In this document: positions 1-37,023 of the stretch, one piece after another
How the letters are laid out: every line of letters begins with the position of its first letter
Position numbering within the stretch: the first letter of the stretch is position 1
IMG/VR virus record: IMGVR_UViG_3300044612_002663
Coordinates: 1-37,023 of that record
Length of the DNA: 37,023 bases
Direction: 5' to 3' (one strand)
Origin: a virus
Position numbers and translations under genes: made by a program
The notes under the pieces: model-generated
The model's database searches: none
Seen by the model: only the letters and a program-made list of their open reading frames with translations
Told to the model about the DNA's origin: nothing

Positions 1-4
1 CCAC

Positions 5-298
5 ATGCCGATTGCCACCTTGCGCTGGCCGGATAAGGATCCGGCCGATGTGCTGGATTATGCGCTGAACTGGTCTGATCAGCTTGCGCTGATTAGCCCC
101 GCAGACACCATCAGCAGCGCAACCTGGGCCGTGCCGGCGGGATTGACCGCAGGCCCGCAATTCGTGCTGGGCGGCGTGGCGACCGCCTGGCTTTCCGGCG
201 GGGTCGCGGGCACTGATTACACCATTACCTGCCGGATTGTGACGGCGGGCGGCCGCACGCTTGAACGCAACGTAAAGCTGCAAGTGAAGGAGTTGTAG
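5..298 (+). CDS. Phage fibre-tail adaptor-like protein
   Basis: This 97-aa protein has an N-terminal DPADVLDYALNW segment, a central TISSATWAVPAGLT segment and a WLSGGVAGTDYTI segment followed by TAGGRTLERN near the end. That pattern is shared by small phage structural proteins annotated as fibre-tail adaptors, which have an all-beta, Ig-like fold. The predicted role, a connector between tail tip and fibre, comes from the family and is not shown here. The ribosome-binding site lies outside the window, so the start is tentative. The next gene begins 1 nt after its stop, so the two are probably co-transcribed. If the genome is circular, this gene would follow the large virion protein open at the right edge. 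Confidence 0.7.
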   Translation: MPIATLRWPDKDPADVLDYALNWSDQLALISPADTISSATWAVPAGLTAGPQFVLGGVATAWLSGGVAGTDYTITCRIVTAGGRTLERNVKLQVKEL

Positions 299-299
299 G

Positions 300-1574
300 A
301 TGCCCCCTGTCCCGCTCAGCCGTGCCGAGCTTATCAGGACGGTGAAGGCCTATGACAAGGCTGGGCACAACAAAATGCGCGCGGCGCAGGCGCTGGGTAT
401 TGGGCATAACGCCATGCACAATCGTCTGCGGCGTGCGCGTGAAGCCGGGCTGAAAGTGGCGCCAGGCCAAGGGCACAAGGATGGCGGCGCCCCGCGCCTG
501 CAGGAAATGAACGCGGAAGAACGGGTGCGCTTTAAGACCCTGCAGGCGAAGAATAAGGAGCTGGCCCGCCAGCTTGCGGAAGCGGATGCCAAGGCGGCCC
601 AGGCGGATAAGTTCCGCGCGCTGTCTTCTGAGCTGCATGAAAACCCCCAAGCCCCGCCGAAATGGACCGTGCGCGTGCCTGCCGGCAAGGATGCGCCGGG
701 CGTGCCGGTGTTGATGCTGAGCGATTGGCATATTGGGGAAACGGTTGATTCGGCGCAGGTGCATGGCGCCAATGAATTCAACGCGGCCATTGCCGACAAG
801 CGCGTGAAATCCGTGATAGATCGCGTTTTGCATTTGGCCTTTCATCACGTGAAAACGCCTGAGTATGCCGGCATTGTGGTGGTGCTGGGTGGGGATTTTG
901 TATCCGGCTGGCTGCACGAAGAATTGTTCCGCACGGATTGGTGCGCACCGCCGACTGCGGCGAATTGGTGTGTGAGCCGCTTGCATGCTGCGCTGCTGCG
1001 CCTGGCTGAAGCCTTCGGCAAGGTGCATGCCGTCTGTCTGCCGGGCAACCATGGGCGCTTGACGAAGAAGCCCATGGCCAAGGGTGGCGCCACAAGCTGC
1101 TTTGACCACGCGATTTATGAGGCGCTATCGGATCGGCTGCGCGATGATGCGCGCATCACCTGGCAGATACCCGCTTCCGGTGATGCGCTTTTCCAGGTGG
1201 CCGGCACGCGGTTTTTGGCGATGCACGGGCATGAATTGGGCGTGAAGGGCGGAGACGGGCTTATCGGCGCGCTGGGGCCCATCATGCGCGGCGCGATCAA
1301 GACTGGCCGTGCGGAGCGTTCCCTTGGGCGCGACTTTGATGTGCTGCTGCTGGGCCATTTCCATCAAAGCATCTGGCAGCCGCATAGCGGGCTTGTGGTC
1401 AATGGAACCTTGAAGGGGTTTGATGAATATTCGCGGATGCAGCGCTACAGCTTCGCGCCGCCGACGCAAAGCTTGTTCTTCGTGCATCCGCGCTTTGGCT
1501 GCAATTTGCCGTTCAACGTGTTCTGCGATGAACCGGCTGCGCGTGAGCAAGTAAAATTCGTGGCGGTGGCGTGA
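300..1574 (+). CDS. HTH-metallophosphoesterase fusion protein
   Basis: This 424-aa protein joins a DNA-binding-like N-terminus to a calcineurin-type phosphoesterase. Residues 8-48 form a Fis-type helix-turn-helix (KMRAAQALGIGHNAMHNRLRRA) and residues 68-112 a charged, coiled-coil-like linker. The phosphoesterase follows with all metal-binding motifs in order: D142-x-H144, GGD at 197-199, GNHGR at 249-253, HGH at 309-311 and GHFH at 352-355. The enzyme is therefore expected to be active on phosphodiesters or phosphomonoesters, possibly nucleic acids; the substrate is unknown. The kinase gene overlaps its stop codon. In phages such proteins are often placed among late or accessory genes. The fold is clear; the role is not. 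Confidence 0.85.
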   Translation: MPPVPLSRAELIRTVKAYDKAGHNKMRAAQALGIGHNAMHNRLRRAREAGLKVAPGQGHKDGGAPRLQEMNAEERVRFKTLQAKNKELARQLAEADAKAAQADKFRALSSELHENPQAPPKWTVRVPAGKDAPGVPVLMLSDWHIGETVDSAQVHGANEFNAAIADKRVKSVIDRVLHLAFHHVKTPEYAGIVVVLGGDFVSGWLHEELFRTDWCAPPTAANWCVSRLHAALLRLAEAFGKVHAVCLPGNHGRLTKKPMAKGGATSCFDHAIYEALSDRLRDDARITWQIPASGDALFQVAGTRFLAMHGHELGVKGGDGLIGALGPIMRGAIKTGRAERSLGRDFDVLLLGHFHQSIWQPHSGLVVNGTLKGFDEYSRMQRYSFAPPTQSLFFVHPRFGCNLPFNVFCDEPAAREQVKFVAVA

Positions 1575-2143
1575 TGGCGCCGCTCATTGGGCTTTACGGC
1601 CCCGCACCTGGTTCCGGGAAATCTACTCTGGCAGCGGCTATGGCTGGCCATGGCTGGCGGGTGGTGAAATTCGCCGCGCCGTTGAAGGCCATGGTGGCGG
1701 CGCTGCTGATCGAAGCGGGCGAACCTGTGGATGTGGTCGAACGCGCGCTTGAAGGTGATTTGAAAGCCCAGCCGATGGAAGCGCTGGCGGGGCGGACGCC
1801 GCGCTACACCATGCAAACGCTCGGCACGGAATGGGGCCGGGGCGCCATGGCTTCCGATATTTGGGTGCGCCTGGCCATCATGCGCGCGAATCGGCTGCGC
1901 GCTGAAGGTGTGGCGGTGATTGTGGATGACATGCGCTTTGAGAATGAAGCGCGGGCTATTCAGGAAGCGGGCGGCAAGCTGGTGCGGATTACGCGGCCCG
2001 ATGCTGCGCGGCTTGCCGGGCACGCCAGTGAAGGCGCGTTGGACGACTTCCGGTTCGGTCTGGAAGTGAGCAACACGCAGGCTTCTGGCTTGGCCTTCGG
2101 GTTGAATTGGGCCAGCCCGGTTTCCGCCTTCGGGTGGCGCTGA
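1574..2143 (+). CDS. Deoxynucleoside monophosphate kinase (T4 gp1-like)
   Basis: This 189-aa P-loop kinase is expected to phosphorylate dNMPs to dNDPs for phage DNA synthesis. The Walker A motif is GPAPGSGKS at residues 9-17. A FAAPLK segment, a GRTPRYTMQTLGTEWGR segment and a VDDMRFENEA segment follow, the signature order of phage dNMP kinases. I place the start at the ATG at 1574, which shares one base with the upstream TGA (TGATG), rather than at the GTG one codon earlier. The length fits the family. It lies between the phosphoesterase and the lysis genes rather than in the replication module, which is a common arrangement in temperate siphophages. Confidence 0.85.
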   Translation: MAPLIGLYGPAPGSGKSTLAAAMAGHGWRVVKFAAPLKAMVAALLIEAGEPVDVVERALEGDLKAQPMEALAGRTPRYTMQTLGTEWGRGAMASDIWVRLAIMRANRLRAEGVAVIVDDMRFENEARAIQEAGGKLVRITRPDAARLAGHASEGALDDFRFGLEVSNTQASGLAFGLNWASPVSAFGWR

Positions 2144-2183
2144 ACCTTCACGTTTTAACGCAAAGCATGAAAGTGGGGGTCGC

Positions 2184-2420
2184 ATGGCTGCAAGCACAAA
2201 GCCGCCTGTGCCGGCGCGCATTGACCTGGCCGCGCATGCGGTGGCGGCGCTGGAAGATGTGCTGGCCGATAAGCCTGTCAGCATCATGATCACGGCGGAA
2301 TACGCCGATCGCGTCCGGGTGGTTTCCGTGCCGATTGAAAGCCCGGCGCTGATGCGTGGGCTGCACATGACCGTGGAAAGAATGCTTTGGCCTGAAACCG
2401 ATGAAGGGGAAGAATCATGA
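2184..2420 (+). CDS. Small hypothetical protein upstream of lysis genes
   Basis: This 78-aa protein is unrecognised. It is predicted soluble, with a central beta-like stretch (VSIMITAEYADRVRVVSVPI) and an acidic C-terminus. A purine-rich GTGGGGG lies shortly before the ATG at 2184. Its stop overlaps the ATG of the next small membrane protein (ATGA), so translation of the two is probably coupled. It may belong to the lysis cassette by position, but nothing in the sequence shows a function. Confidence 0.6.
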   Translation: MAASTKPPVPARIDLAAHAVAALEDVLADKPVSIMITAEYADRVRVVSVPIESPALMRGLHMTVERMLWPETDEGEES

Positions 2421-2596
2421 AAGCTTTGTCCTATTTGCGTGACCGCATGATGGAGCCCGGCACCATGCGCAGCCTGGTGTGGGTTTGCCTTGGTTTGGCG
2501 GGCTTGGATCGGGGTGACGGCGCGCTGACGCATTATGCGCTGGTGGCCACGGTGATGCTTGGCTTGGTCTCCGCAATCCTGCCGGAAAAGAAGTGA
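2417..2596 (+). CDS. Small membrane protein, holin candidate
   Basis: This 59-aa ORF starts at an ATG overlapping the previous stop (ATGA) and ends at a TGA overlapping the next ATG. The protein begins MKALSYLRDRMMEPG and has two short hydrophobic stretches (SLVWVCLGLAGL and YALVATVMLGLVSAIL) joined by a charged turn, ending PEKK. Two membrane segments directly before spanin and endolysin genes suggest a small class II-like holin or a lysis accessory protein. This is inferred from position and hydropathy only. A second holin-like gene lies at 34186. Confidence 0.6.
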   Translation: MKALSYLRDRMMEPGTMRSLVWVCLGLAGLDRGDGALTHYALVATVMLGLVSAILPEKK

Positions 2597-2967
2597 TGAT
2601 CGCTGCCTTGGCGTTCATCCGCTCGCCCATTGGCCGGTTTGCGGTGCTGGCGGGTGTGGTTGCGCTGCTGATCGGCTGGGCCAGCCTGGAACGCATGGGG
2701 CGCCATGCCGCATCCGCGCGGGCTGCGGCGGCTGAGGCTGAGGTGGCGGCGCGCGACCAAGCGATTGCCGCGCTTGAACAGGCGGCGGCGGAAAGCGCCG
2801 CGCGCCGGGCGAAAATGGAACCCATCAGAAGGGCGGTGAACAGTGCGCCAGCTTCGAATTCCTGCGCTGATAGCGGCCCTGTGCGGGCTGCTCTTGACGG
2901 GTTGCGCGCAGCCCAAGGTGGCGGTGCCCGCCAGCCTGTTGGAATGCCAGCCCCAGCCCGCCCTTGA
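2596..2967 (+). CDS. Inner-membrane spanin (Rz-like)
   Basis: This 123-aa protein has one N-terminal membrane anchor at residues 13-29 (GRFAVLAGVVALLIGWA), followed by a long Ala/Glu/Arg-rich helix at residues 35-76 with coiled-coil character and a Pro/Ala-rich tail. This is the plan of an i-spanin, which spans the periplasm and helps fuse inner and outer membranes at the end of lysis. A second gene encoding a lipoprotein begins inside it in another frame, as in the lambda Rz/Rz1 pair. The start is the ATG at 2596, which shares its A with the upstream TGA. Confidence 0.75.
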   Translation: MIAALAFIRSPIGRFAVLAGVVALLIGWASLERMGRHAASARAAAAEAEVAARDQAIAALEQAAAESAARRAKMEPIRRAVNSAPASNSCADSGPVRAALDGLRAAQGGGARQPVGMPAPARP

Positions 2968-3076
2968 ACTGACCATGGATGATCACGCGGTCGCGCGCTG
3001 GATGCTGGACACGGTTGATGCCGGCGAAGATTGCCGCGCGAAGCTGCGCCTGGTGCGCGGGCTGGTGCAGTCATGA
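2843..3076 (+). CDS. Outer-membrane spanin lipoprotein (Rz1-like)
   Basis: This 77-aa protein starts with GTG at 2843, preceded by GGGCGGTG. It has a short positive N-terminus, a hydrophobic core (PALIAALCGLLLTGC) and a lipobox L18-T19-G20-C21, so the mature lipoprotein should begin at Cys21. It overlaps the i-spanin gene by 125 bp in a different frame and extends 109 bp past it, an overlapping o-spanin arrangement. Two further Cys (ECQP, EDCRA) may form disulfides. It lacks the strong proline richness of lambda Rz1. Its stop overlaps the endolysin start. Confidence 0.75.
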   Translation: MRQLRIPALIAALCGLLLTGCAQPKVAVPASLLECQPQPALELTMDDHAVARWMLDTVDAGEDCRAKLRLVRGLVQS

Positions 3077-3765
3077 ATTGGTTCAAGCGCATTTTTGCGC
3101 CTGCGCCGGAGGTGAAAATGTCTGTTCCTGATCCTGCCATTACCGCCAAGCAGCTTGACGCAATTTTCCCGGGCCGGGGCGATTGGGTGGTATGGCTGGA
3201 TGCGGCAATGCAGCGCTACGCCATCACCCCGCCGCGCCGCGTGGCGCACTTCCTGGCGCAGGTGGGGCATGAAAGCAAAGGCCTGACCGTCACCGAAGAA
3301 GACCTGTTCTATCGCACCGCCGGCCGCATCCAGGCGGTATGGCCGCGCCGATTCGCGACTGAGGCTGAGGCCGCGCGCTACGTGCGCGACCCGGAAGCGC
3401 TGGCGAATTTCGTGTATGGCGGGCGCCGAGACCTGGGCAATGTGAAGCCGGGGGATGGATGGGCCTTTCGCGCGCGCGGCCTGATCCAAACCACGGGGCG
3501 GCGCAATTTCACGCGGCTGGCTGAGGTGTATGGGCTGGATACGCCAGAAGCCGCGGCCGCCTGGGCCGCCACGCGCGAAGGTGCGGCGATGTCTGCGGGG
3601 CTGTTCTGGGCGGATAACCGGCTGAATGATTTGGCGGATCAGGGCGCCGGGGAAATGGTGGAGAGCATCACGCTGCGCGTGAACGGCGGGCGGAATGGGT
3701 TGGCGGATCGGCGGGCGATCTACGCCCGCGCGGCGGCGGTGCTGGAAGCCTGGCCGGGGGCATGA
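3073..3765 (+). CDS. Endolysin, GH19 chitinase/lysozyme-like
   Basis: This 230-aa muralytic enzyme has the phage GH19 pattern: VAHFLAQVGHESKG at 57-70 with the probable catalytic Glu67, EEDLFYRTAGR at 75-85, and VYGGRRDLGN...GDGWAFRARGLIQTTGRRNF at about 114-146. A C-terminal Asn-Gly-Gly segment follows (LRVNGGRNGL). I choose the ATG at 3073 because it overlaps the spanin stop as ATGA; an internal ATG at 3118 is possible. There is no signal peptide or signal anchor, so release to the periplasm should need a holin. Confidence 0.9.
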   Translation: MNWFKRIFAPAPEVKMSVPDPAITAKQLDAIFPGRGDWVVWLDAAMQRYAITPPRRVAHFLAQVGHESKGLTVTEEDLFYRTAGRIQAVWPRRFATEAEAARYVRDPEALANFVYGGRRDLGNVKPGDGWAFRARGLIQTTGRRNFTRLAEVYGLDTPEAAAAWAATREGAAMSAGLFWADNRLNDLADQGAGEMVESITLRVNGGRNGLADRRAIYARAAAVLEAWPGA

Positions 3766-3930
3766 GCATTTTCCTGATGGCGGGGAAATGGTGGTCATGT
3801 CCCATTTTTCTGCATCCGAGGATGTAGCGTTTTGGGACATAGACTCCAATGGCCGGGGCACAAAATTGACACGCGGCATGGGCGGGCTATGCTTAAGGTA
3901 TTGATAGAAAAACACAATTCAGGATAGGCC

Positions 3931-3981
3931 GCGCCCTTGGTAAGGGAGAGGTCGAGAGTTCAATCCTCTCCAACAGCACCA
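3931..3981 (+). other. Candidate attP: 3' half of a tRNA-Thr(GGT)
   Basis: The 51 bases fold as the 3' half of a tRNA: anticodon arm with loop TTGGTAA at 3937-3943 (anticodon GGT), variable loop AGGTC, T arm with a perfect GAGAG/CTCTC stem and loop TTCAATC at 3954-3970, acceptor strand CAACAGC at 3971-3977, discriminator A and encoded CCA at 3979-3981. No 5' half is present: where the partner GCTGTTG is expected, near 3905, the sequence differs. One anticodon-stem pair is mismatched (3933 with 3947). A tRNA 3' fragment beside the 3' end of a tyrosine integrase is the classic form of a phage attachment core. Confidence 0.8.
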
Positions 3982-4021
3982 TGATTTCAAATGCTTAGCG
4001 CGGATATTTTTGCGGCCAACA

Positions 4022-4068
4022 GGAACAGAATGGCACTAAAAGGCATGAACAAGAACGGAACAGTGGCA
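4022..4068 (+). repeat. Two related direct repeats, possible integrase arm sites
   Basis: GGAACAGAATGGCA at 4022-4035 and GGAACAGTGGCA at 4057-4068 share GGAACAG and TGGCA, the first copy having two extra bases between them. They lie between the attP core and the integrase, where arm-type integrase or accessory-protein sites would be expected. Two copies are weak evidence; this is inference from position. Confidence 0.3.
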
Positions 4069-4097
4069 AGTTTCTGACAAATGCCGGGCGGTGCGAA

Positions 4098-5144
4098 TCA
4101 GGCTGCCGCGCGCTTATTGGGCTTGTTCAGCCCCAAAAATTTCCGAATTTCCGGCGCCATCGTGCCCGGCACCAGTTTCGTGTAGCGCTCGGTTTGGCTG
4201 ACCGTGCTCCAATCCCCCTCCGATTTCAGCCGCATCAGGTCCCGGTGCATCGCGTAATGCCAGCTTGCCCAGGTGTGGCGCAGCGTGTGGGGCGAGGCAT
4301 CGGTTATGCCGGCGCGGTTGCATGCGCCGCGCCAGGCGCTGGCGATCTGCCCGCCATACAGCCCGCCCGTGTCGGCATAGGCCAGCGGCTGCTTGCCGCG
4401 CTTGGCGGGCGGGCGGAAGGCATGGCCTTCCCGGTGCGTCAGGTTGGCTAGGGCTGCCACGGTGCGCGGCGGCAGGCTTGCCACGCGGTCTCGGCCCTGT
4501 TTGGTGTCGCGTAGCAGCGCGCGGCCATGTGTCAGATCCAGATCGGCCCATTGCAGCGCCAGCGCTTCGCTCAGCCGCGCGCCGGTGCCAAGCAAGAACA
4601 GGATCAGCGGCGCCAAATGCAGCGCGGCGGCGGCGGTGAGGGTATCGGCCTCGGCCGGGGTGAGCCATCGGGTGCGCTTGACGCCGCTGGCGCCCTTCGG
4701 CGCTTCGAAGTTTGGCATATCGCACCATTGGCGCCTGGCGGCATGGGCCAGCACAGCGCGGACGGGCGTGATCACTTCCCGCAGTTTCGTGGCAGGCTGC
4801 GCGCCCGGGCGGCACCGTGCCTGGATCACGCGGTCAATCGTGGCTTGGCTGATGTCTGAAAGCCGCTTGCCGGTCAGGCTATCCAGCAGGCGCAGCAGCC
4901 GGGCATTTTCCGCGGCGCTGCGCGGCGCTGCGTCCAGATAGGAATTGACGGCCTGGTCCCAGGTAACTACCGCCCGCGCGCCGAAAACGGCACTACGGTA
5001 CAGGCTGGCTTCGAGTTCGGCCCTGGCTTCTTCCGCGAGGCGGCGGTCAGTCGTCCGCGCAGATTGCCGGATGCGCTGCCCGGCAACGGTCCCGACGATT
5101 TGCCAAGCGCCACTGGCGCCGTGGCGGGTGAGCGTGAGGGGCAT
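4098..5144 (-). CDS. int: Tyrosine site-specific recombinase (phage integrase)
   Basis: This 348-aa integrase would recombine attP with a host tRNA-Thr gene. The catalytic domain carries R190 (GTGARLSEAL), K215 (DTKQGR), H286-x-x-R289 (HTLRHTW), W312 in the usual second His/Trp position (GDWSTVSQTERY) and the nucleophile Tyr321. Residues 55-145 resemble the SAM-like core-binding domain and the N-terminus an arm-binding domain. It is the last gene of the leftward operon and its 3' end faces the attP candidate, as in lambda. GAAGG lies 11 nt before the ATG. The upstream excisionase-like ORF overlaps its 5' end by 178 bp. Confidence 0.95.
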   Translation of the reverse strand: MPLTLTRHGASGAWQIVGTVAGQRIRQSARTTDRRLAEEARAELEASLYRSAVFGARAVVTWDQAVNSYLDAAPRSAAENARLLRLLDSLTGKRLSDISQATIDRVIQARCRPGAQPATKLREVITPVRAVLAHAARRQWCDMPNFEAPKGASGVKRTRWLTPAEADTLTAAAALHLAPLILFLLGTGARLSEALALQWADLDLTHGRALLRDTKQGRDRVASLPPRTVAALANLTHREGHAFRPPAKRGKQPLAYADTGGLYGGQIASAWRGACNRAGITDASPHTLRHTWASWHYAMHRDLMRLKSEGDWSTVSQTERYTKLVPGTMAPEIRKFLGLNKPNKRAAA

Positions 5145-5308
5145 TGAAACGCGGCCTTCAGTTGCAGGATTGTGGCTGTGTCATACCGCACCGCCCGGCC
5201 AAGCCTTGGTGGTTGGATTGAGTGCTGTTTTTCCAAATCCTGCAAGTGCCGGGGGCTGATCTGGAAAAGGTCGGCGACCTGGGGGCGGGTGAGAAGACGG
5301 TCGGTCAT
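4967..5308 (-). CDS. Excisionase-like HTH protein overlapping integrase
   Basis: The 113-aa frame starts at an ATG preceded by AAAGGGTG. The first 50 residues (MTDRLLTRPQVADLFQIS..., then LEKQ...PPRLGRAVRYDTATILQL) are a winged-helix/MerR-type DNA-binding domain, typical of phage excisionases and AlpA-like regulators. The remainder reads out of frame through the first 178 bp of the integrase gene and has low-complexity, basic composition, so that tail may be poorly constrained. The position immediately before int supports a directionality factor. The HTH call is good; the excisionase role is inferred. Confidence 0.65.
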   Translation of the reverse strand: MTDRLLTRPQVADLFQISPRHLQDLEKQHSIQPPRLGRAVRYDTATILQLKAAFQCPSRSPATAPVALGKSSGPLPGSASGNLRGRLTAASRKKPGPNSKPACTVVPFSARGR

Positions 5309-5312
5309 GGCT

Positions 5313-5534
5313 TCACCCTTTCGCGCCATCAAGCATGTTGGCACCTTTGTACAGCAGCGCGGCCAACTCGCGCGCTTGTGCCGCGTTGAATTGCCCTGGT
5401 GGTGATTTCAAATTGATCGCGATAAAGCTTGGCCCGTCTTCGACAAAGCAGACCACCACGGCTGCAGATGCGCGCTTGTGTGCGCCGGTCTGCTCCACGC
5501 GCCCAAGGTTTTGCATTTCCACGATCTTGCTCAT
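5313..5534 (-). CDS. Small hypothetical protein, leftward operon
   Basis: This 73-aa protein is unrecognised. It has a beta-rich centre (ASAAVVVCFVEDGPSFIAINL) followed by a helical segment (FNAAQARELAALLYKGANML). Its ATG overlaps the upstream stop by 4 nt and the excisionase-like gene starts 4 nt after its own stop, so it is translationally coupled on both sides. No membrane segment or signal peptide is visible. Confidence 0.65.
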   Translation of the reverse strand: MSKIVEMQNLGRVEQTGAHKRASAAVVVCFVEDGPSFIAINLKSPPGQFNAAQARELAALLYKGANMLDGAKG

Positions 5535-6190
5535 GGCTTCACCCTCTCAAACGCCACCACCCACACCCAGGGGTTTGCTTCCCATGCGCCGGGGCCGTTG
5601 ATCTCGTTCCAAAGTTCTTTGAATGCATCTGCCGGGTCGCACCAATTCTCTGGGTGCGGCTCGTCCCGAAGCGCGCTGTAGTAATACTCACCGTCTCCGT
5701 GGTGAATGGCGCGGACGCCTTCAGCTATTGCGTCGCTTTCGCTTGGATGCTGGCCTTCGATGTCCTGCAACCGCGCCACGCGAATATCCGTGATGCGAAG
5801 CGTGATGCGCGAAGCCCATCGCGGCATGTGGATTGAGGGGCGCCAGCGAACATCGTCCGGCGCTGCTTTAGTGTCAGCGCGATAGAAAGCCACGTTCAAC
5901 ACGACACTTCCTGGAAGAGGCGCCCAAGTTTCCCGCACCCAAAGCTGGTCGCCTGGGGCGCCGTATGGGCAGCGCAGGCCAAACTCGCCATCATCCCAAT
6001 GCGCGCCGAAGATTTCCTTTCCGGGCTGCATGTCGCCGTGCCGGTCGATCACGGTCTGGTGATAGTGTTCAACGGTCACAATAGAATCAGGGTATGGCTG
6101 AACCTTCATCTTCCGCCGCGTTTGCGTTTTCCGGCCTTCCAGAATGGCGCGCACCATTTCGGCGCTGAATAGGATCGGGCGGTCAGTCAT
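5531..6190 (-). CDS. ASCH-like phage protein
   Basis: This 219-aa protein opens with RPILFSAEMVRAILEGRKTQTRR, the hallmark of a large family of phage proteins with an ASCH/PUA-like fold. GAPGDQLWVRETWAP, MPRWASRITLRITDIRVARLQDI and a terminal WVWVVAFERV support the same family. ASCH domains are thought to bind RNA or modified nucleotides; no function is established for these phage members. I take the ATG at 6190 (AAGGG 9 nt upstream) over the ATG at 6199, which abuts the same AAGGG. It overlaps the upstream gene by 8 nt. Confidence 0.8.
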   Translation of the reverse strand: MTDRPILFSAEMVRAILEGRKTQTRRKMKVQPYPDSIVTVEHYHQTVIDRHGDMQPGKEIFGAHWDDGEFGLRCPYGAPGDQLWVRETWAPLPGSVVLNVAFYRADTKAAPDDVRWRPSIHMPRWASRITLRITDIRVARLQDIEGQHPSESDAIAEGVRAIHHGDGEYYYSALRDEPHPENWCDPADAFKELWNEINGPGAWEANPWVWVVAFERVKP

Positions 6191-6470
6191 TGCTTTCATC
6201 CCTTGATAGCGGTGAATCCGGCAATGGCATCCAGTGGGTGGGGTTTATTAGCTTAAGGTGGAACCCGGCGAGGTCGGGCGTCGCGCGAGCCCATCCCATA
6301 CGCCCCGAATTGTATAAATCCGTGGTCATGCGCCCTACTGAAAATCCATAATTGGCCAAATACTTCGCCACTACCCAGCCAACCGTAAGTGCGCCTTCAT
6401 AGGCATCCCATACAAGAACGGCTGTTCCATCCTTTGGCGCGGTTTCGATTGGTTGCCAGTCACCCATCAC
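6183..6470 (-). CDS. DUF551-like phage protein
   Basis: This 95-aa protein has the DUF551 pattern: MGDWQPIETAPKDGTAVLVWD at the start and PTHWMPLPDSP near the end. Such proteins are very common in early operons of temperate phages and have no known function. The ATG at 6470 overlaps the upstream stop by 4 nt. No catalytic motif is visible. Confidence 0.8.
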   Translation of the reverse strand: MMGDWQPIETAPKDGTAVLVWDAYEGALTVGWVVAKYLANYGFSVGRMTTDLYNSGRMGWARATPDLAGFHLKLINPTHWMPLPDSPLSRDESND

Positions 6471-7318
6471 GCGGCTTCCTTCTGTTGTTCGCGATGCACC
6501 GCTTGCAGGCGGAAGGCTTCGCGGAGGGGGATTTTCAGTGATCCGCTTACTGTCGCGGCGCTTTCTCGGCGGCTGAACAGCTTCATCGCTTGCGCTTCGA
6601 TTCGCGCGAGTTTTTCCAGAATGATCGCATCCTGTTCCTCAATCGTCAGGGGTCGCGGTTCGGGTTCGGGTGTGCTGGTGGCCAGGGTGGGGCGTGGCCT
6701 ATGTGCGCGGGATGCGCGAGGTGGGGGTGGTTTCCTGACCAGCCCCGCGCTTTTAATGCCCGGCCGCACCGCCGCGCTGCGCACGGTTTTCATGCTGCCA
6801 ATGGCCGGGCCGGGCATGTATTGCAGCGCGACAAGTAATTCCGCCGGCGGGATGCGCCCATAGTTTTTGCGCAGGAAGGATACCCGCAATTCTGTCCAGG
6901 TGCCTTGATTGCGGCCGGATTTGCGCGGGCGTTCGGCCAGATAGCCAAGTTCCTGAGCTTTGTCCCGCATGGACCGCCGGTTGCGCACTGCCGGGCCGGG
7001 CAGGGCGTTCAGCCTTTCCAGCAAATCATCATCCGGGATCAGGTTGATTAGGTTGTGCAGAAGGTCCCGGCGTTCATTCGTCCAGGTCCGTGGTTTGGCG
7101 GTTTGTCTTTTGGCGCGCATCCAGCCTTCCGGCCGCTTCAGGCCGAGTGCGCGGGCCTTGTCCATGACCGCAAGCGGGCTGAAAACGGGGTAGGCGGAGG
7201 GCATGGTGTTCAGCCGTTCCATGATGAGGCTGGCGTCAACGCCAGCTTGCCAATCTTCTGCCAGTGCCGCGCAGCGTTCAGGCGTGAAGACGATGCGGCC
7301 ATTACCGGGGTGTGTCAT
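6467..7318 (-). CDS. Triple-repeat putative DNA-binding protein
   Basis: This 283-aa protein contains three diverged repeats of roughly 50 residues. They begin at FTPERCAALAED, WTNERRDLLHNL and WTELRVSFLRKN, and each continues into a segment resembling LNxxPGPAxxxxxSMRDKAxxLG. The pattern, an initial W/F-T-x-E-R followed by two or three helices, resembles SANT/Myb-like or GcrA-type DNA-binding helices. A basic Pro-rich linker (RKPPPPRASRAHRPRP) and a helical C-terminus follow. I infer a DNA-binding role; no specific family is recognised. It overlaps both neighbours by 4 nt. Confidence 0.6.
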   Translation of the reverse strand: MTHPGNGRIVFTPERCAALAEDWQAGVDASLIMERLNTMPSAYPVFSPLAVMDKARALGLKRPEGWMRAKRQTAKPRTWTNERRDLLHNLINLIPDDDLLERLNALPGPAVRNRRSMRDKAQELGYLAERPRKSGRNQGTWTELRVSFLRKNYGRIPPAELLVALQYMPGPAIGSMKTVRSAAVRPGIKSAGLVRKPPPPRASRAHRPRPTLATSTPEPEPRPLTIEEQDAIILEKLARIEAQAMKLFSRRESAATVSGSLKIPLREAFRLQAVHREQQKEAA

Positions 7319-8202
7319 GCGGCGCCCCCACTACCGTTTCGCTTCCACCAGCGCGTGCCCATTATTCTTAGTGGCGCTGTTGGGTCCATTACTTTGACCA
7401 ATCGCAGATGGTCGCCCCTGTAATAAGCGTTCCAGCATGCGGCCACGCCGTGTGCGAGCGCGCCGGTCCCGCGACCCGTTGGCTTTGTACGCCGGATAAA
7501 TTCAAGCGCGGCTTTTTTGGGGTCAGCAGCCGTCAATCCATCATCTGCCGCGCATTCTGCCCAAAATTCGTAGGCTTTCTCATTGGCTGGATTATCATTG
7601 AAGGTTGCTATACCGACCGCTGCTACTTCTCTGCGCTGAAAATACTTCTCATGCAAACTGCCTTTTACCGCGTGGAAATACTTTGTGGCAGCAGGCAGAT
7701 ACTCAGTGATAAATGGTTCGCGCGCCTCTGCGCTCCGTTGGGTGTGATTGTCAGCTGCGCCGTGAAGTTTGCTCATGAAAAGCGGGGCGCAGGCTCCAAG
7801 AGCATTTATCTGCGCTTGAGATAGTGTAGAATCCAAATAAAGGCCCATTCCCCGGAGAGCATCAACAACGCTCCGCCCACGCCCGCGATCAATTCGCGCA
7901 TATAAATGAGCAACTTCTTCTCGGGTGGCGCATTTGGTGGTAACCACCACAAATTGTAGCGGTTCATCTAATTTGGACAGCATTTCAAGCCGATGCTGTC
8001 CATTGATTAAGTACCGCTGGCCAGCGCAAGTGGCGAACCTAATTGATTCGCCGTTGTCAAAGTGTCCGGCATTATATTCAGACATTAGATGGTCTACGTT
8101 GTCGCGCTTTACAGGCCGCTGGCCTGGAAAGTTTTCGTTATCAAGTATAAACTTCGCCTCTTGGGCGGTCAGAATCTTAATGCTGACGGCGTGCTTGCTC
8201 AT
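7315..8202 (-). CDS. ParB/DGQHR-like protein
   Basis: This 295-aa protein contains FATCAGQRYLINGQHRLEML with an NGQHR motif at residues 67-71, the signature of ParB/sulfiredoxin-like and DGQHR phage proteins. Many such domains bind or cut nucleotides or DNA; here the activity is unknown. The start at 8202 is supported by AGGAGG 7 nt upstream; an in-frame extension to 8358 is unlikely because that segment is basic low-complexity sequence overlapping the upstream gene. The gene is visibly less GC-rich than its neighbours (lines counted by eye give about 43-50% GC in 7620-8160), suggesting a separate origin. Confidence 0.6.
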   Translation of the reverse strand: MSKHAVSIKILTAQEAKFILDNENFPGQRPVKRDNVDHLMSEYNAGHFDNGESIRFATCAGQRYLINGQHRLEMLSKLDEPLQFVVVTTKCATREEVAHLYARIDRGRGRSVVDALRGMGLYLDSTLSQAQINALGACAPLFMSKLHGAADNHTQRSAEAREPFITEYLPAATKYFHAVKGSLHEKYFQRREVAAVGIATFNDNPANEKAYEFWAECAADDGLTAADPKKAALEFIRRTKPTGRGTGALAHGVAACWNAYYRGDHLRLVKVMDPTAPLRIMGTRWWKRNGSGGAA

Positions 8203-8435
8203 GGGGTTCCTCCTGCATTTGGGTTTGAGTGTGGATTGAATGCGCCGACCATTCGGCGGAGGCTGTCGCCATCCACCATGCAGCGCCCGCCGCACCGGAA
8301 TAGGCGAAGCTTGCCTTCTGCCCCGCGTCGGCGAAGCGTGATCGTGCTTAGGCCGCAAAGGCGGGCGGCTTGCTGTAGGGTGTAGGAAAGCGCGGTAGCC
8401 AGTGGCGCCGGCGCATCCTTGCGAAGCTTGGGCAT
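8199..8435 (-). CDS. HTH/MerR-type DNA-binding protein
   Basis: This 78-aa protein has a winged-helix pattern: YTLQQAARLCGLSTITLRRRGAEGKLRLFRCGGRCMVDGDSLRRMV at about residues 17-62. The fold is typical of excisionase or MerR-like regulators, in which helix 2-3 enters the major groove and a short wing follows. The start at the ATG at 8435 has AGGA upstream. The stop overlaps the next gene start (ATGA). It is the second such protein in this operon, so which of the two is the excisionase is open. Confidence 0.65.
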   Translation of the reverse strand: MPKLRKDAPAPLATALSYTLQQAARLCGLSTITLRRRGAEGKLRLFRCGGRCMVDGDSLRRMVGAFNPHSNPNAGGTP

Positions 8436-8445
8436 CGGGTGATCC

Positions 8446-8718
8446 TCAGATGCAATGGATGGGGATGTGCCGCGCGCGGCGGATCGGCACCACATTGGGC
8501 GGCATGTCGGCCAGCGCGACCGGCTGCTGGCGCCAGTGTGCGGGGATGGGGGATGCCTCCATCGCGGCAACGCGGGCCACATGCGCTTCCAAAGCCTGAA
8601 TGGCCATTGATGCGCGGCGCAGGTGTAGCAGGGCTACCATGCGGTCTGGCGCGTGTTCGGCGGAGGAAAGCGCATCATACGCCACGGTGATGGCGGCGGT
8701 GAGGTCTGTGCTGATCAT
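8446..8718 (-). CDS. Hypothetical helical protein
   Basis: This 90-aa protein is unrecognised. Its first 55 residues are strongly helical and Ala-rich (LTAAITVAYDALSSAEHAPDRM..., then ASMAIQALEAHVARVAAME). The C-terminus is basic and Pro-rich (VVPIRRARHIPIHCI). I choose the ATG at 8718, which overlaps the upstream stop as ATGA, instead of the in-frame extension to 8784. It lies in the coupled leftward operon. Confidence 0.6.
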   Translation of the reverse strand: MISTDLTAAITVAYDALSSAEHAPDRMVALLHLRRASMAIQALEAHVARVAAMEASPIPAHWRQQPVALADMPPNVVPIRRARHIPIHCI

Positions 8719-8930
8719 GCCAGCACCGCCGCGAAGATCAGCGCCAATACGCCCAAGCCCTTCACCAGATAGTAGGCCATCCACAGGAAGCCGATGGCGA
8801 GTAACGGGCTGGCCAGCACAAGGGCGGTCAGCTTCATGCCGACCCAGCTTTTGCGCGGCAGGCGCTGGCCTTCAATGGCCGGCCAATCATAGCAGCCGCG
8901 ATGCGGCGCTTGGTTGGGGTGGTGTGTCAT
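8715..8930 (-). CDS. Small membrane protein
   Basis: This 71-aa protein has a hydrophilic N-terminus (MTHHPNQAPHRGCYDW) and two hydrophobic stretches (LTALVLASPLLAIGFLWMAYYLV and GLGVLALIFAAVLA), so it probably crosses the inner membrane once or twice. Small membrane proteins in early phage operons often act in superinfection exclusion, but no sequence evidence shows that here. It lies 3 nt after the upstream gene and overlaps the next. Confidence 0.6.
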   Translation of the reverse strand: MTHHPNQAPHRGCYDWPAIEGQRLPRKSWVGMKLTALVLASPLLAIGFLWMAYYLVKGLGVLALIFAAVLA

Positions 8931-8933
8931 GCC

Positions 8934-9227
8934 TCAGCCTTCCTTTCTTTGGGCTTCGATGATTGGGGCGGCTTCGCGCAGCAGCGTGGCCATCAGGCGG
9001 TAGGCGGTTGCGTCTTTGTCTCCGCGCAAAATGTTTTCGGCTTCGCGGGCGGCTTCATCTGCGCCATCGGCTACCAGCAGCACGTGATCTGCGCTGGTGG
9101 CGGTGCGCAGCGTCAGGCTTGCCCAGGCGCAAAGCGGCGGGGGCAGGTCTTCAAGCCGGGCGGAGATTGCGGCCATGGGATCGCGCAGCAAATGCGCGAC
9201 CAGGCGGGGGCGGGTGATCTGGTTCAT
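8934..9227 (-). CDS. Hypothetical protein, leftward operon
   Basis: This 97-aa soluble protein is unrecognised. It is mainly helical, with an Ala-rich middle (VADGADEAAREAENILRGDKDATAYRLMATLLREAA). The ATG at 9227 overlaps the upstream stop by 4 nt. No cysteine cluster, membrane segment or nucleotide-binding motif is visible. Confidence 0.6.
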   Translation of the reverse strand: MNQITRPRLVAHLLRDPMAAISARLEDLPPPLCAWASLTLRTATSADHVLLVADGADEAAREAENILRGDKDATAYRLMATLLREAAPIIEAQRKEG

Positions 9228-9490
9228 GGCTGCACCGCCTGCGTGGCGGGCGCATGGGTCAGAATGTCGGCTTCTGTGCCTTCAATGATGAGCCGGAGCG
9301 TCCGCGCCAATTCGCCGGTCCAAAAGTCTTGGCATTGGCGGCAGTAACGCTCACCCCAGGGGGCGGTTTGGCCGCGGGCGATGCGGCCCTGCCAAAGCAG
9401 GACCATAGCCTTGTGGCTGGCGGCGCTGCGGATCAGGGCGTCCAGCGCTTGCGTGGTGGCGGGCGCGAATTGCGGCGTGATCGCGTTCAT
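9224..9490 (-). CDS. Hypothetical protein with CxxC
   Basis: This 88-aa protein starts at the ATG at 9490, which overlaps the upstream stop; an in-frame extension to 9541 would only overlap the preceding gene. It is helical with a single CRQC pair (ERYCRQCQDFWTGELARTLRL), which might bind metal with a partner, but no second CxxC exists. Function unknown. It is translationally coupled within the leftward operon. Confidence 0.6.
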   Translation of the reverse strand: MNAITPQFAPATTQALDALIRSAASHKAMVLLWQGRIARGQTAPWGERYCRQCQDFWTGELARTLRLIIEGTEADILTHAPATQAVQP

Positions 9491-9675
9491 TGGCCGGCCT
9501 CCGTCGCGGCTTTGTCGGCGGCTGCCTTTTCGCGCTGCCAATGCGCGGCCTTGACGGGGCGGCCATCAATCATGTGCCGCGTGCAATACGTCAGGCGAAT
9601 GCGGTCAGAATACCGAACGACAGCAAAATCTTTGCCGTCGATGCGTTCTCTAACCAGGATTTGGTGCGATGCCAC
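9487..9675 (-). CDS. First gene of leftward early operon, hypothetical
   Basis: The frame is open from a GTG at 9729, but I choose the GTG at 9675 because GGAGG lies 5 nt before it and the longer version would run through an operator palindrome (9708-9724). The 62-aa product (MASHQILVRERIDGKDF..., then RIRLTYCTRHMIDGRPVKAAHW) is basic and unrecognised. Position suggests the promoter-proximal gene of a repressor-controlled early operon that ends in int. Confidence 0.6.
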   Translation of the reverse strand: MASHQILVRERIDGKDFAVVRYSDRIRLTYCTRHMIDGRPVKAAHWQREKAAADKAATEAGQ

Positions 9676-9707
9676 TTGGGCCTCCGTCTGGGTTTGACGA
9701 AGGTAAT

Positions 9708-9757
9708 ATGCAGATTTCCTGCATGTCACGCAAGCATAAAATGCAGAAATTCTGCCG
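9708..9757 (-). promoter_or_regulatory. Leftward operator pair (OL-like) and early promoter region
   Basis: Two copies of a 17-bp palindrome-like site stand just upstream of the leftward operon: ATGCAGATTTCCTGCAT at 9708-9724 and ATGCAGAAATTCTGCCG at 9741-9757, 33 bp apart start to start. A third copy lies before the cro-like gene. On the minus strand, -35/-10-like pairs with 17-bp spacers can be placed so that each site falls in the spacer (GTCAAC/TTATGC and TTGCGT/CATATT), but these boxes are weak. The sites are seen directly; binding by the repressor is inferred. Confidence 0.65.
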
Positions 9758-9860
9758 TTGACGGGATTTCCCGTTTTGTTCTAGCTTTGCGACATGTTTC
9801 CTAATTTATCAAAAAGAGCGTTCCGGGAGCCTGGATCGCCTCTGCCGTCAAAGCCGCCAG

Positions 9861-10133
9861 CTATGCCGGCTCCGCCGCCCGCAAATATGCCGCCACGCCG
9901 GCCGCCACGCCCGCGCGAGCACCCCGATAAAACCAATCGGTGGTAAGGCCGAATTCGTCACACACCCGCACAAGCCAGATAGGGTCTGGGTAATTGTCCC
10001 CGCGCAGGTAATTGCTGAGTTTGTTTGGGGCGATTCCGGTGCGGCGGCAGAATTCAGCCTGAGATAGCCCAAGCGCATCTATCGCGATGCGGAGGTTATT
10101 CCCAACGAAGGTTTTGTGCGGGGTCGGAGGCAT
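9861..10133 (-). CDS. CI-like XRE-family repressor
   Basis: This 90-aa protein has an HTH_XRE domain: LRIAIDALGLSQAEFCRRTGIAPNKLSNYLRG at residues 14-45, followed by VCDEFGLTTDWFYRG, as in lambdoid repressors. It is short and lacks the LexA-like self-cleavage domain, so SOS autocleavage is not expected by the classic route. I choose the ATG at 10133; no Shine-Dalgarno is evident (ATATCTGTC precedes it), and TATATC close to the ATG could be a -10 for a leaderless message. It is divergent from the cro-like gene, with operator copies on both flanks. Confidence 0.8.
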   Translation of the reverse strand: MPPTPHKTFVGNNLRIAIDALGLSQAEFCRRTGIAPNKLSNYLRGDNYPDPIWLVRVCDEFGLTTDWFYRGARAGVAAGVAAYLRAAEPA

Positions 10134-10168
10134 GACAGATATACTGCCTGCAGCTTTTTTGCGTTTCC

Positions 10169-10208
10169 ATGCAGAAGGTGATTGACACGGTATGCAGAAA
10201 TCCTGCAT
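10169..10208 (+). promoter_or_regulatory. Rightward operator (OR-like) with -35 box
   Basis: ATGCAGAAATCCTGCAT at 10192-10208 is the best palindrome of the set, and a half-match (ATGCAGAA) starts at 10169, 23 bp upstream. A consensus -35 hexamer, TTGACA, lies at 10182-10187 between them, so bound repressor would cover the promoter of the cro-like gene at 10218. The -10 at 17-bp spacing (GCATGG) is poor. The sites are seen; repression of this promoter is inferred from the divergent repressor/cro arrangement. Confidence 0.65.
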
Positions 10209-10217
10209 GGTCGCGCC

Positions 10218-10430
10218 ATGTCCGATCCCTTGTCCCGTGCAATCGAAGCTGCTGGTGGGCTTGATGCCTTTATCAGCAGTATTGGTATTTCCAGCCGAAC
10301 CCTTGCGGATTGGCGCCGTTATGGGGTGCCGGACACCCGCTGCCTTGCGGTTGAAAAGGCGACCAATGGGGCGGTGACCGCCCAGGAACTGGCGGTGCAC
10401 CGCGTTGATCGCTTGCGGGGTGCCGCCTGA
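10218..10430 (+). CDS. Cro/YdaS-like regulator
   Basis: This 70-aa HTH protein matches the YdaS/Cro-like pattern: LSRAIEAAGGLDAFISSIGISSRTLADWRRYGVPDTRCLAVEKATNG, in which the WRRYGVP turn and the ExATNG end are characteristic. It is expected to oppose the CI-like repressor at the shared operators. The ATG at 10218 lies just after the operator palindrome; an upstream TTG start inside the -35 box is rejected. It is the first gene of the rightward early transcript and is followed by a convergent lipoprotein gene. Confidence 0.8.
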   Translation: MSDPLSRAIEAAGGLDAFISSIGISSRTLADWRRYGVPDTRCLAVEKATNGAVTAQELAVHRVDRLRGAA

Positions 10431-10432
10431 TG

Positions 10433-10903
10433 TCATTGCGTCCGGGGTCGATCCAGAACGCGCCGGCGCGCAGCGGCGCATTGCTCGGCGTCAGCCCGTG
10501 TGGCGCTGGCGCGGCCCATGTTCCATTCTGGGTCATCCGTCACGGCGGTGACAGTGCTGCGGTAGCGTTGAAGTTGCGCGCTGCTGACGCCGCCGCAGCC
10601 TTCGGCCAGCCCGCCCAGAAAGGTGGCGCTGTTCATGCTGAACTGCCGGTTGGGTGTGGGTGTGCTCGCATTCACAGGCGGCTGGCGTTCCCGGTTTTCC
10701 AATCTGCGCAGATCATAGCACCGCTCCTTCAGCGTGCCCGCCTGATAACCGGCGGCAATGCCGCTATAGATGCCGGCGGTCGCAAGCTGGGCTTCATAGT
10801 CGCAGCGGGCTTTCTGCGCGGGCGAAAGCCCCTCGGCAGGGTCCGGCAGGTTGCACCCCATCAGCAACAGCCCCAGGGCGGCGGCGGTAATTGGTTTCAG
10901 CAT
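10433..10903 (-). CDS. Lipoprotein, candidate lysogenic-conversion gene
   Basis: This 156-aa protein has a signal peptide (MLKPITAAALGLLLMGC) with lipobox L-M-G-C17, so it should be lipidated and exported. The mature part is soluble, with several cysteines, an AGIYSGIAAGYQAG segment and no recognised domain. A strong GAAGGAG lies upstream of the ATG. It runs against the surrounding rightward early genes, between the cro-like and CII-like genes, an arrangement typical of a moron expressed from its own promoter in the lysogen. The function might be envelope modification or superinfection exclusion; that is inference only. Confidence 0.75.
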   Translation of the reverse strand: MLKPITAAALGLLLMGCNLPDPAEGLSPAQKARCDYEAQLATAGIYSGIAAGYQAGTLKERCYDLRRLENRERQPPVNASTPTPNRQFSMNSATFLGGLAEGCGGVSSAQLQRYRSTVTAVTDDPEWNMGRASATRADAEQCAAARRRVLDRPRTQ

Positions 10904-10986
10904 CGCGTCATTCTCCTTCTCTGCCGGAATATGGCGAAGGCTTCCGGGTTTGTCATGCGGAATGGTTCCGCGATGGGGGCGCGCTG

Positions 10987-11439
10987 ATGCACCTGACCAC
11001 AGAAGAAGAACGTCGCGCGCTCAAGACCGGGTTTCGGGTGCTGGTCCAGCATGCCGGCGGTCTGGAAGCGGCGGCGGCGGCAACGCGGGTGAACAAGACT
11101 CATCTGGCAGCAAGCTATGATCAGGAAGCGAAAGATCGCTTTCCTGCGCTGGATGTTGTGGCGGATTTGGAACGCGCGGCGGGCAAGCCGGTTGTGACAA
11201 AGCTGCTGGCCGCGATGCACGGCCTGGCGCTGGTGCATGTGGAACCCATCAGCGGCTGCGCGATCAGCGCCATTGCCGCAGTCGGGCAGAATTCCAGTGA
11301 GGTTTTCGCGGCCTTCGGGCGCGCGCTTGCGGATGGCGTGATCACGCAAGCTGAGCGCGCGGTGCTGCGGCAGGAAATGCTGGATTTGGTTGCTGTCGCC
11401 ACAGAAGCGGCGGCGATTTTGGAGGGGGTGAAGAAATGA
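10987..11439 (+). CDS. Phage regulatory CII/CP76-like protein
   Basis: This 150-aa protein resembles the phage regulatory CII family of P2-like and alphaproteobacterial phages: an N-terminal half with LVQHAGGLEAAAAATRVNKTHLAASYD and then FPALDVVADLERAAGKPVVTKLLA. In this family a helix-turn-helix-like start is followed by an all-helical C-terminus. It may influence the lysogeny decision or replication onset. The ATG at 10987 is chosen because the open frame upstream overlaps the lipoprotein gene. Its stop overlaps the next ATG. Confidence 0.55.
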   Translation: MHLTTEEERRALKTGFRVLVQHAGGLEAAAAATRVNKTHLAASYDQEAKDRFPALDVVADLERAAGKPVVTKLLAAMHGLALVHVEPISGCAISAIAAVGQNSSEVFAAFGRALADGVITQAERAVLRQEMLDLVAVATEAAAILEGVKK

Positions 11440-11588
11440 AGGGTCAGTATGGTGCGCTTATTCGTGCGTCCTTATGGCGCGCTTTGGCCGGGGTGTTGTG
11501 GTGCCCCGGTGAATGGTTGTGCCGGCTGGGTGATCGCGCCGCGAAACGCGCGAAGCGAATCGTTGATGATCGGTGCCTTCGGTCATGA
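11436..11588 (+). CDS. Tiny basic protein upstream of gcrA
   Basis: This 50-codon ORF starts at an ATG that overlaps the previous stop (ATGA) and ends at a TGA overlapping the gcrA-like ATG. The product (MKGQYGALIRASLWRALAGV...) has one weakly hydrophobic segment and a basic C-terminus (RAAKRAKRIVDDR), and could be a peripheral membrane peptide. The double overlap is the main evidence that it is translated, with GGAGGGGG upstream. It may serve mainly to couple translation into gcrA. Confidence 0.5.
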   Translation: MKGQYGALIRASLWRALAGVLWCPGEWLCRLGDRAAKRAKRIVDDRCLRS

Positions 11589-12220
11589 GCGCGCATCCAG
11601 GCCCATGGGACAAGCCCGGGATGATTGATCGGCTGCGCGAATTACATGCGCGCGGCTATAGCTTCTCTGAAATTGGCAATGAACTTGGCGTGTCCAAGGG
11701 TTCCGTGGTTGGCAAGGCGCATCGGCTGAAGCTGGATGCACGGCCTTTGCCGATTGCGCTTGAAGGTGTGAAGAATAAGCCGCGCGCTACGGGTGCCCCG
11801 CGGCTTGGGGCGACGGGTGCTGGGGGGTTCCATGTTGCGCCCGTCGCCCACCAAAGCTTGGCTGAGGCATCTGCCCAGCCCGGGCCGAGCGCGGCGGCTG
11901 CTTCCGCGCATCTGTCTTTCCTCCCTGTGGTGAACTCTGCGGCTGGGGCTTCTGTGCCTCGGCCGCAGCTTTTTCCGGTGCGGGGCTGTCAGTTTCCGAT
12001 GTGGGGCGACAAGGAAAGGCTGCTGGGGGAAGAACCGCGCTTTTGCGATGCGCCGGCGCGGCGGAATGAAGAAGGGCGACAAGATAGCGCTTACTGCCCA
12101 GCGCATCACGCGCGCTGTTTCAGCAAGCGCGGGGCGGCGGAAGATAATGCGCCGGCCAGGCCAAAGGATCGCGCATGGCAGGGCCCGCCCGCCCGTGGAA
12201 GGTTCCCGGCCTATGTGTGA
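11585..12220 (+). CDS. GcrA-family cell-cycle regulator
   Basis: This 211-aa protein has the bipartite GcrA plan. Residues 8-50 hold the DNA-binding helices (MIDRLRELHARGYSFSEIGNELG, then SVVGKAHRLKL), a linker rich in Ala, Ser, Gly and Pro follows, and residues 131-180 hold the C-terminal Cys/His module (GCQFPMWGD, RFCDAPA, SAYCPAHHARCF; C135, C154, C171, C178). In Caulobacter, GcrA recruits sigma70-RNA polymerase to promoters, many carrying CcrM-methylated GANTC. A phage copy may redirect host transcription or time phage genes. The ATG at 11585 is preferred by its overlap with the upstream stop. Confidence 0.85.
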   Translation: MSAHPGPWDKPGMIDRLRELHARGYSFSEIGNELGVSKGSVVGKAHRLKLDARPLPIALEGVKNKPRATGAPRLGATGAGGFHVAPVAHQSLAEASAQPGPSAAAASAHLSFLPVVNSAAGASVPRPQLFPVRGCQFPMWGDKERLLGEEPRFCDAPARRNEEGRQDSAYCPAHHARCFSKRGAAEDNAPARPKDRAWQGPPARGRFPAYV

Positions 12221-12476
12221 TGCGGCGGAATTCGCGCGGCTTGGTGCCGCCGGGAAAGAAGTGCGCGAAGTGCTGGCGCGGCATGGGCTGACGCCTGCGC
12301 AGGAAAAGAAGGTGCTGGCTGCGCTGATGGCTCAGAAAACCATCGCCGGGCGGCGGCAGGATCAATGGCCAGAAGCGGGGAAAGATACGCTCGATCTGGT
12401 TTATGGCTACATCCTGGCCGCAACGGCGCGCCAGACTGCCGCCTTCGCCGCCGCGCCGATTGAGGGCCACGCATGA
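12213..12476 (+). CDS. Small hypothetical protein, early operon
   Basis: This 87-aa protein starts at the ATG at 12213 with GGAAGG 10 nt upstream, overlapping the gcrA stop by 8 nt; the longer open frame upstream merely shadows gcrA. It is helical (FARLGAAGKEVREVLARHGLTPAQEKKVLAALMAQKTI) and unrecognised. The next small gene overlaps its stop. Confidence 0.6.
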   Translation: MCDAAEFARLGAAGKEVREVLARHGLTPAQEKKVLAALMAQKTIAGRRQDQWPEAGKDTLDLVYGYILAATARQTAAFAAAPIEGHA

Positions 12477-12607
12477 GCGCGGATTTGGCTGCCAAGCTGC
12501 TGACGCTTCTGACGCTGGCGGAAGTGTGGCGGAAGATGCGGAATGATGAAGAAGTCGCGCGCTGCCATGCGGATATGCGCGCGTTGTTGGAAGGTTGCGT
12601 GAATTGA
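12473..12607 (+). CDS. Very small helical protein
   Basis: This 44-codon ORF has an ATG overlapping the previous stop (ATGA) and a TGA overlapping the TTG start of the next gene. The product is a single amphipathic helix with leucine-rich start (LAAKLLTLLTLAEVWRKM) and two cysteines. No family is recognised. Overlaps on both sides and the SD-like GGAAGG inside its end argue that it is translated. Confidence 0.5.
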   Translation: MSADLAAKLLTLLTLAEVWRKMRNDEEVARCHADMRALLEGCVN

Positions 12608-13101
12608 GCGCAGCCGCCCTCGCCCCTGATCTTGTACCGCGTGGCCTGGATGCCGGCATTTACGCGCCGTCGCCCAAGCGCGGCACCAAAGCCGGTGAGC
12701 AAATTGCTTGGGCCTTCCCGGAAGAACTCACGAAGCAGGATGCGGGCCACATGGCGCGCGCGATGGTGGCGCTGGGCCTCACGCGGCGGCTGATGACAGC
12801 GCCGCGCTGCGGCACGCCGCTTTGGTACGAAGCGCGGCTGCCCCAGGTGAATGCGCTGCGCGATGACAAGCTGGATTGGCCGGTGCTGCTGATGGCATCC
12901 GCCATGGAAGCGCCGGAACAGCATGTGGTTTGGGTCTGCACTGTCTCCGCTGACTGGATCACGGGGTCGGGCGGTGCGCGCGGGCGCAGTTTTGCAAGCC
13001 TTGGCCAATACATCTGGGCGGTATCGGAATTTGAGGCCGCGCGGCGCTTGTGCCGGGCGAATGGCTATAGGGGGGTTCCACGTGTCGGCGACCTTCGATG
13101 A
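12604..13101 (+). CDS. Hypothetical protein upstream of primase/helicase
   Basis: This 165-aa protein is unrecognised. I choose the TTG at 12604: it overlaps the upstream TGA and has GGAAGG 9 nt before it, whereas the TTG at 12595 abuts that motif. The sequence contains IAWAFPEELTKQDAGHMARAMVALGLT near the start and a central LDWPVLLMASAME. Its 3' end overlaps the helicase start by 20 nt, so it likely serves DNA replication or its control. Confidence 0.6.
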   Translation: MSAAALAPDLVPRGLDAGIYAPSPKRGTKAGEQIAWAFPEELTKQDAGHMARAMVALGLTRRLMTAPRCGTPLWYEARLPQVNALRDDKLDWPVLLMASAMEAPEQHVVWVCTVSADWITGSGGARGRSFASLGQYIWAVSEFEAARRLCRANGYRGVPRVGDLR

Positions 13102-14905
13102 TGGATTTGACCGCGCCCTCAATGATGCTGGCAGGCAGTTGACGGTGGTGGAAGGCGGCAAGGGCAAGCGCCGGGGTGGGGGCGGTGATGCTCCGCCGCC
13201 CGAATCGCCGCCGCCGGAAGATTTGGATTGGTCCGCCGCGCCTGTGGAATGCTTGGGCGTGAATGGGGAGACCTGGTGGTTTGTTGATGCGTATCGGCAG
13301 ATCATCGCCATTCAGGCGGGCAAGCTTTCCGCGCGCGGCGCGTTGAATGCGCTGCTGGGTGGGGATGCCACGGGTTGGGCGGCGCGCTACTTCCCTGAGT
13401 TTGACAAGGAAGGCATGAAGACCGGGGATTATAGCCCGCGCAAGCTGCACAAGGCGCTTGCGGAACAAATGACGGTAGTGGGATTGTTTGACCCCACCAC
13501 GCCGCGCCGCGGCCCTGGCGTTTGGCTGCATCAGGGCAAGCCCGTGGTGCATGCGGGCGCCAATGTTTTCTTCGCCGATGGGGCCCGCAGGCCGAGCTTC
13601 ATTCGGGATGGCATTGCGTATATCGCGGCGCGCGCCATTGCGCAGCCGCATGATGGCCAGGATGGCCGGCCGGAAGCGGGCAGTGCCGCGCTGGCGGAAG
13701 AAGCCGAAGCGATGTTCCGGCAATGGAATTGGGAAAACGCCGCGTCAGATCGGATGCTGTTGGGCTGGTGGGTGATTGCTAATCTGGGCGCGCTGGCGCC
13801 GATGCGGCCCTTGGCCATGATTGATGGGCAGGAAGGCGCGGGCAAATCCACTCTGTTGGAAATTCTGGCGGCGCTTTGCCCGGCTGGGGAAATGACGAAT
13901 GACACCACGGAAGCCGGGTTGCGCCAGCGCATGAATCAGCGCGCGGCGCCGATGATCCTGGATGAATTCGAAGGGGAAGAATTGCTGCGCGTGTTGGCTA
14001 TGCTTCGCCGGATTGTGACCGGGGAAGGCAGCCGGTCCTTCCGGGGGCAGGGCAGCCAGACGGCAGTGGTGACAGAAGTGGTGGGCACGGCGGTGATGGG
14101 CGCGATCGGCGCGCCTGTCGCCAATTCTGCGGAAACCACGCGCATCCTGCGCCTGATGCTATGGCCCCGCGCCCCCGGTGTGCCAAGCCTGGAAAAATCC
14201 GCCTTGCTATCCTGGTGCCAGAAGGAAGCGCCGGCCTTGTGGGGCCGCGCCATCGCCGCCTGGCCGCGCATTCACGCCAATGCCGCCATGATGCGCCTGG
14301 TGCTGAACCGCGCGGGCTGTTCGCCGCGATACGCGGATATGCTGGGCTGGCTGATCGGCGCGCGGGAAGCCATGGTGGCGGATGTCGCTTTGACGGAAGC
14401 GCAGGCGGAAGAAGCCTTGCAGTGGGCTTGGGGCTGGGTGGTGACGGAAGCTGAACAGGCGGAAGACACCACGGCTGCGCGCTGCCTTCAGCATCTGATG
14501 TCATGCCCCGTACTGACCGGGCCCGGCCATTCGGAAACCGTGGCGGTATTGGTTGAACGCACCTTGCGGGAACCGGATGCCCCGGCTGCGAAGCTATTGG
14601 CCGAGATAGGGCTGCGACTGGCCCCGTACCCCATTGATGGTGGGGATACGGCGCGGGTTGGGCTGTATGTGGCAGCCGGGCGAAGGCCATCGCTGGCCAG
14701 GCTGTACCAGCAAACGGAATGGCAGGGCGGGCGCTGGGGCACGGTGCTGGCGCAGCTGCGGGCCAGGGTGGCGGATGCTGAGATACGCGCGCAGCCGATC
14801 AAGACCCGCGTGCGGTTTTCAGGAGAGAATGACAGGGCGCAGGCGGTGTGGCTGGCGCCTGAATTGCTGCCTTCGGGCGCAGCAAAGGGGTTCGGGATGG
14901 ATTGA
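13082..14905 (+). CDS. P-loop primase/helicase-like replication protein
   Basis: This 607-aa protein starts at GTG 13082 with a GGGGGG stretch 6 nt upstream; extending further up would only overlap the previous gene. It has a Pro-rich linker (about 31-47), a Walker A motif GQEGAGKST at 249-257 and a Walker B-like MILDEFE at 291-297, followed by an Arg-rich segment (GSRSFRGQG) and a helical C-terminal half. The layout matches replicative helicase or primase-helicase proteins of phages and plasmids. No primase catalytic motif is certain, so priming activity is open. The iteron-rich region directly downstream supports a replication role. Confidence 0.7.
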   Translation: MSATFDDGFDRALNDAGRQLTVVEGGKGKRRGGGGDAPPPESPPPEDLDWSAAPVECLGVNGETWWFVDAYRQIIAIQAGKLSARGALNALLGGDATGWAARYFPEFDKEGMKTGDYSPRKLHKALAEQMTVVGLFDPTTPRRGPGVWLHQGKPVVHAGANVFFADGARRPSFIRDGIAYIAARAIAQPHDGQDGRPEAGSAALAEEAEAMFRQWNWENAASDRMLLGWWVIANLGALAPMRPLAMIDGQEGAGKSTLLEILAALCPAGEMTNDTTEAGLRQRMNQRAAPMILDEFEGEELLRVLAMLRRIVTGEGSRSFRGQGSQTAVVTEVVGTAVMGAIGAPVANSAETTRILRLMLWPRAPGVPSLEKSALLSWCQKEAPALWGRAIAAWPRIHANAAMMRLVLNRAGCSPRYADMLGWLIGAREAMVADVALTEAQAEEALQWAWGWVVTEAEQAEDTTAARCLQHLMSCPVLTGPGHSETVAVLVERTLREPDAPAAKLLAEIGLRLAPYPIDGGDTARVGLYVAAGRRPSLARLYQQTEWQGGRWGTVLAQLRARVADAEIRAQPIKTRVRFSGENDRAQAVWLAPELLPSGAAKGFGMD

Positions 14906-14907
14906 AC

Positions 14908-15171
14908 TGTCCCGCTATCTGTCCCGCTGACAGGCTGATTTGTCCCGCATGAAGCGGGTAAGTCATTGAAAAGCCTAGGTGCGGGACAGCGGGACAAGCG
15001 GGACAGGGCACTTCCTCATGTGTGTGCGCGCGTCGCATGTGCGCACATTTAGGAAATAGGTGCGTCCCGCATGTCCCGCTTGTCCCGCTGTATATAATAA
15101 TAAATAAAATCAGATAGATAAATAGATAGATAAGGGACAAAGGGCGGGACAGTTTCTGGTTGGGCGGGACA
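14908..15171 (+). other. Candidate replication origin: symmetric GCGGGACA iterons with AT-rich tract
   Basis: The 288-bp gap after the helicase gene contains ten exact copies of the octamer TGTCCCGC/GCGGGACA and two near-copies. Forward copies start at 14908, 14920, 14941, 15072 and 15081 (near-copy 15063); reverse copies start at 14981, 14989, 14998, 15144 and 15164 (near-copy 15132). An imperfect dyad lies at 15012-15055 and an almost pure A/T-rich tract with GATA repeats at 15090-15133. Iterons beside an AT-rich element, next to a helicase gene, are the usual make-up of a phage or plasmid origin. No coding frame is supported here. Confidence 0.75.
14988..15089 (+). repeat. 18-bp exact inverted repeat around the origin dyad
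   Basis: AGCGGGACAAGCGGGACA at 14988-15005 recurs as its exact reverse complement at 15072-15089. Each arm spans two full iterons. Between them lies the imperfect dyad with TTCCT at 15012-15016 and AGGAA at 15051-15055 and a TGTGCGC/GCGCACA core. The midpoint of the dyad (about 15033.5) is also near the midpoint of the tight iteron triplets on both sides. Confidence 0.8.
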
Positions 15172-15193
15172 ATTCAGCGAAAGGGGCAGCGAT

Positions 15194-15874
15194 ATGGCGG
15201 AACATCGGGCGGTTAAGGGGATCACTCTGGGGGTTGGGGTTGTCCAGCCGGGGGGTGTATGGGTCACCGGGGATGGGATGGCTCAGCGCGTGATTGAATC
15301 GGCCCATGCGCGTGCGATGGCCGAGGAAGCCCGCGCCGTGGCGGCTCAGTGCCACGCGGCGCCGTTCTTCCGTGTGCCGGTGCAGTATGACCCTGAGGCG
15401 GCTGTACGGGCAGCGGAGGGGGCGCAGCGTAGGGCCGCGCGGCGGCTGATGTCTGACAAGCTGGCGCAGTTGGCGGAACGGGGCAGGATCGGCCAATGCG
15501 AATGGCGGGCGGCTTTGGAAATGCGGTACGTGGTTGAGTATGTGGAGGGTGGGCGCATTCCGCTGGTGCGGTCTCAGTTGCGGGAACGGCTGCCATCGGG
15601 CGGGGATGGCACGGGCGAGTTGATGGCGGCTGAAGAGCTGGTGAGCACGGTTTATCTGCTATGGCGGCGGTATGCTCGGCGGTATCCAGTGACGAAGAAT
15701 GCAACGCTTGAAGACCTGACGCGGGGGCCGGTGTTCAACGGCGAGGGGATTAGGCAAACGGCCATGAAGCTTAAGATTGATCAGCGCCGAGCCGAGCCTC
15801 TATTGAAGCGTAGCCTGCGCTATTGGGCTCGGCTGCGTCCTTGGTACGCTGCGGCGGCGGAAGAATGCTGTTGA
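15194..15874 (+). CDS. Unknown protein next to origin; initiator or late regulator candidate
   Basis: This 226-aa protein is preceded by AAGGGG at a good distance. It is helical and basic, with AEGAQRRAARRLMSDKLAQLAERG in the middle and a C-terminal segment that resembles a sigma-4-like helix-turn-helix (GIRQTAMKLKIDQRRAEPLLKRSLRYW). It ends with two cysteines. Position between the iteron array and the terminator before the packaging genes allows two roles: an iteron-binding replication protein, or an activator of late transcription in the manner of Q/RinA. I cannot decide from sequence. Confidence 0.6.
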   Translation: MAEHRAVKGITLGVGVVQPGGVWVTGDGMAQRVIESAHARAMAEEARAVAAQCHAAPFFRVPVQYDPEAAVRAAEGAQRRAARRLMSDKLAQLAERGRIGQCEWRAALEMRYVVEYVEGGRIPLVRSQLRERLPSGGDGTGELMAAEELVSTVYLLWRRYARRYPVTKNATLEDLTRGPVFNGEGIRQTAMKLKIDQRRAEPLLKRSLRYWARLRPWYAAAAEECC

Positions 15875-15921
15875 CACGCTGCCACGTTTCGGTGCATGAA
15901 ACCATTAATAGGCGAATCTGC

Positions 15922-15951
15922 GCCCGGATGGCTCCACCATCTGGGCTTTTT
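15922..15951 (+). terminator. Rho-independent terminator between early and late genes
   Basis: GCCCGGATGG at 15922-15931 pairs with CCATCTGGGC at 15937-15946 over 10 bp with one G-U wobble, enclosing a CTCCA loop; TTTTT follows at 15947-15951. It ends the rightward early transcript 47 bp after the stop of the 226-aa gene and 138 bp before the small terminase. Confidence 0.85.
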
Positions 15952-16058
15952 CATGCCCTGCACCCCTTCCGCACATCAATCGCGCGCCCATCATCATGGG
16001 TCCTTCCTGGCCCAAAATGTATGCGGGCGGCTAACGCGCTCGAGTTTTCTAGTGTGAG

Positions 16059-16087
16059 GGTTCATTGAAACGGTTCACTGGGGTTCA
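16059..16087 (+). repeat. Three GGTTCA direct repeats before small terminase
   Basis: GGTTCA occurs at 16059-16064, 16072-16077 and 16082-16087, ending 2 nt before the ATG of the small terminase. Start-to-start spacing is 13 and 10 bp. Short repeats at this place are often recognised by the small terminase during cos or pac choice, or by a late regulator. The repeats are seen; the role is inference. Confidence 0.45.
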
Positions 16088-16089
16088 CG

Positions 16090-16611
16090 ATGGCCGCTGA
16101 CGGTAAATTGACGGTCGGCACCAAGGCTGAGTATGCCGCGCATCGGGGCTGTTCCCGCGCGTATGTGTCCAAACTGATCCGCGAAGGTAAGCTTGACGCA
16201 CCGGCCTTGATGGCTGATGGCAAAGTGAATTTCATCCTAGCTGACCAGATGATTGGCAAGCCATCCAGCGCTGACGCCGAATCGCTGTTTTCTGCGCCAT
16301 CGGCCGGCGCCCCGAACTTCGCCGAAGAACGTGCCCGCCGCGAAGCCGCAGAGGCCACGCTGGCTGAAATGAAATTGCAGGAAAAGCAGCGCGAAGTGCT
16401 GAAGGCCGATGCCGTAGCGCAGGCCGCGACCAGTGTTTTCGGGCGTGCCATGGCCAAGTTTTCAGAAGCTTGGGTGGAACTGGCCGTGGTGCTGGCACCA
16501 ATGACCGACCCCGCCGCCATTGCTGACCGCCTGGCTGATGAACAGCGCCGCGTGATGGCGGGGCTACACAAGGAATTTATGGAGGATGCTGCCAACCGCT
16601 CCGCCGCGTGA
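16090..16611 (+). CDS. Terminase small subunit (Nu1-like)
   Basis: This 173-aa protein has an N-terminal winged-helix DNA-binding region at about residues 12-48 (KAEYAAHRGCSRAYVSKLIREGKLD and a VNFILADQMIG wing), a helical charged segment at 76-100 (AEERARREAAEATLAEMKLQEKQRE) and a C-terminal helical part. This is the layout of lambda Nu1-type small terminases, which recognise the packaging site and hand DNA to the large subunit. It is followed, with a 26-nt overlap, by the large subunit. Repeats just upstream may be its target. Confidence 0.8.
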   Translation: MAADGKLTVGTKAEYAAHRGCSRAYVSKLIREGKLDAPALMADGKVNFILADQMIGKPSSADAESLFSAPSAGAPNFAEERARREAAEATLAEMKLQEKQREVLKADAVAQAATSVFGRAMAKFSEAWVELAVVLAPMTDPAAIADRLADEQRRVMAGLHKEFMEDAANRSAA

Positions 16612-18616
16612 TGCTGAGGCGCTGCTGCTAAATGCAGTAGCCTTCGCTTGCCGTGTGGCTCCCCCGCGTAACGTGGCGGAATGGGCGGAAGCGGAACGCA
16701 TTGTGGCGGCCGAATCGGGCAGCCCTTGGCCTGGTCGCTGGAAGACTGATCGGGTGCCCTATCTGCGCCAGATCATGGAAGTGATGACGCTCAGCCATCC
16801 GGCCAGGCGCGTGACGTTCCTGAAATCCGCGCAGATCGGGGGGTCTGAGGCTGCGCTGAATCTGATCGGCCAGGTGATGGCCGAAACGCCGGCCCCCGTG
16901 CTGGTGATGTTGCCTTCGATTGACATGATGCGCGGCTATAACCGCCTGAAGCTTGATCCCATGATCAGCGCCAGCCCGGCCCTGGCGGCGCGCGTGGAAG
17001 AAGTGGTGGCGCGATCCGGTGAGGAAAGCACTGCCACCTTCAAGCGGTTCCCTGGCGGGTATTTGCAACTTCTGACCGCCAATTCATCGGCCAACCTGCA
17101 GATGCGATCTGCCCGGGTGCTGCTGATGGAAGAAGTTTCTGACTATCCGATGGACGCGGATGGCCGCGGTGATCCGGTTCGCCAGCTTGAAGCACGCGCC
17201 ATTATCTATGCGGGCCGCGAGAAAATCCTAAAGGTCAGCACGCCGGCGGAAGAAGATTCATGCCGCGTCACGGCAGCTTATGAGGCTTCAAGCCAGGGCA
17301 AGTTTCTGGTGCCCTGCCCGCATTGCCAAACGAAGCAGACGCTGGAATGGGAAAGCCTCCGCTGGCCGAAGGGACAGCCGCAAGCCGCGCAGTACCATTG
17401 CAGCGAATGCGGTACGGGGATTGATCCGATCCATCGCCCGGCGATGCTGGCGCAGGGCGAATGGGTGCATGCAAAGCCGGATTTGTTGCAGGAACATGCG
17501 GGCTTCGCGATCAATGCGCTGTATAGCCCAACGATTTCATGGGCCGACCTGGCCGCCGAATTCGAAGAAGTTAAAGACGATCCCGAAGGCCTGAAAACCT
17601 TCACGCAGCAAAAGCTGGGCCGCGCCTGGCGCATTGCGGGTGAAGCACCGGAATTCCAGCGGCTTTATGATCGCCGCGAAAGCTGGGCGCCTGGTACTGT
17701 CCCGAAGGGCGGGTTGGTCCTGACCGCCGGGATTGACGTTCAGCGCAACCGGATCGAGTTGTTCATCTGGGCCTGGGGGCGCCTTCGGCAAAGCTGGCTG
17801 GTGGATCACATCATCATCGCTGGCAGCCCCTTCGCTTGGGCAACCTGGGAGCAGGTGGCGGCGGCGATTGAAACCATCTACCCGCATGAGGCAGGCGGCG
17901 CGTTGCCGATCAGCCTTTCCGCAGTGGATAGCGGTGACGGCACCACCACGGCCGAGGTCTATGCCTTCGTGCGCAAGGTTGGCCAGCGCCGCGCCATTGC
18001 CGTGAAGGGCCGCGATGCTCAGCCCCAGGCCATTGCGCCAGGCGGCAAGGTGGATGTGCGGCGCAGCGGCAAGCGGGTTGGCCAGTTAAAGCCTTGGCTG
18101 GTGGGATCATCCTACCTCAAGGGGGAATTCTACGGGCAGTTGCGGTTGGAAAAGCCCACTGCCGAAAGCGCGGCAGGCTATCCGCCGGGGTATGTGTTTT
18201 TGCCCGAGCATTTGGCCGGCGAAGAAGTGTGCCGGCAGTTGGTGTCGGAAGAAATCCGCCGCCATAAAGTCCGCGCCGGGGTGTTCCGGCAGGAATGGGT
18301 GAAGACCCGCGAGAGAAACGAAGCGCTGGATTGCCGCGTTTATGCCCGTGCCGCCGCCGCGCTGCTTGGGATTGAACGCTGGCAGGAATCGGAATGGGCG
18401 CGGGCTGAATTGCAACTGGCCCTTATGCAGCCCGCCCGCCGCGCGCTGCAGACGAATTTGGCGCTTGATGCTGAAGAAGAAGCGCCGCTTGAAGAAACTC
18501 AGCCGGATGAAGCGCCGGTTGATGAACCCGCTACCGTGCCGGCCCATGCCGCACCGCCGCCGCGCCCTGCCTTCCGCCCGCGTGGCTGGGGTGGGGCTGC
18601 TGGCGGCGTCTGGTAA
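16586..18616 (+). CDS. Terminase large subunit, GpA family
   Basis: This 676-aa packaging motor and nuclease follows the lambda GpA family. Residues 80-88 (KSAQIGGSE) correspond to the adenine/Walker A region, 178-186 (VLLMEEVSD) to Walker B, and C244/C247 with C272/C275 form a zinc-ribbon (CPHC, CSEC). The nuclease domain starts around GLVLTAGIDVQRNRIELFIWAWG. A Glu/Pro-rich C-terminal extension (LEETQPDEAPVDEPATVPAHAAPPP) probably contacts the portal. GpA-type terminases usually make cos ends, so the virion genome is probably cut near here and the window is permuted relative to it. Confidence 0.95.
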   Translation: MLPTAPPRDAEALLLNAVAFACRVAPPRNVAEWAEAERIVAAESGSPWPGRWKTDRVPYLRQIMEVMTLSHPARRVTFLKSAQIGGSEAALNLIGQVMAETPAPVLVMLPSIDMMRGYNRLKLDPMISASPALAARVEEVVARSGEESTATFKRFPGGYLQLLTANSSANLQMRSARVLLMEEVSDYPMDADGRGDPVRQLEARAIIYAGREKILKVSTPAEEDSCRVTAAYEASSQGKFLVPCPHCQTKQTLEWESLRWPKGQPQAAQYHCSECGTGIDPIHRPAMLAQGEWVHAKPDLLQEHAGFAINALYSPTISWADLAAEFEEVKDDPEGLKTFTQQKLGRAWRIAGEAPEFQRLYDRRESWAPGTVPKGGLVLTAGIDVQRNRIELFIWAWGRLRQSWLVDHIIIAGSPFAWATWEQVAAAIETIYPHEAGGALPISLSAVDSGDGTTTAEVYAFVRKVGQRRAIAVKGRDAQPQAIAPGGKVDVRRSGKRVGQLKPWLVGSSYLKGEFYGQLRLEKPTAESAAGYPPGYVFLPEHLAGEEVCRQLVSEEIRRHKVRAGVFRQEWVKTRERNEALDCRVYARAAAALLGIERWQESEWARAELQLALMQPARRALQTNLALDAEEEAPLEETQPDEAPVDEPATVPAHAAPPPRPAFRPRGWGGAAGGVW

Positions 18617-18628
18617 AGGATAAACCGC

Positions 18629-18862
18629 ATGTTTGCTGATACGCTCGCCTGGGCCCTGGCTCAGGTTGCCGCAACGCGCGCGCGCGTGCTGGCAGATGCC
18701 TATACCAGCGGCACGCGCAAGGTGACATTTGAAAACCGCACTGTGGAATACGCAACGCTGGCTGAAATGGAACGCGCGCTGAGTGCGCTTTACGCCGCCA
18801 GCGTCAGCACCACGCAGCGGCGCCCGGCGCGTACCATTGCCGTCATTGGTGGTGGTTCCTGA
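18629..18862 (+). CDS. gpW-like head-tail joining protein
   Basis: This 77-aa protein has the gpW pattern: a helical start, a beta hairpin (GTRKVTFENRTVEYATLAEMERALSAL) and a short C-terminus. In lambda, gpW fills the portal channel after packaging and allows tail joining. The gene lies between large terminase and portal, exactly as in lambda, and shares one base with the portal start. Confidence 0.9.
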   Translation: MFADTLAWALAQVAATRARVLADAYTSGTRKVTFENRTVEYATLAEMERALSALYAASVSTTQRRPARTIAVIGGGS

Positions 18863-20334
18863 TGGGCTTGCTTGATCGGCTGCGCAAAACCCTTTCTGGC
18901 AGGTCGGCGGCCTTTGCTGCAGCGCGCCAGCCGGCGGGCCGCGCAAATTGGAATGCACCAACCGGGTCCGCTCGCAAGGCGATGGATGGCGCGATCCGCA
19001 CCATTGCCGATAGGTCGCGGGATGCGGTGCGGAACAATGCCTATGCCAGCCGCATTGTTGATTTGTGGGTTGCCAATGCGGTCGGCACTGGCATCACCAC
19101 CACCTGGAAGGTGCCTGAAGGTTCAAATTCCGGCGCGGCGCCTGAAGCTGCGGCCTGGGCGAATTGGGCTGCTGGCCCCGGCTGCGACGTGGAAGGCGAA
19201 CTGGATTGGCCGGGCCTGCAGGCTTTGGCCTTTCGCGCCGTTGTGGAAAGCGGCGAAAGCCTGATCTGGATGCGCAGCGTGCGCCCTTCCGCCGATAACC
19301 CGGTGGGCTTGGCGTTGCAGGTGCTGGAGGCGGATCGGCTGGATTGGCACCACACCGGCATGGCGCCAAATGGAAACCGGATTATCCAGGGCGTGGAAGT
19401 CAACCAAAGGGGCCGCAAGGTCGCCTTCCACCTGCGCGAAGATGATGATGATTTCCCCCTGCTGCGCCGCGCCCATGCCAAGCGCATCCGCGTGCCCGCC
19501 GAAGACCTGATCCACCTTTATCGCCGCCGGCGCCCTGGCCAGTTGCGCGATGTGTCCTGGCTGGCGCCGATCCTGTGGCAGTTGCGCGATCTCAGCGAAT
19601 ACGAATCGGCCCTGCTGAAGAAGGCGTTTGTGGAAGCTTGCCTTGCCCTGGTGGTGACCGGCGATGACGAAGAATCGGTTTCCGGCGAAGTGTTGCAAGA
19701 CGCGTCCGGGAATAAGGTTGAATATCTGGAACCGCAGCAGATTTTGTACCGGCGCGGCGGCGGCACCATTGAAACGGTGAACCCATCGGGCGGCGGCGAT
19801 CACGCCGGGTACGCCAGGCGCCATTTGGAAGCTATTTCGGTTGGCGCTGGCCTGACTTATGACCAGGTTTCGGGCGATCTGTCGCAGGCAAATTATTCCA
19901 GCTTGCGCGCGGGCAAGATTGAATTCCGCCGGCTGCTGGAACAAGTGCAATACACCATGCTGGTCCCCATGCTGATCAGCCGCGTGGCGCGTCGCTTCCA
20001 TGCGCAGGGCGCGTTGTTGGGGCTGTTCCCATCCGATTATCTGGCGCCTTTCCATGTGCCGCCTGCGCCGGAAATGGTGGACCCCAGCAAGGATACCGCC
20101 GCGCTGATCGCGCAGGTGCGCGCTGGCTTCATCAGCCAAGATGAAGCGGTTGGCATGTTTGGTTCGAACTTCGATGACGTCATGGCGAAGATCGCCAAGG
20201 CGAACAAGAAAACCAAGGAGCTTGGCGTCATTCTGGATACTGACCCGCGCTATGTTGCCAAATCCGGTGGCGCGCAGGATGCCAAGCAAAACGCGGCGGT
20301 GCAGCTTGCGGCAGATGACGCCGCGCAAGCCTGA
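18862..20334 (+). CDS. Portal protein, lambda gpB family
   Basis: This 490-aa protein has the lambda-type portal features: RSRDAVRNNAYASRIVDLWVANAVGTGI near the start, a clip/stem region with HLYRRRRPGQLRDVSWLAPILWQLRDLSEYESALLKKAFVEAC, and FPSDYLAPFHVPPAPEMVDPSKD with a C-terminal helical crown. It forms the dodecameric DNA gate in the capsid vertex. The C-terminus is Gln/Ala-rich (AQDAKQNAAVQLAADDAAQA). It lies between the gpW-like joiner and the protease-capsid gene. Confidence 0.95.
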   Translation: MGLLDRLRKTLSGRSAAFAAARQPAGRANWNAPTGSARKAMDGAIRTIADRSRDAVRNNAYASRIVDLWVANAVGTGITTTWKVPEGSNSGAAPEAAAWANWAAGPGCDVEGELDWPGLQALAFRAVVESGESLIWMRSVRPSADNPVGLALQVLEADRLDWHHTGMAPNGNRIIQGVEVNQRGRKVAFHLREDDDDFPLLRRAHAKRIRVPAEDLIHLYRRRRPGQLRDVSWLAPILWQLRDLSEYESALLKKAFVEACLALVVTGDDEESVSGEVLQDASGNKVEYLEPQQILYRRGGGTIETVNPSGGGDHAGYARRHLEAISVGAGLTYDQVSGDLSQANYSSLRAGKIEFRRLLEQVQYTMLVPMLISRVARRFHAQGALLGLFPSDYLAPFHVPPAPEMVDPSKDTAALIAQVRAGFISQDEAVGMFGSNFDDVMAKIAKANKKTKELGVILDTDPRYVAKSGGAQDAKQNAAVQLAADDAAQA

Positions 20335-20345
20335 AGGAAAATCGA

Positions 20346-22322
20346 ATGACTGAAATGCAAACTGCGGAAGTGCCGCGGCTTGAAGCGCGCTTTGCGCCCA
20401 GCACCTTCAATGCGGATACCCGCACGGTGGAACTGGTGTGGAGTACGGGCGCCCGTGTGCACCGCACCGATTGGCGCAGTGGCCAGCCTTTCATTGAAGA
20501 ACTAGCCATGACTAAAGAAGCGGTGAATTTGGCCCGGCTGAATGGTGGCGCACCGCTGCTGAATACGCATGGGCAGTATGATCTGGGTGATGTGATCGGC
20601 GTGGTTGAACGCGCCTGGATCATGAATGGCGAAGGCCGCGCCCAGGTGCGCTTTTCTGGGCGCGATGCAGTCCAGCCCATCTTGAATGATGTGCGCGATG
20701 GCATCCTGCGCAATGTCTCTGTCGGCTACGTGGTTGCTGATGAAGACTGGCAGGAATCGCGTGGGCCGGATGATGTGTTGGTCCGCACCGCCAAGAAGTG
20801 GACCCCGTTCGAGATTTCGCTTGTCCCTATCCCGGCCGATGCCAGCGCGCAGGTGCGTGCGGCCGGTGCCGCTTCCACGGCAGAAGGCAACAACGCGCCT
20901 AGGCGCGAAGGAGAGAGCATGGCCGATACTACGGTCCCCGCCGCCGAGCAGGCGCGCGACAATAATGTGGCATCTGCCGCCGCGGCGGTTGATGTCAGTG
21001 CGGTGCGCACGCAGGAACGCGCGCGCATTGAAAGCCTGGAAGAACCCGCCCGTCTGGCGCGTTCCCAAGGGCTGGATGAAACCCAGGTCAATGCGCTGAA
21101 GGCGCGCGCCATCAACGGTGACCATGACGCGGCCTGGCTGCGTGCCGAATTGTTCGGCGCCATTGTGGCGGCTGATGAAACCCGCCCGGCCCTGAAGCCT
21201 GGTCCGGTGAGCCAAATCGGCCGTTCTTATGAAGACCCGGCCAATATCGTCGACGCCATGGCGACTGCCATTGCTGCCCGCCACATGCCCGCGGTCGCCA
21301 GCAAGGCGGGTGAAGGCCAGTGGCGCAACTTCGTGGGCCTTCGCCCTTCCGATATGCTGATTGAATTGGCGCAGGCGCGCGGTGAACGGGTTTCTTCCCG
21401 TGACCGTGAAAAACTGATCGCCCGCGCCTTTCACACTTCGTCTGACTTCCCGCTGCTGCTGGCCAATGCTGGCAATAAAATGCTGGAAGCGGGCTATGCG
21501 CTTGCGTCCCCTTCTTATCGGACGTTCTTCGCCCGTCGCCGCTTCAATGATTTCAAGGCGCATTCATTCCTGACGGCGGGTGATTTCCCGTCTCTGCAGG
21601 CTTTGGGTGAGGGCGGCGAAATCAAGCGCGGCACTGTCAGCGAAAAGCGCGAACAGATCACGCCTGGCACTTTTGCCCGCGGTGTGGCTGTCACGCGCCA
21701 GATGCTGGTGAATGATGATCTTGGCGCCTTTACTGACTTCGGCACCATGATCGGCCGCCGTATTGCGGATTGGGAAAACGCCACGGCCTATGGCGTGGTG
21801 AATACCGCTTCCGGTGACGGCCCGACGCTGGCCGAAGGCAGCGCGGCGGTGTTTGCCGCTGGCGGCACGCGCAACAATAAGGCGGGCACCGCCAGCGCGG
21901 TGACGGATGTGGCGCTCGGCCTTGGCTTCAATGCCATCAAGGCGCAGTCCAGCTTGGATGGCCTGAAGCTGAATATCCAGCCGCGCTATTTGGTGTGTTC
22001 GGTCATTCAGGAATTCGTGGCGGCGAAATTCGCGTCTTCCACGGTGGTCCCCGCCGCGCCTGGCAACGTCAACCCCTTCGCGGGCCGTTTTGAAGTGGTG
22101 TCGGATGCCAATATCCCGAACAACCGCTGGTATCTGTTTGCCGACCCCGCCGCCGCGCCGGTCTATGTGTACGGCTATGTGGGCGACAATGAAGTTCCGC
22201 AGGTGCGCGTGGGCCAGCCCATGGGTGTGGATGGCACGGTGGTTGAAGTGGTGCATGACTTCGCGGTTGGCGCCATTGATTTCCGCGGCGGCTTCTTCAA
22301 CGCGGGCGCTGCGCCGGCATAA
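20346..22322 (+). CDS. Prohead protease-major capsid protein fusion
   Basis: This 658-aa protein joins an HK97-type prohead protease to the capsid protein. Residues 10-172 are the protease, with candidate catalytic His75 (LLNTHGQYDLGDVIG), Ser125 (LRNVSVGY) and Glu156 (WTPFEISLVPIPAD). Residues 192-285 form an Ala/Glu-rich, helical scaffold-like segment, and residues from about 290 are the HK97-fold capsid (RTFFARRRFNDFKAHSF, then FARGVAVTRQMLVNDDLGAF). The single frame has no stop between the parts. An internal ATG at 20919 with a strong ribosome-binding site can make a 467-aa scaffold-capsid product alone. Confidence 0.9.
   Translation: MTEMQTAEVPRLEARFAPSTFNADTRTVELVWSTGARVHRTDWRSGQPFIEELAMTKEAVNLARLNGGAPLLNTHGQYDLGDVIGVVERAWIMNGEGRAQVRFSGRDAVQPILNDVRDGILRNVSVGYVVADEDWQESRGPDDVLVRTAKKWTPFEISLVPIPADASAQVRAAGAASTAEGNNAPRREGESMADTTVPAAEQARDNNVASAAAAVDVSAVRTQERARIESLEEPARLARSQGLDETQVNALKARAINGDHDAAWLRAELFGAIVAADETRPALKPGPVSQIGRSYEDPANIVDAMATAIAARHMPAVASKAGEGQWRNFVGLRPSDMLIELAQARGERVSSRDREKLIARAFHTSSDFPLLLANAGNKMLEAGYALASPSYRTFFARRRFNDFKAHSFLTAGDFPSLQALGEGGEIKRGTVSEKREQITPGTFARGVAVTRQMLVNDDLGAFTDFGTMIGRRIADWENATAYGVVNTASGDGPTLAEGSAAVFAAGGTRNNKAGTASAVTDVALGLGFNAIKAQSSLDGLKLNIQPRYLVCSVIQEFVAAKFASSTVVPAAPGNVNPFAGRFEVVSDANIPNNRWYLFADPAAAPVYVYGYVGDNEVPQVRVGQPMGVDGTVVEVVHDFAVGAIDFRGGFFNAGAAPA
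20908..20921 (+). promoter_or_regulatory. Internal ribosome-binding site and in-frame start in capsid fusion
   Basis: AAGGAG at 20908-20913 stands 5 nt before an ATG at 20919 that is codon 192 of the fusion. It lies at the junction between the protease and the scaffold/capsid part. Initiation here would yield the capsid precursor without protease, in the way lambda C contains the start of Nu3. The site is seen directly; use of it is inferred. Confidence 0.75.
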
Positions 22323-22330
22323 TCTTGATG

Positions 22331-22369
22331 GCCCTGGGCGCATGGGGCGCCCGGGGCTTCCCTATTTTT
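22331..22369 (+). terminator. Strong hairpin after capsid gene, attenuator candidate
   Basis: GCCCTGGGCGC at 22331-22341 pairs with GCGCCCGGGGC at 22347-22357 over 11 bp with one G-U wobble and an ATGGG loop. A run of five T (22365-22369) starts 7 nt after the stem, which is farther than ideal. It lies between capsid and decoration genes, so it may be a partial terminator or a message-stabilising element. Confidence 0.5.
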
Positions 22370-22389
22370 CCTGTAAAGGAGTGATGTAG

Positions 22390-22737
22390 ATGAAGAATTT
22401 TGTTCAGGCGGGCGATGGCATTGACATCACCGCTCCTGCCATCCTTGCCGCCGGCCAGGGCCTGCTGTTGGGTGATATGTTTGGGGTGGTGGCAGCCGAT
22501 GCGGCTTCCGGCGCGCCTGCGGTGCTTTATACCGAAGGCGTGTTTACGCTGCGCAAGGCCACTGGCACCATCAATGCTGGCGTCCGCGTATTCTGGGATG
22601 ACACTGCCAAGCGCGTGACCACTACGGCCACCAGCAACCGCTGCATCGGCTGGCATGTGGGCCTTGCTGCCAATGCGGGCGCCGACAATACTGACATTTT
22701 GGTGAAGCTCGGCCAGCCGAACGCGCTGGCTGCTTAA
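22390..22737 (+). CDS. Capsid decoration protein (DUF2190-like)
   Basis: This 115-aa protein starts MKNFVQAGDGIDITAPA and contains GQGLLLGDMFGVVAADAASGAPAVL, TEGVFTLRKATG and VFWDDTAKRVTTTA. These are features of the DUF2190 family of capsid cement proteins. It would stabilise the capsid surface after expansion. GGAG lies 8 nt upstream of the ATG. The position directly after the capsid gene is standard. Confidence 0.85.
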   Translation: MKNFVQAGDGIDITAPAILAAGQGLLLGDMFGVVAADAASGAPAVLYTEGVFTLRKATGTINAGVRVFWDDTAKRVTTTATSNRCIGWHVGLAANAGADNTDILVKLGQPNALAA

Positions 22738-22739
22738 TC

Positions 22740-23054
22740 ATGAACGCCTTCGCTACCGCCATGGCCGCGCTTGTCGCGGATGCAAACATGGCGGAAGCGG
22801 TGACGTATTACGCGGGTGGCAGTGGGCCAGGTGTTGCCCTGCGCGCCATCCGCACCGCGCCAGACGCAACGGAACAAGCCTTCGGCACCGGCATTGTGCA
22901 GGCGACCGATGTGCTTTCCGTGGCGGTGGCTGATCTGCCGGATGTGGCCATTGGTGATGTCTTCACCTTGGCGGGTGGTGCGGAATTGACTGTGGTGTCT
23001 CAGCCCATGCGTGATGTCACGCAAACCGCTTGGCAGGTGATGTGCCGCCGATGA
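22740..23054 (+). CDS. Head-tail joining protein (gpFII-like)
   Basis: This 104-aa protein starts 2 nt after the decoration gene stop. It has a helical start and a beta-rich C-terminal half (VADLPDVAIGDVFTLAGGAELTVVSQPMRD). Size and position between the head genes and the DUF6441-like gene fit the lambda gpFII-type joining proteins, which close the head and receive the tail. No single residue is diagnostic, so the call rests mainly on order and the beta pattern. Confidence 0.65.
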   Translation: MNAFATAMAALVADANMAEAVTYYAGGSGPGVALRAIRTAPDATEQAFGTGIVQATDVLSVAVADLPDVAIGDVFTLAGGAELTVVSQPMRDVTQTAWQVMCRR

Positions 23055-23812
23055 AGTTTGTGGCGCAGGTCAAAGGCGATATCGCGGAATACATGAAGCT
23101 GGAAGCGGAGGGCGGCGCGCGCGCTGCTTCCCGCGTGATGGGTGAAGAAACGCGCCGGCTGCAGCTTGATTTGCGTGGCCAGGTCAATGCCGCTTTCGGT
23201 GCCAAGGGGCGCGGCCTTGGCAATGCCTGGCGCGCGCGCACCTTCCCGCGCAGGCCAAGCCTGGGCGCGGCGGGGTTGGTCTGGTCCAAGGTGCCGGCCA
23301 TTGTTGATGCCTTCGACAAAGGCGCGATGATTCGGCCCAAGGGTGGGAAGAAGTTTCTGGCAATCCCGACGCGCCTAAATTTGGTGCAGGGCTTTCGTAA
23401 GCGTGGGCGGCAAGGAATGCGCGTGACGCCAGCGCAAATGGTGTCAAGCAAAAAAGCTTTTCTGCGTCCCATGAGAGGGAGCGCTGGCTTTCTTTGGTGC
23501 CTGCCTGTTGCAAAATCGGAAAATTTCAATCGCGTCAGCGTGAACAGGAAATACTTGATCGCGGGTGGCTTGACCAAAGTGGCGACGGGGCGAGAGCGCA
23601 AGCGGCGTGAAGGTAACTTTGCAGAGGCGAGAGAGCCATGGCTTAGGCGGCTGCTGGCGCAGGGCATGGTGCCCATGTTCATCCTGACGCCCGCCGTGAA
23701 ACTGCCCAAGCGCCTGGATATTCGCAAGCCCGCCGAACAAGCCGCCGCGCGCATCCCGGGCCGCTTTGTCGCCGAATGGGATAGGGAGGTCCGCGCAAAT
23801 GTCCGCACGTGA
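23051..23812 (+). CDS. DUF6441-like tail/neck protein
   Basis: This 253-aa protein follows the DUF6441 pattern seen in alphaproteobacterial siphophages: MKFVAQVKGDIAEYMKLE at the start, GLGNAWRARTFPRRPSLGAAGLVWSK, IVDAFDKGAMIRPKGGKKFLAIPTR, and a terminal FVAEWDREV. Its role is probably at the head-tail junction, in the place of lambda gpZ, but is not established. The ATG at 23051 overlaps the upstream stop. The middle (about 23430-23640) has less GC-biased codons than the rest. Confidence 0.7.
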   Translation: MKFVAQVKGDIAEYMKLEAEGGARAASRVMGEETRRLQLDLRGQVNAAFGAKGRGLGNAWRARTFPRRPSLGAAGLVWSKVPAIVDAFDKGAMIRPKGGKKFLAIPTRLNLVQGFRKRGRQGMRVTPAQMVSSKKAFLRPMRGSAGFLWCLPVAKSENFNRVSVNRKYLIAGGLTKVATGRERKRREGNFAEAREPWLRRLLAQGMVPMFILTPAVKLPKRLDIRKPAEQAAARIPGRFVAEWDREVRANVRT

Positions 23813-24248
23813 AACGGCGATTGCCGCGCTGGTGGCGCAGATTACCGCATCCGCCGCCGCCCGGCCCGCGCCCAAGCCCGTGGTGCTGCGCAATGAACCC
23901 TACCCGCAAAGCCTGCCCGCTGGCGGCCTGGTGGTGGTGCGGGATGGGGAAGTGGTGACTTCTGAAGCCATCATGTCTCCGCTGCGCTACCACATCGAAC
24001 ACGCCGCCGAAGTGGAAGTGGTGGTCGCTGGTGCAACCGCCGCCGCCCGCGCCACGGCGATTGATGCGCTGCTGGTGGCTTTGTCCGCTGGCGTGTCCGC
24101 CAACCGTACCTTGGGCGGTGCTGTGGAATTTGCCGAGGTCGGCACCGCCGATCTGGAAGACATTGAATTTGAAGGCGCCGCCGCGCTCCGTGCCGCGCGC
24201 TTTTCCGTGACCCTGCAATTCACCGCGGCCGAAACGCCGCTTTCCTGA
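23799..24248 (+). CDS. Tail terminator-like protein (gpU position)
   Basis: This 149-aa protein starts at the ATG at 23799 with GGGAGG 9 nt upstream, overlapping the previous gene by 14 nt. It has a helical start (ETAIAALVAQITASAA), a beta-rich middle (RYHIEHAAEVEVVVAG) and ends FSVTLQFTAAETPLS. Size, alpha/beta pattern and location before the tail tube match minor tail/terminator proteins of the gpU type. The function is inferred from order. Confidence 0.65.
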   Translation: MSARETAIAALVAQITASAAARPAPKPVVLRNEPYPQSLPAGGLVVVRDGEVVTSEAIMSPLRYHIEHAAEVEVVVAGATAAARATAIDALLVALSAGVSANRTLGGAVEFAEVGTADLEDIEFEGAAALRAARFSVTLQFTAAETPLS

Positions 24249-24264
24249 CCGGAAGGATTCTGCC

Positions 24265-25221
24265 ATGCCGCGTGCCATTGGCGCCAATGGGCGCATTCAC
24301 ATGATCAAGGAAGCCACCTATGGCACCGCGCCAGGTGGTAACTGGCTGCGCATGCCGTTCATGTCTATTGACCTGGGCGCGGAACAGCCCCTGATCCAGT
24401 CTGACGTTCTGGCGGTAGGCAATAACCGCGATTCCGCCGCGCCGTTTCAGGATACCGTGACGGTGCAGGGCAATGCCGTGGTGCCGATTGACGTGATCAA
24501 TATCGGCCACTGGCTGCGCATGCTGTTCGGCGCGCCGACCACCACAGGCAGCAACCCGAACTTCATACACACTTTTGCTTCCGGCGCGGCCAGTTTGCCT
24601 TCCCAGGCCATTGAAATCGCGCATCCTGATGTGCCTTCCTTCGAAGTCGCCGTGGGTGCCCGCGCGGGCAGCCTTGATATTGATTTCAGCCCTACCGGCC
24701 CGGCCCAGGCCACGATTGGCCTGATGGCGCAGGGCAGCAGCCGCGCGGGCACAACCGCCGCCGGCACGCCGACCAGCGCGGCTTATACGCGCTTCAGCAA
24801 ACACCAGGGCAGCATCAGCCGCAGTGGCTCGGCCCTGGCGCAGGTGACTGGCGCGCGGCTGAATTTCAACAACAACATGGAAATGGTCCGCACCATTCGC
24901 GCGGATCGCAAGCTGGAAGGTATTGATCCCGGCGTTTCGCTGGTTACCGGCCAAGTCACCACGCGCTTTGAAAACACCACGCTGCTGACGCAGGCGGATA
25001 ATGGTTCCAGCGCTGAATTTGCCTTCGCCTATACGATTGACGCGAACACCAGCCTGACCTTCACCGTGCATGAAGTGTATCTGGCGCTGGCGAAAACGCC
25101 AATCGCCGGCCCATCTGGGGTAGAAGCCACGTTTGACTTCCGCGCGGCCTTCAACGCCACGGCTACCCGCGCCATGACGGTGGTGCTGCGCAACAACCAG
25201 GCCGGCACTGTCTATGCTTAA
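24265..25221 (+). CDS. Major tail tube protein
   Basis: This 318-aa protein matches phage tail tube proteins: RAIGANGRIHMIKEATYGT at the start, LRMPFMSIDLGAEQPLI, a beta-rich body and a C-terminal LTFTVHEVYLALAKTPIAGPSGVEATFDFRAAF. It would polymerise around the tape measure to form the tail tube. It is followed, with an 8-nt overlap, by the tail-assembly chaperone. Such proteins carry a single beta-sandwich fold, consistent with the sequence. Confidence 0.85.
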   Translation: MPRAIGANGRIHMIKEATYGTAPGGNWLRMPFMSIDLGAEQPLIQSDVLAVGNNRDSAAPFQDTVTVQGNAVVPIDVINIGHWLRMLFGAPTTTGSNPNFIHTFASGAASLPSQAIEIAHPDVPSFEVAVGARAGSLDIDFSPTGPAQATIGLMAQGSSRAGTTAAGTPTSAAYTRFSKHQGSISRSGSALAQVTGARLNFNNNMEMVRTIRADRKLEGIDPGVSLVTGQVTTRFENTTLLTQADNGSSAEFAFAYTIDANTSLTFTVHEVYLALAKTPIAGPSGVEATFDFRAAFNATATRAMTVVLRNNQAGTVYA

Positions 25222-25594
25222 ACTGGACCTGCCGGTTGAACCCTTCTGGGCTGATCTGCCACATGGCGTGCGCGTGCGGATCAAGCCCGTCACCACGGCC
25301 ATTGTTTCCGCCGCGCAGCACCGCGCCGCGCGGCTGGGGCGGGAGGCGGCGGAAGCCGCCGGCGGTGAATTGGACCCCGACATCAGCCGCGGCCTGGCCT
25401 TCGTGCTGATGGCCAAGGCCCTGGCGCGCTTTGCCATTGAAGCCTGGGAAGGTGTGGTGGGGCCAGATGATGCGCCGCTGCCCCTGACCGGCGATGCGGC
25501 GGAACGGCTGATGGATATTGAAGCCATGGCCAGCGCCTTTTGGGATGCGGCGCTGCGCCCCATCCAGGTAGTGAGTGCTGAGGGAAACGGCTAA
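25214..25594 (+). CDS. Tail assembly chaperone, G-like product
   Basis: This 126-aa protein lies between tail tube and tape measure, the place of lambda gpG. It is mainly helical (ISRGLAFVLMAKALARFAIEAWEGVV, then AAERLMDIEAMASAFWDAALRPI) and ends EGNG. A canonical slippery heptamer, G GGA AAC, occupies 25582-25588 two codons before its stop and in the zero frame, so part of the ribosomes should shift by -1 and make a longer G-T product. Chaperones of this type bind the tape measure and recruit tube subunits. Confidence 0.8.
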   Translation: MLKLDLPVEPFWADLPHGVRVRIKPVTTAIVSAAQHRAARLGREAAEAAGGELDPDISRGLAFVLMAKALARFAIEAWEGVVGPDDAPLPLTGDAAERLMDIEAMASAFWDAALRPIQVVSAEGNG

Positions 25595-25629
25595 GGGCCC
25601 GCGCTGAATGGCACTTCGGCGCCGGTCCC
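25582..25629 (+). promoter_or_regulatory. Programmed -1 frameshift signal
   Basis: The heptamer GGGAAAC at 25582-25588 is phased as G GGA AAC in the chaperone frame. Six nucleotides later a stem can form: 25595-25604 (GGGCCCGCGC) with 25619-25629 (GCGCCGGTCCC), with one mismatch, one bulge and a 14-nt loop. Slippery site, spacer and stem together form the classic stimulatory arrangement. Efficiency cannot be judged from sequence. Confidence 0.8.
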
Positions 25630-25917
25630 GCATATTGTAAAGGCTGCGCCGCACTTGAAAAAAGCTGCGGCGACAAGTGCCCTTATGAAGCTAATTCGCC
25701 AGAATCGGCGGAAGGCTTCACCGCCTGGCATGCCGCCATGGGCTGCGTCCAGGCCGATATGAACGGGCTTTCTTTGGATATTTCGGCCGCCTTGGCGCTG
25801 ATGCGCGAAGGCGGTGTTTCAGGTTGGCCAGCAGCGCAGATGCTGGTCGCGATCCGCACCGGCATGGCGCAGGCCAGCAATAAGAAGGAGGCAACCGATG
25901 GCGCAAGCTCAGCATAG
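25582..25917 (+). CDS. T-like extension of tail chaperone, made by -1 frameshift
   Basis: A -1 frame opens right after a TGA at 25579-25581 and continues to TAG at 25915-25917. From the shift point, 109 codons are added, giving a fusion of about 234 aa. The first ATG in this frame is only at 25738 and no GTG or TTG precedes it, so the upstream part, including a CxxC-x6-CxxxC cluster (YCKGCAALEKSCGDKC), can be made only by frameshifting. The rest (WHAAMGCVQADMNGLSLDISAALALM, then WPAAQMLVAIRTGM) is helical, as expected of a T domain. It overlaps the tape measure start by 20 nt. Confidence 0.8.
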   Translation, partial: GKRLRARAEWHFGAGPAYCKGCAALEKSCGDKCPYEANSPESAEGFTAWHAAMGCVQADMNGLSLDISAALALMREGGVSGWPAAQMLVAIRTGMAQASNKKEATDGASSA

Positions 25918-27952
25918 GGTTGCGATCCGCCTTGGTATGGATGGCGCGCTGGAAGTCAAGCAGGGCCTGCGTGATGTGGGCGAAGCTGGCAACCGCGAAA
26001 TGGGCAAGCTGGCCCAGGGCGCACAGGTGGCGCAGCGGGCGTTTTCGCTGCTTGGGCCGGTGCTGGCGGGGATTTCCGTGGGCGCGCTAACTGCCTTCAC
26101 CAAGAATGCGCTCAGTGCCGTGGATGCCATTGGTGAAATAGCTGAGCAAGTCGGGGTTGGCACCGGCGCCTTGCAGGCGTTGAGCCAGGCAGCGATTACA
26201 ACGGGTCTCAGCACGGAAGAATTGCAGCGCGGATTGGCCGCGCTTACGCGCAAGATTGCCGATGCGGTGCAGGGTGATAAGGCCGCGATTGAATCCTTCC
26301 AGCGTTTGGGTGTCGCCTTTCAAAATGCGGATGGCAGCGGCCGCGCGACAGAAGCGGTGCTTGGTGATCTGGCCGAGCAGTTAAAGGATATGGATAGCGC
26401 CACTGAAAAGGCGGCTGCCACAACGTCCCTTATGGGTGATCGTCTTGGTCAGAAATTCATCCCCATGCTTTCGCAGGGGCGCCAGGGCCTAATTGATGTG
26501 ACGGCGGAAATGCTGCGCATGGGCACTATTGCCACGCCTGAAATGATTGCGAAGGCGGGTGAGGCCAGCGACAAAATGGATGCCCTGACATCCAGCTTCC
26601 GGGCCTTTGCCAATAACCTGACCGTGACGGTAGCGCCTGCGATTGTAAGCGTGATTGATGGCTTGAACCGTCTGATCTTCGGCATGAGTATTGCCGAACA
26701 GCGCGTGCGCCTGGAAAGCACCATAGGCGCTGCAGAAGCGCGAATTGGCCAGTTGCAGCAGGGCAATACTGGCACCGCGCCTGGCCGCCGTGGCGCCATT
26801 CGGTCTGGCTCGGTTGCCGCGGCCCAGGGGCAAACCGGCGAAACTGTCGAAAGCATGATCGCGCAAGAACGGCAGGCGATTGAAGGCGCCCGTGCCGAAT
26901 TGGAAAGGCTGCGCCTGCAGGAAGAAAGACTGAGCCAGCAAGCCAGGCAGATTCTAAATCCCAATGAGCCTTACGGCCCGCCTTTGCCGCCTGGTTACCG
27001 GTTCCCTGGGCAGGGTGGCGGTGGCGGCGGCGGTGGTGCCCCGCGCGCAGCGGCCCCAGGCCGCGACCCCTTCGCGGAAACGCTGCGCGAACAGCAATCC
27101 CTGCTGCGCGCGAATGAAACCGCGTATGAACGCTATCAGCGCCAGCTTGAAGAATTGGCCGCCCTGCAAGATCGGCTGAATGAAGCGGAAGCCCAGGGCG
27201 TGGAAGTCAATGGCACGCGCGTGCGCGCGCTTTCCACGGAAGAACTCAGCCGCGCCACAGAGCGCTTCGCGAATGAATTGGAACGCGCGGAAAAGCAGAC
27301 CGAACGCACAGACCGTATGGGTGTGCAGATGGGCATGAGCTTCAGCAGCGCCTTTGAAGACGCGATCCTGGATGGCAAGCGGTTTTCTGAGGTTCTGCAA
27401 TCCCTGGAACGGGACATCGCGCGCATCATCCTGCGCACGGCGGTGACCGGCCCGGCTGGTAGAGTGATTGCAGATGCGGTTTCGGGCGGCATGCAGTCCA
27501 TTATGGGCAGCTTCAGTGCGTCTGCTCCTGGAAATTCGCAGGGCGTTCAAATCTATTCTTCCCCATCCGCGGTTGGTCCGCCGCTACCCTCCGCCAATGG
27601 CAACGCCTTCTGGGGCGGCAACGTGATCCCCTTCGCTAATGGCGGCGTTGTATCCTCCCCCACCATGTTCCCGATGGCACGCGGTATGGGGCTAATGGGG
27701 GAAGCCGGGCCGGAAGCCATCATGCCCTTGCAGCGCGGCGCCGATGGCAAGCTGGGCGTGCGCGCGGGTGGCGGCGGGCAGGGTGGCGTGGTGATCAACC
27801 AGACCATCACGATTGACGCGCGCGGCGCAGACCCGGCTGTTGATCAGAAAATCCGCGCGGCCATCACCATCGCGACAAAGCAGGCTCAGGCGGAAATGCT
27901 GGATGCGGTGAACCGTGGCGGGAATGCCGCCAAGATCATGGGCCGCCGCTGA
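25898..27952 (+). CDS. Tape measure protein
   Basis: This 684-aa protein begins with a lambda-type start (HRVAIRLGMDGALEVKQGLRDVGEAG) and has a hydrophobic segment at about 50-70 (AFSLLGPVLAGISVGALTAF), long helical coiled-coil stretches, a poly-Gly linker (near 27010-27045) and a C-terminal part with FANGGVVSSPTMFPM and GEAGPEAIMPL, typical of tape measures. It sets tail length. The ATG at 25898 is chosen for AAGGAGG 6 nt upstream; the longer open frame starting at 25814 overlaps the frameshift product. It is short for the class, so the tail should be modest in length. Confidence 0.95.
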   Translation: MAQAQHRVAIRLGMDGALEVKQGLRDVGEAGNREMGKLAQGAQVAQRAFSLLGPVLAGISVGALTAFTKNALSAVDAIGEIAEQVGVGTGALQALSQAAITTGLSTEELQRGLAALTRKIADAVQGDKAAIESFQRLGVAFQNADGSGRATEAVLGDLAEQLKDMDSATEKAAATTSLMGDRLGQKFIPMLSQGRQGLIDVTAEMLRMGTIATPEMIAKAGEASDKMDALTSSFRAFANNLTVTVAPAIVSVIDGLNRLIFGMSIAEQRVRLESTIGAAEARIGQLQQGNTGTAPGRRGAIRSGSVAAAQGQTGETVESMIAQERQAIEGARAELERLRLQEERLSQQARQILNPNEPYGPPLPPGYRFPGQGGGGGGGGAPRAAAPGRDPFAETLREQQSLLRANETAYERYQRQLEELAALQDRLNEAEAQGVEVNGTRVRALSTEELSRATERFANELERAEKQTERTDRMGVQMGMSFSSAFEDAILDGKRFSEVLQSLERDIARIILRTAVTGPAGRVIADAVSGGMQSIMGSFSASAPGNSQGVQIYSSPSAVGPPLPSANGNAFWGGNVIPFANGGVVSSPTMFPMARGMGLMGEAGPEAIMPLQRGADGKLGVRAGGGGQGGVVINQTITIDARGADPAVDQKIRAAITIATKQAQAEMLDAVNRGGNAAKIMGRR

Positions 27953-28566
27953 TGCCCGTGCTGACCTTTCCCACCATCCGCGCCCCTTCGGAGGCTGCTG
28001 AAAAGCTGATCGGCCTGACGCAAACGCATGAAAGCCCCTTTGATGGCACCATGCAAACGCTGGAAATGCCGGGCGCGCGCTGGGAATTTACGGTCACCTG
28101 GCAAACCCTTTCGCCGGATGATCGGCGCGAATTATCGGCCTTTCTGGCGCGGCTGCGTGGCCGGGCTGGGCGTTTTACTTATGGGCCCATCTGGTCACCG
28201 CGCCGCGCCACGGGGGGCGGTGTGCCCGTGATCAATGGCGCCGGCCAATCTGGCGAAGTGCTTTCAACATCGGGCTGGACGCCAAGCGTGCAGGTGATGC
28301 GCGCGGGCGATTGGCTTTCCTATGTGGATTCGGCCGGCAGGCAGCGGCTGCACCAGGTGGTGGCGGATGCCTCGGCCAATGTTTCCGGCATCGCAGCCCT
28401 GACCATCAGCCCGCCCATCCGGCGCGCGGGCAACAATGGCGCCGCGGTGGAAATCACCGCGCCAATCGGCGCCTTCATGCTGCCACAGGATGAAGCGCCC
28501 AGCCTGAATATCCGCCCGCCCAGCTTCGGCCAGGTCACCATCACCATGCGGGAAGCGCTGATATGA
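27952..28566 (+). CDS. Distal tail/minor tail protein
   Basis: This 204-aa protein directly follows the tape measure and shares one base with its stop. It has WEFTVTWQTLSPDDRRELSAFLARLRGRAGRFTYGP, a pattern found in minor tail proteins of alphaproteobacterial siphophages, and a beta-rich remainder. It probably forms part of the tail tip hub. The assignment rests on position and this motif; the exact equivalent in lambda (gpM or gpL) is uncertain. Confidence 0.65.
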   Translation: MPVLTFPTIRAPSEAAEKLIGLTQTHESPFDGTMQTLEMPGARWEFTVTWQTLSPDDRRELSAFLARLRGRAGRFTYGPIWSPRRATGGGVPVINGAGQSGEVLSTSGWTPSVQVMRAGDWLSYVDSAGRQRLHQVVADASANVSGIAALTISPPIRRAGNNGAAVEITAPIGAFMLPQDEAPSLNIRPPSFGQVTITMREALI

Positions 28567-29135
28567 CGCGCGGGCTTTCGGTCGCCCAGCAAGCCGCCGC
28601 CAGCGCCGAACAGGTGGCGCGGACGGTGGCGGTGGAACTGGATTTCCCGGATGGCTTTGCGCGCTTCCATGGCGGGCATGACAGCATCACCATCGGCGGC
28701 AACACCTTCCCCGGTGTGGGGCAGCTTGGCAGTATCAGCGTGGCGGAAGAAAGCGCGGAGCTGCGCGCCTATGGCCTGGTGGTGAAGCTTTCCGGCGTGC
28801 CGCGTGATGCGGTGGCCTATGCGCTGGGCCAAGCCTATCAGGGCCGGAAGGGTACGGTCTGGGAAGTGCAGCTAGACCCCGCCACCTTTCAGGTGATCGG
28901 CACGCCTTTGGTGGTGTTTCGTGGCCGGATGGATCAGCTTGACATTGCCTTGGGCGCGCAAGCCAGCGTGACATGCCGGCTGGAAAACCGGCTGGCGGAT
29001 TGGGACCGCCCGCGCATTCTGCGCTTCACGGATGATGAACAGCGCCGGCGTGATCCCGCCGATGGCAGCTTCCGGTTCCTGTCCGCCACCACGGAAAAGG
29101 AAATCATCTGGCCAGCGCGGAGCTTCACGGGATGA
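28563..29135 (+). CDS. Minor tail protein, tail-tip hub component
   Basis: This 190-aa protein contains VAVELDFPDGFARFHGGHDSITIGGNTFPGVGQLGSIS and later VVFRGRMDQLDIALGAQASVTCRLENRLADWDRPRILRFTDDEQ. The second segment, a description of the inner hub strand followed by R-x-R-F-x-x-D-x-Q, is common in DUF2163-like and related tail hub proteins. Both ends overlap neighbours by 4 nt. The role as a baseplate hub protein is inferred from family pattern and order. Confidence 0.7.
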   Translation: MTRGLSVAQQAAASAEQVARTVAVELDFPDGFARFHGGHDSITIGGNTFPGVGQLGSISVAEESAELRAYGLVVKLSGVPRDAVAYALGQAYQGRKGTVWEVQLDPATFQVIGTPLVVFRGRMDQLDIALGAQASVTCRLENRLADWDRPRILRFTDDEQRRRDPADGSFRFLSATTEKEIIWPARSFTG

Positions 29136-29551
29136 TCCGCGCCGCCCGCTTGCCCGATTGGCCCGAAAGGCTGGCCGCCTTCATTGAGGCGCGGCGCGAT
29201 ATGCCTTTCGATTGGGCGGTGAATGATTGCTGCGTGCTGGCGGCTGATGCGGTGCTGGCGATGACGGGGCGGGATTTCCTGGCCGATTATCGTGGCCGCT
29301 ACGTGAATGAAGCGCAGGCTGAAGCACTGATGGGGGAAGGTGGCATCACTGCCTTCCTGCCGCGCGTTATGGCGGCCTTCGGCGCTCCGGAATTGCCGCC
29401 GGCGGGCGCGCAGCGCGGCGATGTGGCGCTGATTGGGCTTGAGAATCAGTTGGTGTGCGGTGTGGTGACCGGCCCGCACATCGCAGCCCCTGGCGCGCGC
29501 GGCTTGGCCTTCGTGCCGCTGCGCCGCGCCACCATGGCTTGGGGGGTCTAG
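29132..29551 (+). CDS. DUF6950-like (NlpC/P60-type) tail protein
   Basis: This 139-aa protein has the DUF6950 pattern: PFDWAVNDCCVLAADAVLAMTGRDFLADYRGRY at residues 25-57. The DC in this segment is where NlpC/P60-type peptidases carry their catalytic Cys; a later GPHIA holds a possible His. Such tail proteins may cut peptidoglycan during DNA entry. The position just before the gpJ-like protein matches lambda gpK. Activity is not certain because DUF6950 members are diverged. Confidence 0.7.
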   Translation: MIRAARLPDWPERLAAFIEARRDMPFDWAVNDCCVLAADAVLAMTGRDFLADYRGRYVNEAQAEALMGEGGITAFLPRVMAAFGAPELPPAGAQRGDVALIGLENQLVCGVVTGPHIAAPGARGLAFVPLRRATMAWGV

Positions 29552-29554
29552 GCC

Positions 29555-32164
29555 ATGGCGCGGATTGTTGTTGCGGTGGTCGCGGCGGTGGTTACCGTCG
29601 CGGTGACTGCGGCTCTGGTATATATCGGTGTCCCGTACCCAATCGCGGCCATGATCGGCGCCGCAGTTGGAAGCCTTGTGGCGTATGGTGGGAACCGCAT
29701 TGTCGATTCTATGGAGAAAAAAAAGCGGGCGGGGCCGAGTCTTAATCAGGAAGACGCAAAGCGCCTGCTGCGCGGCGCATCCGAACCCCGCCGCATCATC
29801 TATGGCCGCGCCCGCGTATCCGGCCCGCTGATCTATGCCGCCAGCTACGGCGCGCAGAAGGAATGGATAATGCTGGTGATCCCGCTGGCGGATCACCAAT
29901 CCCAAAGCATTGACGCCATCTGGCTTGGTGAAACGCGCATCCCGGCGGCGGAGATTGATGTGAATGGCCTGGTGGTAGCCGGGCGCTTCGCCAATAACGT
30001 GTATATCAAGCGCTACCTTGGCACGCAGACCAGCGCCGACGCTGACCTAGTGGCGAATAGCCCGGATGGCTGGACTGCCGCCGATAAGCTGGCGGGCATC
30101 ACCTACATCTACTTTCGCATGCGCTTCAATGCCGATCTGTTCCCCTATGGCATTCCCAATATCAGCGCGGAAGTCACCGGCAAAAGCGCCATCCTGGACC
30201 CGCGCACGAATGCCACGGCTTACGCGAATAATTGGGCGCTTTGCATCCTGGACTATCTGAAGGCCGAATACGGCCTGGCCGCGACGGATGATGAAATTGA
30301 CCTGCCCAGCTTCATCGCCGCTGCCAACCTTGCCGATGAAGCGGTGCCGCTGAACCAGGCCGGCACGGAAACACAAAGCCGCTACACGCTTGATGGCAGC
30401 TTCACGCTGGATGAAGCGCCGATTGACGTGATTGAGAAAATGCTGGCGCCTGGTGGCGGGGCGCTGGTTTACGTGGCGGGCAAGTATCGCATCTATGGCG
30501 GTGCCTATAACGCGCCGGCCATCACGCTGACGCCTTCTGACATGGCGGGTGATTTCGAGGTCACCACCAAGCCCCCGCGGCGGGACCTGTTCAATTCCGT
30601 GCGCGGCAATTTCATTGACCCTGGCCGCTTCTGGCAATCTTCCGAATTTCCGCCCCAGCAATCGGCGGCGCTGATCACGGAAGATGGCGAAGAAATCTGG
30701 CGTGAGATTGATCTGCCCTTCGTGCTGGACGCCACGCGCGCCCAGCGCATCGCAAAGCAGCTTCTGCTGCGGGCGCGTCAATCCATCATGTTTAAGGGTA
30801 GCTTTCGCTACGCTAGCCTGGACCTGTCTGTCTGGCAGGTGGTGGCCCTGACCATCCCTGATCTGGGCTGGGTGGCCAAGCCCTTCCGCATCATGTCCTG
30901 GTCCTTCAGCCCGGAAAGCGGCCTGATCAGCCTGATTATGCAGGAAGAACAGGCGGCATCCTATGCCTGGACCTGGGATGCGGCCGCAAATACGCCGGTG
31001 GTTTCCGATACCACGCTGATCAGCCCTTTGAATGTCGCGGCGCCGAAGGGCTTGGCGGCCACTGAAAGCCTTTACGCCACGCGGGACGGCGCGGGCGTGC
31101 GCACCGCTGTCGCGCTGGATTTTCTGGAACCTGAAAACCCTTTTATCCGCGAATACCAGGTGCAGTACGCGCTGGAAGGCGCCGCATCCTTTCAATCCGC
31201 CCCGCCTGTGCTGGCTTCGCCAGCGCAGGTGTTGGACCTGGCCAATGGCACCTATGATTTCCGGGTGCGCGCCGTCACGGCGGCGGCGGAAGGCCAATGG
31301 GCCAATCTGCGGTTTTCGGTTGGCGGGCTGGCAGCGCAGCCGCCTGTGGCAGTTACCAACCTGAACCTGCAGGCCATTGGTGGCTTTGCTTGGCTCGGCT
31401 GGGATCGGCACGCGGAACTGGATGTGCGGATCGGTGGGCGATTTGAAATTCGCCACACGCCCAGCACATCCAGCCCCACCTGGGCCGGTGCGACCAGCCT
31501 TGGCCTGGCGCTGAATGGTGAAGCGACCTATGCGCCGGTACCGCTGCGCGCTGGCACCTACTTCATCCGCGCGGTGGATGCTGGCGGCAATTACGGCGCG
31601 GTTGCATCCATTCAATCCATCCAGGCCACGGCGCTGACTTTCGCGAATGTCACCAGCGTGCAGGAAGATGCGGGCTTTGCCGGCACCAAGACCGATACGC
31701 TGGCAACCGGCGGCGTGCTGAAGCTGGACAACAATGGAAACTGGGACGCGGCGGCATCTGTGGATGCCATCCCGGATGTGGATGGCATGGGCCTGACCAA
31801 GCCCAGCGGCAGCTATGCTTTCAGCGGCGGCATTGACCTGGGCACGGTGAAGCCCATCCGGCTTTCAGCGCATATCCTGGCTTCTGTCGCGTCCTTCGGC
31901 ACCAACATTGATCAGCGCGTTTCCGATATTGATGATTGGGGCGCAATTGACGGTGTGTTTGGTGGCGAAGCAGACGCCTGGGTTGAAGCGCGCCGCACCA
32001 ATGACAACCCGTCTGGTTCGCCCACCTGGTCCGCTTGGCAGCGCCTGGACAGTGGTGAATTCAATGCGCGGGCCTTTCAGTTCCGCGCGCAGCTTCGTTC
32101 CTATCAACCCGAATTCAACATCGAGGTCACGCAGCTTCGCGTGGCAGCGGATGAGGTGGTCTAA
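29555..32164 (+). CDS. Tail tip attachment protein, gpJ-like
   Basis: This 869-aa protein forms the central fibre/hub. It opens with a hydrophobic segment (IVVAVVAAVVTVAVTAALVYIGVPYPIAAMIGA), usual in gpJ-like proteins, followed by a SEPRRIIYGRARVSGPLIYA motif. A hub-like part with DAIWLGETRIPAAEI and a KMLAPGGGALVYVAGKYRIYGG region follow, then a fibronectin III-like stretch (ENPFIREYQVQYALEG, and AQVLDLANGTYDFRVRAV). The C-terminus (about 650-869) is beta-rich and likely contacts the host receptor. It is shorter than lambda J. Confidence 0.85.
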   Translation: MARIVVAVVAAVVTVAVTAALVYIGVPYPIAAMIGAAVGSLVAYGGNRIVDSMEKKKRAGPSLNQEDAKRLLRGASEPRRIIYGRARVSGPLIYAASYGAQKEWIMLVIPLADHQSQSIDAIWLGETRIPAAEIDVNGLVVAGRFANNVYIKRYLGTQTSADADLVANSPDGWTAADKLAGITYIYFRMRFNADLFPYGIPNISAEVTGKSAILDPRTNATAYANNWALCILDYLKAEYGLAATDDEIDLPSFIAAANLADEAVPLNQAGTETQSRYTLDGSFTLDEAPIDVIEKMLAPGGGALVYVAGKYRIYGGAYNAPAITLTPSDMAGDFEVTTKPPRRDLFNSVRGNFIDPGRFWQSSEFPPQQSAALITEDGEEIWREIDLPFVLDATRAQRIAKQLLLRARQSIMFKGSFRYASLDLSVWQVVALTIPDLGWVAKPFRIMSWSFSPESGLISLIMQEEQAASYAWTWDAAANTPVVSDTTLISPLNVAAPKGLAATESLYATRDGAGVRTAVALDFLEPENPFIREYQVQYALEGAASFQSAPPVLASPAQVLDLANGTYDFRVRAVTAAAEGQWANLRFSVGGLAAQPPVAVTNLNLQAIGGFAWLGWDRHAELDVRIGGRFEIRHTPSTSSPTWAGATSLGLALNGEATYAPVPLRAGTYFIRAVDAGGNYGAVASIQSIQATALTFANVTSVQEDAGFAGTKTDTLATGGVLKLDNNGNWDAAASVDAIPDVDGMGLTKPSGSYAFSGGIDLGTVKPIRLSAHILASVASFGTNIDQRVSDIDDWGAIDGVFGGEADAWVEARRTNDNPSGSPTWSAWQRLDSGEFNARAFQFRAQLRSYQPEFNIEVTQLRVAADEVV

Positions 32165-33192
32165 TGCCCCAGCATGATTTGATTCTGGATAATGGTTCCG
32201 GCGCGGCGTTCCGAGCGGACGCGAATAATGCCCTGGCTGCGCTGGGCAGCAGCATGAAGGGGCCGAACTCCCCGCCGGCGCCTATCGCGGGCCTGATGTG
32301 GCTGGATGATGACACGCCATCAGCCAGCCTTTGGACGCTCAAGATGTATGACGGGGCGGATTGGATTGAAATTGGCCGGCTGAATGTCACCACTAATGTC
32401 TTCACGGTAGCGGAGGGTTCCTTCGCGCCAGTGGATATTGCCAGCGCCGCCACCACGGATATTGGCGCATCGGCTTCGCCGAATGTGCGGATTACCGGCA
32501 CGACGAGCATCACCAGCTTCGGCACGGTGGCGGCGGGCACGCGGCGCTTCCTGGCCTTCGCGGCGACGCTGACGCTGACACATAATGCCACCAGCTTGAT
32601 CCTGCCGGGCGCGGCGAACATCACCACGGCTGCGGGGGATATGGCTGTCGCGCGGTCGCTGGGGTCTGGGAATTGGGTGATTGAAAGCTATACGCGGGCT
32701 TCTGGTGTGATGATTGTGCCGCTTGGTAGCGTAGCGGCACCTTCCTTGGCGTTTTCCGGCGACACTGACACGGGCGCGCTTTCACCTGGCGCTAATCGCA
32801 TCCAGTTTGCGACCAACGGCGTGGCGCGGCAGGAAATCGCGGCGGATGGTTCGCAGCTTTCCGTAATTCCTGGCGGCAGCACGTTATTGCCAGATTTCAA
32901 GTGTCGCGCTTGGGTGAATTTCAACGGCACCGGCACGCCAGCCATTCGCGCTTCCGGCAATGTCAGCAGCATCACGGACAATGGCACGGGCGATTACACG
33001 ATCAACTTCACTACTGCGATGCCTGATGCGGATTATGCGGTAGCCGGTTTGCTTGGGCACACCTCTGGGGGCGGTGCCTTGAGAATCCAGGATAACGCGG
33101 CCCCGGCAACAGGCTCAGTGCGGGTTCAGGCATTGACTTTCGCGGGTGGCGTCCTTGATGCAAATTACGTCACTGCTGCTATTTTTCGCTAA
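32164..33192 (+). CDS. Tail fibre protein
   Basis: This 342-aa protein starts on the last base of the gpJ-like stop. It opens with PQHDLILDNGSGAAFRADANNALAALGS, the N-terminal attachment motif of many phage tail fibres, then LMWLDDDTPSASLWTLKMYDGADWIEIG. The middle and end are beta-rich, Gly/Ala/Thr-rich repeats (FSGDTDTGALSPGANRIQFATNG). It should mediate host contact. Host range is likely decided by its C-terminal third. Confidence 0.85.
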   Translation: MPQHDLILDNGSGAAFRADANNALAALGSSMKGPNSPPAPIAGLMWLDDDTPSASLWTLKMYDGADWIEIGRLNVTTNVFTVAEGSFAPVDIASAATTDIGASASPNVRITGTTSITSFGTVAAGTRRFLAFAATLTLTHNATSLILPGAANITTAAGDMAVARSLGSGNWVIESYTRASGVMIVPLGSVAAPSLAFSGDTDTGALSPGANRIQFATNGVARQEIAADGSQLSVIPGGSTLLPDFKCRAWVNFNGTGTPAIRASGNVSSITDNGTGDYTINFTTAMPDADYAVAGLLGHTSGGGALRIQDNAAPATGSVRVQALTFAGGVLDANYVTAAIFR

Positions 33193-33204
33193 GGAGAAAT
33201 GAAC

Positions 33205-33468
33205 ATGCGAGCGATCATCTACCCTAACGATCAAGGTGGCATCGCGGTAATCCTTCCCGCGCCAAGTTGCGGCATTCCGCTGGAAGAAATCGCGCGAAAG
33301 GACGTGCCTGCGGGCGTGGCCTTTCGCATCATTCCGGCATCCGCCATCCCGCAAGATCGCACATACCGCGATGCCTGGACCGCTGATTTTAGCGCGCCGG
33401 ATGGGCATGGCATCGGCGCTGATGCGTGGTTTGCGGAACAGGCTTCGGCCAATTCGGCAGGAGGGTAA
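33205..33468 (+). CDS. Small tail fibre-associated protein
   Basis: This 87-aa protein starts MRAIIYPNDQGGIAVILPAP and contains EIARKDVPAGVAFRIIPASAIPQDRTYRDAWTADFS. Proteins with this pattern recur next to tail fibre genes in many phages and may assist fibre assembly. I choose the ATG at 33205: the GGAG at 33193-33196 is 8 nt away, whereas the ATG at 33199 is only 2 nt from it. Function is not established. Confidence 0.7.
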   Translation: MRAIIYPNDQGGIAVILPAPSCGIPLEEIARKDVPAGVAFRIIPASAIPQDRTYRDAWTADFSAPDGHGIGADAWFAEQASANSAGG

Positions 33469-33471
33469 GCC

Positions 33472-33774
33472 ATGATCACGATTGACCAAGTTAAGGCGGC
33501 AGACATTGATCGGCGGGCGGTACCGCATGAAGTCTCAAATTTCCAAGCCCGCGCCCTGCTGATGAATATGCCGGGCAGTGCTGATGGCCGCAGCCTGTTC
33601 CAAGATGTGGATGATACGCTGCGCGCACTTGGCGGGGTGGAATGGCAGGCGTGGGAATACACCACGATATTCCCGCGCAACAGCCAGCTTATTGCCACGC
33701 TCGGCGCGCAGCTTGGGCTTACTCACGCGCAGCTTGACCAGATGTTCATCGCGGCCGCGGCGATTAGCGCCTGA
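33472..33774 (+). CDS. Hypothetical protein, tail fibre region
   Basis: This 100-aa soluble protein is unrecognised by motif but resembles small conserved proteins found beside phage tail fibre genes: TIDQVKAADIDRRAVPHEVS at the start and LIATLGAQLGLTHAQLDQMF near the end. GGAGG lies upstream of the ATG. It begins 3 nt after the previous gene and shares one base with the next start. Confidence 0.6.
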   Translation: MITIDQVKAADIDRRAVPHEVSNFQARALLMNMPGSADGRSLFQDVDDTLRALGGVEWQAWEYTTIFPRNSQLIATLGAQLGLTHAQLDQMFIAAAAISA

Positions 33775-34160
33775 TGCAAGCGCTCCGCCTGATCCTGGCC
33801 GAACTCAATACGCCATCGGCGCAGCGTGACAGTTGGTTCACCTGGGCTGCTGGGCAAATGGCGCACGCCCTGATCGGCGCGGTGTTGGCGGGTGGCCTGC
33901 TGTTTGTGCTGGCGCCCGGTTGGGCTTTTGCTGTGGCGGCGCTGGGCTATGCGCTGGGCAAGGAAGTGCCTGACTTCCTGCAAGCCCGCAGCTGGGCCAA
34001 TGCGCGCGATTGCGTGCAGGATGCACTTTTCGTCACCGCTGGTGCGGCCTTGGTGGTTGCCATCGCGGGCGGGCATGAACGGCTGTTCATCGCGGCTGCT
34101 TTGGCCGCTGGCGTTGGCCTTTGGCTTGGCGTTTCCGCGCGGCTGAAGCCGCCGATCTGA
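33774..34160 (+). CDS. Membrane protein, lysis-associated candidate
   Basis: This 128-aa protein has four probable membrane segments: AHALIGAVLAGGLLFVLAPG, WAFAVAALGYALG, CVQDALFVTAGAALVVAIAG and LFIAAALAAGVGLWLGV. It lies just upstream of a holin-like gene, so it may act in lysis or membrane insertion. No family is recognised and a holin-type charge pattern is not clear. An alternative is a phage entry or exclusion protein. Confidence 0.65.
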   Translation: MQALRLILAELNTPSAQRDSWFTWAAGQMAHALIGAVLAGGLLFVLAPGWAFAVAALGYALGKEVPDFLQARSWANARDCVQDALFVTAGAALVVAIAGGHERLFIAAALAAGVGLWLGVSARLKPPI

Positions 34161-34185
34161 TCCTGTATCCCGAAGGAATTCCGTC

Positions 34186-34494
34186 ATGTCTGATGATTCG
34201 CTTGGCTTCATCGCCAAGGTCGCGGCGGCGGCGGCTGGCATGGGCGCGGTTGTGCGCGTGGCCTTCGCTGCACAGGGCGGCGCGCGTGGTTGGCGGCTGG
34301 TGATTGAAGCCTTCGTGGGTGCGGCCCTTGGCGTTATCGCCGCCGCGGCTGCGGTGTGGCTGGACCCGGCCTTGAAAGCGGATTCCTGGGCGATCTTCAT
34401 CACTGCCGGCGCGGCTGGCCTGGCCGGTGCCATGGGCACGCGCGGGCTCGACCTACTCACTTCTTATCTCGAACGGCATCCGAAAGGTAAATGA
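34186..34494 (+). CDS. Holin-like protein
   Basis: This 102-aa protein has about three hydrophobic segments (FIAKVAAAAAGMGAVVRVAF, LVIEAFVGAALGVIAAAAAVWL, AIFITAGAAGLAGAMGTRGLDLL), a short N-terminus and a charged C-terminus (ERHPKGK). That is the shape of LydA/lambda-like class I holins. GAAGGAATT lies before the ATG. It is placed about 30 kb, in this coordinate system, from the endolysin, but in a circular genome the two would be much closer across the window edge. Confidence 0.7.
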   Translation: MSDDSLGFIAKVAAAAAGMGAVVRVAFAAQGGARGWRLVIEAFVGAALGVIAAAAAVWLDPALKADSWAIFITAGAAGLAGAMGTRGLDLLTSYLERHPKGK

Positions 34495-34497
34495 GCC

Positions 34498-34899
34498 ATG
34501 GCAAACGCACTCTACCCGAAATTCAAGGAACAGGCGCTGCAAGGCGGTGTGAACCTTTCCAGCGGCAACATCAAAGCGGTGTTGGTGGATTTGGCGGATT
34601 ACACCTATTCCGCCGCGCATGAATTCCTTTCCGATGTGGCGGCAGGCGGCCGCGTGGCGACCAGCGGCAACCTGGCCAGCAAAACCTTCACCAATGGCGT
34701 ATTCGATAGCGCCGATCCTTCCTTCACGGCGGTGACCGGCGATGTTTCGGAAGCGCTGATCCTTTACATTGATACGGGCACGCCCGGCACTTCGCGGTTG
34801 ATTGGCTTTTATGATGCGGGCGTCACGGGCCTGCCGGTTACGCCGAATGGTGGGGACATTAATATCACGGTCAATGCGTCTGGCTGGTTCGCGCTGTGA
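34498..34899 (+). CDS. Virion/tail structural protein
   Basis: This 133-aa protein begins ANALYPKFKEQALQGGVNLSSGNIKAVLVD and contains EFLSDVAAGGRVATSGNLASKTF, TGDVSEALILYIDTGTPGTSRLIGFYD and LPVTPNGGDINITVN. This sequence is one of the most recurrent small phage structural proteins, frequently near tail fibres. It is beta-rich and lacks charged or membrane segments. Its exact place in the virion is unknown. Confidence 0.75.
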   Translation: MANALYPKFKEQALQGGVNLSSGNIKAVLVDLADYTYSAAHEFLSDVAAGGRVATSGNLASKTFTNGVFDSADPSFTAVTGDVSEALILYIDTGTPGTSRLIGFYDAGVTGLPVTPNGGDINITVNASGWFAL

Positions 34900-34934
34900 T
34901 CGCGCGACAATCGCCGAGTGAAAAATGAGGGTGC

Positions 34935-35291
34935 ATGAGCATGGGTGATAACGTAACCCTTCCCGGCACTGGGGAAGTTGTTGAAACGCTTGAGCAACCG
35001 GATGGCAAGCACCGTCAGGTGATCGCGCTCGGCGCGGCGGAAAGCGCGGCGCTGATCGCTGCGCTGAAGGAGATCGCAAGACCGATGTCCTTCGATCCAT
35101 CGGTGGGCGCGATGCGGGTTTATATTCCGCCGAATGTGAACGCTGGTCCGATAGCCATCGCATCTGGCACGCTCGGTACTGTTTCGACGGTGACGAACAT
35201 GAGCCAAGTGGGCGGCGTCGCGGCGAACAGCCTAGTGCTGGATAACATGATGCAGGCTTGGGCTTTGACTGTGCGCGCGAGGATCACATGA
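34935..35291 (+). CDS. Hypothetical phage structural-region protein
   Basis: This 118-aa protein is unrecognised. It starts MSMGDNVTLPGTGEVVETLEQPDGKHRQVIALG and has a beta-rich second half (VSTVTNMSQVGGVAANSLVLDN). The start may be at 34935 or 34941; GAGGGTG upstream fits both. The start phrase GTGEVVETL..DGKHRQVI is of the type seen in virion proteins that carry a short linker, so a virion role is plausible. It overlaps the next gene by 4 nt. Confidence 0.6.
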   Translation: MSMGDNVTLPGTGEVVETLEQPDGKHRQVIALGAAESAALIAALKEIARPMSFDPSVGAMRVYIPPNVNAGPIAIASGTLGTVSTVTNMSQVGGVAANSLVLDNMMQAWALTVRARIT

Positions 35292-35473
35292 AATACAGAT
35301 CGCCCGAAGGCCAGACCGGCACAGTGATGCCGCAGAATACAGGCCGAGCCCTGATTTACGCCCACCCAGGCGAAACGCGGGACGTCCATCCATGGGAATT
35401 TGTTTTCTACCCAGATGATGGATCGCTTCCGGTCGTTTTGGCAACCCTTGAAGGTTATGAGGCCGCAGAATGA
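35288..35473 (+). CDS. Small hypothetical protein between virion genes
   Basis: This 61-aa protein starts at the ATG at 35288, which overlaps the previous stop (ATGA), rather than at an upstream start. Its sequence (YRSPEGQTGTVMPQNTGRALIYAH, then WEFVFYPDDGSLPVVLATLEG) is unrecognised. Overlaps on both sides show translation coupling with its neighbours. Confidence 0.55.
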   Translation: MKYRSPEGQTGTVMPQNTGRALIYAHPGETRDVHPWEFVFYPDDGSLPVVLATLEGYEAAE

Positions 35474-37023
35474 CAACGATACTCGATTTTAAAAGCGTCA
35501 TGGATCAACCGGCGTGGCGTCCCGGAGCGCCCGCGATTGGCGGCGCGTCTGCCGGCGTATCTTTGGCTTACGATCTGTCCAACACAGACGGAGACCGCAT
35601 GAAAAGCATTTTCATGTTGCGGAGCGCGAGTGCTCTGGATCGGTTGGACCCTGTAACCAACGACTTTGTTCCGTTGACCTCGCCGAACTTGGCCGGGACG
35701 TTTGGTGCTGGATCAGCCGCCGTTTTCGCGCCTTCGCACGGCCCAAGGTCCAAAATTCTGTCAGGCGCGACGGCTTCATTAATTCCGCTCGACGGGCTTT
35801 TCAATAACGTCCCATACTCAACCGCGACTTGGACGCGCAGTGGCGCCGTCGCCACTGTCGCCACGGCTGCGGCGCATGGTTTCGCAATCGGGCAGCAAGT
35901 TGTGGTTGCGGTGTCTTCGGACTTGGCGGCGATCCCATTGGGGATGGTAACGCTTGTATCTGTTCCGTCTGGCACGACTTATACTTTCGCCTGCTTGAAT
36001 GCGGGCGCGACATCGGGTACGCTGACTATCGGCATTGTCGCCCCTGCGAACGCGCTGGCTAATCGCGGCGATATGCAGGGCTACACAATCCGCGTCATTG
36101 ACAACGGCGCGGGCGGCAGCGGCAAGGTGGAAACGCGCAAGATTATCGGCAACACGGGCGGCGTCCAGCCGATTGTGGAACTATCTGCGCCGCTGACCTT
36201 CACGCCGGTTGTGGGGTCTTCTTATGAAATCCGGTCAGGCCGGGTGTATATGCTCAACCCCGGCACCGCGACGGCTGGCCAGTGGAAATACTATGACCCG
36301 GCGACCAATACGGTAAGCGGGAACCTTGGCGTCACCAATCTTGCGGTCGCGATCGATAGCGCGCTGTTCCACATGAGCGAAGATTATGTGCCGCATAATC
36401 GGGTGCCGGGTTCAGGCTTTGTCAACGGCGGCGCAACAGCTAATGGCAAAAACTGTATCCAGGCCACGGCGGCGAGTTCAACCAGCATCACCGGCAGTGG
36501 TATGCCTGCCGGTCTTTTGGCTGATGAATACCGGAATTTTCAGATCAGGATTGTGGAAGACACGGTGAACGTCACTGCGGCAGGCCAGCGACGCAGGATC
36601 ACTTCCCACACCAGCGGCGCCACCGGCGTGTTCACGGTGCCCGCTTGGACAGTCACGCCTTCGTCAAGCGCCAAATTCGTGGTTGAGTATGATGACGATA
36701 AAATCCTGCTCTTCACCGGCTCCGCTTTCGTCTATACGCACAACATTGCGGGAAACACCTGGGACACATCCACCTTTGCCGCGCCGGCTGCAGCGAGCGG
36801 CGCCGGCGTTGTGGTGGCTGGCAATTTCGGGATTGTGCCGGATGGCCAGAAGGCAACGCGGCATTCTCATATCTACCGTGTTCGTGGCGGCAACATCCAA
36901 GCGATTGATATTCTGGACATCGCTGGCGCGGCCACTGGCGTTTGGCAGCCGGATATTTGGTATGGCGGCAAGGCGCAGACCTTCACGACAGGCACGAGTG
37001 GCGCCTATGACCCCGTAACCATG
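35470..37023 (+). CDS. Large virion protein, open at right edge
   Basis: The frame opens at an ATG overlapping the previous stop (ATGA at 35470) and stays open for 518 codons to the window end, so the gene is partial. The product is rich in Gly, Ala, Thr and Val with repetitive beta-type stretches, such as YMLNPGTATAGQWKYYDPATNT and a later FVYTHNIAGNTWDTSTFAA. The similarity of these repeats to each other suggests a beta-propeller or fibre-like fold. It is probably a tail or capsid-surface protein. If the genome is circular it is followed by the fibre-tail adaptor gene at the left edge. Confidence 0.7.
   Translation, partial: MTTILDFKSVMDQPAWRPGAPAIGGASAGVSLAYDLSNTDGDRMKSIFMLRSASALDRLDPVTNDFVPLTSPNLAGTFGAGSAAVFAPSHGPRSKILSGATASLIPLDGLFNNVPYSTATWTRSGAVATVATAAAHGFAIGQQVVVAVSSDLAAIPLGMVTLVSVPSGTTYTFACLNAGATSGTLTIGIVAPANALANRGDMQGYTIRVIDNGAGGSGKVETRKIIGNTGGVQPIVELSAPLTFTPVVGSSYEIRSGRVYMLNPGTATAGQWKYYDPATNTVSGNLGVTNLAVAIDSALFHMSEDYVPHNRVPGSGFVNGGATANGKNCIQATAASSTSITGSGMPAGLLADEYRNFQIRIVEDTVNVTAAGQRRRITSHTSGATGVFTVPAWTVTPSSSAKFVVEYDDDKILLFTGSAFVYTHNIAGNTWDTSTFAAPAAASGAGVVVAGNFGIVPDGQKATRHSHIYRVRGGNIQAIDILDIAGAATGVWQPDIWYGGKAQTFTTGTSGAYDPVTM

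Follow-up and report, generated by a model that had tools for sequence, protein, structure and literature searches.

Gene context of the repeat array

The window analyzed here, that is, the whole of a 37,023-bp IMG/VR virus record, reads by its gene content as a temperate tailed phage. In addition to the genes listed below, it carries virion genes for a portal, a fused protease/capsid, a tape measure and a tail fibre. One 658-aa ORF (20346–22322) matches both prohead protease and major capsid protein. In a bacterial genome collection, the sole match to the window was a Roseomonas MAG, at 95% identity. GcrA-like genes are phage-borne both in the window (11573–12220) and in Microcystis phage Mwe-JY13, where the gene is annotated (L239, 37376–38050). 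An array of short repeats lies between the gene of a 660-aa helicase and that of a 226-aa protein. The features of the region and its surroundings are as follows.

4098–5144, minus strand: integrase
9861–10481, minus strand: repressor-like gene
10891–11439: CII-like gene
11573–12220: GcrA-like cell-cycle regulator
12923–14905, plus strand: 660-aa P-loop helicase (phrog_21086), proposed self-loading origin initiator
14420–14872, plus strand: C-terminal part of the helicase (~residues 500–650), proposed iteron-binding region, from secondary-structure order and covariation with the iteron
14807–14815, plus strand: codons R629-V630-R631 in the wing motif TRVRFSG; alignment columns 826 and 828, which track the variable iteron bases X2 and X1, respectively
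14908–14948, plus strand: left outer iteron triplet, TGTCCCGC at 14908, 14920 and 14941; slots kept in relatives
14981–15005, minus strand: left inner iteron triplet, GCGGGACA at 14981, 14989 and 14998
15017–15048, no strand: central alternating purine–pyrimidine tract (17 + 15 nt) with a 7-bp hairpin
15063–15088, plus strand: right inner iteron triplet, near copy CGTCCCGC at 15063–15070 (1 mismatch), TGTCCCGC at 15072 and 15081
15089–15133, no strand: AT-rich tract, proposed DNA unwinding element (6/45 G+C), the lowest-GC 45-mer of the window
15132–15171, minus strand: right outer iteron triplet, near copy AAGGGACA at 15132–15139 (2 mismatches), GCGGGACA at 15144 and 15164
15194–15874, plus strand: 226-aa protein of no known family, downstream of the array and restricted to close relatives
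16090–18616: terminase, starting ~0.9 kb downstream of the array

Twelve iterons surround a central tract and an AT-rich tract

Positions 14908–15171 contain ten exact copies of the octamer TGTCCCGC/GCGGGACA and two near copies. The initial annotation had reported the same copies within 264 bp, in the same order: three forward, three reverse, the centre, three forward, the AT-rich tract and three reverse. This clustering is far above that of shuffled DNA. The entire window has 12 exact octamers, compared with 2.08 in shuffles (sd 1.34, maximum 5), and the remaining two, at 308 and 6961, lie beyond the array and correspond to the chance level. When the window was dinucleotide-shuffled 40 times, the maximum for any 8-mer was 4 per 264 bp, versus 10 in the array. 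The array is intergenic, flanked by ORFs that end at 14905 and begin at 15194, and the distance from the helicase stop to the first iteron is 3 bp. A literature text search with the octamer returned unrelated papers only, and Rfam gave nothing relevant.

The symmetry of the array differs in detail from the first description. A perfect inverted repeat is present, but it extends over 20 bp (14986–15005/15072–15091) rather than 18 bp. A dyad centre had been placed at ~15033.5; we find the tight triplets centered at ~15034, the 20-bp repeat at 15038.5 and the small hairpin (TGTGCGC, 15023–15029, paired with GCGCACA, 15041–15047) at 15035. Relatives keep the central element as an alternating purine–pyrimidine tract, with no single fixed dyad. 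The tract is possibly Z-DNA-prone. Of 76 related arrays, 19 contain an alternating run of 16 nt or longer, compared with 8 of 1325 control windows; the tract is therefore enriched rather than general.

The AT-rich tract is 87% A+T in a window of 62% GC overall, and its mean column identity across 15 contigs is 0.90. This lowest-GC 45-mer is flanked by the triplets at 15063–15088 and 15132–15171, an arrangement seen in origins of the SaPI/PICI type.

Given its location between early and packaging genes, the array might instead be an operator or promoter region for the downstream late genes. However, we found no sigma-70-like promoter in 14700–15400, operators do not typically place an AT-rich stretch between iteron triplets of inverted orientation, and in relatives the array stays with the helicase rather than with any single downstream gene. 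We regard this explanation as very improbable, although the array may have a minor regulatory role.

Conservation in close relatives

The initial annotation had named absence of the octamers from relatives with conserved flanking genes as evidence against an origin. Close relatives were taken as 17 viral loci with helicases 78–97% identical to that of the window and with readable 3' flanks. The origin reading withstands this test, as all 17 carry the array in the same place, with the same slots and spacing, and each has 10–12 intact core GTCCC sites. Among 15 sequences (the window and 14 relatives), 88 of 96 iteron positions are invariant, versus 87 of 168 spacer positions (p 4e-12, a guide only because the sequences share ancestry). 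For this comparison, the degenerate slot was set at 15134–15141, not 15132–15139, which moved two columns. One helicase copy (L013, 4001–5971) contains a stop codon in translation, possibly due to a coordinate offset.

The helicase resembles self-loading initiators in predicted fold

The 660-aa helicase matched no Pfam family. No primase domain was found within it by Pfam, PHROGs or alignment with primase-bearing relatives, and none of the window proteins scanned was a primase. For the full-length AF2 model (mean pLDDT 70), the top PDB fold match by Foldseek was SCCmec Cch, which is related to SaPI Rep (5dgk; E 1e-10 over 576 alignment columns). Next came the NrS-1 primase-polymerase CTR, PriRep1 with dsDNA and the SaPI5 primase-helicase; 7pds and 7ola were among the matches. 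On the basis of this model, the putative initiator belongs to the Cch/SaPI Rep class, an assignment that concerns fold class only.

The C-terminal part is predicted to comprise a winged-helix-like unit, two short helices and a beta-hairpin, with R629 and R631 on a predicted strand of the hairpin. When modelled alone (pLDDT 80), this part had zero PDB fold matches, so 'winged helix' refers here to secondary-structure order only.

Distant relatives keep the array but change its word

Three loci whose helicases are only 26–27% identical to that of the window (L063, L094 and L122) carry TGTCCCG arrays, again centred on an alternating purine–pyrimidine tract. To sample helicases blind to the array, we used the L122 helicase as the sole query and retrieved 80 loci, 76 of which had enough 3' sequence. 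A 6-mer repeated at least six times within 400 bp 3' of the stop codon was seen for 63 of the 76 helicases, compared with 9 of 380 gene-body windows. The iterons share a frame, C-X1X2X3-AC, in which the variable word is GGG, GGA, GGT, GTA, GTT, CTA or CTC, depending on the lineage. The layout recurs, with different words, in named phages, including phi1422 (GGTAACA), S-H1 (CCTAACGG) and MinM1 (CTCACA). On a tree of the ATPase region, iteron type changes 15 times. A set of 17 helicases was too diverse in alignment for a pattern search.

The array is 5' of the helicase gene in Acjo20 and 1.7 kb 3' of it in MQ4. PBb002 and Mwe yielded no array, and the surroundings of the ZRG1 helicase likewise lacked one; a ZRG1 repeat near 39.85 kb was rejected, as it falls within an annotated gene.

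These phages bear on another explanation, namely that the array is a cos or pac packaging site for the terminase at 16090–18616. Terminase genes do start ~0.9 kb downstream, and lambda cosB has repeated protein-binding sites. But the arrays of Acjo20, MQ4 and Rhizobium phage 16-3 stay with the helicase and not with the terminase. In Acjo20 the array is at 3.1–3.5 kb and TerS at 42.4–42.8 kb, and in 16-3 the array lies just after 56249, several kb short of the record end at 60195. Of all the explanations considered, we give this one the least credence.

A second helicase type with the same iteron frame

TGTCCC arrays were also found 3' of RepA-like helicases. When this family was sampled by protein, the same frame was recovered with the words GGG, CAG, CAT, GTG and CGG, phage 16-3 being among its members. 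The C-termini of the two helicase types gave no profile match to each other (hhalign probability 0.4%), and the shared frame may be convergent. A common host factor, suggested by the shared TGTCCCGC, was considered and set aside: the sharing is largely an artefact of searching for that word, because the protein-chosen RepA-like sample has other words.

C-XXX-ACA arrays lie 3' of the RepA-like genes of L041, L072, L079, L088, L105, L129, L137, L140 and L147, and several RepA-like loci have a hairpin such as ACACCCCTATAGGGGTGT between inverted copies. The last of these loci is phage 16-3, where the TGTCACGC array adjoins a RepA-like helicase unrelated to that of the window; 14 copies of CGTGACA are located directly 3' of p101 (L147, 5206–5605). 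This array is likely an unannotated origin in a classical phage.

Two helicase residues track the iteron word

To relate iteron word to protein sequence, we compared 36 non-redundant helicases. Column 828 splits perfectly with X1, R occurring with G (31 cases) and W with C (5 cases). It is the only perfect X1 column among 808, the next best having an nMI of 0.53. For X2, the most informative of 808–810 columns is 826, with K, R or Q in 10 GG-types and V, P or A in 21 GT-types. Both columns sit in a C-terminal motif, K-x-R-F-x-G, and correspond to R631 and R629, respectively, in the window. In 20 held-back loci, residue 828 predicted X1 in every case and residue 826 predicted X2 in 19, the exception being L278; many of these loci are close kin of the discovery set. 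A matched-pair analysis again ranked column 828 first, whereas column 826 was not first for X2. Independent switches number ~4 each for X1 and X2, too few for sign tests on independent pairs to reach 0.05. Very distant relatives gave the X1 rule no support: in KLER1, R goes with a C-type word (GCTTACA), and MinM1 could not be confidently aligned at the X1 column. Because the held-back loci are often kin and independent switches are few, the covariation amounts to strong guidance, short of proof.

Covariation of this sort could reflect joint inheritance of neighboring DNA rather than contact, an explanation that rivals the binding step and not the origin itself. At most ~100 bp separates the C-terminal codons from the array, and the two might thus have been exchanged together by recombination. 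The small number of independent switches fits this explanation, as does the finding that the wing is less alike in pairs of different type (0.52 versus 0.68). On the other hand, linkage should mark many C-terminal columns, yet column 828 alone is perfect, and the pairing of Arg or Lys with G matches known contact chemistry. Moreover, Acjo20 and MQ4 obey the rule even though their arrays do not adjoin the C-terminal codons; both have GTA-type arrays, consistent with their wing residues (R,T and K,V). On balance, we think joint inheritance unlikely, if a serious contender.

A further explanation keeps the array as an origin or copy-control site but assigns iteron binding, and loading of the helicase, to a different protein of the phage or host. 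In lambda-type systems helicase and binder are separate proteins, and the gene of the 226-aa protein, one candidate, follows the array in close relatives. No family was found for this protein in Pfam, PHROG or NCBIfam. It is confined to close relatives and missing beside the same TGTCCCGC word in L063, L094 and L122, and is therefore not a conserved binder; it is also absent from L156–L235. We conclude that this protein probably does not bind the iterons. Were a host factor responsible, a separate word for each helicase lineage would be unexpected. The iteron word instead follows the wing residues of the helicase, and therefore the helicase, not the 226-aa protein, is likely the binder. Overall, we judge binding by another protein improbable.

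It is quite possible, if somewhat short of probable, that X1 and X2 of the C-XXX-ACA iteron are each determined by a wing residue (R/W and K/V-type, respectively). The two residues would form a small, exchangeable specificity code, by which lineages switch through few residues, and the same frame would have arisen in unrelated RepA-like helicases. If this is true, origin specificity could be predicted from one protein motif for many uncultured phages.

A candidate replication origin

Taken together, these data make it highly probable that the array is a temperate-phage replication origin of the SaPI/PICI kind, probably read by the adjacent helicase via its C-terminal region. The initial annotation had likewise proposed an origin, and that reading is strengthened by comparative sequence data: the array is kept in relatives, it is usually present beside helicases chosen blind to it, and its neighbor is predicted to fold like self-loading origin helicases. 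GC skew, put forward earlier as a way to locate the origin, lends no support, being positive throughout with no switch at the array. Replication from this origin is probably theta-type.

We envision that the 660-aa helicase would bind the octamers through its C-terminal region, with the beta-hairpin (R629 and R631 in the window) reading the variable iteron bases. Triplets of opposite orientation would set helicase rings face to face. The rings would then melt the AT-rich tract, perhaps making use of the purine–pyrimidine tract, and start unwinding, after which host or other phage proteins would prime and copy the DNA. As lineages diverge, initiator and origin would change specificity jointly.

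This origin type, occurring in a particle-encoding phage and many relatives, bears on the source of satellite replicons. Iteron words that switch along with two residues also provide a natural data set on initiator–origin recognition, one amenable to a cheap mutational test.

Comparison with known systems

In SaPI and PICI elements, the origin lies 3' of rep and consists of short iteron sets around an AT-rich melting region (PMC6092414, PMC7581432). Cch2 and SaPI Rep each use the C-terminal domain to bind iterons situated 3' of the gene that encodes them (PMC7581432). The locus described here is similar in several respects: the array is directly 3' of the gene for the proposed initiator helicase, as in 63/76 relatives, short iterons flank an AT-rich tract, and the predicted fold class is the same. 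Unlike these satellites, the window has its own terminase, portal, capsid, tape measure and tail fibre genes. Its helicase belongs to phrog_21086, with neither a Pfam family nor a fused primase, and its array has four triplets, the inner pair being separated by the purine–pyrimidine tract. Among PDB folds the helicase is closest to SCCmec Cch, at ~12% identity, but the published Cch2 iteron, AAGTG, occurs three times, versus twelve octamers in the window.

Other iteron-based systems share fewer features. The alpha protein of phage P4 is a helicase initiator with a C-terminal DNA-binding domain and a primase domain, and requires a second site, crr. P4 ori has octamer-type iterons in both orientations and an AT-rich region; its word, TGTTCACC, begins with TGT, as does that of the window. 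In contrast to P4, no fused primase domain or crr-like second site was seen in the window. Lambda ori is also a phage origin with iterons adjoining an AT-rich tract, but its iterons are located within gene O, which encodes a protein other than a helicase. In the window, by contrast, the array falls between genes, and it is the helicase that is proposed to bind it. In geminiviruses, the iteron sequence and a short segment of the rolling-circle Rep vary together; the joint variation seen here is similar, though the Rep proteins are unrelated. What appears to be new is an origin of the SaPI/PICI kind, as judged from sequence comparison, in a phage that encodes its own virion proteins and whose helicase falls outside Pfam.
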